From a virus, in the IMG/VR virus record IMGVR_UViG_3300047157_000023, positions 1 to 53,991 of that record: a stretch of DNA of 53,991 nt; one strand, written 5' to 3'. The position numbers were made by a program, and so were the translations under genes. Shown one piece after another: positions 1 through 53,991 of the stretch. Position 1 is the first letter of the stretch; each line of letters opens with the position of its first letter. Below the pieces are notes generated by a model. The model made no database searches, was not told the DNA's origin, and was given only the letters and a program-made list of their open reading frames with translations.

Positions 1-478
1 GCTCTCTACCCCAACGCCATGTCAAGGTAATGTTAGTTTCTTTCCAACGATCATTCATATATAGTCGATACGCTTCATGTGTATCTGCATGTTCTGAATA
101 ATCAACTCCACGTTCTAAGTTCCTAGCACAGTTGGCAAAAGGTGTCAAGCTCTTCACTAGGAAAATCTCCACTATCTGCATACTTTTGAAAGTCAGTAAG
201 CAGATTAGCAGACTTATGCAACCCATCTTTTTGTAAGAATAGGTGTGACATATGGGACTAAGCAACCACTTGAAGTTATCTCGTGATTGCCTAGCCCAGA
301 TTGTACAAGGGTGGTTCAAGTACGCCACCTTGTACACCGATAGGTCAGTATCTGGAGACAGTACACGCACTGCGGTAGACAACATCTGTGCAGACTCAAG
401 TATCATCTTGTTCTTGCGGATGTCATCTAACCACTGTGCGGACTGCATCGGACACCGATCCAGTGCGAATATATTCAT
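1..478 (-). CDS. Phage protein resembling pyrimidine-dimer glycosylase-like family (3' end missing, frameshifted)
   Basis: The ATG at 478 follows a GGAG about a dozen bases upstream. The readable product starts MNIFALDRCPMQSAQWLDD and continues with KMILESAQMLSTAVRVL, NHPCTIWARQSRDNFKWLL, HKSANLLTDF and AYRLYMNDRWK. I associate this order of motifs with a phage protein often annotated as related to pyrimidine-dimer DNA glycosylases, but the function in phages is not established and I am unsure of the family. Two indels break the frame: one near 255-262 and one extra base in the A-run at 137-140. The end lies beyond position 1. It is the last leftward gene of a group of small genes that starts at 1565. 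Confidence 0.55.
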   Translation of the reverse strand, partial: MNIFALDRCPMQSAQWLDDIRKNKMILESAQMLSTAVRVLSPDTDLSVYKVAYLNHPCTIWARQSRDNFKWLLSPICHTYSYKKMGCISLLICLLTFKSMQIVEIFLVKSLTPFANCARNLERGVDYSEHADTHEAYRLYMNDRWKETNITLTWRWGRE

Positions 479-483
479 TTGTA

Positions 484-847
484 TTAATTACTCCTATTGA
501 TTATAGCTTGTGCAAAGTCATTGAGCTTACCACTAAGCCATGTATTATCAGCCTGTTGAGCTTGCTTTAGCTGCATCAACTCAGCCTTGACTCTTGTTAT
601 GCTCAGTCTTTAACACCTTGAAGTTCCTAGCAACTCCTAGCAGCTCTAGTAGGCATAGGCTAGACGCTCTGGCAACTTTTTAGAGAGAAGCCATGCTTTC
701 TAAGCCACTGATTAAGTGGTACGTCTAGCCATGCCATAGTGGTCAGCAAACCTCCTGTTGAGTTATATCATGGATTGCCCATGTACATCTGACACGCCTG
801 CGATTTGAACATCTACACTGAAACGAATACCTTCTTGAATTACCCAT
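484..847 (-). pseudogene. Small helix-turn-helix protein gene, heavily frameshifted
   Basis: An AGGAGG precedes the ATG at 847. Successive frames give IQEGIRFSVDVQIAGVSDVHG, then RFADHYGMARRTT followed by NQWLRKHGF (looks like a helix-turn-helix), then a helical tail ARNFKVLKTEHNKSQ and LMQLKQAQQADNTWL ending NRSN at 484. About five or six indels are needed to join these. Each piece still reads as plausible protein, so read or consensus error is more likely than long decay. A DNA-binding role is an inference from the helix-turn-helix-like segment only. Confidence 0.45.
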
Positions 848-870
848 AATAAACCTCCTACAGTTTGGGT

Positions 871-1114
871 TTAAATTAAACTGCGTACTTGTGCAGTCAC
901 GTTATAGTCTGCGACAAACCATCCACCATTGAATGACATATCATACAGACCAAAGTTTGGATCAGACTGTTGTATTTTTGACACAATATCAGACAGACTT
1001 TCACCAGACATCTCTACAGTTTTGGTATCATCACCATCAAAGTACGTACCCTTCTAACACATACTCATTTACAGAACGAGCCGCCTCACGCACTGCGGCA
1101 TAAGCAAACTTCAT
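871..1114 (-). CDS. Hypothetical protein, about 80 aa, frameshifted
   Basis: The ATG at 1114 opens MKFAYAAVREAARSVNEYV. One extra base near 1050 shifts the frame, after which TYFDGDDTKTVEMSGESLSD, VSKIQQSDPNFGLYDMS and FNGGWFVADYN follow to a stop at 871. I do not recognise a family. It is mixed alpha/beta in composition with no membrane segment, and sits in a tight leftward row of small genes. Confidence 0.45.
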
Positions 1115-1123
1115 GACGCATTT

Positions 1124-1224
1124 CTACGCCTCATCTTGCTCCATACTGGGCACGTTACCGTGCTTTCTGGACACGTTTACTTGACAGACAACTTTCCTGT
1201 CGCACGTAATTCATCCATTAGCAT
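1124..1224 (-). CDS. Very short hypothetical protein, about 33 aa, frameshifted
   Basis: ATG at 1224 (or 1218) overlaps the stop of the preceding gene at 1212-1214. The product reads MLMDELRATGKLSV, then after a probable missing base, QVNVSRKHGNVPSMEQDEA with a stop at 1124. Overlapping start and stop suggest translational coupling. No family recognised; the call rests on gene packing only. Confidence 0.3.
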
Positions 1225-1565
1225 TTTCCATTATCCTTTCACAAATTGATCGGATGCGTGTAATGACAATAACTTTACCATCATCACCATATAGCACCCA
1301 CTTTTTATTATTATAGATTAGTCTCATTGTACTCATCCACAAACTCCACATTATAATCCAATACCTCCACCCATTTAAGACCATACACGTGTGCATAGTA
1401 GCCGTTGACGTGCCCACTTGACGCACTATGTCTAGGACAAGTTGCATTTTTCAATACATCTGGCTCACCACGAAAGTTTTCTATCGGATCATTCAATGAT
1501 ACTGGTTGCATATCATTCTCGGTTACTAGGCGAAATGTTGCCCCATTAAAGTTTTCTTCAATCAT
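1212..1565 (-). CDS. Hypothetical phage protein, about 117 aa, frameshifted
   Basis: GGAG lies just before the ATG at 1565. The product begins MIEENFNGATFRLVTENDMQ and includes DVLKNATCPRHSASSGHVNG and LKWVEVLDYN. The frame breaks near 1320 and resumes as YNNKKWVLYGDDGKVIVITR, ending MENANG at 1212. I have a loose memory of similar small proteins in marine phages, without a known role. The start codon sits inside one copy of the ATGTTATAC repeat that also dots the control region. Confidence 0.5.
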
Positions 1566-1597
1566 GTTATACTCCTTCTCTCTATATTAACATGAGA

Positions 1598-1627
1598 AAA
1601 CACCCGACAAAATATTATCGGGTGTTT
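1598..1627 (-). terminator. Intrinsic terminator between leftward genes
   Basis: A perfect 10-bp stem (AAACACCCGA at 1598-1607 with TCGGGTGTTT at 1618-1627) encloses a 10-base loop. Read leftward it ends in TTTTCTC. It lies downstream of the gene at 1661-2167 and upstream of the next leftward gene, as expected for a terminator or attenuator. Confidence 0.7.
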
Positions 1628-1660
1628 ATCCAATACCAATCATAGTGTTATGTTATAACA

Positions 1661-2167
1661 TTATGCTGCTACTTTTTCTAATACCTTTTTATTATCCAAT
1701 TCTTTTTGGACAACTTGCAATGCTGCAATCATAGCACCAATTCTTTCTGGATTTCTTTTGGCAATACCTTGTGCATATTTGATTGGGTCAAATTCTTTAA
1801 CCTCAGCATCAGTATTGAAAGCACTAGCCCATTTATTACCTCGCATTGATACATTATCTACCACTAATTGATTTAATACTTCAACCGCACTATTTGATAA
1901 TGTAGCATTTTTAGTTTTAACAATGGTGCGATTTGTCTTTTTATCAGTAGTAATGTTTGCACCGATATAAACAGCTCTTACAGTAGCAGTTAATCCAGAC
2001 AATGCGTTGCTATCTTTTTTGACATTAACCTTGTCAAATAGAACTGATATGATTGAAGTATCACCAGTCTTGATTGCGTGGTTGATAGCGTCAAGTAATG
2101 CCTCGCCCATTTTTTGACCATTACCTAAGTTACGTGAAAAATTGTTTACTATGTTTGAAATACTCAT
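1661..2167 (-). CDS. Hypothetical protein, 168 aa, downstream of the structured region
   Basis: Clean open frame with GGAG 9-10 bases before the ATG at 2167. The product starts MSISNIVNNFSRNLGNGQKM, is soluble and helix-rich, and has a lysine-rich middle and a C-terminus ending KKVLEKVAA. No signal peptide, membrane segment or known motif is visible, and I do not recognise the family. It is the first gene reading left out of the 1.7-kb control region and is followed by its own terminator, so it looks like a separate transcription unit. Its 5' leader would contain two large hairpins (2215-2294). It is not obviously a repressor, since no helix-turn-helix is visible. Confidence 0.8.
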   Translation of the reverse strand: MSISNIVNNFSRNLGNGQKMGEALLDAINHAIKTGDTSIISVLFDKVNVKKDSNALSGLTATVRAVYIGANITTDKKTNRTIVKTKNATLSNSAVEVLNQLVVDNVSMRGNKWASAFNTDAEVKEFDPIKYAQGIAKRNPERIGAMIAALQVVQKELDNKKVLEKVAA

Positions 2168-2214
2168 TTTTTAATCTCCAATTTTATATGAGTTTACGTT
2201 GTCGATATAACTTA

Positions 2215-2264
2215 ATGTTATACCGCTAATGCACACTGTAAAATGTGCATTAAAAGTATAACAT
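2215..2264 (-). promoter_or_regulatory. Large two-part hairpin in leader of the 1661-2167 gene
   Basis: ATGTTATAC (2215-2223) pairs with GTATAACAT (2256-2264). Inside, after a 3x3 internal loop, TAATGCACA (2227-2235) pairs with TGTGCATTA (2244-2252) around an 8-base loop. Together this is 18 perfect base pairs. It can act as an RNA hairpin in the leftward transcript or as a DNA dyad. The outer arms are copies of a repeat found elsewhere in this region. Confidence 0.6.
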
Positions 2265-2850
2265 AGGGCGCTAAGTGTAAAACCTAACGCCCTAAAACTT
2301 TTTAACTTTCTGGTGAATATCCGTACTGTTTAAACCTTAGTTAATGGCTCAAACAAAATAACCACTTGATATAGAAAGTTTGCCTATACCGCATTGTTAT
2401 TTGGGACTGTTACCCTTTTTCATTTCCCACTTTGGGGAGTGCCCTTTTCAACCTCTTGTCTATGCTCAAGCATTTCAAATACTTAGGGCTGTTTCTATAT
2501 GAAACCACGCTATTCATTTAAACATAATTTAAACTAGTTTGAACTATACTCTAAGACACTAGCCGCTATTCAACTTCGGATCAAATAACTAGCTAGAATT
2601 GTTTCAGCTTTAATCGGCCTATGTGACGTTGCCATAATCACATACCATTTTATTTAGATGGAAGTTTTGCCAATCATCTCCAATGGTTTAAGAGATAATA
2701 GCCTCCGATAATCTGGGGCAAAACTAAATGTCAAATAACGTGGGCTTGCAAGTCTAGGGCTGAAATCTCACTCCGATTTCTGCACCCTGAAAATTGAAAA
2801 ACGACAACTCTCAAAAACGCTATAGATCAGAGTATCAAAATAGCGTCAAG
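2215..2850 (-). ncRNA. Candidate large structured noncoding RNA
   Basis: This stretch has stops in all frames on both strands but is full of exact stems: 2264-2270/2288-2294, 2490-2494/2500-2504, 2559-2563/2592-2596 with inner 2565-2570/2584-2589, 2619-2625/2638-2644, 2663-2671/2717-2725 with inner 2673-2680/2692-2699, 2762-2767/2775-2780 with 2756-2759/2785-2788, and 2817-2823/2840-2846. Leftward orientation is favoured because the transcript then carries purine-rich segments such as GGGTAACAGTCCC, and a loose promoter (TTGACG at 2844-2849, TATAGC at 2819-2824, spacing 19) sits at its start. Size and phage context recall the ornate RNAs GOLLD and ROOL, but I cannot match a consensus. It could instead be an origin or control region with many dyads. 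Confidence 0.4.
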
Positions 2851-2963
2851 CGAAAAAGTGTAAAAAAGATAAAAATAATTTTTTCAGTAGTAGAAGCAGC
2901 GTGTACTTTTTTGGATTGTAGTGAATAAAGTTTAACGACACAAGTATAGTCAAAATATGTCAT

Positions 2964-2979
2964 ATTCAAATAGTTGAAT
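2964..2979. repeat. Dyad repeat ATTCAA-N4-TTGAAT, copy 1
   Basis: The 16-bp element ATTCAAATAGTTGAAT is an inverted repeat. A second copy differing by one base lies at 3262-3277. Both are in the gene-free control region and are the size of a dimeric repressor site. Confidence 0.5.
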
Positions 2980-3222
2980 GTTGCATCAGATCAAACGTAG
3001 TGAGCCGTGTGGAGTTTCCTAGGAACTGCGGTATAGTTGATACAGGATTTTTTGCGTAACTGGTGAGCTAATACAGCAGCTCTGTATTCAAATTTGCTTT
3101 CGAATTTTAGCCGATATTTGGCGATGTTCACTCTCAGGAAACTTTACTGGTAGGCACATCTGTCCACCCAGAGGAAACATGATAGTATTCACGGTTTGTT
3201 CTCTTGTTCTGTTTCTGTTCTA

Positions 3223-3240
3223 ATTGAGAATGGTTCGCAA
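3223..3240. repeat. 18-bp repeat ATTGAGAAT..., copy 1
   Basis: ATTGAGAATGGTTCGCAA here and ATTGAGAATCACTCGCAA at 3305-3322 share 15 of 18 bases. The partial dyad TGAGAAT-N-NNTCGCA loosely resembles a Fur-type box, which is an inference from shape only. Confidence 0.5.
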
Positions 3241-3261
3241 CTAGGATAATGACCGTGTGAT

Positions 3262-3277
3262 ATTCAAAAAGTTGAAT
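3262..3277. repeat. Dyad repeat ATTCAA-N4-TTGAAT, copy 2
   Basis: ATTCAAAAAGTTGAAT has the same half-sites and spacing as the copy at 2964-2979. It lies between the two 18-bp ATTGAGAAT repeats, so the two repeat families are interleaved. Confidence 0.5.
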
Positions 3278-3304
3278 ACTAAAGTTGTACATAAATCTTT
3301 TGTT

Positions 3305-3322
3305 ATTGAGAATCACTCGCAA
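3305..3322. repeat. 18-bp repeat ATTGAGAAT..., copy 2
   Basis: Second copy of the element at 3223-3240, on the same strand, 82 bp further right. It directly precedes a copy of the ATGTTATAC motif at 3333-3341. Confidence 0.5.
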
Positions 3323-3332
3323 ATATAACGTT

Positions 3333-3468
3333 ATGTTATACTATAACACCAGTGATGTAATAGTATATTGTATTACATACTCAATAAAAACAATATGTTA
3401 TACATATTCGAATATGTGAATGTGTTCTGATAGTATTCTGCGAGATAGATGTTACGTTATAACATAAC
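3333..3468. repeat. Cluster of ATGTTATAC / GTTATAACAT motifs
   Basis: ATGTTATAC occurs at 3333-3341 and 3395-3403 (inside the dyad ATATGTTATACATAT, 3394-3408), and the reverse complement GTTATAACAT at 3456-3465. The same motif is at 1564-1572, 1650-1661 (perfect palindrome ATGTTATAACAT), 2215-2223 and 2256-2264. Repetition on both strands around the control region suggests a binding site for a phage or host regulator. Confidence 0.5.
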
Positions 3469-3641
3469 GGGTGCATGGGTCACGGGGGGTATGCCCGTAC
3501 GTATATATACCCAATGACAGAGATGGGGTTTTTTAGTTTGGACAAATTGTCGCACCTTGTAGCTAAAACAGCCTGTTAACCTTTATTTTGTAATCACAGT
3601 GTATAAATTACAATGTTTTTTAAAATAAATAAAAATAGTAG

Positions 3642-3670
3642 TTGACTTCGGCTGCAATATACTGTATAAT
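3642..3670 (+). promoter_or_regulatory. Sigma-70-like promoter of the rightward operon
   Basis: TTGACT (3642-3647) and TATAAT (3665-3670) are separated by 17 bp, an excellent match to the bacterial housekeeping consensus. Transcription would start near 3677, about 170 bases before the first rightward gene, and two 19-bp palindromes lie in the first 90 bases of the transcript. Confidence 0.75.
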
Positions 3671-3694
3671 TACTTATAGTATTACATAAAGAAT

Positions 3695-3713
3695 ACTTAA
3701 AGTAACTTTAAGT
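3695..3713. promoter_or_regulatory. 19-bp palindromic operator-like site, copy 1
   Basis: ACTTAAAGTAACTTTAAGT is a perfect palindrome around one central base. It starts about 18 bp downstream of the predicted start site of the 3642 promoter, a classic operator position. An identical 19-mer lies at 53449-53467 upstream of the integrase gene. Confidence 0.65.
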
Positions 3714-3748
3714 TTTAATTATTACTAATATATTAATAGTTATTATAT

Positions 3749-3767
3749 ACTTAAGGTAACTTTAAGT
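3749..3767. promoter_or_regulatory. 19-bp palindromic operator-like site, copy 2
   Basis: ACTTAAGGTAACTTTAAGT differs from the other two copies by one base. An extra half-site ACTTTAAG follows at 3770-3777. It lies between the two rightward promoters (3642 and 3818). Confidence 0.6.
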
Positions 3768-3817
3768 ATACTTTAAGACAAAATCTAAACTTTTTTTGTC
3801 GTCCCACTTAAAAAGTG

Positions 3818-3846
3818 TTGACTTTACCCTAAAAATTAGGTATAAC
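3818..3846 (+). promoter_or_regulatory. Second promoter-like sequence directly before the first rightward gene
   Basis: TTGACT (3818-3823), 17 bp, TATAAC (3841-3846). The -10 box ends three bases before the ATG at 3850, so a transcript from it would start at or just inside codon 2. Either it serves downstream genes, or translation starts at a later methionine such as codon 6. Confidence 0.45.
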
Positions 3847-3849
3847 TAG

Positions 3850-4104
3850 ATGAAGAAACCAACAATGTACTCTTCTGACAATGTCGTAGAGGAATTTTAT
3901 AGGGCATTAGCTTCAGAAGACGAAGGTAAACTCCGTAGAGTGCACATTCCTAGATCCGATGTGTTCTACATTAGAGAAAAAATACGAAATGATACAGGTA
4001 TAAAGTACTCTCTGGACAGGGTAGAGAGAGCTATGTACCTTGAAGGTCATTTAAAGGCTAGGGATGTTCTAGATCCCAGAAGAAAACGAGAATGGGAAGA
4101 CTAA
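3850..4104 (+). CDS. Hypothetical protein, 84 aa, first gene of rightward operon
   Basis: Highly charged, soluble protein starting MKKPTMYSSDNVVEEFYRAL, with RSDVFYIREKIRNDTGIKYS and a C-terminus rich in Arg/Lys/Glu. The arrangement of short helices could be a small DNA-binding or head protein, but I recognise no family. It is the first gene after the operator-bearing promoter and ends exactly where the next gene begins. The start is uncertain because a -10 box abuts the ATG and no clear ribosome site is seen; the methionine at codon 6 is an alternative. Confidence 0.65.
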   Translation: MKKPTMYSSDNVVEEFYRALASEDEGKLRRVHIPRSDVFYIREKIRNDTGIKYSLDRVERAMYLEGHLKARDVLDPRRKREWED

Positions 4105-4374
4105 ATGGATGGCTTAAAGATACCAGTAGCTCTAGTTTTTGCAATGGCTATCCAATTAGTAGCATTAGTTTGGTATATTAGTAATCTAGTCCACGATATA
4201 GAACATCTGCAGAACACAGTAGTAGAACAGCAGGAACAATTAGACGTATTAAACCTAGATGTAAACGATCTGTGGAACTTTTGCACCTTCACTGAAAACA
4301 AATGGGCTGAAGCCTACGTTGGAGACATGGTTTATGAACGTGTCTGTGGAAATAAAGAGGTTATAGAGAAATAA
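4105..4374 (+). CDS. Small membrane protein with coiled coil, lysis cassette
   Basis: An 89-aa protein with one N-terminal hydrophobic segment (about residues 6-27) followed by a heptad-like stretch (HDIEHLQNTVVEQQEQLDVL) and a short C-terminal domain with two cysteines. This type II membrane topology resembles inner-membrane spanins or holin-associated proteins. It stands directly before the holin-like and endolysin genes and overlaps the next start by one base, so a role in lysis is likely but not shown. Confidence 0.6.
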   Translation: MDGLKIPVALVFAMAIQLVALVWYISNLVHDIEHLQNTVVEQQEQLDVLNLDVNDLWNFCTFTENKWAEAYVGDMVYERVCGNKEVIEK

Positions 4375-4703
4375 TGGTAATAGACTTTGACGTAGATGGT
4401 GATGGTAAGATCACAGAACAAGAAGTAGCTATGAAAGAACGTATGCTTGAAGTAGAGCTACGTGAAGAGAAGGCTGAGTCACAAAAGAAGATGGCTTGGA
4501 TAGCTATGGTGATGATGATCGGCTTTACAGTTGTTCTATTTACACCACTAATGTCAGATACACGAGTAGCAGCCCTTGCAGATTTGTTAGGGTTGTTTTA
4601 TATTGCACAAACTGGTATAGTAGCAGCATATATGGGAGCTACAGCTTACATGGCAGGAAAGCCAATGGGCAATAAGGTAGCAATGAAGAAGGATATGAGA
4701 TGA
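4374..4703 (+). CDS. Holin-like membrane protein with an EF-hand
   Basis: The first 20 residues carry a calcium-binding EF-hand loop (DFDVDGDGKITEQEV). A charged helix follows, then two hydrophobic segments (about residues 40-58 and 68-90) and a basic tail. Two closely spaced membrane helices, small size and position directly before an endolysin fit a holin that releases the endolysin through the inner membrane. The EF-hand is unusual and could tie the protein to divalent cations. The gene overlaps the endolysin start by four bases. Confidence 0.65.
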   Translation: MVIDFDVDGDGKITEQEVAMKERMLEVELREEKAESQKKMAWIAMVMMIGFTVVLFTPLMSDTRVAALADLLGLFYIAQTGIVAAYMGATAYMAGKPMGNKVAMKKDMR

Positions 4704-5167
4704 GTTTTAGACTAAGTCAGAGATCAATGGACAGATTAGAGGGTGTACATCCTGCTATGACTGGAGTTGTAGAAAGAGCTATACAACTTACAGATATAGA
4801 CTTTGGAGTTACTCAGGGTATACGTACCCTAGATGAACAAAAAGCTAATGTAGCCGCAGGAAGATCTCAGACTATGCGTTCTAAGCACCTATTACAAGAT
4901 GATGGCTTTAGCCATGCAGTTGATGTAGTAGCTTACGTAGGCCCAGACGTATCCTGGGAGTTAAACCTGTATGATAACATCTGTGATGCTTTTAAACAAG
5001 CTGCAGAAGAGACTGGGGCATCCGTTAAGTGGGGAGCTGCCTGGTCTGAGGGAGATATTAGGTCGTATCCTGGCACAGCTGAGGATGCAATGATGGCATA
5101 CGTAGACTTACGTAGGTCTCAGGGTCGTAGGCCGTTTATTGATGCGCCTCATTTTGAGCTGATGTAA
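4700..5167 (+). CDS. Endolysin, M15-family peptidase (VanY / L-Ala-D-Glu peptidase type)
   Basis: A 155-aa single-domain protein without signal peptide. The zinc-peptidase signature of M15 enzymes is visible: TQGIRTLDEQKANVAAG, then SKH followed by SHAVDVV (zinc His and Asp), and a C-terminal APHFEL that supplies the third zinc ligand. These enzymes cut peptide cross-links in peptidoglycan, and phage members are endolysins. It lies between a holin-like gene (4-base overlap) and a spanin-like lipoprotein gene (1-base overlap), completing a lysis cassette. Confidence 0.85.
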   Translation: MSFRLSQRSMDRLEGVHPAMTGVVERAIQLTDIDFGVTQGIRTLDEQKANVAAGRSQTMRSKHLLQDDGFSHAVDVVAYVGPDVSWELNLYDNICDAFKQAAEETGASVKWGAAWSEGDIRSYPGTAEDAMMAYVDLRRSQGRRPFIDAPHFELM

Positions 5168-5550
5168 TGCGATGGGTAATTCTAACTCTATTCTTATCTG
5201 GTTGTGGTTTGAGTACTCTTCTGTCGCTAGGAGGATCAGGCGGTCCTACAGTAAATTCTAATGCACAGATAGGTGCAGAGAATAGACAGTCAGTAATGTC
5301 TGTAGAACAAACAGAAGAAGTTACTGCAGGTAGAGACGTTATACAAACTGAAGTTATAAAAGAAGTAGAAACAGGTAAAGTGGAAAATTTAGATATTATT
5401 AATACTAACATACCCCCTTGGGTAATGTTACTTCTAATACTTGGTTGGTTACTACCAACTCCAACAGAGATAGCTAGAGGCTTTATAAATTTTGTGTTAA
5501 GATTGTTTGGAAGAAAAGATAATCCAAAGTATGAAAGATATAAAACATGA
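5167..5550 (+). CDS. Putative unimolecular spanin (lipoprotein with C-terminal membrane segment)
   Basis: The N-terminus MRWVILTLFLSGCG is a short lipoprotein signal with a lipobox cysteine at residue 13. The middle, about residues 25-80, is polar and rich in Thr, Val and Glu. A hydrophobic segment (PPWVMLLLILGWLLP, about 84-98) and a basic C-terminus follow. An outer-membrane lipid anchor plus an inner-membrane helix in one chain is the hallmark of u-spanins, which fuse the two membranes at lysis. Gene order holin-endolysin-spanin supports this. Confidence 0.7.
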   Translation: MRWVILTLFLSGCGLSTLLSLGGSGGPTVNSNAQIGAENRQSVMSVEQTEEVTAGRDVIQTEVIKEVETGKVENLDIINTNIPPWVMLLLILGWLLPTPTEIARGFINFVLRLFGRKDNPKYERYKT

Positions 5551-5789
5551 GAAATTATAAGAACGAGTACAAAAAGTACCAAGGCACAGCTGCACAGAAA
5601 AAGAATAGAGCTTCACGTAATGCAGCTCGTAACACTTTAAAAAAAGCAGGGGTAGTTAAAAAAGGTGATGGTAAAGACGTAAACCATCGTAATGGTAATC
5701 CTAGGGATAATAGTGCAAAGAACCTGTCAGTAACAACTAAACGTGCTAACAGATCTTTTCCTAGAAATAGTAAAGCAGGAAAAAGATAA
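5547..5789 (+). CDS. Small basic HNH-like protein
   Basis: An 80-aa, very Lys/Arg/Asn-rich protein. Residues about 48-62 read KDVNHRNGNPRDNSAKNLSV, which matches the H-x-N/D-G-N-x-x-D-N-x-x-x-N-L core of HNH nucleases (HNH_3 type). The rest is basic and could bind DNA. The domain is very short and it may be a degenerate, DNA-binding version; I remember similar small proteins in marine phages. Start overlaps the previous stop by four bases. Confidence 0.6.
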   Translation: MRNYKNEYKKYQGTAAQKKNRASRNAARNTLKKAGVVKKGDGKDVNHRNGNPRDNSAKNLSVTTKRANRSFPRNSKAGKR

Positions 5790-6106
5790 TGGCAATACCT
5801 GAGCGAGTAAAAAACAAAATGAAAGAGGTTGGACTCAAGGGTGTCAACAAACCTCAACGTCTTAATGATAGCAGTGGTAAGTCCCATCATGTTATGGCCT
5901 CTGAAGGTGGTAAGTACAAGTACATCAAGTTTGGACAAAAAGGTGTAAAGACAAACCAGACTGCAGGGCAACGTGAAGCTTTTAAATCACGTCATGCAAA
6001 GAATATTAAAAAAGGTAAAATGTCTGCTGCATACTGGGCAGATAAGGTTAAGTGGAGTCCTTCAAAAACGAAGTCTCCCTCAAAGAAATGGAAAAAAGGA
6101 TCATAA
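5789..6106 (+). CDS. Small basic phage protein, 105 aa
   Basis: Starts one base into the previous stop. The protein is about a quarter Lys plus Arg and includes KYKYIKFGQKGVKTNQTAG and SAAYWADKVKWSPSK. I recall related phage proteins with the same FGQKGVK and W-x-VKW-P elements, without a known function. High charge and clustering with other basic proteins suggest nucleic-acid binding or packaging in the virion; this is inference. Confidence 0.65.
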   Translation: MAIPERVKNKMKEVGLKGVNKPQRLNDSSGKSHHVMASEGGKYKYIKFGQKGVKTNQTAGQREAFKSRHAKNIKKGKMSAAYWADKVKWSPSKTKSPSKKWKKGS

Positions 6107-6107
6107 A

Positions 6108-6473
6108 ATGAAAACAACGGTAATCGCAACTGTAGTTGCACTAGCAGCTACATCAACATCAGCTATGGATTTTTCTGTCGCAGGACAGACATTATCTATC
6201 GGTGCAGACTCTGACATTAACTATACCACTGGTGTAGAGGACTGGGAGTGGGAACTAACACCATCAGCAGGATTAACTGCTATGGGTATTGGACTAAGTG
6301 TAGCTACTGACATTGATATGTTAGAGCTAGACGAAGGAGACATCTTTCAAGGACTAGACTTTACTGCAAAGTATGAGATACCTAGCACTTATATTAATTT
6401 ATATACTGAAGTATCTACAAACGCAGACTTAGAGTTTGGTGATGTAACAGTAGGGGCTATGGTTAGCTTCTAA
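6108..6473 (+). CDS. Secreted outer-membrane beta-barrel-like protein
   Basis: ATG at 6108 is chosen because the product then begins with a signal peptide (MKTTVIATVVALAATSTSA, cleavage after residue 19). The mature part, about 100 aa, alternates polar and hydrophobic residues (TLSIGADSDINYTT, GIGLSVATDID, INLYTEVSTNADLEFGDV) and ends VGAMVSF, with a terminal Phe as in outer-membrane barrels. It has too few strands for a full porin, so it may be a small barrel or oligomer. A phage could use it to alter the host surface, for example to block superinfection. Confidence 0.65.
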   Translation: MKTTVIATVVALAATSTSAMDFSVAGQTLSIGADSDINYTTGVEDWEWELTPSAGLTAMGIGLSVATDIDMLELDEGDIFQGLDFTAKYEIPSTYINLYTEVSTNADLEFGDVTVGAMVSF

Positions 6474-6667
6474 TGTGGATAGCCTTTATGCTTCTCTGCA
6501 CTGGACCTTCTGCATTAACTTGCGAAGTTATGGCTAAAACAGAATCAACGTTTGTTACAGAGGAAGCATGTGTTCAAGAAGCATTAATAGTAGCTAGGTA
6601 CTTTCAAGAACAAGGGTATCTAGCAATACCAGAGTGTAAAAAAATAAATATGGGAGTTTCATTATGA
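6473..6667 (+). CDS. Small exported protein with cysteines
   Basis: A 64-aa product starting MWIAFMLLCTGPSALTC: a hydrophobic N-terminus that may be a signal sequence or a lipoprotein-like signal. The rest has two more cysteines (EEACVQEALIV and IPECKKIN), enough for a disulfide in the periplasm. No family recognised. It starts on the last base of the gene before it and overlaps the next by four bases. Confidence 0.55.
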   Translation: MWIAFMLLCTGPSALTCEVMAKTESTFVTEEACVQEALIVARYFQEQGYLAIPECKKINMGVSL

Positions 6668-6759
6668 GAGTAATTAAATGGTTTGGAAGATATTTAAAAA
6701 GAATTGCATGTGCACTATTAAACATTAAATGCGGTGCAGATTGTAACTGTAAGGCTTAA
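6664..6759 (+). CDS. Cationic cysteine-rich 31-aa peptide
   Basis: Overlaps the previous stop as ATGA. The N-terminal half (MRVIKWFGRYLKRIACALLN) would form an amphipathic, strongly positive helix. The C-terminal half holds three more cysteines (IKCGADCNCKA). The composition resembles membrane-active peptides. Its tight coupling to the flanking genes is the evidence that it is translated. Confidence 0.5.
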   Translation: MRVIKWFGRYLKRIACALLNIKCGADCNCKA

Positions 6760-6763
6760 TAAC

Positions 6764-6943
6764 ATGAAGAAGAAATCCACTGTAAATGCTGCTGGTAACT
6801 ACACAAAACCGACTATGCGTAAGAATCTTGTCTCAAGAGTTAAAGCAGGTTCCAAAGGTGGCAAACCTGGGCAATGGTCGGCAAGAAAAGCGCAGATGGT
6901 TGCAAAACAATACAAAGCAAAAGGTGGGGGGTACAAGACGTGA
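6764..6943 (+). CDS. Small basic phage protein, 59 aa
   Basis: The start at 6764 gives MKKKSTVNAAGNYTKPTMRK, then KAGSKGGKPGQWSARKAQM and KQYKAKGGGYKT. I remember this pattern (NYTKP.(M/L)RK ... GGKPGQWSARKAQ) from cyanophages and other marine phages, where it is conserved but of unknown function. Strongly positive and glycine-rich, so nucleic-acid contact is plausible. Confidence 0.65.
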   Translation: MKKKSTVNAAGNYTKPTMRKNLVSRVKAGSKGGKPGQWSARKAQMVAKQYKAKGGGYKT

Positions 6944-7110
6944 AAGTAAACGCACCAAAAGGATACCACTGGATGAAACAGCCTGATGGTGGTTATAAGC
7001 TAATGAAACATACAGGTAAGTTTGTTCCTCACAAAGGAGCAAGCTTGTCTGCTAACTTTGCAATACAGAAGGTTCACAATGAGTCTAAAAAACCCACAAA
7101 AAAGTCTTAA
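6940..7110 (+). CDS. Small basic phage protein with GYHWMK motif, 56 aa
   Basis: A GTG at 6940 overlaps the previous TGA (GTGA), and reading from it gives VKVNAPKGYHWMKQPDGGYK, then KHTGKFVPHKGASLSANFA. I remember similar short proteins in marine phages. The longer possible start at 6874 would overlap the neighbour by 70 bases and is less likely. Function unknown. Confidence 0.55.
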   Translation: MKVNAPKGYHWMKQPDGGYKLMKHTGKFVPHKGASLSANFAIQKVHNESKKPTKKS

Positions 7111-7528
7111 GTCTTGGACTAAACAAAAGTGGAGAACTAAAAGTGGTAAGCCTAGTGCTAAGACTGGTGAACGTTATCTCCCTGATAAGGCTATTAAGTC
7201 TCTTAGCAGCAGTGAGTATGCCGCTACAACCAGAGTTAAACGAAAAGGCACGAAGGCAGGTAAACAGTTTGTAAAACAACCTAAAAAGATTGCCGACAAG
7301 GTTAAATCATATAGAGCAGTAGCAGAAGGAGGCGTTATGAAAAAACCAATGAATGAAGGAATGAAAGCACTTAAGAAAGAAGCACCAGATGTAGCCAAGA
7401 AGATGGGCTACAACTACGGTGGTATGACTAAGAAAAAGTCAGGCTACATGGGTGGTGGAATGGGTAAAATGAATGACATGCGTAAAACAGGAATGTTTTA
7501 TGGTGGCATGACTAAAAAGAAGGGTTAA
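7079..7528 (+). CDS. DUF5872-like basic protein with glycine-methionine tail
   Basis: ATG at 7079 overlaps the end of the previous gene. The N-terminal 70 residues (SLKSWTKQKWRTKSGKPS, GERYLPDKAIKSLSSSEYAA) resemble DUF5872, a domain I know from phages and large viruses. The C-terminal part is a low-complexity tail with repeated GG(M)TKKK and GGGM units, for example near residues 115-149. Function is unknown; the tail recalls virion-associated or nucleic-acid-binding proteins. Confidence 0.6.
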   Translation: MSLKNPQKSLKSWTKQKWRTKSGKPSAKTGERYLPDKAIKSLSSSEYAATTRVKRKGTKAGKQFVKQPKKIADKVKSYRAVAEGGVMKKPMNEGMKALKKEAPDVAKKMGYNYGGMTKKKSGYMGGGMGKMNDMRKTGMFYGGMTKKKG

Positions 7529-7533
7529 GTACT

Positions 7534-8175
7534 ATGGCTTCATATAAAAATTATAAAAGTATATCCGCTGCTAAAAAAGCAGGGTCAATGTACTACACGA
7601 ACAAGCAAGGCAAGAAGATGCTTGCTGTTACTAAAGAGCAGCTAGATGCTTGGAAAGAGAAGAACAAAGGTAAGTACAAAGGTTCTGCTCTTTCAGCTTG
7701 GGCAAATAGCAAAGGTAAGAATATATCTGAAAAGTCAGGTGCTGCTAAAAAGACTGTAAGGCCTAAAAAACGTCCAGGTTCAGGTGAACCTCCTGTAGCT
7801 AAACCAGGCTCTTTAGCTATAGAAAAAGTTACAACAACACTTATTAATAATCGTAGACCGCCAAAAATACCTGTTGCTGTAAAAAATAAAGTAAAAAAGA
7901 TTGACTCCGATATAAAGAAGATAAGTATTGGTGAACGTGAAGCTGCAAGTAAAAGATTAGAAAAAACAAAGAAAAAATTAGAGAAATTAAGAAGTCAAAA
8001 AGTAGATAAAAACCCAGGTTCTTTAATGGATGAACTTCTAGCTGAATTAACTAAAGTAGGTCTTTACGTTAAAGATCTTAAAAAAGTGGGTCTTGGTGCA
8101 AAAGGCGGAGTTGCTGGAGTTAAAAAATTAAGAAACAAAAAACCAACGGTTAAATTTGGAAGTGGTGGCAGATAA
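7534..8175 (+). CDS. Lysine-rich protein, 213 aa
   Basis: Starts MASYKNYKSISAAKKAGSMY. The N-terminal 65 residues form a compact domain with YTNKQGKKMLAVTKEQLDAW and ALSAWANSKGK. The rest is a basic linker and a long charged helix (about residues 125-165, KRLEKTKKKLEKLRSQK). Lysine content is extreme throughout. I do not know a function; a DNA-compacting or scaffold role is possible. Overlaps the next start by one base. Confidence 0.65.
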   Translation: MASYKNYKSISAAKKAGSMYYTNKQGKKMLAVTKEQLDAWKEKNKGKYKGSALSAWANSKGKNISEKSGAAKKTVRPKKRPGSGEPPVAKPGSLAIEKVTTTLINNRRPPKIPVAVKNKVKKIDSDIKKISIGEREAASKRLEKTKKKLEKLRSQKVDKNPGSLMDELLAELTKVGLYVKDLKKVGLGAKGGVAGVKKLRNKKPTVKFGSGGR

Positions 8176-8411
8176 TGAAACTAGATGGTGATAAAGTTGT
8201 AGACCAATATGGTGCTGTTCTTGCAGAGTATATCCGTGGAGAATGGCACACTAAAGATCCTGCTGTATTGGATTTTGTAAAAGATACAGAAGAGGTAAAA
8301 GTACGTGCTCGTAATGACAAGGGTCAACTTCTTGGAGACGATCCTTCTACTCCTGATGTAAATGAAGCTTGGACTACTAAGGTAGTTAAAAAGGCTACAG
8401 GAAAGTCATAA
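8175..8411 (+). CDS. Hypothetical acidic protein, 78 aa
   Basis: Begins MKLDGDKVVDQYGAVLAEYI and contains RGEWHTKDPAVLDFVKD. Unlike the neighbours before it, it is near neutral to acidic except for the last residues (KKATGKS). No recognised domain. It closes the cluster of small proteins before a short gap with the DUF1127 gene. Confidence 0.6.
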   Translation: MKLDGDKVVDQYGAVLAEYIRGEWHTKDPAVLDFVKDTEEVKVRARNDKGQLLGDDPSTPDVNEAWTTKVVKKATGKS

Positions 8412-8497
8412 CGGGTTTGCATTTTTGTCTGTAGTAAGTTACTGTAAAATATAGTATAACTACTCCTGTCCAGATAGGGCTAACATAGGAGTAGAAA

Positions 8498-8662
8498 ATG
8501 TTTAGAAAATTATTTAATAGAATAGTAGAAGCAAGAACAGAATCAGCTAGACGTAAGATTGCACGTTTGCAACTTTACAGAATGACTGACAGAGAACTAC
8601 GAGACTTAGGAATAGGTAGATGTGATATAGAAAGGGTTTTACTAACAGGTAAAGCTCTTTGA
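8498..8662 (+). CDS. DUF1127 (YjiS-like) small protein
   Basis: A 54-aa protein preceded by AGGAG. The C-terminal half LYRMTDRELRDLGIGRCDIE is the arginine-rich DUF1127 signature (M(S/T)DRELRD(I/L)G(I/L)xRxDIE). The N-terminal half is a basic helix. DUF1127 proteins are very common in alphaproteobacteria, where some members affect RNA stability or phosphate and stress responses. In this phage the gene stands apart, after an 86-base gap, so it may have its own promoter. A role in altering host RNA metabolism is inference. Confidence 0.8.
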   Translation: MFRKLFNRIVEARTESARRKIARLQLYRMTDRELRDLGIGRCDIERVLLTGKAL

Positions 8663-8713
8663 AAAGCACAATAACTTCTTTAATGATACTAGGAGTACTT
8701 TGGGAGGAGGCTC

Positions 8714-9169
8714 GTGGACCCAGTTACAATAATCGGTGGAGCTACCGTAGCGTTCAATGCGTTGAAGAAAGGTTTCCAATTCGGAAAAGATCTTCAAGAA
8801 ATGGGTGGTCAACTAAATCAGTGGGCTAGCAGCATGAGCGACCTATCCTACTTAGAGCAGAAAAACAAGAACCCCCCTTGGTGGAAATCATTAGGGGGTT
8901 CTGTTGAAGCAGAAGCTTTAGAAATATTTACTGCTAAAAAGAAAGCTCAAGCTATGAGGCAAGAACTAAAAGACTGGATCAGTTTTACGTATGGACCATC
9001 TGTTTGGGATGAGCTTGTAGCAACTGAGGGTAGAATACGTAAACAAAAGAAAGAACAAGAGTATCGTAAAGCAGAGATACAAGAAGCAATAATTACTTGG
9101 GGTATATCAGGTGTTATTCTTTTAGTAGGTGCAGGTACACTAGGTTTTATAATTTATATGGTGGCATAA
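8714..9169 (+). CDS. Hypothetical protein with C-terminal membrane helix, 151 aa
   Basis: A GTG at 8714 follows a strong GGGAGGAGG site, which decides the start. The product begins MDPVTIIGGATVAFNALKKG, has a helical charged middle (AKKKAQAMRQELKDW and RIRKQKKEQEYRKAEIQ) and a single C-terminal transmembrane segment (about residues 129-150). Similar proteins are frequent in marine podoviruses just before terminase. Function unknown; the topology would tether a coiled coil to the membrane. Next gene starts on its last base. Confidence 0.65.
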   Translation: MDPVTIIGGATVAFNALKKGFQFGKDLQEMGGQLNQWASSMSDLSYLEQKNKNPPWWKSLGGSVEAEALEIFTAKKKAQAMRQELKDWISFTYGPSVWDELVATEGRIRKQKKEQEYRKAEIQEAIITWGISGVILLVGAGTLGFIIYMVA

Positions 9170-9538
9170 TGGCAAGAAACTTAACAGAAAAACAACAGAA
9201 TTTCTTAGACGTATTGTTTGAAGAAGCTGGAGGTAATCTAGTTAAAGCTAGAAAACTTGCAGGTTATGCAGATGGAGTAGCTACAAAAGCTATTGCAGAG
9301 TCACTTAGCAGAAGAAATTGCAGACCTTACAAAGAAGTTTATTTCTTCGTCAGCAGTAAAAGCTGCATACTCAATGTTTGAGGTTATGAACAATCCTACA
9401 GACTTAGGTAATAAAGAAAAGATGGCAGCTGCTAAAGATGTTTTAGACCGTAGTGGTTTTATTAAAACAGAAAAAGTAGAAGTATCTGCAGCTAATCCAC
9501 TATTTATATTACCACAGAAAGCTAATGAAGACGAATAG
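9169..9538 (+). CDS. terS: Terminase small subunit (frameshifted)
   Basis: The first frame gives MARNLTEKQQNFLDVLFEEA and LVKARKLAGYADG, a helix-turn-helix typical of small terminases. An extra A at 9307 shifts the frame, and the next frame continues LAEEIADLTKKFISSSAVKA, then LGNKEKMAAAKDVLDRSG and a stop at 9538. Removing one base restores a single protein of about 122 aa. Small terminases recognise the packaging site and hand DNA to the large subunit, which follows here with a 14-base overlap. Family assignment rests on the N-terminal motif and position. Confidence 0.75.
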
Positions 9539-11365
9539 AACTTGGAAGTTACCCAAACCTGTATCGGTAGATGGTGAATATGAGTGGCAACCTGTTGTAA
9601 GAGTTGGTAGACATGTACCATTTGGGTATAGACAAGACCCTGATGATTGTGATATACTACTACCAATTCCAGAAGAGTTAGAGTTGTTTGAAAAAGCTAA
9701 GAAGTTTATAAAGCAATACAGTTACAGAGAAGTAGCAGCTTGGCTCAGTACTCAATCTGGAAAGATACATTTCACATGTAGGATTATACAAGAGGGTAAA
9801 AATTGAGCAACAACGTAAGAACGAAGCTTCAACTCAACGTTACCTCGCCCAAAGGTACAAAGAAGCGTTACAAAAAGCGGAAAAGCTTGAAACCCAAAGA
9901 CTCGGTTACAGAGAAAGAGTTAGTTCCAGCCCAACCTAAGCCTGAAGAAATAGACTTTGAAAAAGCTAGAGAAGTTATCTTTGAGCCTAACCCTGGACCT
10001 CAAACTAGTTTTTTAGCGGCAACAGAACAAGAAGTTCTTTATGGAGGAGCAGCAGGTGGTGGTAAGTCTTATGCGATGGTTGCAGACCCAGTGCGGTACT
10101 TGGGGAATCCAAATGCACGAATGCTACTTGTTCGTAGGAGCACAGAAGAGCTTAGAGAACTTATATCAGTAAGTAAACAACTTTATCCCAAAGCTATACC
10201 TGGAATAAAGTTTATGGAAAGAGATAAGACTTGGGTAGCTCCATCAGGTGCTACATTGTGGATGTCCTACCTCGACAGAGAGGATGACGTTATGAGATAC
10301 CAAGGTCAAGCCTTTAACTGGATTGGCTTTGATGAACTTACACAATGGCCTTCACCTTACGCATGGAATTATATGAGATCACGTCTCCGTACAACAAGGG
10401 CTTCAGGTTTGCCACTGTATATGAGAGCGACTAGCAACCCTGGAGGTCCTGGCCATCAGTGGGTAAAAAGAACGTTTATTGATCCTCAAGTGCCTAATAA
10501 CTCGTTCCATGCTACTGATGAAAACGGAGAAGTGATACAGTGGCCTAAAGGTCACAGTCGAGAGGGTGAGCCTCTGTTCAAACGTAAGTTTATTCCTGCC
10601 ACCCTTTTCGACAACCCTTATCTATCTGACGATGGTTTATACGAAGCCAATCTTCTGTCGTTACCTGAACATCAACGTAGACAACTACTCGAAGGTGATT
10701 GGGATATAAACGAAGGTGCAGCTTTTCCTGAGTTTAATAGGAACATACACGTAGTAGAGCCTTATGAGATACCTTCTAACTGGGTTCACTTTAGAGCTTG
10801 TGATTATGGTTATGGTTCATACACTGGCATTCTTTGGTTTACTATGGTTCCAGGATCTGAACAGCTAGTAGTATACAGAGAACTGTACGTATCAAAGGTC
10901 ACAGCTACTGACCTAGCTGACATGGTACTAGAGATAGAAAATGAATCAGGAGAGAATATACGTTATGGAGTTCTTGACTCATCTCTTTGGCATAAACGTG
11001 GAGATACTGGCCCAAGCCTAGCAGAACAAATGATTTTAAAAGGTTGTCGTTGGAGACCTTCAGATAGATCAAGAGGCTCTCGTATAGCAGGTAAAAACGA
11101 ACTGCATAGACGATTGCAGGTAGATGAATTTACGGAAGAACCTAAACTTGTGTTTTTTTCTAATTGCACTAATCTTATATCTCAGCTACCCTCTATTCCT
11201 TTAGATAAAAAGAATCCAGAAGATGTAGACACAAACGCAGAAGACCACTTGTATGATGCCTTAAGGTATGGTATAATGACTAGACCACGTAGTAACATAT
11301 TTGATTTTGATCCTGCATCACAACGTACAGGTTTTCAAGCATCAGATCCCACATTTGGATACTAA
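9525..11365 (+). CDS. terL: Terminase large subunit with N-terminal extension (frameshifted)
   Basis: The packaging motor is clear: Walker A GGAAGGGKS, Walker B NWIGFDEL, coupling motif TSNPGG, and nuclease acidic residues in RACDYGY, VLDSSLW and DHLYDALRYG. Upstream, two extra bases (9765 and 9916) hide a continuous extension of 130 residues: DGEYEWQPVVRVGRHVPFGY, YSYREVAAWLS, then YISHVGLYKRVKIEQQRK and a basic helix. Segments 9525-9764, 9766-9915 and 9917-11365 are each whole codons, giving 612 aa. A separate gene for the extension is the alternative. A TTG start at 9803 would give an artificial N-terminus. ATP-driven DNA packaging at the portal. Confidence 0.85.
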
Positions 11366-11374
11366 GGAAATAAA

Positions 11375-13497
11375 ATGGCAGAAGAAGATTTTGAAGAAAT
11401 GATTATGGACATGGAAGAGACATCAGCAATAGAAGATGTTTCTGAAGAAGACTATAGAGATCCACTTACAGGTCACATTGTTCAGTTTGTCAAAGATAAA
11501 TACAGTAAAGCTGATACAGCTAGACAACTAGATGAAGAACGTTGGATTCAAGCTTACAGAAACTATCGTGGTTTATATGGACCTGATGTACAGTTTACTT
11601 CTACAGAAAAATCTAGGGTATTTGTTAAAGTAACTAAAACAAAAGTTCTTGCAGCTTATGGTCAAATAGCAGAAGTATTATTTGGTGGTAATAAGATTTC
11701 CTATTAGTATTGACCCTACAACTTTACCAGATGGTGTACAAGATACAGTAAACTTTGAAACTAATCCTGAAGTACGTAAAAGCAATTACAAGCCTGAAGA
11801 TATGGCAAACTTACTTCCAGGAGAAACTTACCAGAGTTTAAAGAAAGACTTGGTGCTTTAAAGAATGAATGTTAGAACCTGTAGAAGATGTAAAACCTAG
11901 AAGAAGGTCCAGGTCAAGTCCAAGTGCTATTACAATTTCATCCTGCTGAAGTTGCAGCTAAAAAGATGGAAAAGAAAATACATGACCAACTAGAAGAATC
12001 TCATGCAAAGAAACATCTACGTGCTGCTGCTTTTGAAACAGCACTTGTTTGGTACAGGGGTTATGAAAGGTCCATTTGCTATAGATAAAGAATATCCAAA
12101 CTGGGATGAAGAGGGTAATTACTCTCCTATGTTTAAAACAAGTTCCACAAACTACATCTGTATCTATCTGGAACTTCTATCCAGATCCAGATGCAGCTAC
12201 AATGGAAGAAGCAGAGTACGTTGTAGAACGTCACAAGATGTCACGTTCTCAAGTACGTGGCTTAAAGAATCGTCCTTATCTTCCGTGAAATGCTATTGAT
12301 AATGCTCTACGACTTGGTGAAAGTCCTATCACTAAAGAGTGGTGGGAACACATCATGGAAGATAACTCAGAAGAAGATAAAGCTGAACGTTTTGAAGTTC
12401 TTAGAGTTCTGGGGTTTTGTAGATAAAGAAGTAATAGAAGATCAAGGGGTAGACATCCCTAAAGATTAGAAGATGCAGATCAGCTAAGTGTAAATATCTG
12501 GATTTGTAATGGGCAAGTGTTACGTCTTGTAATGAACCCATTTACTCCAGCTTATATTCCTTACTTTGCAGCTCCTTATGAGATGAATCCATACAGTATT
12601 TTTGGTGTAGGTATTGCTGAGAATATGGATGATACTCAAACACTAATGAATGGCTTTATGCGAATGGCAGTAGATAATGCAGCTTTGTCTGGTAATCTAC
12701 TGATTGAGGTAGACGAGACTAATCTCGTCCCAGGGCAAGACCTCTCCGTGTATCCAGGAAAAGTGTTTAGGAGACAGGGAGGGGCGCCTGGTCAAGCTAT
12801 CTTTGGAACTAAGTTTCCTAACGTAAGTAATGAGAACATGCAGATGTTCGATAAGGCAAGGGTATTAGCAGATGAATCAACTGGCTTTCCATCTTTCGCA
12901 CATGGTCAAACAGGCGTACAAGGTGTGGGTCGTACTGCTTCTGGTATTTCCATGCTTATGTCTGCTGCCAACGGCAGCTATACGGAATGTAGTTAAGAAC
13001 ATAGATGACTATTTACTAGCTCCTTTAGGTAAAGCTTTCTTTAATTTTAATATGCAGTTTGACTTTGATACAGATATTAAAGGTGATCTTGGAGTAAAAG
13101 CTCGTGGTACAGAAAGTCTTATGGCTAATGAAGTACGTAGCCAACGCCTTATGCAATTTATGCAAGTTGTATCAAATCCTGCGCTTGCTCCATTTGCACG
13201 TATGGATTATATTGTACGTGAGATTGCTAAGTCTATGGATCTTGATCCAGATAAAGTTGGCAACAATATGGCACAAGCTGCGGTACAAGCTGAATATTAA
13301 AAAATTCCAAGCTGAGCTAATCCACCACCACCTCCACCACCAGGTGTCCACCACCAGGAGGCCCACAGGGAGCTCCTGCAGGGGCACAGGTACAGGATAC
13401 CCAAGGTAGTGGGGGTGGCACTATAGGAACTGGAACAGCCCCTCAGCCAGGAGAACAGGGCTTCTCAGGTAATACTGGTCAACAACAGGTACAATGA
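11375..13497 (+). CDS. Portal (head-tail connector) protein, many frameshifts
   Basis: Starts MAEEDFEEMIMDMEETSAIE after AGGAAA. At least ten indels split the frame, but consecutive segments read as one podovirus portal: RQLDEERWIQAYRNYRGLYG, SIDPTTLPDGVQDTVNFETN, EYVVERHKMSRSQVRGLKNR, YIPYFAAPYEMNPYSIFGVG, MDDTQTLMNGFMRMAVDNAA and GRTASGISMLMSAANGS. The C-terminal tail is proline/glycine/glutamine-rich and ends at 13497, overlapping the next ATG by four bases. Examples of indels are extra A at 11696, 11899 and 12403. The portal is the dodecameric ring at one vertex through which DNA is pumped. Position after terL fits. Length about 700 aa. Confidence 0.8.
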
Positions 13498-13700
13498 AAC
13501 TAATCGTGAACAATACTTTAAAACCTTTCGTAAACAATCCAGAGTTGTACAATCCATTTCTGGAAGAGATACAAAGTAGAATAGATAAGGTTCATAGACG
13601 ACTTGAGCAACTTAACGATATAGAAGAAGTTTATCGTGCTCAAGGTGAAATACGTATGCTTAGATCAATGCTAAGACTTAGGGATGATATTAATGGCTAA
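13494..13700 (+). CDS. Hypothetical protein following portal, 68 aa
   Basis: Starts as ATGA overlap with the portal stop. The product MKLIVNNTLKPFVNNPELYN is followed by two helices (RIDKVHRRLEQLNDIEEVYR and IRMLRSMLRLRDD), giving a small helical hairpin. I remember similar short proteins after the portal in marine podoviruses. It may be a minor head protein; function unknown. Confidence 0.6.
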   Translation: MKLIVNNTLKPFVNNPELYNPFLEEIQSRIDKVHRRLEQLNDIEEVYRAQGEIRMLRSMLRLRDDING

Positions 13701-13731
13701 TACAGTAAAATAATTTGCCGAAGGAGGCGTA

Positions 13732-15504
13732 ATGATAAGACCAGAACCAAGACCAGATATTGTTGACGTATCTCCTAGAGCAGAAGCAGGGGATCAGTTT
13801 TTTGTTGAAGAAGCTGAAAGAAATAAACCATTCCCTAATATTAAACCAAAACCAAGACCTAATTTAGATAAAGATAAAGGTCGTACTTATGACATTTATT
13901 CTGTAGAAATTGATGGAAGAGAGACAAATGTCATTGAGTTTAAAGATGGTTCAAGATTATCTATACCTCAAATAGAACAAATGTTTGAAGGATCTAAAAG
14001 TGCTACAGAATCAATCCCAGGAAAACAAACTACAAAAGAAATAATAAACTTTCTTGAAAGTAATAATCCTACAAGAGAAGAGTTTGTTAAACATTTTACT
14101 GCAAAAAGATTAAACAAAGGTGGAGCCATGATGGAAGAACAAATGCAGATGGCCTTTATGGATGAAGGTGGATTAAAAGATGATGGTATGGAAAAAGATC
14201 CAGTATCAGGTAATGAAGTTCCGTCAGGTTCTATGGCTAAAGAAGTGCGAGATGATATACCTGCACAGTTATCAGAAGGTGAATACGTAGTTCCTGCTGA
14301 TGTTGTTCGTTACTATGGTGTAAAGTTTTTTGAAGATTTGCGAGAAAGAGCAAAAATAGGCTTGCAAGATATGGAAATGAATGGTAGAATAGGTGGTGAG
14401 CCAGTACCTGCAGGTGGTCCAGTAAATAACGAAGAGCTATCTCCAGAAGAAATGCAAGCTATACAAGAGATGATGGGTATGGCTGAAGGTGGTGCTGTAA
14501 ACATGTACAAACAACAGCAAGAACTTTACACAGCTCCAAACCCTGCGATAGGTAATCCTATGCAAATGAACCAAGGTGGTCAAGTTAGTGGGTATGATCA
14601 AGCAGGAGCTGTAACTGCTAATCAACCTGCACCTGTTCCTGCACCTCCTGTTACTTCTGCTTCTGTTGAGCAAGATATGCTTCAAGCAGGTGCAGCAGCG
14701 CAATCAAGCAATTTTGGTGGGTTTCCTCTTGGAGCTACAATATTTCCTTCAGAAAAAACTGGTAAAACAATTTTAGAAACAATGGCAGAGCCAACACCTC
14801 AGACTGTAACTCTTTATAGTCCTAATTATCTTACCGACAATCAAACCATTACTTTGACTCTTCCAGCACAAGATGCTTTATACCAAGAGAAAATTGCAGA
14901 GGGTTATACTACACAACCACCTGTAGCTCCAGCTCCTTCATCAGGAGGAGGTGTTGATATACGACCACCTGCACCACCACCACCTGAAAAAATAGATTAT
15001 ACTACATACAAACCAGACGAATTACTAGAGGCTTTTGATAAAAATAGAAAAACACGTATGGCCTTGTTAGCTTTAGGTGCTGTTAATCCTGTTATTGCTT
15101 TGTTTGGCCAAGGTGCAACAAGAATGCAAGAAAAAGAAATAATAGCTGCAATGAAGGGTAGAGGTATGAAAATTCCAGAGGATGAGGGTGGTATTTTAAG
15201 TAATATTACAGACTTTGTCTCTGGTTTATTTGGTAAAGATAAAGAAGAAATAAAGAACACTGTAATAGACCAGTCTAGTGTAGTACCCACTAAGTCACCT
15301 AGACCAGGAGCTAAACCTAAACGAGCGTTAGATAATTTTAGAAAGTCTGAACAAAAAGAAGTAGATAAAGTAAGGGCTGCAAGAGAAAGAAGAAAGAAAA
15401 GAGGAACAACTGCTAAAGAAAAAGCAGCAGCTATGAAAGATGCAAGTTCTGGCGCAGGTGCATTTGCAGATAGAAGTGGAACATCTGCAGCAGATAGGGT
15501 TTAA
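13732..15504 (+). CDS. Structural protein with disordered Pro/Gly-rich regions, 590 aa
   Basis: Preceded by AAGGAGG. The N-terminal 125 residues are folded-looking (YDIYSVEIDGRETNVIEFKD). Around residues 180-205 is LSEGEYVVPADVVRYYGVKF, a motif I know from structural proteins of marine phages. The rest alternates methionine/glycine-rich (GGL, GGAV) and proline-rich stretches and ends with a very basic tail (ARERRKKRGTTAKEK). Position between portal and scaffold suggests a head or head-completion protein. A hydrophobic segment near residues 440-460 (ALLALGAVNPVIALFG) could be membrane-active. Confidence 0.6.
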   Translation: MIRPEPRPDIVDVSPRAEAGDQFFVEEAERNKPFPNIKPKPRPNLDKDKGRTYDIYSVEIDGRETNVIEFKDGSRLSIPQIEQMFEGSKSATESIPGKQTTKEIINFLESNNPTREEFVKHFTAKRLNKGGAMMEEQMQMAFMDEGGLKDDGMEKDPVSGNEVPSGSMAKEVRDDIPAQLSEGEYVVPADVVRYYGVKFFEDLRERAKIGLQDMEMNGRIGGEPVPAGGPVNNEELSPEEMQAIQEMMGMAEGGAVNMYKQQQELYTAPNPAIGNPMQMNQGGQVSGYDQAGAVTANQPAPVPAPPVTSASVEQDMLQAGAAAQSSNFGGFPLGATIFPSEKTGKTILETMAEPTPQTVTLYSPNYLTDNQTITLTLPAQDALYQEKIAEGYTTQPPVAPAPSSGGGVDIRPPAPPPPEKIDYTTYKPDELLEAFDKNRKTRMALLALGAVNPVIALFGQGATRMQEKEIIAAMKGRGMKIPEDEGGILSNITDFVSGLFGKDKEEIKNTVIDQSSVVPTKSPRPGAKPKRALDNFRKSEQKEVDKVRAARERRKKRGTTAKEKAAAMKDASSGAGAFADRSGTSAADRV

Positions 15505-15546
15505 GGTGGACTAATGACCAAAGGCAAAAAGAAATAATAAGGCTAC

Positions 15547-15560
15547 TCAGCTTCGGCTGA
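15547..15560 (+). other. Stable UUCG hairpin between structural genes
   Basis: TCAGC-TTCG-GCTGA is a 5-bp stem with the extra-stable UUCG tetraloop. There is no following T-run, so it is not a terminator; it could be an mRNA processing or stability element upstream of the scaffold gene. Confidence 0.45.
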
Positions 15561-15582
15561 CCCCAACAGAAAAGGAAAAAAT

Positions 15583-16490
15583 ATGCCTGAATTAGCAGAA
15601 GTAGAAACACAAAAAACAGCAGGATTTGTTGACAGAGGTTACAATCACGAAAACGTAAACGTAGCCGAATGGAAGCTGAAGAAGAGGAGATCCGTAAACT
15701 TGAAGCTGAACAACGTGGAGAAGAAGACGAAGAACAGCAACCAGAAGAAGAAGCTTCCGAAAGAAAAAGAGGCCGATACAGAAGCTAAAGAAGAAACGTT
15801 ATCTGCTGAAGAAAAATCTTTTAAAAAGCGATATGGTGATCTAAGACGGCATATGCAAGATAAAGAAAAGGAATGGGACGAAAAGTTTAAAGCCTTTGAA
15901 GAAACGATTAAAAAAGAATCTATTATACCACCTAAGTCTGATGAAGATATAGAACAGTGGGCAAAAGAATACCCAGATGTAGCAGGTATTGTAGAAACTA
16001 TTGCTGCTAAAAAAGCTCAAGGAGATGTTTAGTAAAGCAGATGCTCGTACTAAAAGAGTTAGATGAAAGATTCAAACAGAGGCTGAAAGAACTAAAGCTG
16101 AAAATGTTATTCGTAAATCTCATGAAGACTTTGATGAGCTACGTGCATCAGATGAATTTCATAATTGGGTTGATGAGCAACCTAAGTGGGTACAAGATGC
16201 ACTATATGAAAACTGCAGATGACCCTGCTTCTGTAGTACGTGTTATAGATCTTTATAAAGTAGATAAAGGTCTTACTAAAAGATGCAAAAAAGCAAAAGC
16301 TAAAGATGCAGCTTCTACTGTAACTAAACGTAGTAAAACACAAGTAGATGTAGAAGATGCAAATGACGCAATTCGTGAGTCAGAAGTTGCAAAAATGTCC
16401 GATAAAGAATTTGAAGAACGATCTGACGAAATTAACAAAGCTATCCGTTCGGGTAAATTTGTTTACGATGTATCTGGCAATGCTAGATAA
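15583..16490 (+). CDS. Scaffolding-like protein (frameshifted)
   Basis: AAGGAA precedes ATG 15583. The readable chain is MPELAEVETQKTAGFVDRGY, an acidic middle recovered in the alternate frame (EIRKLEAEQRGEEDEEQQPE), then FKKRYGDLRRHMQDKEKEWD, IEQWAKEYPDVAGIVETIAA, and after further indels (near 16028 and 16055-16080, 16215) SHEDFDELRASDEF, VDEQPKWVQDALYE and ASVVRVIDLYKVDKG to a stop at 16490. A charged, coiled-coil-rich protein directly before the capsid gene is typical of scaffolds, which guide procapsid assembly and then leave. The call rests on position and composition. Confidence 0.65.
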
Positions 16491-16494
16491 GCTG

Positions 16495-16522
16495 TTGACA
16501 AATCAATTTTCAGCAGTATAAC
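16495..16522 (+). promoter_or_regulatory. Promoter upstream of the major capsid gene
   Basis: TTGACA (16495-16500), 16 bp, TATAAC (16517-16522): near-consensus sigma-70 promoter right after the scaffold stop. It would give the capsid gene an extra transcript with a leader of about 200 bases, suiting the need for a large amount of this protein. Confidence 0.65.
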
Positions 16523-16533
16523 TATGGGTATAT

Positions 16534-16565
16534 TGACAAAAGCCTCTTTTGACTACCTTTTGTCA
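16534..16565 (+). promoter_or_regulatory. Hairpin at the 5' end of the capsid mRNA leader
   Basis: TGACAAAAG (16534-16542) pairs with CTTTTGTCA (16557-16565) around a 14-base loop. It would sit a few bases from the 5' end of a transcript from the 16495 promoter, where such stems often protect mRNA. No T-run follows. The remaining leader (16566-16730) shows no gene. Confidence 0.5.
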
Positions 16566-16730
16566 TACTCAAATTCATAAAAAGTCTAAACTAAGAAGAA
16601 CTACCTGGACAAGTATAGGCCCAGTGGTATTCGGTAGGCCAACTCAATACTTACTGCACCCTAGAAAACGTAACAGCCTCTTTTAGATGTTTAGCTTTTA
16701 ATTCAAGCCAAATATCAGGAGGATTTTATC

Positions 16731-17806
16731 ATGGCTTTTACAACAGCAGGAGGATACGGTAACTTACCTAACGGTAACTTTTTCCAGTAATCTACTCCAA
16801 AAAAGTACAACTTGCATTCCGCAAGAGTACAGTATGTGGTGACATCACCAACTCAGATTATTTTGGGGAGATTAGCTGCCCAAGGTGATACGGTGAAAAT
16901 CATCAAAGAACCTGAAATTTCAGTGAGCTCATATGCTCGTGGAACACAGGTCAATGCACAAGATCTTGACGATGAAGACTTTCTCTCTAGTCGTTGATAA
17001 AGCTAACTACTATGCTTTTAAAATTGACGATATTGAGGAAGCTCATTCACATGTCAATTTTATGGATCTTGCAACCAACCGTGCAGCATATCGTTTAGCT
17101 GATCAGCATGACCAAGAAGTTCTTGGCTATCTGTCAGGTTACAAACAGTCTGCTTTACACACCGATGCTGACACAGTTAATGACCAAGTAAATGGTTCAA
17201 AAGCTGTATCAACTGCAGGTTCAGACGAGTTGTTATCTTCAATGAAACTTATCAAAAGTCTTCATTTGGTAACATCACAACGTCTTCTGCAGGAGATCAC
17301 TCAATTCCTGTAGCAGCACGTTTACCAGGTGCAACTGCACTACCAACAGCAACTGTTTCACCTGCGATGGTTGTATCTCGTATGAAACGTTTGTTAGATC
17401 AACAACAAGTTGATTCACAAGGTAGGTGGCTCGTAGTTGACCCAGTATTCATGGAAATCTTAGCCGATGAAGATTCACGTCTTCTTAAATGCTGATTACG
17501 GTGAATCAGGTGCTCTACGTAATGGTCTAGTACTGAACAACCTGCATGGCTTCCGTCTATACTTCCTCAAACCTTCCTCACGTAGGTACAGGTTCAGGAA
17601 CTACAGGTTCTGCAAACCAAAACACTAACTATGGTGTTATCGTTGCTGGTCATGACTCAGCAGTAGCAACTGCCGAGCAGATCAGTAAGACTGAAACATA
17701 TCGTGATCCTGACAGCTTTGCTGACATTGTTCGTGGTATGCATCTATACGGCAGAAAGATTCTTCGTCCAGAAGCAATCGTAACTGCTAAATATAACGCA
17801 GCGTAA
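16731..17806 (+). CDS. Major capsid protein (frameshifted)
   Basis: AGGAGG lies before the ATG at 16731. Joining frames gives a single protein of about 355 aa: MAFTTAGGYGNLPNGNF, VQLAFRKSTVCGDITNSDYF, QGDTVKIIKEPEISVSSYAR, NYYAFKIDDIEEAHSHVNFM, PAMVVSRMKRLLDQQQVDSQ, RWLVVDPVFMEILADEDSRL and FADIVRGMHLYGRKILRPEA. This order (early N-arm, strand-rich middle, WLVVDP...M..L) fits HK97-fold podovirus capsid proteins. Around six indels occur, for example extra A at 16874 and in the A-run near 17490. Own promoter upstream, decoration-like protein downstream. Confidence 0.85.
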
Positions 17807-17820
17807 GGGGAGATTGAATT

Positions 17821-18312
17821 ATGGCTTTAGGTGATAATACACTTCAGTCTGCTCGGGGAGCCAATGCTAACCCAGGTAGAAAACCCTACATGGTTCAAAC
17901 TGTTTTGAATCTAGCAACTGCTTTGTCTGACAAAGGTTCTGCTCTTGCAGCATCTGATGTCGTTCCAGTAATTGCTGTCAAAAAAGGAACTATGATTCTT
18001 AATGCAGGTATGGAAGTTGATACAGCTTCTGACGGTTCTACATTAACTCTAGATCTAGGAACAGGGGCTGATGCCGATTGTTTTGTAGATGGATTTGATG
18101 GAACATCTGCAGCAGGAGTTGTTACTCAAAACCCTGCGGCATTCCAACCATTAATGGCTGTAGCTGATGATAACATCGACATGACAATTGCAACATTGTC
18201 TGGTGGTGCTGTTACTACAGGCAAGATCCGAATTTGGGCATGGATGATGGATTGCACAGATATAGGTAATGACGGTACTGCTAATGAAGTAGATCGTGAT
18301 GCACTTGCATAA
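17821..18312 (+). CDS. Capsid-associated (decoration-like) protein
   Basis: GGGGAG precedes the ATG. The 163-aa product is rich in Ala, Gly, Asp and Thr (TASDGSTLTLDLGTGADADC, GGAVTTGKIRIWAWMMD) and beta-rich, without cysteine pairs or membrane segments. Directly after the capsid gene, such proteins often bind the shell or form head fibres. The function is inferred from position and composition. Confidence 0.6.
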   Translation: MALGDNTLQSARGANANPGRKPYMVQTVLNLATALSDKGSALAASDVVPVIAVKKGTMILNAGMEVDTASDGSTLTLDLGTGADADCFVDGFDGTSAAGVVTQNPAAFQPLMAVADDNIDMTIATLSGGAVTTGKIRIWAWMMDCTDIGNDGTANEVDRDALA

Positions 18313-18317
18313 CTAAC

Positions 18318-18346
18318 TTAAGGGGCAGGGCAACTTGCCCCTTTAA
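18318..18346 (+). terminator. GC-rich hairpin after the capsid genes
   Basis: TTAAGGGGCA (18318-18327) pairs with TGCCCCTTTAA (18336-18346) around an 8-base loop. It follows the decoration-like gene and lacks an immediate T-run (a TTTTTT comes about 17 bases later), so it is either a leaky terminator or an mRNA 3'-end stabiliser for the abundant capsid message. Confidence 0.5.
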
Positions 18347-18367
18347 GCTTATCTAAGGGATTTTTTC

Positions 18368-19099
18368 ATGGCAACTTATGTAACACTAGTTAATCAGCTT
18401 CTTGTTCGTCTAAACGAAGTAACGTTAGACACTGCAGGAGATGGCTTTGGTTCAGTACGTAATGTTCAAGCACTTGCTAAAGATGCTATTAATAACTCCA
18501 TTAGAAATATAGTCCAAACAGGACAAGAGTTTCCTTTCCTAAAAACAACAAATACACAGACACTAACAGCAGGTACTAGGCAGTATGCCTTTCCTGCTAA
18601 TTTTGCTTCTGTAGATTGGGATACTTTTTATATAAAGAAATTAGGATCTGTAGGTAATACACCTAGTTTTCTTCCTACTATATCATTTGAGGAATATACT
18701 CAAAGATTTCGTGGATTAGACGATGAGGGAGATGCAGGTTCTGGAATTTCAGCACCGCAACGTGTATATCAAACACTAGAAGCAAAGTTTGGTGTAACAC
18801 CTGTTCCAGATAACAGTTATGAAGTAGAGTATGTATACTTTTCATTTCCTGACGATTTAACAGCTTTTAATGATGTTTCTGTAATACCTGATAGATTTAA
18901 CCATGTACTTATTGATGGTGCTATGATGTACCTGATGAGATTTAGGTCTAATGATCAGAGTGCTGCTATGCATCAACAAAACTTTGAAAATGGTATAAGA
19001 TCTATGAGACGAATACTTATGGATGATCCACTAGATGTTAGATCAACAGTAATACAGAGAAACAAATCATTTAGTAACACTATTAGCAGTATTGTATAA
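18368..19099 (+). CDS. Tail tubular protein A-like adaptor
   Basis: A 243-aa protein with early helices (LVNQLLVRLNEVTLD, ALAKDAINNSIRNIVQTGQE), a central beta part (TLTAGTRQYAFPANFASVDW, SYEVEYVYFSFPDDL) and a helical C-terminus. The pattern FPFL...TAGTRQYxFPxxF is familiar from podovirus adaptor proteins (T7 gp11 type), which form a ring under the portal. Position after capsid and before the nozzle-like gene fits. The next gene starts on its last base. Confidence 0.7.
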   Translation: MATYVTLVNQLLVRLNEVTLDTAGDGFGSVRNVQALAKDAINNSIRNIVQTGQEFPFLKTTNTQTLTAGTRQYAFPANFASVDWDTFYIKKLGSVGNTPSFLPTISFEEYTQRFRGLDDEGDAGSGISAPQRVYQTLEAKFGVTPVPDNSYEVEYVYFSFPDDLTAFNDVSVIPDRFNHVLIDGAMMYLMRFRSNDQSAAMHQQNFENGIRSMRRILMDDPLDVRSTVIQRNKSFSNTISSIV

Positions 19100-20643
19100 T
19101 GCCAGATAATTTAGCTTCTTTTAAAGTCTACTGCGAAGGTGGACTAAATACGAATAGGGATGTGCTGTCTCAAGGTGAGAGACAACCTGGCTCTGCCACA
19201 CTTCTTGTAAACTATGAACCTGCTGTTACTGGTGGTTACAGACGTATAAGCGGTTTTACTAATTCTTTTGGTACAGTGACAGGTACAGGAAATGTTTTAG
19301 GTGTTTGTGTAGCAGATGGTATTAATGACGGTATACTAGCTTGCAGAAAACCATCGTCAGGTAATAACTATCTACACAAATGGAATAACTCTAGCTCTTC
19401 TTGGACTGCAATAACTACTTCAGGTTCACCTACAATGGTAGGGGTAACAAAAGTTAGATTTACACGATATAATTTTAGTGGTTCAAAAGTAGTATTAACA
19501 GATGGTATAAATCCTGCAGCTACGTATGATGGAACTACATACACACAGATTACACATAATGATGCTCCTACTGACCCTAAGTTTTCTGCAATATTTCAAA
19601 ATCATTTATTCTTAGCAGGTGATCCTGCACACCCAACTAAGCTCTTTTTTAGTGCTCCATTAGCAGAAACAAATTTTGCTGCTAATGATGGTGCAGGGGT
19701 TATAAATGTAGGTTTTCCAATAGTTGCTATTAAATCGTTTAGAAATGAATTATTTATATTTGGAACAACTCACATTAAAAAACTAGCAGGTACTGCACTA
19801 GCTAACTTTGTATTACAAACTGTTACAGATGATCTTGGTTGTTTAGCTTCAGATAGTGTAGTAGAAATAGCAGGTGATTTACTCTTTTTGTCTCAAGATG
19901 GCTTAAGGCCAATCTCAGGTACAGCTAAAATTGGTGACGTTAATCTTGAATCAATGTCAAAAAATATTCAGTCTATCTTTACAGACATTGTTTTTGATAT
20001 TGACCTTGAAGGATTATCAAGTGTTATTATTCACCAAAAATCACAGGTAAGATTCTTTTTTGCAGCTACAGATTCTCAAGGTATTATTGCAGGGTTTAGG
20101 CAAAACAGTCAGTCTGGTCAATTAGGGTTTGAGTTTGGTCAGTTATTAGGGTTAGAGGCTACCTGTGCAGATAGTGGTTACATAGGTCAAAACGAATTTG
20201 TAATACATGGAGACAGTACAGGTAAAGTTCATAGGCAAGAGCAAGGTACTAGTTTTAATGGAACTGATATATTTAGTATCTTTCAAACTCCTTTTTATTA
20301 TATGCAAGACCCAGAACAACGTAAAATATTTTACAATGTAGCTACATATTTACGTTCTGAGGGTGACAACGAACTAACAATGTCCGTGTTGTATGACTAT
20401 GAAGACTTTAATACTTTAGGTCCAACTAACTTTATTTTAACAACACAGAATGCTGCAGCTTACTATAACGAAGCTTTATATAATAGCACAGCGGTATTTG
20501 ACGGAAACCCTGCTCCTGTAAAACGTACAAATGTTTCAGGTTCAGGTAAGTCAGTAGCTTTTAAATATGTAACAAACGATACGAATGCATCACACAGTAT
20601 CCAAGGTTTAGTGGTAACATTTGGGGTAGGAGACAGGTTATAA
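19099..20643 (+). CDS. Tail tubular protein B-like nozzle protein
   Basis: A 514-aa beta-rich protein: SFKVYCEGGLNTNRDVLSQG at the N-terminus, PGSATLLVNYEPAVTGGYRR, then repeating blades such as SAIFQNHLFLAGDPAHPTKL and SFRNELFIFGTTHIKKL. The early GGLN and the blade-like repeats match podovirus nozzle proteins (T7 gp12 type), which form the tip of the short tail. It follows the adaptor gene and precedes the first fibre gene by one base. Confidence 0.7.
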   Translation: MPDNLASFKVYCEGGLNTNRDVLSQGERQPGSATLLVNYEPAVTGGYRRISGFTNSFGTVTGTGNVLGVCVADGINDGILACRKPSSGNNYLHKWNNSSSSWTAITTSGSPTMVGVTKVRFTRYNFSGSKVVLTDGINPAATYDGTTYTQITHNDAPTDPKFSAIFQNHLFLAGDPAHPTKLFFSAPLAETNFAANDGAGVINVGFPIVAIKSFRNELFIFGTTHIKKLAGTALANFVLQTVTDDLGCLASDSVVEIAGDLLFLSQDGLRPISGTAKIGDVNLESMSKNIQSIFTDIVFDIDLEGLSSVIIHQKSQVRFFFAATDSQGIIAGFRQNSQSGQLGFEFGQLLGLEATCADSGYIGQNEFVIHGDSTGKVHRQEQGTSFNGTDIFSIFQTPFYYMQDPEQRKIFYNVATYLRSEGDNELTMSVLYDYEDFNTLGPTNFILTTQNAAAYYNEALYNSTAVFDGNPAPVKRTNVSGSGKSVAFKYVTNDTNASHSIQGLVVTFGVGDRL

Positions 20644-20644
20644 C

Positions 20645-23600
20645 ATGGCAGGTTATTCAAGACAATCAGCAGCAGATATTATCGCTAATGCGGTTATTAA
20701 AGCTGCACCAGTAAACGCAGAGTACAATGCTCTACGAGATGCGTTTCTTTTATCAGGTGGACACAAACATGATGGTAGTTCTACCGAAGGTGGTTACGTA
20801 CCTCTGATAGCTGACAGTGATGCACTAAACAAAGTTGTTATAGATACTAGTAACAACCGTATAGGCTTCTTTAGTGAAGTGGGTGGAGCAGCAGTAGAGC
20901 AAGTACGTATCCAAGATGGTGCTATTGTTCCTGTAACTGATAATGATGTAGACCTTGGTTCATCAACACTCCAATTTAAAGATTTGTACATTGATGGTGT
21001 AGGCTATTTAGACTCCGTAGATATAGATGGCGGTTCAATAGATGGAGTAACAATAGGTGGATCATCTGCAGGTGCAGGAACATTTTCATCTTTAGTTGCT
21101 ACTACAGCAGATATAAATGCAGGTACAATTGATAACGCAGTCATAGGTGGTAGTACAGCATCATCAGGTAGTTTTACTACAATAGCAGCATCAAGTAATG
21201 CTACTGTAGGTGGTACTCTTGGTGTTACAGGTAATGTTACAATGGGTGGTACATTAGCAGTAACTGGTACAACTGCTCTTACAGGTACAGCTACTATTAC
21301 ATCTGCTGACATTAACTCTGGCGCAATGGATAATACTACCATTGGTAACACAACGGCTGCTGCAGGTACATTTACTGATCTTACTTCTACAGGTACATCT
21401 ACTCACGCTACTGTTGACATTAACGGTGGTGCAATTGATGGTGTCACTATAGGTGCAGCATCTGCAGGTGCAGGTACATTTACAGACTTAACAGCCTCTG
21501 GCACAACAACTGTAACTACTGCAGATATAAATGGCGGTAATATAGATGGTACAATTATTGGTGCTTCTAGTGCTGCAGCAGGTAGCTTTACAACTATATC
21601 GACAACTGGGCAAGCTACATTAGCAACTGCTGATATTAATGGTGGTAGCATTGACGGTGCTGTTATCGGTTCATCTAGCGCAGCAGCTATAACAGGTACA
21701 ACTATTACAGGAACAAGTCTTGTAGGTACAGTTACAGGTAACGTCACAGGAGATCTAACAGGTGATGTCACTGGTGATGTAACAGGTGATCTTACAGGAA
21801 ACGTAACTGCAGGTTCTGGTTCGTCTACGTTTAACAACGTAACTGTCAACGGAACACTGGACGTAACAGGTACAACAATTGCTAACGTTACTGATCCTAG
21901 TTCTGCACAAGATGCTGCTACTAAAAATTATGTTGACACAGAAGTAGCTGCACTTGTTGACTCTGCTCCAGGTACACTAGACACATTAAACGAACTAGCT
22001 GCAGCCCTAAATGATGATCCAAACTTCTCTACAACTATTACAAATAGTATAGCTACCAAGCTACCGCTTGCAGGTGGTACAATGAGTGGTGCTATAGCTA
22101 TGGGTACATCTAAAATTACAGGCTTGGGTGATCCAACAGCAGATCAAGATGCGGCAACTAAAAAGTATACAACGGATACATTTTTACCGTTAGCAGGTGG
22201 TACTGTTACAGGTGCTATAGACATGGGCAGTAACAAAATCACTGCCAGTTATACTCCAAGTGCGAACACTGACCTCGCAACAAAAATATATGTCGATAAT
22301 ATTGCAGGGTCTGGAACTGCAGCCGCTGCTTCCGCAACTGCAGCCGCTTCAAGTGCAACAGCCGCTGCCTCCAGTGCTACTGCTGCAGCTTCATCTGCAA
22401 CAGGAGCAGCTTCAAGTGCAACCTCTGCAGCAGCTAGCTTTGATTCTTTTGATGACAGATACCTTGGCGCAAAGTCATCAGCACCCTCTACGGACAACGA
22501 TGGAGATGCTCTTCAGGTAGGAACTCTCTATTTTAATACTACTACAAACTCTATGCAGGTTTATGGTGGTTCTGGTTTTACTGCAGCAGGTTCATCTGTA
22601 AACGGAACTTCAAGTCGTAACACTTATACAGCTACTGCAGGTCAAACTTCTTTTGCAGCTACATACGATTCTGGTTTTGTAGATGTTTATCTTAATGGTG
22701 TAAAACTACTAGCAGGTACAGACTTTACTGCTACAAACGGTACTTCAGTTGTGTTAGCTTCTGGTGCTGCAGTAAATGATATAGTAGACATTGTAGCATA
22801 CGGTACATTTACGCTATCTACTCATTATACTAAAACAGAAGCTGATGCTCTTTTAGCTACTAAACAACCTTATGCAACAATTGCAGTTACTGTTGTAAAC
22901 TCTGGCGGTAACAAGTATGCTCTTGATGGAACAGTGCAGCAACTAGCTCAACTTAGACCCTCAATAACATATAGGTTTGATCAGTCAGATAGCAGCAACT
23001 CAGGACATCCACTGCGACTAAGTACAACTTCTAATGGTACACATGGTGGTGGTAGTGCATTCACTACAGGTGTAACAGCAGTAGGTACTCCAGGTTCTGC
23101 AGGAGCTTACACAGAAGTTAAACTAGAGCAAGATGCTCCAAATACTTTATATTACTATTGTACAAACCATAGTGGTATGGGTGGAGAGGTTGACGTAAAT
23201 GCTAAACTACCTCTATCAGGTGGTACACTTACAGGTGGGCTAACTGGTACAACTGCTACGTTTACTGGTGATCTAACTGTAGATACAAGCACACTAAAGG
23301 TTGATAGCACCAACAATCGGGTGGGAATTGGCACGAGTTCTCCTAGCCGTCAATTAACTCTTTCACATACTAGTCAGGCTGAGATAGGTTTATTTAGTGG
23401 CTCAGACACTAGCGGTGGACTTATTTATCAAAACGCTAGTGAACAAAAAGTTCTTTTGGCAAACAGAGAAAGCGATGGTCATATTGCTTTTCAAACAGGT
23501 GGCACAACAGAACGTATGCGCATAGATAGCAGTGGTAATGTTGGGATTGGAGACTCAGCTCCAGTAAGTACGCTTGAAATATCTAAATCAGATCAAACCA

Positions 23601-24769
23601 ACGGAACTACATTAACAATTACTAATGCGTTTTCTGGTGGTTCTTGGGCAGTAGATGACGTTATTGGATCTATAGACTTTAGGTCTGATGATGCTTCTTC
23701 TTCAGAGTTAACAAGAGGCCGAATACAAAGTGTTACTGATAATGTAACAGGGACTAATTGGTCTTATGGTACAGCGTTAACGTTTTCTACAGCATTTAAT
23801 AATACGTTGTCGGAGAGGCTCAGGATAGACAGCAGCGGTAATGTTCTTTTAAAAACACTTGGTGCAGCCTTGCAGTGGAACAACGGTTATCAAACAATCA
23901 CAGGCCAATCCACAGCAAACGATTTAACCTACCGCACCTACCAAAGCCACATCTTTAAAAATACTACTTCTGCAAGTTCTACAACCGATGGAACTGAGGT
24001 TATGCGCATAGATAGCAGCGGTAAAGTTGGGATTGGCACGAGTTCGCCTTCACGGAAACTATCCGTATATGACTCAAGCGCTCCATACCTTGCGTTGCAA
24101 AACTCTACCTCTGGAAGCACAAGCGGAGATGGTTTGCAGTTTCAGCTTGCTTCAGCCAACTCTTATTTGTGGAACTACGAAAACGGTTTTATGGCTTTTG
24201 CTACAAACAATGCAGAACGACTCCGCATCGACAGCAGCGGAAATTTTTTCCTAGGCAAGACAAGTGCTGCTCTTGGAACCGCAGGTCTTCAAGCGACATC
24301 TGGTGGGGCGGTAGTTGGAATAACCAGAGATGGGGGAGCTTCTTTCAACTTAAATCGTCTTACATCTGATGGCGAAATTATGGGATTTTTTAAAGATACC
24401 ACACAAGTAGGTGGTATTGCATCTGTTAATGGTAACATTAAAGTGTCAGCCTACGGTGAAGAGTATGCTTCTTTATCAGGAACGTCTGTAACTATAGATT
24501 GTAGAGCAGGTAATAACTTTGCTTTAACTACATCAGGTAACACTACCTTCACATTTAGTAATGTGCCTACATCTGGTACAGCTTTTGGCTTTACACTTAA
24601 ACTTACATCAGGTGGATCGCATACTATAGCGTACCCAAACACTGTAGACTTTGCAGGTGGTACAGCACCAGATGCTCCTGCTTCAGGTGAGACTGACGTG
24701 CTTGTATTTTATACAGTAGACGGTGGCACTAATTGGTACGGTGCTCTAGCAATTGACGCAGCAGGATAA
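20645..24769 (+). CDS. Tail fibre protein 1, 1374 aa, modular repeats
   Basis: N-terminus MAGYSRQSAADIIANAVIKA with EYNALRDAF likely anchors to the tail. Residues about 115-390 are tandem repeats of the type DINGGxIDGVxIG-AGTFTDL. Next come GNVTGDLTGDV repeats, a module with LPLAGGTMSGAI, an Ala/Ser stretch (about 555-595) that is coiled-coil-like, YTKTEADALLATK, then repeats with RMRIDSSGNVGIGTSSP. The C-terminal 80 residues (SGNTTFTFSNVPTSGTAFGF to LAIDAAG) recur in the fibre at 27282. Trimeric fibres of this make-up bind the host surface. Confidence 0.8.
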   Translation: MAGYSRQSAADIIANAVIKAAPVNAEYNALRDAFLLSGGHKHDGSSTEGGYVPLIADSDALNKVVIDTSNNRIGFFSEVGGAAVEQVRIQDGAIVPVTDNDVDLGSSTLQFKDLYIDGVGYLDSVDIDGGSIDGVTIGGSSAGAGTFSSLVATTADINAGTIDNAVIGGSTASSGSFTTIAASSNATVGGTLGVTGNVTMGGTLAVTGTTALTGTATITSADINSGAMDNTTIGNTTAAAGTFTDLTSTGTSTHATVDINGGAIDGVTIGAASAGAGTFTDLTASGTTTVTTADINGGNIDGTIIGASSAAAGSFTTISTTGQATLATADINGGSIDGAVIGSSSAAAITGTTITGTSLVGTVTGNVTGDLTGDVTGDVTGDLTGNVTAGSGSSTFNNVTVNGTLDVTGTTIANVTDPSSAQDAATKNYVDTEVAALVDSAPGTLDTLNELAAALNDDPNFSTTITNSIATKLPLAGGTMSGAIAMGTSKITGLGDPTADQDAATKKYTTDTFLPLAGGTVTGAIDMGSNKITASYTPSANTDLATKIYVDNIAGSGTAAAASATAAASSATAAASSATAAASSATGAASSATSAAASFDSFDDRYLGAKSSAPSTDNDGDALQVGTLYFNTTTNSMQVYGGSGFTAAGSSVNGTSSRNTYTATAGQTSFAATYDSGFVDVYLNGVKLLAGTDFTATNGTSVVLASGAAVNDIVDIVAYGTFTLSTHYTKTEADALLATKQPYATIAVTVVNSGGNKYALDGTVQQLAQLRPSITYRFDQSDSSNSGHPLRLSTTSNGTHGGGSAFTTGVTAVGTPGSAGAYTEVKLEQDAPNTLYYYCTNHSGMGGEVDVNAKLPLSGGTLTGGLTGTTATFTGDLTVDTSTLKVDSTNNRVGIGTSSPSRQLTLSHTSQAEIGLFSGSDTSGGLIYQNASEQKVLLANRESDGHIAFQTGGTTERMRIDSSGNVGIGDSAPVSTLEISKSDQTNGTTLTITNAFSGGSWAVDDVIGSIDFRSDDASSSELTRGRIQSVTDNVTGTNWSYGTALTFSTAFNNTLSERLRIDSSGNVLLKTLGAALQWNNGYQTITGQSTANDLTYRTYQSHIFKNTTSASSTTDGTEVMRIDSSGKVGIGTSSPSRKLSVYDSSAPYLALQNSTSGSTSGDGLQFQLASANSYLWNYENGFMAFATNNAERLRIDSSGNFFLGKTSAALGTAGLQATSGGAVVGITRDGGASFNLNRLTSDGEIMGFFKDTTQVGGIASVNGNIKVSAYGEEYASLSGTSVTIDCRAGNNFALTTSGNTTFTFSNVPTSGTAFGFTLKLTSGGSHTIAYPNTVDFAGGTAPDAPASGETDVLVFYTVDGGTNWYGALAIDAAG

Positions 24770-24775
24770 TAACGA

Positions 24776-26729
24776 ATGAGTAACATTGCAAGAATGATGC
24801 AAAGGGCTACTGCAGGTGCAGGAGGTGCAGGGCTTGATGTAGATGAAGTTTTTAGCACGCATTTGTATAAAGGAACCTCAACATCAACAAATATTGTAAA
24901 CGGCATTGACCTTACTGAAGGTGGTTTGGTTTGGACTAAGCCAAGAAACGCTTCTTCTAGACATGTTTGGATTGATACAGCAAGAGGAGTAGAAAAGTAT
25001 ATTGCAAGTAGTGATAACACTGCGGAAGCTACGCAAAGTGGCAATTCCTTAACTGCCTTTAATAATAATGGTTATACCATAGGTAATTGGGGCAGTATGA
25101 ATAGCAGTTCTTACAACTACGTTAGTTGGACATTTCGGAAAGCTCCTAAGTTTTTTGATGTTGTAACATATACTGGGGATGGGACTACTGGAAGACAAAT
25201 TTCTCATAGTTTAGATGCTACAGTAGGCATGATGATTTTGAAAAGAACAGATAGTTCTGGTTATTGGGGTGTTTACCACAGGTCTGGACACTTTTCTGCA
25301 CCAGAAGATTATGTTCTTATTTTAGGCTCAACTTCTGCTCGTATTGATGAGCAAATGTTTATAAATGATACCGCCCCAACTACTACACATTTTACCGTAG
25401 GTGCTGCTGCTGCAAGTGGTGGTGATTTTAATTCAAATGGTGCAACTTTTGTAGCGTACTTATTCGCACACAACAATAATGACGGTGAGTTCGGCCCAGA
25501 CAGTGACCAAGATATTATTAAATGTGGGAAATTTGAAGGGCTAGCTTCTACTCAAAATATTAACATAGGTTTTGAGCCTCAATGGGTTTTATTGAAGCAA
25601 AGTTCGGCAGGGACTAGCAGTAATTGGATAATTATAGATGCTATGCGTGGAATAGTATCAGGTGAAAATGATACTGAGCTAAGAGCCAACACATCTGATG
25701 CAGAGGCCACAAGTAGTAACTATTTAGAATTAACAGCCACAGGATTTACTATACCTTCTAATTCTCCATTTAATACATATGGCCCAGAGTGTATTTACAT
25801 GGCAATACGCAGAGGCAGTCTAAATACACCAGAGGATGCGACTAAGGTTTTTGCTATGGACACTGGGGCTAATTCAACGCCCTCATTTAATGCAGGATTT
25901 ACAATAGATTCAGCATTGGTTGGTAGAGTGGATAGTACAGACAAATGGTTTTTTACCCCAAGACTAACAGGTTCAAATTATTTAGACACGGCTACTAACT
26001 GCTGCTCAAGCCAGTAGTCCTGCTTTTGGTGGGTTTGATTATCAGACCAAGTATTATGGAGGTAACTTACCTAGTTCATATCAGGCATGGATGTGGAAAA
26101 GAGCACCAGGCTATTTCGATGTTTGTTGCTACAGCGGCACAACTACTGCACCAAGTTATCCACCTCAAACCTTAAATCATAATCTTGGTGCAGTAGTTGA
26201 AATGATGTGGATAAAATCTAGAAGCACAGGTGGAAACACTAATTATCCTTGGACAGTTTACCACAAGGATGTAGGGAATACTAAAGCATTATTTTTAAAC
26301 ACAACTGACGCTGCTTCAAGTGCTAGTATTTACTACTGGAATAATACTACTCCAACAAGCACACAGTTTACCGTTGGTGGTACTTTTGGCGTAAACGAAT
26401 CTGGCGTAACCTACATAGCCTACCTTTTCGCTACCGTCCCAAATGTCAGTTGCGTTGGTTCAGTAACACACTCAGGAAGCTCTACAGACGTAGATTGTGG
26501 GTTCAGTTCAGGAGCTAGATTTGTTTTGCTGAAGCGAACTGACGCAACTGGAGATTGGTATATTTTGGATAGTGTGCGAGGCATAGTTTCTGGCAATGAT
26601 CCTTACTTATTGCTAAACACAACAGCTGCCCAAGTTACTAACACTGATTACATTGATCCATTATCATCAGGTTTTCAAATCACAGGTGATTTCAATGACG
26701 GTGACTATATTTTCTACGCAATCGCATAA
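24776..26729 (+). CDS. Tail fibre / receptor-binding protein 2 (one frameshift)
   Basis: N-terminus MSNIARMMQRATAGAGGAG is an anchor-like peptide of the MMxxAxAGAGG type also seen at 29369. The body has repeated modules: KAPKFFDVVTYTGDGTTG and RAPGYFDVCCYSG, each followed by MMxxK, YH and FTVG elements, and WVLLKQSSAG / FVLLKRTDATGDWYILDSVR. This matches what I know as DUF7483-type repeats in marine phages. One extra A at 25997-25998 splits the frame; removing it restores one protein of about 650 aa to the stop at 26729. Probably a host-range determinant. Confidence 0.7.
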
Positions 26730-26759
26730 CAATCAACTGACAAAAAGGAGTATCAACTA

Positions 26760-27260
26760 ATGTCAGAATATCGTGAAAGAAAAACAGGCGAAGTTAAAAG
26801 CCAAGGTGAGTGGAGAGCAGCCTTTAAGAATATGTCTCTTCCAAAAGTGTGGAACAGTAACGTCTGTGACGCAATGAATATTGATCCAGTGCTAGCATCT
26901 CCTGCTGCTACAACAACAGCATATCAAACAAGTGTGCGTGATGGTGTAGAGCAAGACAGTAAAGGCAACTGGGTTGAGAAGTACGTAGCTAAAGATATGT
27001 TTGCTGATACCACAGATGATGATGGTAAGAAGACTACTAAAGCAGAGCACGAGAAAGCTTATCAGGATGCAATAGATGCTAACATTGCTGAACAGTATCG
27101 TGGTATGCGTAATATTAAACTGGTTGAAACAGACTGGACTGCTATGTCAGATGTCACTATGGCAGACAACATGAAAACCTACAGACAGGCTTTACGTGAT
27201 CTACCAACTCATAAAAACTGGCCTAACCTAGAAGATTCTGACTGGCCTACAAAACCATAA
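26760..27260 (+). CDS. Tail-fibre assembly chaperone-like protein 1
   Basis: AAGGAG precedes the start. The 166-aa product begins MSEYRERKTGEVKSQGEWRA and ends with TDWTAMSDVTMADNMKTYRQ, LRDLPTHKNWPN. The C-terminal pattern (R...L..TDW..xSD......YRQ.LRDLP......P) is that of phage tail-fibre assembly/chaperone proteins (DUF4376/Caudo_TAP type). It is clearly paralogous to the gene at 31052 and directly follows a fibre gene, so it likely helps fold that fibre. Confidence 0.65.
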   Translation: MSEYRERKTGEVKSQGEWRAAFKNMSLPKVWNSNVCDAMNIDPVLASPAATTTAYQTSVRDGVEQDSKGNWVEKYVAKDMFADTTDDDGKKTTKAEHEKAYQDAIDANIAEQYRGMRNIKLVETDWTAMSDVTMADNMKTYRQALRDLPTHKNWPNLEDSDWPTKP

Positions 27261-27281
27261 CACAAAAAAGGACTTTAACTT

Positions 27282-29021
27282 ATGACTAGAGCAAGAGATT
27301 TAGCTGACTATATTTCAACAGGTGTTTCAGACACTGAGCTTGATGTATTGGACGGTGTTACAGCAGGTACTGTTACAGCATCTAAGGCTCTAGTCGTAGA
27401 TGCAAACAAAGATGTAGCAAGTCTTAGAAATATTACAGCAACAGGAACTGTTACAGGTAATGTAACTGGAAATGTAACAGGTAACGTTACTGGTAACGTG
27501 TCAGGATCATCTGGTTCTACAACAGGTAACGCAGCTACTGCAACAACAGCAGGTACAGTTACAACGGCTGCACAAACTAACATCACATCACTAGGTACAC
27601 TAACGACTCTTACTGTAGATGACATCACAATCAATGGGTCAACCATATCTGATGCAGGTGATCTAGATTTTGATATAGGGGGTGATTTAAATATAGACGT
27701 TGATGGTGGTGATGTACGATTAAAAGATGGTGGTACTCAGTTTGCCAGTTTGTACAAGAGTGGTAATAATTTTGGTATATATAACCCCATTTCAGATGGA
27801 GACTTATTGTTTCAAGGAAAAGATGGTAGTTCATTTTTTACTGCCCTCACCGTTGATATGTCAGCAGCAGGAGCAGCTACGTTTAATGCAGGAGCTACAT
27901 TTGGTGGCACTGTTACTGTATCTGAAGATACAGATGCTTCTGCTATAATAGGTCGTGCACATGTTGGTTATGTGGGTCATAGTGATTGGGCAGGTTTTAG
28001 TCATGTAGATACTGATAGTCAAACTAGCTATGCTTTACTTCAAAACCCATCAGGTTCAACGAGAGTAAACTCTGCTTCTGGACAAAGCACACTTCTTACA
28101 ATTGGTAATAGTACTGTTGCTACAGTAAGCTCTTCAGCAGCTACGTTTAATTCATCAGTGCTGCTTTCTGGAACAGGTGGTCTTACGACAACAGGTGGAA
28201 ATAACCTGACTGTATCTGGCTCTGTGGCAGACCATGCAGGATTAATTTTTGCAACCCATGCTATTTTACCTGCCGAAGCAGGAGCAGAAGCCTCAGCTAA
28301 TGTCATTGATCTTGGTGCTAATGGTAATGAATTTAAGAGTTTATATTTAAACACAAGCATTGTTACTGATTCGGATCTTACTGTAGATGTTGGTGGAAAC
28401 ATCGTTTTAGATGCAGATGGTGGGGGAATTTATTTTAAAGATGCAGGAACAACTGTAGGTTTCTTTCAGAATGACGGTGGGGATTTCAGGATGCTATCCT
28501 CTGCGTCTGATAAAGATATTAAATTTTTAGGAAACGATGGTGGATCAACTATAACTGCTCTTACCCTTGATATGTCAGAAGCAGGTAAGGCTACATTCAA
28601 CAGTGATATAGTTGCTCCACGTTTTGTTGACTCAGATAACTCAGGCTATTATGTTGATCCTTATTCTACATCTGTTTTAGCTTATGCCTACCTACAACAA
28701 TCTTACGGTTTTAATACTGCTTTATCTGGTACAACACCAACAATAAACGCAGGGCAGTTTAATAGTTTTAGTTTAACTACTTCAGGTAACACTACATTTA
28801 CTTTTAGTGTAAATGGTGTAAGCACTGGCTATCTAATAGGTTTTACTCTACAACTTACAGCAGGCGGAACTCACACGATAACATATCCAAACTCTGTAGA
28901 TTTTGCAGGGGGTTCAGCCCCAGATGCCCCCGCATCAGGTGAGACTGACATACTTGTTTTTATTACAAGAGACGGTGGAACAACTTGGTATGGCGCATTA
29001 GCTATTGACGCAGCAGCATAA
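27282..29021 (+). CDS. Tail fibre protein 3, 579 aa
   Basis: N-terminus MTRARDLADYISTGVSDTEL followed by LDVLDGVTAGTVTASKA and repeated GNVTGNVTGNVTG, a fibre head common in marine phages. The middle repeats modules with DGGDVRLKDGGTQFASLYKS and DGGGIYFKDAGTTVGFFQND. The last 80 residues (SGNTTFTFSVNG to LAIDAAA) are homologous to the end of the fibre at 20645, with the same FAGGxAPDAPASGETDxLVF core. A shared C-terminal tip domain suggests module exchange between the two genes. Confidence 0.75.
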   Translation: MTRARDLADYISTGVSDTELDVLDGVTAGTVTASKALVVDANKDVASLRNITATGTVTGNVTGNVTGNVTGNVSGSSGSTTGNAATATTAGTVTTAAQTNITSLGTLTTLTVDDITINGSTISDAGDLDFDIGGDLNIDVDGGDVRLKDGGTQFASLYKSGNNFGIYNPISDGDLLFQGKDGSSFFTALTVDMSAAGAATFNAGATFGGTVTVSEDTDASAIIGRAHVGYVGHSDWAGFSHVDTDSQTSYALLQNPSGSTRVNSASGQSTLLTIGNSTVATVSSSAATFNSSVLLSGTGGLTTTGGNNLTVSGSVADHAGLIFATHAILPAEAGAEASANVIDLGANGNEFKSLYLNTSIVTDSDLTVDVGGNIVLDADGGGIYFKDAGTTVGFFQNDGGDFRMLSSASDKDIKFLGNDGGSTITALTLDMSEAGKATFNSDIVAPRFVDSDNSGYYVDPYSTSVLAYAYLQQSYGFNTALSGTTPTINAGQFNSFSLTTSGNTTFTFSVNGVSTGYLIGFTLQLTAGGTHTITYPNSVDFAGGSAPDAPASGETDILVFITRDGGTTWYGALAIDAAA

Positions 29022-29109
29022 GTATGCTAACATAGGAGAAAATTATGGTAACACCAACAACAGCCAAAGGATAACCTTGGGCATAATATCTTAACAAAGG
29101 AGAAATCAA

Positions 29110-29331
29110 ATGGTAGAGAAACAAACAAAAACCATTACAATCAATGATAAAGAGTATACTGAAGATCAACTAACAGATCAACAAAAAATAATCATCAATC
29201 ACCTTACTGATTTAGACAGAAAGATAGGATCAACACAGTTTAACCTTGATCAACTTAATGTAGGTAAAAATGCATTTATGAGTATGTTAAATGAGTCACT
29301 TGAAGAAGAGTCAGATTCTACTGAAGAGTAG
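29110..29331 (+). CDS. DUF6447-like small protein, 73 aa
   Basis: AAAGGAG precedes the ATG. The product (TITINDKEYTEDQLTDQQKI, LTDLDRKIGSTQFNLDQLNV, acidic end EEESDSTEE) fits a conserved small coiled protein of marine phages that I recall as DUF6447. Function is unknown; its position among fibre genes suggests a tail or assembly role. Confidence 0.6.
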   Translation: MVEKQTKTITINDKEYTEDQLTDQQKIIINHLTDLDRKIGSTQFNLDQLNVGKNAFMSMLNESLEEESDSTEE

Positions 29332-29368
29332 TTAATAATAATTTTTAAAGTAAACTGAAAGTTGTATA

Positions 29369-31024
29369 ATGATAAGTAATAAACTTATGATGTTAGCTGC
29401 GGCAGGGGCAGGGGGTAGTGATAGTTATTGGTATGTTAAAACATCTGCTAACAATACTGGAAATGGTAATATAATTCCTGGTGGATTAGATGTTGACAGT
29501 AGTGGTAATATATACTCTGTTGCGACTGTTATTAATGACAGTCGTGATGTGATGATCTTAAAAAAAGTTCAAGACGGTGCTACACCTACTATTACTGATC
29601 GAGTAACATGTCATAATCATATACCTTATTCCAACAGTTATGCAGATTGCCAGTACGGCTATAAAAACTGTCAATTATTTGATAATGAAACTAAATTACA
29701 TATTGACGGTTTTGGCCCAGGTCCGTATGGCTATACTGAATATAAATTATATAGATATAACACAAATTTAACACAAAATAATTTATTTTTTGATTCTAAT
29801 TATAATTACTATGCTTGTGGACATTCTGCGTTTTCTAACGGTCAGTCTAGTTCTAGTTACAGTAACAGACTTTATCCTGTAGGAGCTGGTAGTGCTCCAT
29901 ATTATTGTAATACAACTAGTTCTGTTAGGGAAAATGGCGATGTTTGGTTACAAGGCTATGATCAGTACTATTCATATATAGGTGCTTTAATTAAAGGAAG
30001 TACTAGATTAACTAATATTTACAACAACCATCAAGCAGGATGTCATCAAGTAGGTAGCAGCAGCTTTCGTCACGATTCAGCAGGACATTGTATAGTTGTA
30101 GATAATGATGATGATCATGTATATTGGGCAGGTGCTGTTGCTAATTCAGGCCCACCTAATTATTATAGTGCTTTCCCTTTTGTGTGTTCTGCTAGATGGG
30201 ATTCTACTAATGGAATAATGACTTATAACTCAAACATGCAATATCCAGTAACTCCAGGGGGAACTGGTTTGTCTGGTGGTAATAGGTACAGTGGAAATAC
30301 GATAACTATTAGTCCTGTTGCAGACGCTAATGGAGATAAATGGGTATTTGCAGCATGGCTTGTAAATTATAGTTATTATAGGGGAATTTACTATTTAAGG
30401 TTAAAAATTACTAGTTCAGGAAAAACAGTGCAGTCTGCGTTTAATGAAATAACTGGTATAAGTACAAGTGATGATAAAAGAGTGTGGGATTCTGTTATTG
30501 ACTCTCAAGAAAATTATTATATAATTTTTAATGTTAATGACGGTCAATTAGTTTTATGGAAGTATAATTCTTCTGGCACTTATGAATGGAGCCGTACATT
30601 TAGTTATAGTGGAGCTAGTGGTTCTAATGCCTATGATTTTTGTGATCATTGTTCAGGCGGTGCAGATACAGGTTATTTTTCTACATCATTACAAGTAGAT
30701 AGCAATGATAATATTTATATACATACTGGTACAATGACACCCTCTTCAGGCACTCAACCTTTTTTAATAAAGTATCCAAGTGACGGTTCTTTAACAGGTA
30801 ATTTTGGTGATCTATCAATTACTTCAAATGGACCTTACCCTAGTAGTAATCTTTCTTGGTCAACTGTTAGTGGAGCTAGTTTATATACACCTAATTTTGG
30901 TACTTCTGCGTATAAAAATAATACAGCAGCAAGTAATTTTATAGGTAGTAGTTGGGGCATAAGATCAGGTGTTTATAACACTAATAGTAGAGCTAGTTCA
31001 AATAGTTCTCAAATTATATCGTAG
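29369..31024 (+). CDS. Tail fibre / spike-like protein 4, 551 aa
   Basis: N-terminus MISNKLMMLAAAGAGGSDSY shares the AxAGAGG anchor with the fibre at 24776. The body is rich in Tyr, Asn, Ser and Gly. It carries spaced beta-propeller-like repeats: LDVDSSGNIYSVATV, VISQ-like VIDSQENYYIIFNV and LQVDSNDNIYIHTG. Such propellers occur in sugar- or surface-binding proteins. Its partner chaperone-like gene follows at 31052. Likely a second receptor-binding protein. Confidence 0.6.
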   Translation: MISNKLMMLAAAGAGGSDSYWYVKTSANNTGNGNIIPGGLDVDSSGNIYSVATVINDSRDVMILKKVQDGATPTITDRVTCHNHIPYSNSYADCQYGYKNCQLFDNETKLHIDGFGPGPYGYTEYKLYRYNTNLTQNNLFFDSNYNYYACGHSAFSNGQSSSSYSNRLYPVGAGSAPYYCNTTSSVRENGDVWLQGYDQYYSYIGALIKGSTRLTNIYNNHQAGCHQVGSSSFRHDSAGHCIVVDNDDDHVYWAGAVANSGPPNYYSAFPFVCSARWDSTNGIMTYNSNMQYPVTPGGTGLSGGNRYSGNTITISPVADANGDKWVFAAWLVNYSYYRGIYYLRLKITSSGKTVQSAFNEITGISTSDDKRVWDSVIDSQENYYIIFNVNDGQLVLWKYNSSGTYEWSRTFSYSGASGSNAYDFCDHCSGGADTGYFSTSLQVDSNDNIYIHTGTMTPSSGTQPFLIKYPSDGSLTGNFGDLSITSNGPYPSSNLSWSTVSGASLYTPNFGTSAYKNNTAASNFIGSSWGIRSGVYNTNSRASSNSSQIIS

Positions 31025-31051
31025 AATAAACTTTTTTAAAGGATTAAACTA

Positions 31052-31579
31052 ATGAGCGATTATCGTGAAAGAAAAACTGGTGAGATTAAATCTCAAGGAG
31101 AGTGGCGTAGACACTTTTCAAATATGTCACTACCTAATGCTTGGAATAGTGATATAGAAAATACATTAAATCTAGACCCTGTACATTATGAATTTGCCCC
31201 AAAAACAGATAAGTATAAAGTGGCTGTAATTGACGGTGCTGAAAAAAATTCAGACGGTCAATGGGTCACTAAATGGACCATTGTAGATATGTTTAAAGAA
31301 TATACGGATGAGGATGGTAATACTGTAACTGTAGAACAACAAATAAAAAATGAAGAAGCTAGAGAGCTTGAAATTATTACAGAGGCAGCAAGGGAAAGAC
31401 GAAATCATTTTTTAGAGTTAACAGATTGGTGGTCTGTAAGTGATCTTACTATGACTGCTGAACAAAAAACTTATCGTCAGACACTAAGAGATTTACCAAC
31501 ACATTCTAACTGGCCTCATCTAAAAGAAGATGACTGGCCTTCGAAGGAGCAAATAAAATTGCTGTCTAAGAAAACATAA
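31052..31579 (+). CDS. Tail-fibre assembly chaperone-like protein 2
   Basis: A 175-aa paralogue of the protein at 26760: it starts MSDYRERKTGEIKSQGEWRR against MSEYRERKTGEVKSQGEWRA. It ends LTDWWSVSDLTMTAEQKTYR, LRDLPTHSNWPHL. The ends are conserved while the middle has diverged, as expected for chaperones adapted to different fibres. It directly follows the fibre at 29369. Confidence 0.65.
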   Translation: MSDYRERKTGEIKSQGEWRRHFSNMSLPNAWNSDIENTLNLDPVHYEFAPKTDKYKVAVIDGAEKNSDGQWVTKWTIVDMFKEYTDEDGNTVTVEQQIKNEEARELEIITEAARERRNHFLELTDWWSVSDLTMTAEQKTYRQTLRDLPTHSNWPHLKEDDWPSKEQIKLLSKKT

Positions 31580-31596
31580 GCCATAGATAATTTAAT

Positions 31597-31851
31597 ATGG
31601 CTGACATCAAACTGACTCCAGAAGAAATAGAATCAATGCTAGACAACGCAGCTAGGCGTGGTGCTAAAGAGGCACTACGTTCTATTGGGTTACTTGATGA
31701 TGATGCTGCTAGAGATATTATAGAAATGAGAAGTTTACTGGAGGCATGGAGAGACACACGTAAGTCTGTCTGGTCAACTGTAGTTAAATTAACCACTGTC
31801 GCACTGCTGACATTTATTGCAGGTGCAGTGTGGATGACAATGGGTAAATAA
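31597..31851 (+). CDS. DUF6127-like membrane protein, 84 aa
   Basis: Residues 1-60 are helical and acidic (LTPEEIESMLDNAARRGAKE, LDDDAARDIIEMRSLLEAWR). One C-terminal membrane segment follows (about 63-80, VKLTTVALLTFIAGAVWMT). I recognise the GLxDxxAxxDIxExRxLLxxWR pattern as DUF6127, found in alphaproteobacterial phages. Function unknown; holin-like or membrane-anchored tail-associated roles are possible. Confidence 0.6.
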   Translation: MADIKLTPEEIESMLDNAARRGAKEALRSIGLLDDDAARDIIEMRSLLEAWRDTRKSVWSTVVKLTTVALLTFIAGAVWMTMGK

Positions 31852-31861
31852 GGGATAAGAC

Positions 31862-34800
31862 ATGGCAGAACTAAGTCAAACAGAAAAAGTACTTATGGAT
31901 AAATTTGGTTGGGAAGACCGAGGTGATGGAACTCTTCTTGCACCTACAGGTAAAGTCTATGACCATGAGGCAGGTAGTACATTTGAAGAACGTCATGGAC
32001 TAGGTGCAGACTACACTCCTGTATCTCCAGAACCTACACCAGAACCACAACCTGCTCCTGCAGACAGTGTCACAGAGACTACACCATCTAGTGTAGATGT
32101 TACACCTGATTCACCATCAACTTCTCCTCAAAATGAGGCAGTTATTACTTCAGGTACTATTGACGTTCCTACAATGCACGTAGAGTTTGAACGTGACGCA
32201 GATGGTAATATTGTTCAAGATGCAGATGGTAAAAACGTTGTAACTTCTTTTGGTGTTAAATATGCAGATGGTACTATTAGTTATACAGGTGCAGGTTCAG
32301 AAGGTGTGTTTGAAGCTTCTAGACAACGTTCTCAGGCACTAGAGTATAATAAGTATATAAATGATAATCGTACCCGTGATGATTTTGAAACAGATTCAGA
32401 CTATAACCATTTTATAACTACTAAAAACGTAAGATTAGGTCAAGGTTCTTACAGAATGATAGGTGGTCTAGATGGGCAATCAACTTTACTAGGTCCAGGT
32501 GGTATTGAAATTGCATCGGGAGATGCTGCCTCTATTAAACAAAGTTACAGAGACGAAAGTAATAAACTTAATCTAGCATTAGCAGCTTCTCAACGTACTA
32601 CTCGTGTTACTGAATACGGATTACGTTACATGGTTGAAAACAATCCAAACATTAATACGACAGAGGAAGCTTATCAAAAAATATACGCTAGCTACGTAAG
32701 TAATCGTAAGCAACTATCTAACATAGTAAATGGATGGACTCAAAAAGCCAAAGATCAAAATTTAATGGTAGACGGAAATGTACCTTGGTCTTTACCTTTT
32801 ATACCTAGTGATGCTACAGCTGAACCTATGGATTTTAATGCGTTTAAAACTAATTTTACTTTTCCAGATGACGCTAAGTTTGCTACATATGAAGATTTTG
32901 TAGATGAAGTAACTCGTCAAACAGGGGGAACTATAGCTGAACCTAAGCCATCTACACCTGAAGATGCTTCAACTGCACCTCCACCACCTCAAGCTTCAAC
33001 ACCTCCACCAATTGCTCAACCCCCTGTAGCTACAGGTGGAGGGCAACCTATTGGAGATAGCACTACTACTAAAACAGGTGGTTTTGCTCAACCATTTGTA
33101 CAAACCCCTAAAGCTGTTACAACGGAAACTACACCTTTTCAAACAGTGGCAGGTGTTTATCCTACAACAGGATCTGCAACTGCAGGAACTATAAGTACCC
33201 CCTTAACAGGGACTTCAACACTTTCTGCAATACCAGCAACTACTACTGTTTATGATAACTATACTGGAACTACTATGCCTAATCTTATAAGTCAATCACA
33301 AGGGGGTTATGGTGGACAAGTGCAATATAAAAATTTACAAACAGGTCAAACTATGATGATTAGTGTAGATGCAAATGGTACTCCTTTACAGTATGTACCG
33401 CCTGGATATACAAAAGTTGTTACAACAATGTCAGAAGGTGGAGATGTACAACTAGCTAGAAAATTCTTAGGGTTTGATGGACCGTCTTCTCAACTAGAAA
33501 ACTTTTTAAACTCTAGTCCTGCATTAGCTGCTCGTATGGGTAAATATAGACAGGCTATGGCATCTATGTCGCCAATGCGAATGGGTGCAGACGATGGTAC
33601 TGATGTTAGCGGTGCTAACTTACCTTCCGTTAATGCTGCATCCAACGTTAATCCTGCTGTTGGTTCTACTCTTTACAAAGAAACTCCTGTAGATGGAACA
33701 TCTCTTGAACAATTTCAAAAGATGCAGCAAAATTTGATTACTCAAACTATGCAACCAATGCAAGCAAATATAGCTCAAATTCAACCTGAAACAGCTGACT
33801 TTATAGGCAGTACTGCAGGTAAAACTATAGACTTAGCTCCTGTAAAAGAAGCTGCTAAAGTAACTAATGTTACTCAAGCAGGTCTACCCAAAGTGTCTCC
33901 TGTTACAACAATGACTCCTGCAACAGTAACACCAGGAATACAAACTTTAACTGGTGCTGTAACTCCTGTTACAGGAACTTTAGGTACACAGGCACAAGTA
34001 GATGCTGCACAGCAGGTAGGAACTTCTGTATCAGGTGTTGAGGTAGCTCAAGGTACAGCAATTAAAGTAGACGGACCAGAAGCTAGAAAACTACAGACTG
34101 ATCCTGTTACAGGTGAAAGTGAAATAATATCTGGTGTTGCTAACGCACAGACTGCTGCTGCATTTACTGAAGCAAAACAACATGCTGAAGCTACACCAAG
34201 TAAAAAGGCTACGGTTGCAGGTCAGTTAGAAGGACTTATGGCTCAGTTTGAGGGTGGTAATACACCTTCTTGGGCTGCAGGAGCTATGAGATTAGCTACA
34301 GCACAGATGGCTGCTCGTGGTTTAGGTGCATCTTCAATGGCAGGTCAGGCTATTATACAAGCTGCAATGGAGGCTGCACTACCTATAGCTCAAATAGATG
34401 CACAAACTCAAGCACAGTTTGAAGGTCAGAACTTGTCAAATAGACAACAACGTGCTATGCTTTCTGCACAACAAAGAGCACAGTTTATGGGAATGGAGTT
34501 TGATCAAGCATTTCAATCTCGTGTTCAAAATGCATCTAAACTAGCAGATATTGCTAATATGAATTTTACTGCTGAACAACAGATAGCCTTAGAAAATTCT
34601 CGTGCAGCAAACACTATGGAATTGACTAACGTTTCTAATAAACAAGCTAAAGTTTTAGCTGAGGCTGCTGCACTAGCTAATCTAGATATGGCTAATCTGA
34701 GCAACCGTCAACAAGCTGCTGTACAAAATGCACAGAGTTTTTTACAGATGGATATGACTAATTTATCTAATGAACAGCAAACTGAATTATTTAAAGCACA

Positions 34801-35377
34801 ACAAAATATTCAAGCATTATTTACAGACCAAGCTGTAGAAAATGCAGCTACACAGTTTAATGCTACAAGTGAAAATCAGACAAATCAATTTTTTGCTAGT
34901 TTATCTACGCAAGTAGGTCAATTTAATTCGGCGCAAGAAAATGCTATGAACCAATTTAATGTAAATGCTGTAAATGCATTACGTCAATTTAATGGTGAAG
35001 TACAGCAACAGAGAGATTTGTTTAATGCGCAAAACGGTCTTGTCGTAGCTCAAGCTAATGCCCAGTGGAGACAGAATTTAGCTACAGTTAATACTGCTGC
35101 ACAGAATGAAAGCAATATGAATATGGCTAAAACTTTAAATGCGCTAAGTGCTAAAAATTTAGATGAAATTTGGCAACGTGAACGTGATATTATGAACTTT
35201 GCGTTTGCTTCTGACGAAGCTGCTATGGACAGATCATTAAGAATTATTCTTGGTGATAAAGAGTTATCGGCTGCAAGAATGCAACTTAAAGAAGCTAAAG
35301 ATGCTTCTAATACAAAATTAGCTGCAAGATTTTTATTTGGTACAAGTCCAGATGGTATACTAAGTTTTCTAGGTTAG
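31862..35377 (+). CDS. Large internal virion protein 1, 1171 aa
   Basis: The N-terminal 500 residues alternate folded parts (KVLMDKFGWEDRGDGTLLAP) with Pro/Thr-rich linkers. A conserved spot ARKFLGFDGPSSQLENFLN is near residues 540-558. The C-terminal 400 residues are Gln/Asn/Ala-rich with repeats of the NLSNRQQ type (NLSNRQQRAMLSAQQ, NLSNRQQAAVQNAQ, NLSNEQQTELFKAQ) that form long helices. Very long, low-complexity helical proteins after the fibres are typical of podovirus internal (ejection) proteins, which leave the head with the DNA and form a channel across the envelope. Confidence 0.6.
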   Translation: MAELSQTEKVLMDKFGWEDRGDGTLLAPTGKVYDHEAGSTFEERHGLGADYTPVSPEPTPEPQPAPADSVTETTPSSVDVTPDSPSTSPQNEAVITSGTIDVPTMHVEFERDADGNIVQDADGKNVVTSFGVKYADGTISYTGAGSEGVFEASRQRSQALEYNKYINDNRTRDDFETDSDYNHFITTKNVRLGQGSYRMIGGLDGQSTLLGPGGIEIASGDAASIKQSYRDESNKLNLALAASQRTTRVTEYGLRYMVENNPNINTTEEAYQKIYASYVSNRKQLSNIVNGWTQKAKDQNLMVDGNVPWSLPFIPSDATAEPMDFNAFKTNFTFPDDAKFATYEDFVDEVTRQTGGTIAEPKPSTPEDASTAPPPPQASTPPPIAQPPVATGGGQPIGDSTTTKTGGFAQPFVQTPKAVTTETTPFQTVAGVYPTTGSATAGTISTPLTGTSTLSAIPATTTVYDNYTGTTMPNLISQSQGGYGGQVQYKNLQTGQTMMISVDANGTPLQYVPPGYTKVVTTMSEGGDVQLARKFLGFDGPSSQLENFLNSSPALAARMGKYRQAMASMSPMRMGADDGTDVSGANLPSVNAASNVNPAVGSTLYKETPVDGTSLEQFQKMQQNLITQTMQPMQANIAQIQPETADFIGSTAGKTIDLAPVKEAAKVTNVTQAGLPKVSPVTTMTPATVTPGIQTLTGAVTPVTGTLGTQAQVDAAQQVGTSVSGVEVAQGTAIKVDGPEARKLQTDPVTGESEIISGVANAQTAAAFTEAKQHAEATPSKKATVAGQLEGLMAQFEGGNTPSWAAGAMRLATAQMAARGLGASSMAGQAIIQAAMEAALPIAQIDAQTQAQFEGQNLSNRQQRAMLSAQQRAQFMGMEFDQAFQSRVQNASKLADIANMNFTAEQQIALENSRAANTMELTNVSNKQAKVLAEAAALANLDMANLSNRQQAAVQNAQSFLQMDMTNLSNEQQTELFKAQQNIQALFTDQAVENAATQFNATSENQTNQFFASLSTQVGQFNSAQENAMNQFNVNAVNALRQFNGEVQQQRDLFNAQNGLVVAQANAQWRQNLATVNTAAQNESNMNMAKTLNALSAKNLDEIWQRERDIMNFAFASDEAAMDRSLRIILGDKELSAARMQLKEAKDASNTKLAARFLFGTSPDGILSFLG

Positions 35378-35386
35378 AGGTAAAAA

Positions 35387-35644
35387 ATGTACTATAAACA
35401 AAACTATAAAAATATTATAAAAGCTGTTGAAATGGGTTTAACTCCCAAGCAAGCTTTAGTAGACCCTAAAAAAATGCAGGGTCTTGCAAGGCCGTCTACT
35501 GTTGAACAAGTTGGATCAAATACCAATAAAAAATCTACAAGTCAAAGATTGTTAGATAGAATGAAAGAAGTTAGAGAAAATAATAAAAGTATGCTAGAAC
35601 GAGCACAAAGCGTGAAGGCTAATAAAGATGGAGGTCTTACGTAA
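35387..35644 (+). CDS. Hypothetical virion-region protein, 85 aa
   Basis: Starts MYYKQNYKNIIKAVEMGLTP. The first 40 residues look folded; the rest is a basic, Ser/Asn-rich helix (RLLDRMKEVRENNKSMLER). No known motif. It lies between internal virion protein genes and overlaps the next start by one base, so a structural or assembly role is likely. Confidence 0.55.
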   Translation: MYYKQNYKNIIKAVEMGLTPKQALVDPKKMQGLARPSTVEQVGSNTNKKSTSQRLLDRMKEVRENNKSMLERAQSVKANKDGGLT

Positions 35645-36150
35645 TGTTAACATTTGAAAGAGCTATACCAGGACAGTCTTTAACTGCAGAGCCTAAAGGT
35701 CAAGCTTATGAAAGACCTCCAGAAATAGTTGATCCTATAGAAGCTCTTGATGCACATATAGATAATCTTTCTGCTGATGGTGCTATGGAAGATGCATTAT
35801 ATTTTTTAGAGTTTGGGGTAGACTTGGTAACACTTGTAGAAGGAATGCTTCGTGGTGCTGTTATGGAAGGTATACACAGTGTTGATGTAAGTCTTGTTAT
35901 TGCACCTGTGCTTCACGAGTATATAAAAGGTTTTGCTGAAGTAGCTAAGATAGACTATGAAGAAGGTTTTGAAAACAAAGAGGTTGATAAAAACTTATCT
36001 TATGGACGTGATGTAGCTCGTGCTAATAAGATGTTAAAAGAGTTAGAAAAAGAACAAGGTGAAATTCCTGCTCCAGAACCTATAGAAGAAACAAAACCAG
36101 AGATTGAAGAAAAAGAACCAGTTAAAACTGGTCTAATGGCGAGGGCATAA
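35644..36150 (+). CDS. Hypothetical structural protein, 168 aa
   Basis: Starts MLTFERAIPGQSLTAEPKGQ. The central part is helical with a hydrophobic stretch (YFLEFGVDLVTLVEGMLRGA, SLVIAPVLHEYIKG) and the C-terminus is acidic and proline-rich. Similar proteins accompany internal virion proteins in T7-like marine phages, from memory. Probably a minor internal protein. Confidence 0.55.
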   Translation: MLTFERAIPGQSLTAEPKGQAYERPPEIVDPIEALDAHIDNLSADGAMEDALYFLEFGVDLVTLVEGMLRGAVMEGIHSVDVSLVIAPVLHEYIKGFAEVAKIDYEEGFENKEVDKNLSYGRDVARANKMLKELEKEQGEIPAPEPIEETKPEIEEKEPVKTGLMARA

Positions 36151-36152
36151 CA

Positions 36153-37028
36153 ATGGGATTTAGTTCTATAGGATTTAATGATTACATTGACGAGATGTTA
36201 GAAAAGAAAGAAAAAGAAGATGATCAGGCTTTAGAAAGACAGGATAAATTGTTTGCATTAAGCTTGCAGTATGAAGGAAATAAAGCTAAGTCTAGAACAA
36301 GTGATAAATACCTTAAAGCTGTAAACTCAAGTATGAACTTACGTAAAAATCTTTTAAATTCTGAATTAACTACAGAAGATTTAGAGTTTTTTAAACCTAT
36401 ACTAGAAGATCCTTTTGCTGCTTCTTTTGTAGAAGATTTTATAGCAGAACGAGCAAAGCAAGGTTTAACTATAACATATTCTATGATACCTAACATGATG
36501 AATATTATAACATCTAATGCACCTCAACAAGAAAAAATAGATTTTATGGAGAGAATTACAGGGACAGATTTTTCTGGAAAAGAAGGTAGAAATAACTACG
36601 AAAAAATTGCTAGGGAAATAGTTTCTGCTCCAACTGAAATTCAACAGACACTGTTTGTTAATCCAAAACCAGGTATGAATATAAACATTAAAAATAGAGA
36701 TGCTTACAATAAAGAGATGGTTAAAAAAGTTGAAACTCAAGTAATGCCTTTAGCAACATTAATGAGAGATAATTTACTCAGTAAAAAAACAGCGGGAACA
36801 TTAACTGAACAAGAAAATAGAGATTTAATAAACTTACAATCAAATGTATTAAAAGTTAGAGATGGTGGGATTGGTTCCGATGTTGCCTTACAAAGATTAA
36901 TACAAACAGTTGGGTATACTAAAGAGTCTTTTGACCAACTTACAGAACGTTATCCAATGGATTTTGTCGGGTGGGAAGGTAATCCATTTTTATCAAGTTT
37001 GCCTAACCTATTTCCTGATTTAGATTAA
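36153..37028 (+). CDS. Hypothetical structural protein, 291 aa
   Basis: A soluble, helix-rich protein starting MGFSSIGFNDYIDEMLEKKE, with a charged coiled segment at the N-terminus and a folded-looking second half ending SSLPNLFPDLD. No motif recognised. Flanked by the two giant internal virion protein genes with gaps of 2 and 12 bases, it is probably part of the ejection apparatus. Confidence 0.55.
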   Translation: MGFSSIGFNDYIDEMLEKKEKEDDQALERQDKLFALSLQYEGNKAKSRTSDKYLKAVNSSMNLRKNLLNSELTTEDLEFFKPILEDPFAASFVEDFIAERAKQGLTITYSMIPNMMNIITSNAPQQEKIDFMERITGTDFSGKEGRNNYEKIAREIVSAPTEIQQTLFVNPKPGMNINIKNRDAYNKEMVKKVETQVMPLATLMRDNLLSKKTAGTLTEQENRDLINLQSNVLKVRDGGIGSDVALQRLIQTVGYTKESFDQLTERYPMDFVGWEGNPFLSSLPNLFPDLD

Positions 37029-37040
37029 GGTTATTAGATA

Positions 37041-40000
37041 ATGCAAGTTACTATACAAGATCTAAGGGATAATTACCCTCAATATGTAGATCTAACAGAT
37101 GAAGAGTTAGCTGAAAAGTATTCTGCAAAGACTGGTATGCAGGTTATGTTTCCTAATTCTGAGCCGACAACAGTGGAAGGTTTACTACCTGAAGCTGGAA
37201 CATATTCTCAAGACGATATGGTAGATGACTCTATATACCCCTTTGTTGAAGAGTTTATGTTAGATAGGTATGGAACTCAGTCTGTAAAAGATAGATCAAG
37301 AGAAGATGTTGTAGATATGTATCTCAACAATCGTAGAGGTGTGTCTGTAGGAAATACTGTACGTGGTCTGTCAGAGATGGACTACATAAATAATATACAG
37401 GATAATCCTGATAAAACTGCAAGGGCAGCGGCTGCTTACAAGCTTTATGAAAATATGGCACCTTTATATAGTAAAGAAACTGACTTTGGTGAAAAAGTAG
37501 AAGGTACTGTAGATTTTATAAGAAGTGCTATACTTGACCCATCAAATCTATTAGCTGGATTTTTAGGTAGAGCTGCAGCAGGTGGCTCTATTCGTGTTGG
37601 TACAGAAGTAGCTAAACGAGCTGCACTAGATGGAATGAAGAAGCAGCCTACTAAACAACTAGAGAAAACAGTTAGTAGAAAAATATTTGCTGATGGTTTA
37701 GAAACTGCACGTAAAGTAAGTAAACAAAAAATAAACGACTATGCACAACAAACTTTAGGTAAAACTGCTAAACAACGCTTACTAACTAAGTCAGCAATTG
37801 CTGAGGTAGTTACTGTTGCATCTGTAGATGCTGCAATAGGCACTGGTATGGAGTATCTATATCAGGATGGTCTTGTTGATGTTGATGCACAAGAAGATAT
37901 AAACTATTGGTCAGTTGGTATAGCTGCACTTGGTGGTATAGTTCTTGGTGGATTACAGGTAGGCTTTATTGCAAGGCGTGGTAAATCAGACACTGCAGTA
38001 CAAACTGTAGAGTTACCTGAACCAGAGTCTGAAGGTTTTCTTTCTGAAGCATCTAAAGCAATAGGAAAATATCTAGAGCAAGATATTGTACCTATAGGAC
38101 CAGAGTGGAAATCTAAAGTAGAAGGTGGGTATACACTTGCAAAAAATATGAATTTACAAAAAGGGGATACACCTTTTTCAGCAGATTTTGCAAAAACATT
38201 ATTGCTAGGTCATACTAAAGACGACAAAGTTGTTTTTAAAGGTATGACACAAATAGCATATGAAAAAGGTTTCGTTTGGGCAAAACGTTTTGAGGGTGAT
38301 CGTTTTACTAACTGGATGGCTGATATAATCGCAGATGTAGGTGATAAAGAAGCTAGAACCTATTTAAAATCTATAGAAAAAGCCATAGGTAATAAAATTA
38401 CTATAAGAGGTGATGATGGTAAAATAATACCTCGTAATAAAGTTACTGGTAAAGATATTGGAGATATACTTGCATTTAAATTATCTGAAGCAGGTGCAAC
38501 CCTTGGGGCAGCAGGTCAGTCAGCAAAACAACTAGGTTTATCAATAAGTGATCTAGAGTTAAAAGATCTATATGAGTCTGCCATAGATGCAGGTTTTGTA
38601 AAAACTAAAAAGAAGTCTAAAGAACCAAGTATAGTATCTGAGTCGTTTACAAAAAATCAAAACAGATTAATTAGACTTTTAGTTTCTCATCCATCTACAA
38701 GTGCTCTTAATGTTATTGGTTGGGGCGCTAATACAGCATTACAAAGTGTATCTGACATAACTCTATCTTTGTTACTAGCAGGAAGGGGTACTATACAAAA
38801 ACTTTTAGGTAATGTAGAAAAAGGTGCTAAAACACAGCAGTTAGCTACAAACTTAATAAAAGCAAATGCACAAAGAGTTTCTTTTTTATTCGATCCTGAT
38901 ATGACTTATACAGCTTTTGAATCTGCTTTACAAAGAAACTCAAATGCCCTAGAAAAATTAAATAGTATTCTTCCTGGAGGTGTAGAAGGAACTAATAGGT
39001 TATTGACAGATGGTAAGTTTAGTGCTGATCAAAAACTTTTAGGTATGAAGACTGATGCAAAGATTGATTTTATACAAAAGTTAACTCTCGTACAAGCTCA
39101 AGATCTTTACACAAAGTCTCAAGAATTTTTATTTCAAATGGATAAAAAACTTAGGATGGCTACAGGTAAAGGTTGGAATGAATTTTATAGATCACCCGAT
39201 GCTGCCAAGTATATGGCTACTAAAGAGTATCGTAATATTGAAGCCAGTGCAGTTGACGATACTTTAGAAGCTATCTTTTCTAAGTCTTATAAAGGAAGAG
39301 GTACAATAGGTACACTAGCAGGTTATTTAGAAGACGCTAGAAACTTTCCTATTTTAGGTATGGCTATACCTTTTGGTAGATTTTTTAATAACACTATAGC
39401 TTTTATGGGAAAGAATACTCCTGGTCTAAACATGGTGTTAAGAGGAGCTGGATACTATGATAGTATGGCAAAAGGTGAAGCATTTTCTAGGAGTTTAGTC
39501 AATGCAGGTATTCTTTATACACTTTCTAATCAAGAAATAGAAAACGTTAAAGAAGGACTTCCTGTGTATACTGCAATAGATCCAATGTCAGGACAGCTGT
39601 TAGATCAAAAATACGACTTTCCAGTATCAGCCTATAGAATGGGTGCTAGAATACTTGCATTAAGTCGTATGGGTGAGAGTCAACAGGCAATGACCATGTT
39701 TGGTCAGTTTTCTGAAGATTTTGGTGCCTCTGGTTTATTAAGAAACTTAGATACAGCTCAGAGAGATACACTAGAAGCTATAAAATTTATGATTGATCCT
39801 GAAAGACGTGACATGATTAAAGGTGCAGAAATTGCTGGAACAACTCTTGCAAGTCAATTTGTAAATCCAATACTTAGACCTATTGAGCCTTTAAATATTA
39901 TAGTTGGAATTGCTGCAGGACCAGACGCAGCTCCTATAGATAGAAAACAAAACAATAAACTTGTTAATAATGCATTTAGATACATAGATAATATTATACC

Positions 40001-40568
40001 TTTATTTACAGGAGAACGTTTAGCAGAACCTAAACAAACTGCTGCAGGTGGTAAAGCTGATATACAGACTACAAAAATGTTAGGTGCAAGAACTATTAAT
40101 CTGACTGATACTAAAAGAGTTATGGCTAGAATGGGTTTAAGAGACTTTACACTAGACTTAGACAAAAAAGTAAAAGACCTAGCTCCAGCTGCAGCTAATA
40201 CTTATCACGGTATCTTTCACGATATAATTGAAGCTGAGTCTAGTTTACTGTTAGAGTCTACTTGGTTTGAAAGTTTACCTCAAGAAGAAAAACTTGGGCA
40301 TTGGCGTAGAGAAGTTTTACCTAGAACAAAAGAATTATCTAAATCTTTTTTAAGACTTCAATCTTCTGGACCTGATGATGTTACAAACCAACAGTTTGAA
40401 ATAGCTGATAAATATGATAAAAAAGATATTTCAAAAGGTCTAAAAGAATTAAATTTAGATGACTTTGATGAGTTAGAGTACGAAGAATTATTTATATTAG
40501 AGAGGTTTTTAGAGACGCAGGAAGATTTACAAGATCTTTCAACACAGATGCAAAGATTTGGGGGTTAA
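37041..40568 (+). CDS. Large internal virion protein 2, 1175 aa
   Basis: The N-terminus (VTIQDLRDNYPQYVDLTDEE) is followed by a helical protein with glycine-rich hydrophobic stretches near residues 285-310 (VGIAALGGIVLGGLQVGFIA). A large C-terminal region includes LRNLDTAQRDTLEAIKFMID and PNTL-like basic helices. Size, position as the last rightward gene and composition match podovirus internal core proteins (T7 gp16 position). I see no lysozyme-type catalytic motif. It ends directly before a strong terminator. Confidence 0.65.
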   Translation: MQVTIQDLRDNYPQYVDLTDEELAEKYSAKTGMQVMFPNSEPTTVEGLLPEAGTYSQDDMVDDSIYPFVEEFMLDRYGTQSVKDRSREDVVDMYLNNRRGVSVGNTVRGLSEMDYINNIQDNPDKTARAAAAYKLYENMAPLYSKETDFGEKVEGTVDFIRSAILDPSNLLAGFLGRAAAGGSIRVGTEVAKRAALDGMKKQPTKQLEKTVSRKIFADGLETARKVSKQKINDYAQQTLGKTAKQRLLTKSAIAEVVTVASVDAAIGTGMEYLYQDGLVDVDAQEDINYWSVGIAALGGIVLGGLQVGFIARRGKSDTAVQTVELPEPESEGFLSEASKAIGKYLEQDIVPIGPEWKSKVEGGYTLAKNMNLQKGDTPFSADFAKTLLLGHTKDDKVVFKGMTQIAYEKGFVWAKRFEGDRFTNWMADIIADVGDKEARTYLKSIEKAIGNKITIRGDDGKIIPRNKVTGKDIGDILAFKLSEAGATLGAAGQSAKQLGLSISDLELKDLYESAIDAGFVKTKKKSKEPSIVSESFTKNQNRLIRLLVSHPSTSALNVIGWGANTALQSVSDITLSLLLAGRGTIQKLLGNVEKGAKTQQLATNLIKANAQRVSFLFDPDMTYTAFESALQRNSNALEKLNSILPGGVEGTNRLLTDGKFSADQKLLGMKTDAKIDFIQKLTLVQAQDLYTKSQEFLFQMDKKLRMATGKGWNEFYRSPDAAKYMATKEYRNIEASAVDDTLEAIFSKSYKGRGTIGTLAGYLEDARNFPILGMAIPFGRFFNNTIAFMGKNTPGLNMVLRGAGYYDSMAKGEAFSRSLVNAGILYTLSNQEIENVKEGLPVYTAIDPMSGQLLDQKYDFPVSAYRMGARILALSRMGESQQAMTMFGQFSEDFGASGLLRNLDTAQRDTLEAIKFMIDPERRDMIKGAEIAGTTLASQFVNPILRPIEPLNIIVGIAAGPDAAPIDRKQNNKLVNNAFRYIDNIIPLFTGERLAEPKQTAAGGKADIQTTKMLGARTINLTDTKRVMARMGLRDFTLDLDKKVKDLAPAAANTYHGIFHDIIEAESSLLLESTWFESLPQEEKLGHWRREVLPRTKELSKSFLRLQSSGPDDVTNQQFEIADKYDKKDISKGLKELNLDDFDELEYEELFILERFLETQEDLQDLSTQMQRFGG

Positions 40569-40570
40569 AC

Positions 40571-40602
40571 AAAAGGGGGCTAAACGCCCCCTCTTTTTTT
40601 TA
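40571..40602. terminator. Bidirectional intrinsic terminator between convergent operons
   Basis: AAAAGGGGGC, loop TAAAC, GCCCCC, then TCTTTTTTT: a perfect 6-bp GC stem with a T-run on the plus strand and TTTTG on the other. It lies between the last rightward gene and the last leftward gene, and so ends both operons. Confidence 0.85.
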
Positions 40603-40806
40603 TATATCATCATCTAACATATAGTCTGCCCAATCAAACGATGCCTTTTTAATCTCTTCCATTCGCCAAGTCTGTCTACCTGCTGCAATAAAACCACCCA
40701 TAGCTTGACCTGCTAAATATAATCTAGGTGATAACTCCTTGACAGTCGAAGGTTTACGTTTTTGTTTAGCAAACTTTTTAGCTTCTTCTTCGAGACTCTT
40801 TGTCAA
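40600..40806 (-). CDS. Small hypothetical protein, 68 aa (TTG start)
   Basis: A TTG at 40806 is chosen because AGGAG stands 8 bases before it; the only ATG in frame (40884) would overlap the upstream gene by over 100 bases. The product has a charged helix (EEEAKKFAKQKRKPSTVKEL) then SPRLYLAGQAMGG and an acidic end (FDWADYMLDDDI). No family recognised. Last gene of the leftward operon. Confidence 0.55.
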   Translation of the reverse strand: MTKSLEEEAKKFAKQKRKPSTVKELSPRLYLAGQAMGGFIAAGRQTWRMEEIKKASFDWADYMLDDDI

Positions 40807-40984
40807 GTACTTGCTCCTTGTTTTTGAAGTAGGCTTTGTTAAAGCCAAACTCCCAGTCCCTATGATCCTTACTGTTTTGAACATAGGGGTTAACTAAGTT
40901 TCCTACTAGGAAACCTCTATAGCCTTGATTGAAAGGTTTAGCTACTTTCGCTTTTGTAGTTGGACCAGTGCGCTTAAATACCAT
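40778..40984 (-). CDS. Ribosome-modulation-factor-like small protein
   Basis: A 68-aa basic protein with FNQGYRGFLVGNLVNPYVQN and KDHRDWEFGFNKAYFKN. The order GY..G..G...NPY.......W..GF..AY resembles the RMF family, which binds 100S ribosome dimers in starved bacteria; phage versions are known from annotation. The match is by short motif only. It overlaps the next gene by 29 bases and the previous by 43, typical for this tight operon. Confidence 0.45.
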   Translation of the reverse strand: MVFKRTGPTTKAKVAKPFNQGYRGFLVGNLVNPYVQNSKDHRDWEFGFNKAYFKNKEQVLDKESRRRS

Positions 40985-41235
40985 TGTGCTTTCTCCAAAT
41001 CTTGAACGCCATTTTTATATCGCCATCTGTGAAGGTACTTTGCAATATTACCTCTATAGTAACCTATTAACTCCTCATCTGTCAAGAAGTCTTCTATATA
41101 CTTTATGCATTCTATCGTACCTTGACCATAGTGTTGAGGCTTACTCACTGGATCATAGTCATTACCCATAGTTAAAGTAGTAGGACTGTCTGAGTCTACA
41201 GTTATTGTAGATAAAGCATCATCAAGATTTATCAT
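40942..41235 (-). CDS. DUF3310 protein
   Basis: A 97-aa protein whose core DPVSKPQHYGQGTIECIKYI, ELIGYYRGNIAKYLHRWRYK and NGVQDLEKAQWYLSAL is the DUF3310 signature (V.KP.HY......ECI.. then GN..KY..R...K.G..DL.KA.WYL). Common in phages and sometimes labelled nucleotide-kinase-like; the biochemical role is not settled. It sits among nucleotide metabolism genes. Confidence 0.85.
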   Translation of the reverse strand: MINLDDALSTITVDSDSPTTLTMGNDYDPVSKPQHYGQGTIECIKYIEDFLTDEELIGYYRGNIAKYLHRWRYKNGVQDLEKAQWYLSALVQLQKRK

Positions 41236-41678
41236 AATATTATTAACTCCGCATCTGTAAATGGAATGTGAAAGAACAGTTCACCTTTTCTAATATATCT
41301 GCCTTTAGCTTCTGCTAGACTTTCTTTAGTTAGTAGGTAGTCTCGAATACGCCAAGCTTCTTTTAAGTCTTTACGAAAGACATAGAAGTTTAGTACACCG
41401 TTCTCACCTTGGTACTTATCAAGTAGTCTTTGTTTACGTTCTGGTATTCTAATCTCCTTCCAATGCTCAGGCCAATCACCCTCCCAAGCTACCTTAACTT
41501 CAGCTTCATTAAAGTAAGTAAACCCATGCTTCTGAGAAATAACATCTACATGGTAATTTTCTTCCGTGTTGACTAGCACATGACCCTTCTTCAAAAGGTA
41601 TGCTATAAGAGCATCCTTTGCTTTAGTGTCATAGGCTTCGTATAAGGCACGATTAAATTGTTTTCTAACTGGTGGCAT
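41232..41678 (-). CDS. Hypothetical protein, possible PD-(D/E)XK nuclease fold
   Basis: A 148-aa protein with HVDVISQKHGFTYFNEAEVK, where D followed about 17 residues later by E-x-K resembles the catalytic core of PD-(D/E)XK nucleases. Then WEGDWPEHWKEIRIPERKQR and a beta-rich end. I recall homologues in marine podoviruses with unknown role. Starts within four bases of the RNR stop region and overlaps the DUF3310 gene by four bases. Confidence 0.4.
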   Translation of the reverse strand: MPPVRKQFNRALYEAYDTKAKDALIAYLLKKGHVLVNTEENYHVDVISQKHGFTYFNEAEVKVAWEGDWPEHWKEIRIPERKQRLLDKYQGENGVLNFYVFRKDLKEAWRIRDYLLTKESLAEAKGRYIRKGELFFHIPFTDAELIIL

Positions 41679-41681
41679 ATA

Positions 41682-43583
41682 TTATGCTCCTATATCTACG
41701 ATTTCACAAACATCACCAGTACAAGCAAAAGTCTGACTGCTTGCAGTAGTGTCTTCTTTTTCATACTCTGAAAGCTTTGCCCAGTCAATACTTTTCGGCA
41801 TTACTTTAGATAATTTTTTATAATCGTCTTTTGTGCACCACTGGTACGGAGCTTGTTGATAAGTATGCTCGTTGTAAGGCAAGAAGCTTACCCCAGACAT
41901 CTCATCAAAGTGCTCGTAAACAAATGCACCTACTTCAAACCATTCATCCTTTCTTACATTAATTGTTACGCTAGGTTTATGCTCACACCAATGTCTTTGA
42001 TACATCAACCATGTATTTAGTTGCTCAATAGCTGAGACATTGTCAGTGACTATTGCTCCTTGTGGAGCTTTAATTGGAAATGAAAACACAGTTGTTTGAT
42101 CTGGCTTCATAAAGTCAGCTTCACTTGGAATACCCTGATCTTTCATAAACTGTGTTAGTGGATCTTTGTTATCACCTCTTACAGTCCTTATGTAATGTGG
42201 TGAATGCCTTGGGTGTATACCTGATGCAGAGTCAACAAGTTGTGAAACTGTACCGCTAGGTTTTACACAGGTAATTGCTGCGCTTGCTGCAATGCCAAGG
42301 CGGTCAGCCCAATCAGAATTAGTACGAACAGCAACTTCTCGTAAATGTTCAAGAGTCTTCTCCAATCCTTTGTTCTTAATTGTTAATAGTTGATTGTCCA
42401 TTATCCCTGTGAGAGACACACCGAGCAATCGTTCTTCTTCTGTATTTCGGTTCCACACCTTTCGCAGATATGGGAACTTGGTGTACGTGCTTTGGATCGT
42501 CCCAAGTATTGTGGCACATCTGACCTTTCGTTCCAAGTCTTCAATCGTGTCAGTGGCTCGTACCACAACTTCCGTAAGATTGCAGAACTGATATGGACGT
42601 AAGATAATCTCACTACAAGGGTTAGTTCCGAACTCAAAGTCAGGATCACGTCTACCATTCTTTGCAGCTTGTTTCTTAGATGCTTCCCTGTTAAATACAC
42701 CACGTTCTCCACTTCCTGATTCTACCAGTGCCATCCATTCTCTCATGAATGATACACTGTCTGGTTTCTCTGTATAAGATACAGAGTTATTTGCTAAAGC
42801 TCTTTGTGGGTTGTTGTCCCACCAGTTACCTGATTTAGCATGACGCATTCTGTCATCTGACAAGTTAGATAAACTTATCATTGCAGATCTACGAACACCA
42901 CCTACTACTACAACCTCACCAATCTTACACATCAGATCGTGACACTCAATTGATGATAGCCTACGTCCTTGTGCCTCCTTAAATATGCTCACTGTAAAGT
43001 TGAATAAGTCAACCAGTGGTGCAGGGCCAGATGCTCTACCGCCAAAGGTTTTAAGTCTTGCACCTGCAGGACGAACTTTAGAGACATCCCACTTAGGAAT
43101 CTCACCTGCCCATAAGAGAGCTAGCACTTGTCTGAACGCCTTAGCCCACCCCTCCTTGCTGTCCTTTACCACAATGGTAGTCTCACTCTCGAACAATTCA
43201 GGTACTTCGGGAAGCTTGCTAATGAACTGCCTCTCGACACTGAAGCCGACACCAGTACCACAGAGAAGGATGAACATAGCCTCATCGAAGGACTTAGGGT
43301 CGTCTACGGGTAAGTAACTGCAGTTATACCCTGCTGTATTATCTCTTTCTAAAGCTGGACCTGCAGTCATCATGGCTCGCATAGAAGGCATGACCTCTAG
43401 TCCCAGAATAGATTCCCTTATCTCATTGTAAGTATCGTGATCTATGTCGTAGCCTACAACGTTGCCCATGTAGCGGTCAACTGTCTCTGACCAAGACTCT
43501 CGTCTTCCTTCGTCTTCAAGCCAACGAGCATACCGTGAGGTATGTATAAAGGCTTGGTAATCAGTTGGTAAATAGTTATTCAT
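41682..43583 (-). CDS. nrdJ: Adenosylcobalamin-dependent (class II) ribonucleotide reductase
   Basis: A 633-aa single-chain reductase. Visible motifs: GYNCSYLPVDDPKSFDEAMF with LLCGTGVGFSVER, the substrate-site NPCSEIILRPYQFCNLTEV, ITCVKPSGTVSQLVDSASGI, and a C-terminal redox pair in FACTGDVCEIVDI. These fit the monomeric B12-dependent class, which makes deoxynucleotides without oxygen or an NrdB partner. It depends on B12 taken from the host. Overlaps the upstream MazG-like gene by four bases, forming a nucleotide-supply unit with ThyX further upstream. Confidence 0.9.
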   Translation of the reverse strand: MNNYLPTDYQAFIHTSRYARWLEDEGRRESWSETVDRYMGNVVGYDIDHDTYNEIRESILGLEVMPSMRAMMTAGPALERDNTAGYNCSYLPVDDPKSFDEAMFILLCGTGVGFSVERQFISKLPEVPELFESETTIVVKDSKEGWAKAFRQVLALLWAGEIPKWDVSKVRPAGARLKTFGGRASGPAPLVDLFNFTVSIFKEAQGRRLSSIECHDLMCKIGEVVVVGGVRRSAMISLSNLSDDRMRHAKSGNWWDNNPQRALANNSVSYTEKPDSVSFMREWMALVESGSGERGVFNREASKKQAAKNGRRDPDFEFGTNPCSEIILRPYQFCNLTEVVVRATDTIEDLERKVRCATILGTIQSTYTKFPYLRKVWNRNTEEERLLGVSLTGIMDNQLLTIKNKGLEKTLEHLREVAVRTNSDWADRLGIAASAAITCVKPSGTVSQLVDSASGIHPRHSPHYIRTVRGDNKDPLTQFMKDQGIPSEADFMKPDQTTVFSFPIKAPQGAIVTDNVSAIEQLNTWLMYQRHWCEHKPSVTINVRKDEWFEVGAFVYEHFDEMSGVSFLPYNEHTYQQAPYQWCTKDDYKKLSKVMPKSIDWAKLSEYEKEDTTASSQTFACTGDVCEIVDIGA

Positions 43584-43936
43584 CTGTTGTCTCCTGATCC
43601 AGATAGCACACCACGTTTCTTTCTGTCTTCTAGCTTACTAAGATTAGCACGAGCTACGTCATTCATATTCACATTTAAGTCTCTGCACAATGCGGCAATG
43701 TACCACAAGCAATCACCAATCTCATCAGCTATAGCCTTACGGTCAAAGTCACCATCACGTAAGATCTTTTTTACTTTGTTTGCAACTTCACCTGCTTCTG
43801 CAGCTAGGCCAAGTGCAGGATATATAACAGCATGTTTACTGCTGTAGATAGCAGTATCAGCTGCAATTTTTTGATACTCTTCCATATCTAAAGAGTTGTA
43901 ATACTTAAAGGCTTCTATATCTGTTTCATTTATCAC
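43580..43936 (-). CDS. mazG: MazG-like nucleotide pyrophosphohydrolase
   Basis: A 118-aa protein starting with GTG at 43936. ALGLAAEAGEVANKVKKILR contains the EAGE-x-x-x-K element and AIADEIGDCLWYIAALCRDL the ExxD metal-binding motif of the MazG fold. Such enzymes hydrolyse (d)NTPs or ppGpp; phage versions may adjust the nucleotide pool or host stringent response. Overlaps both neighbours, so translation is coupled. Confidence 0.8.
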   Translation of the reverse strand: MINETDIEAFKYYNSLDMEEYQKIAADTAIYSSKHAVIYPALGLAAEAGEVANKVKKILRDGDFDRKAIADEIGDCLWYIAALCRDLNVNMNDVARANLSKLEDRKKRGVLSGSGDNR

Positions 43937-44087
43937 GTCTTACCTCACATTCTTCTATTACAATATCATCTATGTCATACAAGCTAGCCTGTACTAATTC
44001 CATAATTACATCCGAATTGTTGCCAAATGTTTCTAAAAAGTTTGCATCTGGATCAACTATTATCTTCAAAGTTATTTCAAACTCCAT
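43926..44087 (-). CDS. Small acidic hypothetical protein, 53 aa
   Basis: ATG at 44087 opens MEFEITLKIIVDPDANFLET and the frame ends at 43926, overlapping the start of the MazG-like gene by 11 bases. Beta-strand start and acidic C-terminal helix (YDIDDIVIEECEV). No family recognised. Confidence 0.5.
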   Translation of the reverse strand: MEFEITLKIIVDPDANFLETFGNNSDVIMELVQASLYDIDDIVIEECEVRRDK

Positions 44088-44098
44088 TGGAAAGACCC

Positions 44099-44338
44099 CT
44101 AGTTATACCCAGAATCATCTGGCATGTCAACAACTAATGGCTCAATACTTTTCATAAAATGCTTTTTCCATTCGTAAGCAGAATCAAAGTCTTCAAACCA
44201 AAAATTATCTTCACCCATGACACCATCTATCTCTGATTTACAAACTAAAAAGTAGTTAGAATCTAATGGTATATCATCACCTTCAATTTCTTCTACTGCT
44301 ATTGGACCTTCCATAACACCCCACACTTTCACCTTCAT
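44099..44338 (-). CDS. Hypothetical protein, 79 aa
   Basis: An acidic protein starting MKVKVWGVMEGPIAVEEIEG, with EDNFWFEDFDSAYEWKKHFM near the C-terminus, a pattern of two strands and a helix. No domain recognised. It stands one base from the nuclease gene upstream. Confidence 0.55.
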   Translation of the reverse strand: MKVKVWGVMEGPIAVEEIEGDDIPLDSNYFLVCKSEIDGVMGEDNFWFEDFDSAYEWKKHFMKSIEPLVVDMPDDSGYN

Positions 44339-44339
44339 A

Positions 44340-44681
44340 TTATTTCCAATTTTTTAATAAGTCCATGTAGTGCTCAAGACTTATCATTGTTATCCAGGAC
44401 TTTCTATCGGCTCGAAAGAACACTACTGGTTCACCTTTACCATGTTTACTGGCTTGTTCCATATAGTCATAGGCAGTTTTCATACCAGACTTTCTACGTT
44501 TGACTTCGATAGTTATTGGTAGTTTTTTTCTAGCTGCAGGAGATAGTTGAATATCCTCACCTGTGTCTCCCATAGTTGTGGACTTGATGTCATCTTCTTC
44601 AAACTCTGGAAATACTTCCAACAGTTTATCTCTGATTTCATTCTGACCAGTCCTACCTTTTGCTTTAGCTGCTCTTGACAT
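44340..44681 (-). CDS. Holliday-junction-resolvase-like endonuclease
   Basis: A 113-aa protein with KGRTGQNEIRDKLLEVFPEF, then MGDTGEDIQLSPAARKK and LPITIEVKRRKS. The order E (helix), GED, E-V-K is the PD-(D/E)XK active site as in phage Holliday-junction resolvases. It would resolve branched DNA before packaging. It lies directly downstream of the exonuclease and SSB genes, a recombination cluster. Confidence 0.65.
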   Translation of the reverse strand: MSRAAKAKGRTGQNEIRDKLLEVFPEFEEDDIKSTTMGDTGEDIQLSPAARKKLPITIEVKRRKSGMKTAYDYMEQASKHGKGEPVVFFRADRKSWITMISLEHYMDLLKNWK

Positions 44682-44687
44682 GATTGA

Positions 44688-45465
44688 TTATAACCAAGGA
44701 GGTTTTTCCATAACGGTATAGTCACCCCAATCTGTACCATAGTCAGAGTCCTTCTCTGCCTTTGCAATAGTAGCTAGAGTTTTATGCAAATGTTTCATAC
44801 CCCAATGCATAATTTCATTACCCATAACATGTAGGTGAGAAACATATGGTGCAGTTTTTTCACAGGCTATAAAAGAAAATTTCTTTACGTCATACCCTGC
44901 TAACTTACAAGTGTAAACATAGTGAGCACCTTGTAGGAAATACCCATACTTTATACACTCTTTTAAAAAACCTTTAGGACTAGCATCTTGTGTTGTCTTA
45001 ACATCAAAAACTGTTTGCTCTGACTCAATCATTAGATCAGGTCTTGTCTTAAGCATGAGACCTGAGATAGGATCTTGTACAAAGATACTTACCTCGTTTA
45101 ATCTATCTGGGTGATTAAGATAAGATGCACAGACTTTATTTTCTAACGCACCTCTAGTTATACAGTTAGCTACGTTGTACTCTACCTCTGTTAGAAGTAT
45201 TTGATCTTCAGTAAGCTTCTCTTTCAGAGATTTAAAAGCAACACTAGATTTAGTCTTTGGACCTTTTACGACTAGGTTACGTTCTTTCTCTAAGCAGATT
45301 GGCGTGTACTGCACTTCCCATTGCAAAAGCAGGGTTGTTTGCATTACGCTTTTCACCCTTCCAATGAGCAAGTGATTTCTTATACACAGCTTTAACTGCA
45401 CTGGAAGATATACCATCTCTCATATGGTATTCTTGATTAGACATATTTTCTATTACATTTTTCAT
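44688..45465 (-). CDS. PD-(D/E)XK exonuclease (one frameshift)
   Basis: The N-terminus MKNVIENMSNQEYHMRDGIS and AFAMGSAVHANLL is a helical entry typical of RecE/Cas4/YqaJ-like nucleases (SxSAVK...G.AxH). An extra base at 45291 (A in the coding strand) breaks the frame; the next frame gives LMLKTRPDLMIESEQTVFDV and KTTQDASPKGFLKECIKYGY, with RPDL and FDVKTT as the metal-binding D and D-x-K. The protein is about 258 aa. It likely degrades one strand for recombination, working with the SSB encoded upstream. Confidence 0.75.
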
Positions 45466-45481
45466 TCTGTATCCTTAAAAG

Positions 45482-45503
45482 GTAGCCCCCCGAAGAGGGC
45501 TAC
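45482..45503 (-). terminator. Intrinsic terminator between SSB and exonuclease genes
   Basis: GTAGCCC (45482-45488) pairs with GGGCTAC (45497-45503) around an 8-base loop; read leftward it ends in CTTTTAAGG. It would partly end transcripts from the SSB and so favour SSB over the genes beyond. Confidence 0.6.
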
Positions 45504-45522
45504 TAGTTGTTTTTGGAGGAGG

Positions 45523-46029
45523 TTAAAACAACACTTCGCTTTGTTTTTCTTCTTGAGCCGCAGGTGGTGGCGAAGCATCATCCCCTGCAGTATCTGCTAC
45601 GTAGGCAACATGGTCAACAACCTTGACCTTGTCTAGCCTAGTACCGACAATATTAGGTCGGCTCGTGTCGTAAACGGACAGCTCTACTTCTACAGTAGAC
45701 CCATTACCAATGGTGCCGTCAGAACTGATATCCCAAGTAGAACCATCAGACTTTTGAACAATAGGTGCGCCACTATCCCAATCCTTTCCTGTGTTAAACT
45801 TACGTATAAATTTTACTTTAGTACCACGTCCCTCTCCGTCTGGTGTACCCTTTTTCATTGAACGTGATTGTTTTAAAATGGATAAGTTATCATCATCCAT
45901 GATGAGATCAATAGTACAAGCACCATCGTGATCTCTGTAGACTCCATCAAAGCCTTCCATGTCACGGTTAGTTTCGAATACTTTTGCCCACTCTGCAATA
46001 CCAGTTAATTTAACTTTACGTGTAGCCAT
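45523..46029 (-). CDS. Single-stranded DNA-binding protein, gp2.5-like
   Basis: A 168-aa protein starting MATRKVKLTGIAEWAKVFET, with a beta-rich core (VYRDHDGACTIDLIMDD, TVEVELSVYDTSRPN) and an acidic, disordered tail ending EEKQSEVLF. An OB-fold core and an acidic tail with terminal aromatic residue are features of T7 gp2.5, which coats ssDNA and binds polymerase and helicase. The gene order helicase-polymerase-SSB-exonuclease supports it. Confidence 0.75.
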   Translation of the reverse strand: MATRKVKLTGIAEWAKVFETNRDMEGFDGVYRDHDGACTIDLIMDDDNLSILKQSRSMKKGTPDGEGRGTKVKFIRKFNTGKDWDSGAPIVQKSDGSTWDISSDGTIGNGSTVEVELSVYDTSRPNIVGTRLDKVKVVDHVAYVADTAGDDASPPPAAQEEKQSEVLF

Positions 46030-46044
46030 CTTTGGCCTCCTTTA

Positions 46045-47892
46045 TTAATGTACATCACTGTAACGCTGACCATACTGTATATCTATTCCTAAGTCAACAT
46101 TTAATTTAAGTTCTTGGTTAAGTTTTTCAATAGCCCAGTTTAAAATGTCACTGTGTGCATTTTGCTCTCCTTCTTTTACTAGGTTAATAGACTCGTCATG
46201 AAACTGACCAATGATATTTGGTCTACGTGTTCGATAGTATGCAACCCACTTGTCAAAACAATATGCACCAGTAGATTGATTTAGAGTAGAGAACACATCT
46301 TTCTCATAACGAAGTGAATGCCAGAAACCACTTACAGGATTTTGTACCCACATCTCTCCGTTGATCTGCCTTATAGTTTGATCTTCGGAAAACTTCTTCA
46401 CTGACCAGTTTCGATTCCAATACGCATCAAGCAGTGTTTGTGCTTGCGGTATATTCATCCCAGTGGTGCGAGATAACTTAGCTGCACCTACCCCATAAGT
46501 AGCTGAGTAGTTTACAACCTTGTAGTTTTTACGCATTGCTTTCAAGTCGTCTCGTTCATTTCTGTTATAGGCATCAATGTCAGACTGCTTGATTGCTCCT
46601 GCATGTTTAGCTAAGTCAAGGTGTGGGTCAAAACCTGATTGAGACATTTCATGCACGTAGTCTGGATCGTAAGGCTGCATGTAGTGTCTCTTAGTCGTAT
46701 CCTCAAGAGAAGTCATATCCGCACCGCAAAGAATATAACCAGTTGGTGCTGTTAAGCAACCACGTATTTCCTTGCCCCACGGTCTGTCAACTCCTGGAAG
46801 ATTGACTAAAGGTTTCTTATGCTTAAATCGTAAGGTGTTAGTAAGACCGTCAATCTCAGCCATAACGTAACCATTCTTTTCACAATCAAGAAAGCCTTGA
46901 AAGATTCCAAGTCGATGTTGCATCACAGTCAAACCCTCAAGCACTTCTACCTTTGGATTAGTTTCTGCAATTAGTTTAACTGAGTCTGTAAGTTCACCTT
47001 CCTTACGGACTTGTGGTATTTTTCTTTCTTCTCCTGTCTCCTTATTTTTATCATACTTAAACGTACAAGGTTGCCACCCCAAAGAGTATAGCCAATCTTT
47101 TACTTGGTCTGTAGAGTTAGGGTTTGGATCTTCCCACTTCTTAATGACTTCAACTTCATCATCAAAGTGTAAAGGTAAACCATTCTCTTGTAGGAGATCA
47201 AACCAACGTTGTCCATGAGCAGATGCTGTACCATCTTTCTTAAAACAATTCTTTGGCCTAGTCTTTTTGGTAGTCACCTTTCGTTTAGGCATTACGTTAA
47301 TGAGTTCAGCTTCTTTGTCAGATTTCTGCTTTGTAAGATCAGCAACACATTTCTCTGCTAAATCTCTATCTAGCTTCCAACCAGACTTTTCAGCTGATAC
47401 TGCACAGTCCATTTTAAATTCTAGGTATCGGAAAAACTTGTCTAGTTTTAATTTGCTTTTGTATAGAAACATAAACCTTTTTAGAAGATCTTGCCACAAG
47501 AGCCAATTTATCTTTACATCCTCTGTACATCGGTGAGCATACTCCTCATTAGTTAAGTTGTGCCAATCATTGATCTGTGGCTTAGGAACACCGAAGTCTT
47601 CACCAAATGATTCCAGACCATGCTTGGAACGGTTGTAGTTAAGTACCCAAGACATTGGTAACGTATCAAACAAACGAGCTTCAAGCTTGATACCCAAGAT
47701 CTTTTCTATAAGCGGTACATCGTATCTAACAATATTGTGACCAACCAACCCATGCTGAGACAGTAACAGATCACGCATGTCAGAATAATCATAGATAGTT
47801 TTATAATCTTTGCCATCACTGGTATAAGACAGGCAGTGTATCTTTGTTGCTTGATCCAACAATCCGTCAGCTTCTACATCAAATACGATCAT
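46045..47892 (-). CDS. Family-A DNA polymerase with 3'-5' exonuclease (T7-like)
   Basis: 615 aa. The exonuclease domain shows FDVEADGLL (Exo I D-x-E), GHNIVRYDVPL (Exo II) and YAHRCTEDVKINW (Exo III). The polymerase domain shows GADMTSLED (motif A, with S-L-E after the Asp), RKNYKVVNYSATYGVGAAKL (motif B, K..Y-G) and GQFHDESIN (motif C, H-D-E). No 5'-3' nuclease domain. I looked for the DnaJ-type cysteine insert reported in HMO-2011 and do not see it. It overlaps the primase-helicase by four bases and replicates the genome together with it. Confidence 0.9.
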   Translation of the reverse strand: MIVFDVEADGLLDQATKIHCLSYTSDGKDYKTIYDYSDMRDLLLSQHGLVGHNIVRYDVPLIEKILGIKLEARLFDTLPMSWVLNYNRSKHGLESFGEDFGVPKPQINDWHNLTNEEYAHRCTEDVKINWLLWQDLLKRFMFLYKSKLKLDKFFRYLEFKMDCAVSAEKSGWKLDRDLAEKCVADLTKQKSDKEAELINVMPKRKVTTKKTRPKNCFKKDGTASAHGQRWFDLLQENGLPLHFDDEVEVIKKWEDPNPNSTDQVKDWLYSLGWQPCTFKYDKNKETGEERKIPQVRKEGELTDSVKLIAETNPKVEVLEGLTVMQHRLGIFQGFLDCEKNGYVMAEIDGLTNTLRFKHKKPLVNLPGVDRPWGKEIRGCLTAPTGYILCGADMTSLEDTTKRHYMQPYDPDYVHEMSQSGFDPHLDLAKHAGAIKQSDIDAYNRNERDDLKAMRKNYKVVNYSATYGVGAAKLSRTTGMNIPQAQTLLDAYWNRNWSVKKFSEDQTIRQINGEMWVQNPVSGFWHSLRYEKDVFSTLNQSTGAYCFDKWVAYYRTRRPNIIGQFHDESINLVKEGEQNAHSDILNWAIEKLNQELKLNVDLGIDIQYGQRYSDVH

Positions 47893-49502
47893 GCTGCCAT
47901 ATCACTCCTTTCATATGGGACTTCTTCAGATAAGATGGTAGTCTCTGGATCGTAGTAGACTGAACCTGCTTTACCTAATTTAGCAAAGGGTCTGTTCTTA
48001 TCCACTATAAACTCAGTTGTATTCTGTAGTATCTCATCTTCTGATTCAACGTCTCTTTCTATCTTTATACATATTATTGCTTCTTCTTCAAGAGAGGCTG
48101 CATACTTTGTCCTACCATCGTCATTAACCTGTGATATAAATATCACACCTATGTTTAGCTCCTTGGCAAGTTGAGCCATTCGTGAGCCAAGTGTAGTTAA
48201 TGTACTGGTAGCACCATCAACACCACTGTTAGATAAATAGGCTAGGCGTTGGACGTGATCAACAAACACGTAGTCTGCACCGAAAGAAGTTACAGCCATT
48301 CGGGTATAGTCTAGCAAGCTCAGAGGATCATCATGAGATTGCATCTCAAAGATAATCGTTCTGTTGTTCTCTGAGTCAGCAATCTTGTTTGCTGCTTCTT
48401 CTACTTGATCAAGAGTATAACCATTACGTCCTGCATCCTCATGAGTACGGACATTACATCCAAGGTGGTAGGTAGCCATAGCTCGAAGAGTTGTAGACTT
48501 CATCTCCTCCATATGCAGCAAGGCTATCTTAACACCATCGTTAGACAATAGACCAGTCTCAAAGTATCTGATCACCTCAGTCTTACCAGTACCACGAGGG
48601 GCTTTGATAAACGTCAAGCCACCCTTAACCATACCACGTATCTTCTCATCAAGTCCTGCATGACCAGTTGATACATACTCGTATGGATTCTCATTACGCA
48701 GCGCAAGAGAAAAGTCATCACGAGAACAGAAGAAATTCTCAGGGCTATACCTCTGAGGCTTCTTAGCTGCCCACATCAGATCTTTACCATCACCTGCTTG
48801 TAAGAAGTCATTGGCATCTTTATGCTTAGACATCGGTACATACCAGAACTTATCTGGAAAGGCTTGGTACAACTTATCTGCTGCCCTACGTCCTGCAGGA
48901 TCTAGTTCACCTGCATAGATAATCTCTTTGAAGGACGACAGATAAAGGTAGTTGTGTTTAATAAACTTCTCACCAATACTAGCAGATGGTAGAGACTTCA
49001 CCGGAAATGTCTTACCAAGTATCTGATATAGTGATGCAGCATCGAACTCACCTTCAGTAAGATAGATGCGTTGGCTTGTCCCTGCATTGAACTCAGGACC
49101 AAACAGATGGTTCATACCCATGCCACGATCTTTTGTCCAAGACTTGGACTTGTCATCTACCAATCGGTACTTGACTGTGTGTGGGTATTTATAAGCATAC
49201 CTGACTGGTCTACCATCATCACCGTTCTGTATCGCAATACCATACAGTTCAGCAACGTCAGCTTCTAGTCCACGTATGCCCTCATACGTCTGAGACGTAA
49301 TTGGTATATCCATAGGGTTTCTCCTCTCCTTTAATGGATACTCACTACTTACCCAATCGAATACCTGCGGCATATCTTTCGATGGGTATGCTCTCGAACA
49401 GGAGTGACAGTGACCGAAGCCATCGTCATTCCAATTAAAAGCATCACTTGATCCACAGTCTACATACGGACATGCCAGATGTGGATTGTCATTACTCGCC
49501 AT
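47889..49502 (-). CDS. Primase-helicase (T7 gp4-like)
   Basis: The start at 49502 (MASNDNPHLACPYVDCG) is preferred to the in-frame ATG at 49535, which overlaps the upstream gene further. Domains: zinc ribbon (CPYVDC ... CHSC, residues 11-35), TOPRIM (YLTEGEFDAASLY and AGELDPAGRRAADK), linker, and a DnaB-type helicase with Walker A APRGTGKTEV and Walker B DYVFVDHVQRL. About 537 aa. It makes RNA primers and unwinds DNA ahead of the polymerase encoded next. Confidence 0.9.
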   Translation of the reverse strand: MASNDNPHLACPYVDCGSSDAFNWNDDGFGHCHSCSRAYPSKDMPQVFDWVSSEYPLKERRNPMDIPITSQTYEGIRGLEADVAELYGIAIQNGDDGRPVRYAYKYPHTVKYRLVDDKSKSWTKDRGMGMNHLFGPEFNAGTSQRIYLTEGEFDAASLYQILGKTFPVKSLPSASIGEKFIKHNYLYLSSFKEIIYAGELDPAGRRAADKLYQAFPDKFWYVPMSKHKDANDFLQAGDGKDLMWAAKKPQRYSPENFFCSRDDFSLALRNENPYEYVSTGHAGLDEKIRGMVKGGLTFIKAPRGTGKTEVIRYFETGLLSNDGVKIALLHMEEMKSTTLRAMATYHLGCNVRTHEDAGRNGYTLDQVEEAANKIADSENNRTIIFEMQSHDDPLSLLDYTRMAVTSFGADYVFVDHVQRLAYLSNSGVDGATSTLTTLGSRMAQLAKELNIGVIFISQVNDDGRTKYAASLEEEAIICIKIERDVESEDEILQNTTEFIVDKNRPFAKLGKAGSVYYDPETTILSEEVPYERSDMAA

Positions 49503-49665
49503 TATTAGCCTCCTCTCGTTCCTTGGCTCTTTCACGTTCTTCTTTAGTCATAGGGCGTATCTCTTTTGATATTCCCTTTCTACGATCTATGTACCATTCC
49601 TGTGGCATTGGGAGATACTCTTCGCAGCATCTACTCCAAGAGTCTCTTACCCATACATCACTCAT
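49492..49665 (-). CDS. Small charged protein, 57 aa
   Basis: ATG at 49665 gives MSDVWVRDSWSRCCEEYLPM and an arginine/glutamate-rich helix (TKEERERAKEREEANNGE); stop at 49492, overlapping the primase-helicase start by 11 bases. No recognised family. Tight overlap supports translation. Confidence 0.5.
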   Translation of the reverse strand: MSDVWVRDSWSRCCEEYLPMPQEWYIDRRKGISKEIRPMTKEERERAKEREEANNGE

Positions 49666-49675
49666 ATCAATCTCC

Positions 49676-49825
49676 TTACCATAGTGGATTCATCATGTCA
49701 AATGTTTCGTACCAAGATGTGCCTTCTAATGCTAGCCACATCAGCACTGGTACACCAATTAAAAAGAAGATGCAAGTTAAAAATGCCCAACCGAGACCTT
49801 TTGTCGTACAGTATTGTTCACCCAT
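49676..49825 (-). CDS. Small membrane protein, 49 aa
   Basis: MGEQYCTTKGLGWAF leads into one transmembrane helix (about residues 12-33, FLTCIFFLIGVPVLMWLAL) and a short polar tail ending NPLW. The gene lies between replication genes with 8- and 10-base spacing. Function unknown. Confidence 0.5.
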   Translation of the reverse strand: MGEQYCTTKGLGWAFLTCIFFLIGVPVLMWLALEGTSWYETFDMMNPLW

Positions 49826-50042
49826 CTTTTCTCTCCATAATAAAATTAATAAGTTTAGCTACATCAACTTCTGTACCACTTGGATATATAAGTTTAAATT
49901 CCATATCGGTATGTCCAAAGTCTTCATCTAAATCTACTAGCCTATCTACTATTTCTTCAAGGTGATCCCCAGTCTCGTAAACTGGTAGTAATCCTTCTTC
50001 TGTTTCGTACCATCCATCAAGAATAACTTCAGCTGTCATCAT
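49818..50042 (-). CDS. Hypothetical acidic protein, 74 aa
   Basis: Starts MMTAEVILDGWYETEEGLLP, then a helix EEIVDRLVDLDEDFGHTD and strand FKLIYPSGTEVD. Compact alpha/beta, strongly acidic. No family recognised. Overlaps thyX upstream by 14 bases. Confidence 0.55.
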   Translation of the reverse strand: MMTAEVILDGWYETEEGLLPVYETGDHLEEIVDRLVDLDEDFGHTDMEFKLIYPSGTEVDVAKLINFIMERKDG

Positions 50043-50721
50043 ATGCCCTCAACGCTGTCCATGACTCAGGAAATAACTCCGTCATCTTATCTTCTATTTG
50101 TTCTGCTACAAGCCTAGTCTCATATTGAGTATCAGGCTTAAGCCTTAAACTACACATCTTTGCAAAGGCATGTAGTGATCCTGACCAATACCACTCAGTC
50201 ATCATAGACTGTGGCAGTACCATACGTGCTTGCTCAGGTGCTACACCTGCATCAATAAGATTGCGGTATGCTTCTAAAGTTTTACCATCTGACAAAGTTT
50301 GAACTGTTCTGGGTGATAGAGGAAATCTACCGCTTACGTCTACCATAGTAACTTCACCCTCACTACCTTGTTTCTTATCTTTGGCACGTCCACGCCAAAC
50401 ATCTGGTTGGTAAAACTCAGGCTCACTGTCAACGTAACGCCTACTGATTTCATTCCAAGGCATATACTCATGCTTCTGTAGCTGACGTGCTACAAAGATA
50501 GGAGCTTTGATATGAAACGTAGCAAACGCATGGTTGAACGGTGACTTGTGTTGATGTTTAGCTAAGTAAGATATTAGCTTGGCATCCTTGGGTGTCAACA
50601 CTAACTGCTCACCATTGTGAACTCGTGGCAACCAATCAGACTTCTTACCAAAGCTAACCCTAGCTGCATTGACTACAGATAGATCACTACCCATATGGTC
50701 AACGTATGTTACTTCAATCAT
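50029..50721 (-). CDS. thyX: Flavin-dependent thymidylate synthase
   Basis: A 230-aa protein with SFGKKSDWL, HKSPFNHAFATFHIKAPIFV and RQLQKHEYMPWNEISRRYVD, the ThyX signature region. The usual RHRxxSxNExSxRY has become KHEYMPWNEISRRY, a variant I associate with phage ThyX. The C-terminal half has LPQSMMTEWYWSGSLHAFAK and RLKPDTQYETR, needed for FAD and dUMP binding. It makes dTMP from dUMP without ThyA, complementing NrdJ in the same operon. Confidence 0.9.
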   Translation of the reverse strand: MIEVTYVDHMGSDLSVVNAARVSFGKKSDWLPRVHNGEQLVLTPKDAKLISYLAKHQHKSPFNHAFATFHIKAPIFVARQLQKHEYMPWNEISRRYVDSEPEFYQPDVWRGRAKDKKQGSEGEVTMVDVSGRFPLSPRTVQTLSDGKTLEAYRNLIDAGVAPEQARMVLPQSMMTEWYWSGSLHAFAKMCSLRLKPDTQYETRLVAEQIEDKMTELFPESWTALRAYDDS

Positions 50722-51065
50722 CCTGTTTCCTTTTCTTTTATGGAATCCCAGTATTTCTTTTCTTCTTCTGCTGTTTGGTAATACTTGGATAAAAAGTGTT
50801 CTATACCATCACAGTGATAATGTTTTCTACGTTTATCATTTCCCCATCTACCTGTTGTGTAGTAGTAAGAATACCGACTACTGTATCTACTCTCTGGTTC
50901 TTTTTCTTTATATATAAAAATTAAGTTTTGTGCTTCATGTACAAAATAAGCAATACCTTTTGAGTCTAAGCAATCTTTTACAAACTCTAATGTTTCTTCA
51001 GTATATCTTTTAAACTTAGCCTCTCCTTTAGAATTTGTACCAATGTAGTTCCATTTATTACCCAT
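50718..51065 (-). CDS. Hypothetical protein, 115 aa
   Basis: Starts MGNKWNYIGTNSKGEAKFKR. Rich in Tyr, Lys and Glu, with RYSSRYSYYYTTGRWG in the middle and a charged C-terminal helix (AEEEKKYWDSIKEKE). Overlaps thyX by four bases. No known motif. Confidence 0.55.
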   Translation of the reverse strand: MGNKWNYIGTNSKGEAKFKRYTEETLEFVKDCLDSKGIAYFVHEAQNLIFIYKEKEPESRYSSRYSYYYTTGRWGNDKRRKHYHCDGIEHFLSKYYQTAEEEKKYWDSIKEKETG

Positions 51066-51068
51066 TGA

Positions 51069-51467
51069 TCAATCTCCTTTATAAAATATGTGTGATCCTA
51101 AAGTCACAGTATGTTTATAATGTTTACTCCAAAAAGGTTTAACGTAGTTTGCATGGTAATAGACAGATCCATCGGTATTGTCCTTGACATACCCATGTAC
51201 AACTTTGTGTGCTACAAGCTGAGAGTCTAACCATGCTCGTCTTTCTTTAGGTGTATCTGATTTACCATCACAGTACCAACTGAACTGACATCTACCTATA
51301 CCTTTTTCTAACCCTTGCTTAACTACTTTACATGCATTGTCAGGAAACTTATCATCAGCTACACGATTAAGCACAACGTGAGCTACTGCATACTGTCCTT
51401 CTAATGGCTCACTACGTGCCTCGTAGTACACGTTAAGTGCAATGCATGTAAGCATCTCAGCTATCAT
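51069..51467 (-). CDS. SleB-like cell-wall hydrolase
   Basis: A 132-aa protein. ALNVYYEARSEPLEGQYAVA, VVLNRV, DNACKVVKQG, CQFSWYCDGK and GSVYYHANYVKPFW are the consecutive motifs of the SleB/Hydrolase_2 family of peptidoglycan hydrolases, with the E of YYEAR as the likely catalytic acid. The N-terminus MIAEMLTCIALN is weakly hydrophobic and not a clear signal. It is a second cell-wall enzyme besides the M15 endolysin, placed in the replication operon, so it might act early or be used in the virion. Confidence 0.8.
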   Translation of the reverse strand: MIAEMLTCIALNVYYEARSEPLEGQYAVAHVVLNRVADDKFPDNACKVVKQGLEKGIGRCQFSWYCDGKSDTPKERRAWLDSQLVAHKVVHGYVKDNTDGSVYYHANYVKPFWSKHYKHTVTLGSHIFYKGD

Positions 51468-51661
51468 TTGTTTACTCCTATATTAGTTGGTGCATAGACT
51501 TCACCATTGTATTGGCTACCAGTCTCAGTATCTGCACCAAAGTTACACCATGCTAAGATCAATAGGATTGCCATGATCCAGTAGAATGAAACCTTTACCC
51601 ACTTGATAAAGCCCTCGAATGTTTTCTTAGCTTCTATCTCTGCTGCTTCACTTGGTGTCAT
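51464..51661 (-). CDS. Small membrane protein resembling aa3-oxidase subunit IV
   Basis: A 65-aa protein: EAEAKKT-like start, then TFEGFIKWVKVSFYWIMAIL with one transmembrane helix (about 22-43) and a polar tail. The T-(F/Y)-x-G-F-I-K motif before the helix is what defines bacterial aa3-type cytochrome oxidase subunit IV, and phage proteins are sometimes so annotated. The tail (ADTETGSQYNGEVYAP) is unlike the bacterial subunit. The similarity could be chance. Overlaps both neighbours by four bases. Confidence 0.4.
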   Translation of the reverse strand: MTPSEAAEIEAKKTFEGFIKWVKVSFYWIMAILLILAWCNFGADTETGSQYNGEVYAPTNIGVNK

Positions 51662-51819
51662 TGTAGTTTTTCCTTTCTGACTTCTTCTACACCTACTGCA
51701 TAATACTGACCTGTTTCAAACATATCTAAAATGATCCGTTTGTCTTTTGCCCTCATGTAAAAACTTATATGACTATTATCATCTCTGTTCTTTTTTATTT
51801 TAACTAAGTACTGCTTCAT
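51658..51819 (-). CDS. Small basic hypothetical protein, 53 aa
   Basis: ATG at 51819 overlaps the preceding TGA (ATGA), which decides the start over the longer frame to 51843. MKQYLVKIKKNRDDNSHISF and MFETGQYYAVGVEEVRKEK suggest a small alpha/beta fold. No family recognised. Confidence 0.55.
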   Translation of the reverse strand: MKQYLVKIKKNRDDNSHISFYMRAKDKRIILDMFETGQYYAVGVEEVRKEKLQ

Positions 51820-51989
51820 TGCTGTACCTCTACTTCTAGACAAGCCACTGTCTCTGACTTGTGCGTTACCATCTTAGCTGCTTTACTCAATTCAATCTGG
51901 CACTCTTCTATCGTGGCATAGTTGCCCAATTGATAATGCTCCACTGTCTGCGTACTAAACAGCTGCATCCATACTAATACATACATCAT
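51816..51989 (-). CDS. Small hypothetical protein, 57 aa
   Basis: AAGGAG stands before the double ATG at 51989/51986. MMYVLVWMQLFSTQTVEHYQ suggests a possible signal or partial membrane segment, followed by IEECQIELSKAAK and a second cysteine (VACLEVEVQQ). Could be a small exported protein. Stop overlaps the next start. Confidence 0.5.
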   Translation of the reverse strand: MMYVLVWMQLFSTQTVEHYQLGNYATIEECQIELSKAAKMVTHKSETVACLEVEVQQ

Positions 51990-51990
51990 G

Positions 51991-52140
51991 TCATTCTCCT
52001 TTCATGGCTTCCTCAAGATCTCCTGCATAGTCCTGCTCGTCTACTTTAAATGTTACAGTGACATAACCAAACTCATCTATAGCTTCATACTTGTGAGTTG
52101 GACAAGTGGCAAGCCACTCCCAAAATTCTTCTCTATCCAT
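51991..52140 (-). CDS. Small acidic hypothetical protein, 49 aa
   Basis: MDREEFWEWLATCPTHKYEA followed by DEFGYVTVTFKVDEQD, ending MKGE at 51991. An N-terminal helix with W/F residues and a beta hairpin are likely. No family recognised; packing within the operon supports it. Confidence 0.5.
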   Translation of the reverse strand: MDREEFWEWLATCPTHKYEAIDEFGYVTVTFKVDEQDYAGDLEEAMKGE

Positions 52141-52246
52141 CTGCTACTTCCTTTCCTTTATGCTTCTTCTTTCTAGGTACTACACCTTTCTTTCGATCAG
52201 GTATAGCTCGTTGTTTATACTTTGGTTGCCGAAGGTCTTTTGCCAT
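52133..52246 (-). CDS. Very short basic protein, 37 aa
   Basis: MAKDLRQPKYKQRAIPDRKK and VVPRKKKHKGKEVADG: about 40 percent Lys/Arg. The stop at 52133 overlaps the next start by eight bases. Likely nucleic-acid or ribosome binding if real; evidence is gene packing only. Confidence 0.45.
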   Translation of the reverse strand: MAKDLRQPKYKQRAIPDRKKGVVPRKKKHKGKEVADG

Positions 52247-52253
52247 CGGATTT

Positions 52254-52445
52254 TTAATGTATCGGTCCTTCATACCAGTCATCCCAATCTACTTCAAGTT
52301 CTTTGTGAAACCTAATATCAGCTGCCATTAAAAAGAATAGAGCTGCAAGCTCCATTGCGTACTCATCTTCAATCTTACCCTCTGCAAATAGCTTGCCATA
52401 CTTCTCAAAAGTTTCTATAGGTATTTGTTTATCTTTTTTCTTCAT
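52254..52445 (-). CDS. Hypothetical protein, 63 aa
   Basis: MKKKDKQIPIETFEKYGKLF then EYAMELAALFFLMAADIRFH and an acidic, Trp-rich end (VDWDDWYEGPIH). The central hydrophobic helix is short and probably buried, not membrane-spanning. Overlaps the integrase stop by four bases. No family recognised. Confidence 0.5.
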   Translation of the reverse strand: MKKKDKQIPIETFEKYGKLFAEGKIEDEYAMELAALFFLMAADIRFHKELEVDWDDWYEGPIH

Positions 52446-53326
52446 TGCCTTTGTCTCCTCTCCAATGCAGACTTTGCGGTTTTTAAACTAAATTTATTGT
52501 ACGGATTTAAACTACTAACATGTTTATGACCAGTCACAGATTGAATAGCCAAGTGATCTACCTCACCCTCAATCATCTGAACAATGGCGGTCTTACGTAG
52601 ATCACCCACTCTCAGATCATCAGGAAGCCCTGCAAGAGCTTTAACCTCTGCCAGTAGTGCAGACATCTGGTGAACTGTTAGCGGTCTGTACGCACCATCT
52701 GAGGCTCTGTGGTGAGGTACTACATATTCTTGGAAGTCCCAGTCACCTTTCTGTTCAGTGAGCATACCAACTAAGTTGGGTGGTATTGGTAATTCTACCT
52801 CAGCTCCACGTTTAGTCTGTTTAATTTCTACAACTTCCTTATCAAGGTCAACATCATGCCAAGTTAGATTACGAATATCTATTGGGCGTTGACCCCACTC
52901 ATAGCACATCAGGACAATCAGTCCTATGTTACGCCACTCAAACTTTGTGAATGCTGTATCTAGAAATGATAGTACTTGGTCATGTGTCCAGACGACAGAA
53001 CGAGGATCACTGTGGCGTTTCTTAACTCTAGCCATTGGATTGAGCATCATTATCTCCATTGCGATAAGATAATTAATGAGAACTGAAAACACCCTAGCGT
53101 TATGGTTTGCATTAGAGGTGGATGTTTCCAGCTCCCACGTATCGTACATCTCAGAGCACATGGCTATGCTTAACTTATCTAAGTTTACATTACCAAGTTT
53201 TCTTCCCATAACAGACATACGACAGAAAGCTAACAGACAACACTCGTAGTTCTTTTGCGAGGAACTAGAGAGAGAGTTGAACTGACGAGTGTGGAGATAT
53301 TTGTCTACAGCTTTATTAAATTTCAT
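52442..53326 (-). CDS. int: Tyrosine recombinase (phage integrase)
   Basis: ATG 53326 is chosen because it overlaps the stop of a short upstream gene with a strong ribosome site; the TTG at 53341 has none. About 294 aa: an N-terminal SAM-like DNA-binding domain (YLHTRQFNSLSSSSQKNYE) and a catalytic domain with Arg in YEWGQRPIDIRNLTW (R147), a Lys in KQTKRGAEVEL, GDLRKTAIV (Arg 244, with Gly where the box-II His normally is), TGHKHVSS (His 267) and Tyr 276 in NPYNKF. It implies site-specific integration. The operator-like palindrome lies upstream. Confidence 0.85.
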   Translation of the reverse strand: MKFNKAVDKYLHTRQFNSLSSSSQKNYECCLLAFCRMSVMGRKLGNVNLDKLSIAMCSEMYDTWELETSTSNANHNARVFSVLINYLIAMEIMMLNPMARVKKRHSDPRSVVWTHDQVLSFLDTAFTKFEWRNIGLIVLMCYEWGQRPIDIRNLTWHDVDLDKEVVEIKQTKRGAEVELPIPPNLVGMLTEQKGDWDFQEYVVPHHRASDGAYRPLTVHQMSALLAEVKALAGLPDDLRVGDLRKTAIVQMIEGEVDHLAIQSVTGHKHVSSLNPYNKFSLKTAKSALERRQRQ

Positions 53327-53376
53327 ATCTTTCCTATCCAATGTGAGCAGTCATCATGTGGGTCATCTATTTTCAT
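53323..53376 (-). CDS. Leader peptide of the integrase gene, 17 aa
   Basis: A strong GTAGGAGGT site precedes ATG 53376. The frame is MKIDDPHDDCSHWIGKI and its stop overlaps the integrase ATG (ATGA). The integrase itself has no good ribosome site, so its translation probably depends on ribosomes finishing this peptide. Confidence 0.5.
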   Translation of the reverse strand: MKIDDPHDDCSHWIGKI

Positions 53377-53514
53377 AGGCACCTCCTACATTAAGGAACC
53401 TATAGTTATACTTAAAGTATTTAATATTACTACTATAAATATTAAAAAACTTTAAGTTACTTAAAGTATATATAAAATACACTATTTTGATAAAACATCA
53501 AGTGTGGCACGTTG
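53377..53514 (-). promoter_or_regulatory. Control region upstream of the integrase
   Basis: AT-rich, no gene. It holds the 19-bp palindrome at 53449-53467 and a half-site ACTTAAAGT at 53410-53418. A weak leftward promoter may overlap (TTGATG near 53499-53504), but I see no convincing -10 at standard spacing. Confidence 0.45.
53449..53467. promoter_or_regulatory. 19-bp palindromic operator-like site, copy 3
   Basis: ACTTTAAGTTACTTAAAGT is exactly the reverse complement of the element at 3695-3713. It lies about 75 bp upstream of the leader peptide of the integrase gene. Confidence 0.65.
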
Positions 53515-53991
53515 TCACATACGTTTACGTTTGACATAATTGTCACTATAATTATAGTACATGGACATATCATCTATCTGACACTCCTCCATGAGAGTGT
53601 GTGGGTTGAATCCATAGGAGTCAAGTAGTTCTGCAACTCTTGTCGGATAATCTATAATTATCTGCTCAAGGTCAAAGGCATTGTCATCATCATAGTTGTA
53701 CTTATACCCATACTTATCACCACCTGATACGTTACGCCATAGGTCTTCTACCTCTGATACATCACGTTCAAACACTAGACCAGACCAGTCAGCTTGACAC
53801 TAGTGCAAGCAGTAAATCATCAGCATAATCAAGGTCTTGTACCTCATTCTTAGTGTGCTGATTGAAGTAGCCAACACTGATATTTGTACACTCAGATACT
53901 ATTGGTGCATACTCATTGCTGTCAGTATAAGAGCCAGTGCTGTCAGGTTCTAACTGTGACATATTTACAACATCTATAAAAGATTTTGCAA
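53515..53991 (-). CDS. M28-like phage peptidase, C-terminal part (frameshifted, cut by window edge)
   Basis: Reading leftward from the edge: MSQLEPDSTGSYTDSNEYAP, then SECTNISVGYFNQHTKNEVQ and DLDYADDLLLALV. After one extra base at 53797 the next frame gives QADWSGLVFERDVSEVEDLW and a stop at 53515. The pattern DxTGxYTDxxEY...ECTNxSVGYxxxHTxxExQD is the end of a zinc-peptidase-like family common in marine phages (with the H of the last zinc site). The N-terminal two thirds with the other metal ligands are missing. Likely cytoplasmic; substrate unknown. Confidence 0.6.

Follow-up and report, generated by a model that had tools for sequence, protein, structure and literature searches.

The window analysed here is the whole of an IMG/VR virus record (53,991 bases), whose nearest named relatives are the Roseobacter phages CRP-2, CRP-9, CRP-207, and CRP-603. 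It is organized as two divergent operons around a 1.68-kb noncoding region (2168-3849), namely a plus-strand operon at 3850-40568 and a minus-strand operon that runs from 2167 to 1 and then from 53775 to 40600. On the contig of a relative the minus-strand operon continues beyond window base 1, with ~2.1 kb apparently being absent between the window ends. The relative L001 has coding sequence homologous to window 1-1570, which in the window is split over several frames in a manner suggestive of assembly or sequencing errors at the end of the contig.

On the plus-strand side of the noncoding region, two good sigma-70-like promoters were identified (3642-3670 and ~3820-3849), both with hexamer pairs kept in relatives, and between them lies an imperfect inverted repeat of ~89 bp (3687-3775, 82% self-complementary), also kept in relatives. 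Because the second promoter (TTGACT-17-TATAAC) stops 3 bases short of the ATG at 3850, the first plus-strand gene may have a leaderless mRNA. A noncoding element, GGGTATGCCCGTACGTATATATACCCAATGACAGAGATGGGGTTTTTTAG, at 3469-3540 is kept in more than 30 related phage loci, including ones without the RNA and gene 1 described below. Palindromes such as ATGTTATAACAT recur over 2168-3480 and at the end of gene 1 (1620-1660), and are possibly operators of some phage regulator.

The minus strand of the same noncoding region carries a structured RNA that leads directly into gene 1. The features of this part of the locus, listed in the direction of transcription, are as follows.

2864-2837, minus: weak promoter candidate TTTACA-16-TATTTT, from sequence
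2844-2849, minus: weak candidate -35 element TTGACG, preceded by T-rich DNA; the near clade (clade 1) keeps TTGAC or TTGTC here
2168-2815, minus: entire structured RNA, forming the gene 1 leader (minus-strand covariation; 12 member contigs)
2756-2788, minus: 5' hairpin AGGGTGCAGAAATC..GATTTCAGCCCT, variable among relatives
2728-2740, minus: boxA-like motif CGUUAUUUGACAU, present in all 11 distinct members and better conserved than any other stretch beyond the modelled helices
2717-2725, minus: pseudoknot stem S1, 5' strand AGUUUUGCC, pairing with 2663-2671 (90/90 cells paired)
2704-2708, minus: long-range helix S3, 5' strand AUCGG, pairing with CCGAU at 2612-2616, with weaker support
2673-2699, minus: inner hairpin AUUAUCUC/GAGAUGAU, whose loop contains the S2 5' strand ACCAUU
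2663-2671, minus: pseudoknot stem S1, 3' strand GGCAAAACU, pairing with 2717-2725
2644-2649, minus: pseudoknot helix S2, 3' strand AAUGGU, pairing with ACCAUU of the inner hairpin loop and crossing S1
2621-2643, minus: hairpin S0, AUGUGA-UUAUGGCAACG-UCACAU, with 8 sequence versions in 10 phages (60/60 cells paired)
2567-2587, minus: linker hairpin UAUUUGA-UCCGAAG-UUGAAUA; near-clade versions UACUUAC/GUAAGUA and UGCCUAC/GUAGGUA (alignment, by eye)
2312-2415, minus: three-way junction, domain B (covariation; covariance model R1)
within 2312-2415, minus: domain B P0/P1, GGGUAACAGUCC..GGAUAUUCACC
within 2312-2415, minus: domain B P2, AAAUAAC/GUUAUUU plus GGUAUAG/CUAUAUC
within 2312-2415, minus: domain B P3, UGUUUGAGCC-AUUAACUAA-GGUUUAAACA
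2264-2294, minus: hairpin H2, UAGGGCGUUAGG..CUUAGCGCCCUA (covariation)
2215-2264, minus: hairpin H1 (AUGUUAUAC plus UAAUGCAC; loop; GUGCAUUA plus GUAUAACAU), with three covarying pairs in the near clade
2165-2181, minus: ribosome binding site GGAG and gene 1 start codon, from sequence
1661-2167, minus: gene 1, 168 aa, basic (pI 9.7), immediately following the RNA in all members
1598-1627, minus: intrinsic terminator AAACACCCGA..UCGGGUGUUU plus UUCUC (-18.2 kcal/mol), directly after gene 1

The 3' end of the RNA runs into gene 1, while its 5' end at ~2815 is an estimate from a weak promoter candidate. The gene 1 leader is roughly 570-650 nt long. No good sigma-70 promoter was convincingly identified upstream of the RNA, nor a good -10 hexamer downstream of TTGACG (2844-2849, minus). 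The preliminary description of this DNA had noted stops in all frames, and no convincing ORF was indeed found in 2215-2850. A hidden or decayed gene was considered and rejected, as no ORF is conserved in the relatives. A tmRNA-like reading of GCAAAUGCAAA was likewise discarded given the lack of a tRNA-like domain, and no tRNA or tmRNA was found in the window.

Homologous loci were collected from IMG/VR contigs using gene 1 (1661-2167, minus), the third plus-strand gene (4374-4703), and a DNA pattern as queries. The RNA is present in 12 related marine phage contigs, two of which (L101 and L102) are identical within it, which leaves 11 distinct sequences. A gene 1 homologue in L079, only 45% identical, led to a second, far clade (clade 2), which includes L079, L101, L102, L103, and L055. 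Conserved blocks and compensatory changes are visible in a seven-sequence alignment, and a common set of helices, an H-type pseudoknot among them, is retained in the 11 distinct sequences despite a near-total turnover of sequence. Covariance model R1 found the RNA in none of the other fetched loci.

The pseudoknot follows from the placement of S2, whose 5' strand sits in the hairpin loop inside S1 and whose 3' strand lies downstream of S1, so that the two helices cross. S1 takes the form UAGAUCUAC/GUAGAUCUA or UUGAGCUAC/GUAGUUCAA in other phages, and S2 occurs in 6 sequence versions among 10 phages (ACCAUU/AAUGGU, GUCAGU/ACUGAC, AUCGGU/ACCGAU, AUUGGU/ACCAAU, GUCGGU/ACCGAC, and GUCACU/AGUGAC), with 60/60 cells Watson-Crick. 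The weakest helix of the model is S3, with versions UUGGU/ACCAA and UCGGU/ACCGA in relatives; GUCGG was tried as an alternative partner for its 3' strand and rejected, as S3 in the form given fits the far clade better. The S0 loop, UUAUGGYAAC, is conserved within the near clade. L003, the most altered member, is without the normal sequence of the pseudoknot part, and by eye has CUUUAGG/CCUAAAG crossed by GGUAG/CUACC in its place. Towards the 3' end, the order on the minus strand is the three-way junction (P0-P3), H2, H1, GGAG, and the gene 1 start codon. Two members (L042 at 3217-3448 and L012 at 221-452) carry an insert of ~76 nt at the tip of the P2 hairpin of domain B with the remaining fold kept, and the far clade has a separate GUUUC/GAAAC-type hairpin at the place of H1.

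To quantify covariation, helices were fixed beforehand and double changes then counted on MAFFT alignments, with shuffles and slid structures as controls. In domain B plus H2 (9 sequences), double changes affected 22/43 pairs, and the double-change cells numbered 64, compared to 18±3.6 for shuffles and no more than 11 for slid partners. In the pseudoknot domain, double changes were found in 8/30 pairs in the near clade and 12/42 pairs in the far clade, with 0/500 shuffles as high in either case. L042 and L012 were left out when covariance model R1 was built, and the model recovers them at 139 and 138 bits, respectively. Model R2, built on the pseudoknot domain of the near clade, matched the far clade at the expected coordinates or close to them, but with E from 0.03 to 7.5; these matches alone do not prove homology.

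These helices also identify the strand of the RNA. Across 810 cells of hand-chosen helices, 745 are Watson-Crick, 56 are G·U when read on the minus strand, none is A·C, and 9 are other combinations. Since the helices in this count were picked by eye, which favours G·U, the two strands were also compared by RNAalifold, and the minus strand folded better in 3/3 domain alignments (-16.6 vs -12.2, -45.6 vs -30.4, and -44.7 vs -27.8). Folded by itself, this stretch of the window does better than chance, with z = -6.0 on the minus strand and z = -3.2 on the plus strand, as judged against only 20 shuffles per strand. A plus-strand reading was rejected on the G·U versus A·C count and the RNAalifold comparison. 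At the level of sequence comparison, the minus strand of 2168-2815 is hence shown to encode a large, conserved, structured, and pseudoknotted RNA that forms the leader of gene 1.

The preliminary description had proposed a large structured RNA of ~600 nt, perhaps of a new class, and had named covariation in homologous loci and Rfam models of GOLLD, ROOL, and other large RNAs as ways to check it. Covariation across the 11 distinct homologous sequences is strong and bears out this proposal. No Rfam 15 covariance model matched the window or ten member loci at the gathering cut-off, and searching the region at E up to 10 returned only irrelevant families, with neither GOLLD nor ROOL among them. 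As judged from these model searches, the RNA belongs to no Rfam family and is not GOLLD or ROOL, and no description of such an RNA in roseophages turned up in the open-access literature. The stems that the preliminary description had reported as exact lie where it placed them; of the four for which it gave coordinates, 2559-2563/2592-2596 and 2663-2671/2717-2725 are exact, the latter being one arm of the conserved pseudoknot, whereas 2565-2570/2584-2589 and 2673-2680/2692-2699 are present and each include one C.A on the plus strand, i.e. a G.U on the minus strand. The extent it had given (2215-2850) does encode a large structured RNA, although the structured element goes on to ~2168 and ends at the gene start. 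The minus-strand assignment, the pseudoknot, the boxA-like motif, the role as leader ahead of the first early gene, and the terminator after that gene were all absent from it.

A conserved stretch, UAUUUGACAU, sits immediately before S1, between folded parts of the RNA. We compared it to a boxA matrix derived from nine plasmid-borne Rhodobacterales rRNA operons, whose leaders share the boxA (T/C/A)GCT(C/T)TTTGA(C/A)A(T/A). The conserved stretch is the best-scoring boxA site of the window RNA, equalled in 4/300 dinucleotide shuffles; among other members, 0/300 shuffles were as good for L003, 2/300 for L055, and 14/300 for L071, where the match is weaker, while in L079 a different site slightly outscores the conserved one. 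Because the sites of the different members are homologous, they are not independent of each other. The phage motif agrees with the host boxA at 11-12/13 positions and has a C to A change inside CTCTTT. Phage and host also have a C/A variant in common, with TTTGAAAT found in both L071 and Sulfitobacter.

Independent support for the boxA reading comes from the early leaders of other marine phages. In VpV262 and Vibrio phage 1.077.O, with early leaders of 0.9-1.0 kb, an exact GCTCTTTAACA is located 490 and 418 nt ahead of the first gene (L110 544 and L113 588; 2/1000 shuffles each), and these sites fit the gammaproteobacterial boxA consensus GYTCTTTAANA (PMC5725501). The early leader of roseophage SIO1 includes a near-exact boxA, CGCTGTTTGACATTG (L127 ~5817; 1/300 shuffles). 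The form of the motif tracks the host, with GACA in alphaproteobacterial and AACA in gammaproteobacterial phages. A match in cobavirus T5S1 was discarded as not significant, 102/300 shuffles being as good. Overall, the boxA-like nature of the conserved motif is well supported by these comparisons, and the sites in SIO1, VpV262, and 1.077.O suggest that early control is Nus-dependent in Zobellviridae. The long leaders of VpV262 and 1.077.O also appear highly structured; a search of the VpV262 leader with covariance model R1 for the present RNA yielded nothing significant.

All members have a basic gene 1 product (pI 9.4-9.9). No recognizable homologue (including any N homologue), RNA-binding family, or fold was found for it, nor were relatives detected in bacterial genomes at the sensitivity used or in GenBank phages by tblastn; one weak match was obtained in a cobavirus. 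A weak Foldseek match to VpV262 ORF1 (probability 0.91, E = 0.015, TM 0.33) was unsupported by hhalign, which returned nothing, so that homology between the two was given no weight in the argument. Behind gene 1, a strong hairpin followed by a U tract is found in every member with sequence there, and its stem covaries; in the window, the U tract is short. Only two strong minus-strand terminators were identified in the operon, namely this one and the far-end one at 40573.

We consider that there is about an even chance that the RNA is a cis-acting leader for processive antitermination, of the nut/put type and far larger than the known ones. This reading is based on the boxA match to nine rrn leaders, the boxA sites in other marine phage leaders, and a lambda-like layout of the locus. 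Host RNA polymerase would start just upstream of the structured RNA, and the nascent transcript would then present the boxA-like UAUUUGACAU, presumably to NusB/S10, with the pseudoknot and the three-way-junction domain coming next. These RNA elements, whether or not aided by the basic gene 1 protein, would alter the polymerase such that it could pass the conserved intrinsic terminator that follows gene 1 and continue into the replication operon (up to ~18 kb). Several considerations count against antitermination: the boxA match is imperfect, neither a simple boxB hairpin nor an N homologue was recognized, no good promoter was identified upstream, a fold of 500-600 nt far exceeds the known need (~70 nt for put, PMC9378689), the U tract of the gene 1 terminator is short, and the genes beyond this terminator could have their own promoters. 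No match to the RNA was obtained at loci without gene 1, and since these relatives also lack the boxA, other solutions must exist. More tentatively, abundant uncultured marine phages may possess a new class of giant antitermination RNAs, in which a host-type boxA, a pseudoknot, and a three-way junction would together assemble a modified host polymerase, at ~10 times the size of put or nut.

Several alternative functions can be considered for the same structure. Its size of ~600 nt, pseudoknot, several covarying domains, and phage location, along with a degree of structure well beyond the needs of a simple regulatory leader, would also suit a stand-alone ornate noncoding RNA of the GOLLD/ROOL type (a scaffold, cage, or sponge) processed from the early transcript, in which the boxA would be incidental or an aid to transcription. 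We regard this as unlikely, as neither a terminator nor a tRNA was found at the 3' end, the RNA always stands directly ahead of gene 1 with its ribosome binding site, and Rfam gave no match. The invariable pairing of RNA and gene 1, the basic character of the gene product, and the closeness of H1 and H2 to the ribosome binding site would instead be expected of an autoregulatory or translational leader, to which either a ribosomal protein of the host or the product of gene 1 would bind so as to control gene 1. This appears quite improbable considering that the conserved structure does not visibly sequester the ribosome binding site, that the most conserved stretch lies ~560 nt upstream of the start codon, and that gene 1 matched no RNA-binding family or fold.

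Phages with RNA-primed origins exist, and the divergent region is the sole long noncoding stretch, with AT-rich, palindrome-rich DNA next to the RNA at 2850-3850, so that a replication primer or origin element could be envisioned. We deem this very unlikely, since it leaves the boxA-like motif, the gene 1 terminator, and the strict link to gene 1 unexplained, and since there are relatives that share the flank at 3469-3850 without the RNA. The preliminary description had left room for dyad-rich regulatory DNA, i.e. operators or cruciforms with no RNA function, a view to which the recurring palindromes such as ATGTTATAACAT lend themselves. It is contradicted by the 56 G·U against 0 A·C on one strand, which indicate an RNA rather than dyad-rich DNA, by the RNAalifold preference for the minus strand, and by a pseudoknot of crossing helices conserved in differing sequences, leaving this the least probable reading.

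To our knowledge, large structured phage RNAs are rare and their function is mostly unknown. For the present RNA, support from covariation is strong, the genomic context does not vary, and a specific mechanism can be put to the test. Should it act in antitermination, Nus-dependent early control would reach from lambdoid to marine podovirus-like phages infecting alpha- and gammaproteobacteria, and phages would be capable of assembling very large RNA devices on the elongation complex; should it be a stand-alone RNA instead, it would represent a new ornate RNA class. Under either reading, a covariance model and named members are available for experiments.

Compared to known systems, the layout of the locus resembles lambda pL-nutL-N-tL1, with a boxA-like site in the early leader, a small basic first gene, a terminator behind it, and a long operon beyond. 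Lambda nut is ~60 nt long with a single boxB hairpin, whereas the present leader is about 570-650 nt and includes a pseudoknot and several domains, has the pseudoknot stem S1 rather than a simple short-loop boxB hairpin after boxA, and precedes a gene 1 without homology to N. Where the host rrn leader reads TGCT(C/T)TTTGA(C/A)AT, the phage RNA reads CG(U/A/C)UAUUUGA(C/A)AU; it differs from the Rhodobacterales leader by an A for C/U at position 5 in most members and does not include the other conserved rrn leader sequence. A boxA site is also carried by the noncoding early leaders of VpV262 and 1.077.O, which are long, and of SIO1, which is short. GOLLD and ROOL are of similar size, phage-borne, and elaborately structured, with covariation and pseudoknots (PMC12286853); unlike these RNAs, which are often near tRNA genes, the present one has no tRNA nearby and directly precedes a protein gene bearing a ribosome binding site. 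In HK022, the ~70-nt put RNA with its two stem-loops gives antitermination by itself (PMC9378689). The phage leader described here is about ten times longer, with a different fold, a pseudoknot, and a boxA-like site, and like put it would act in cis, as a structured RNA that opens an early transcript and enables polymerase to pass terminators.
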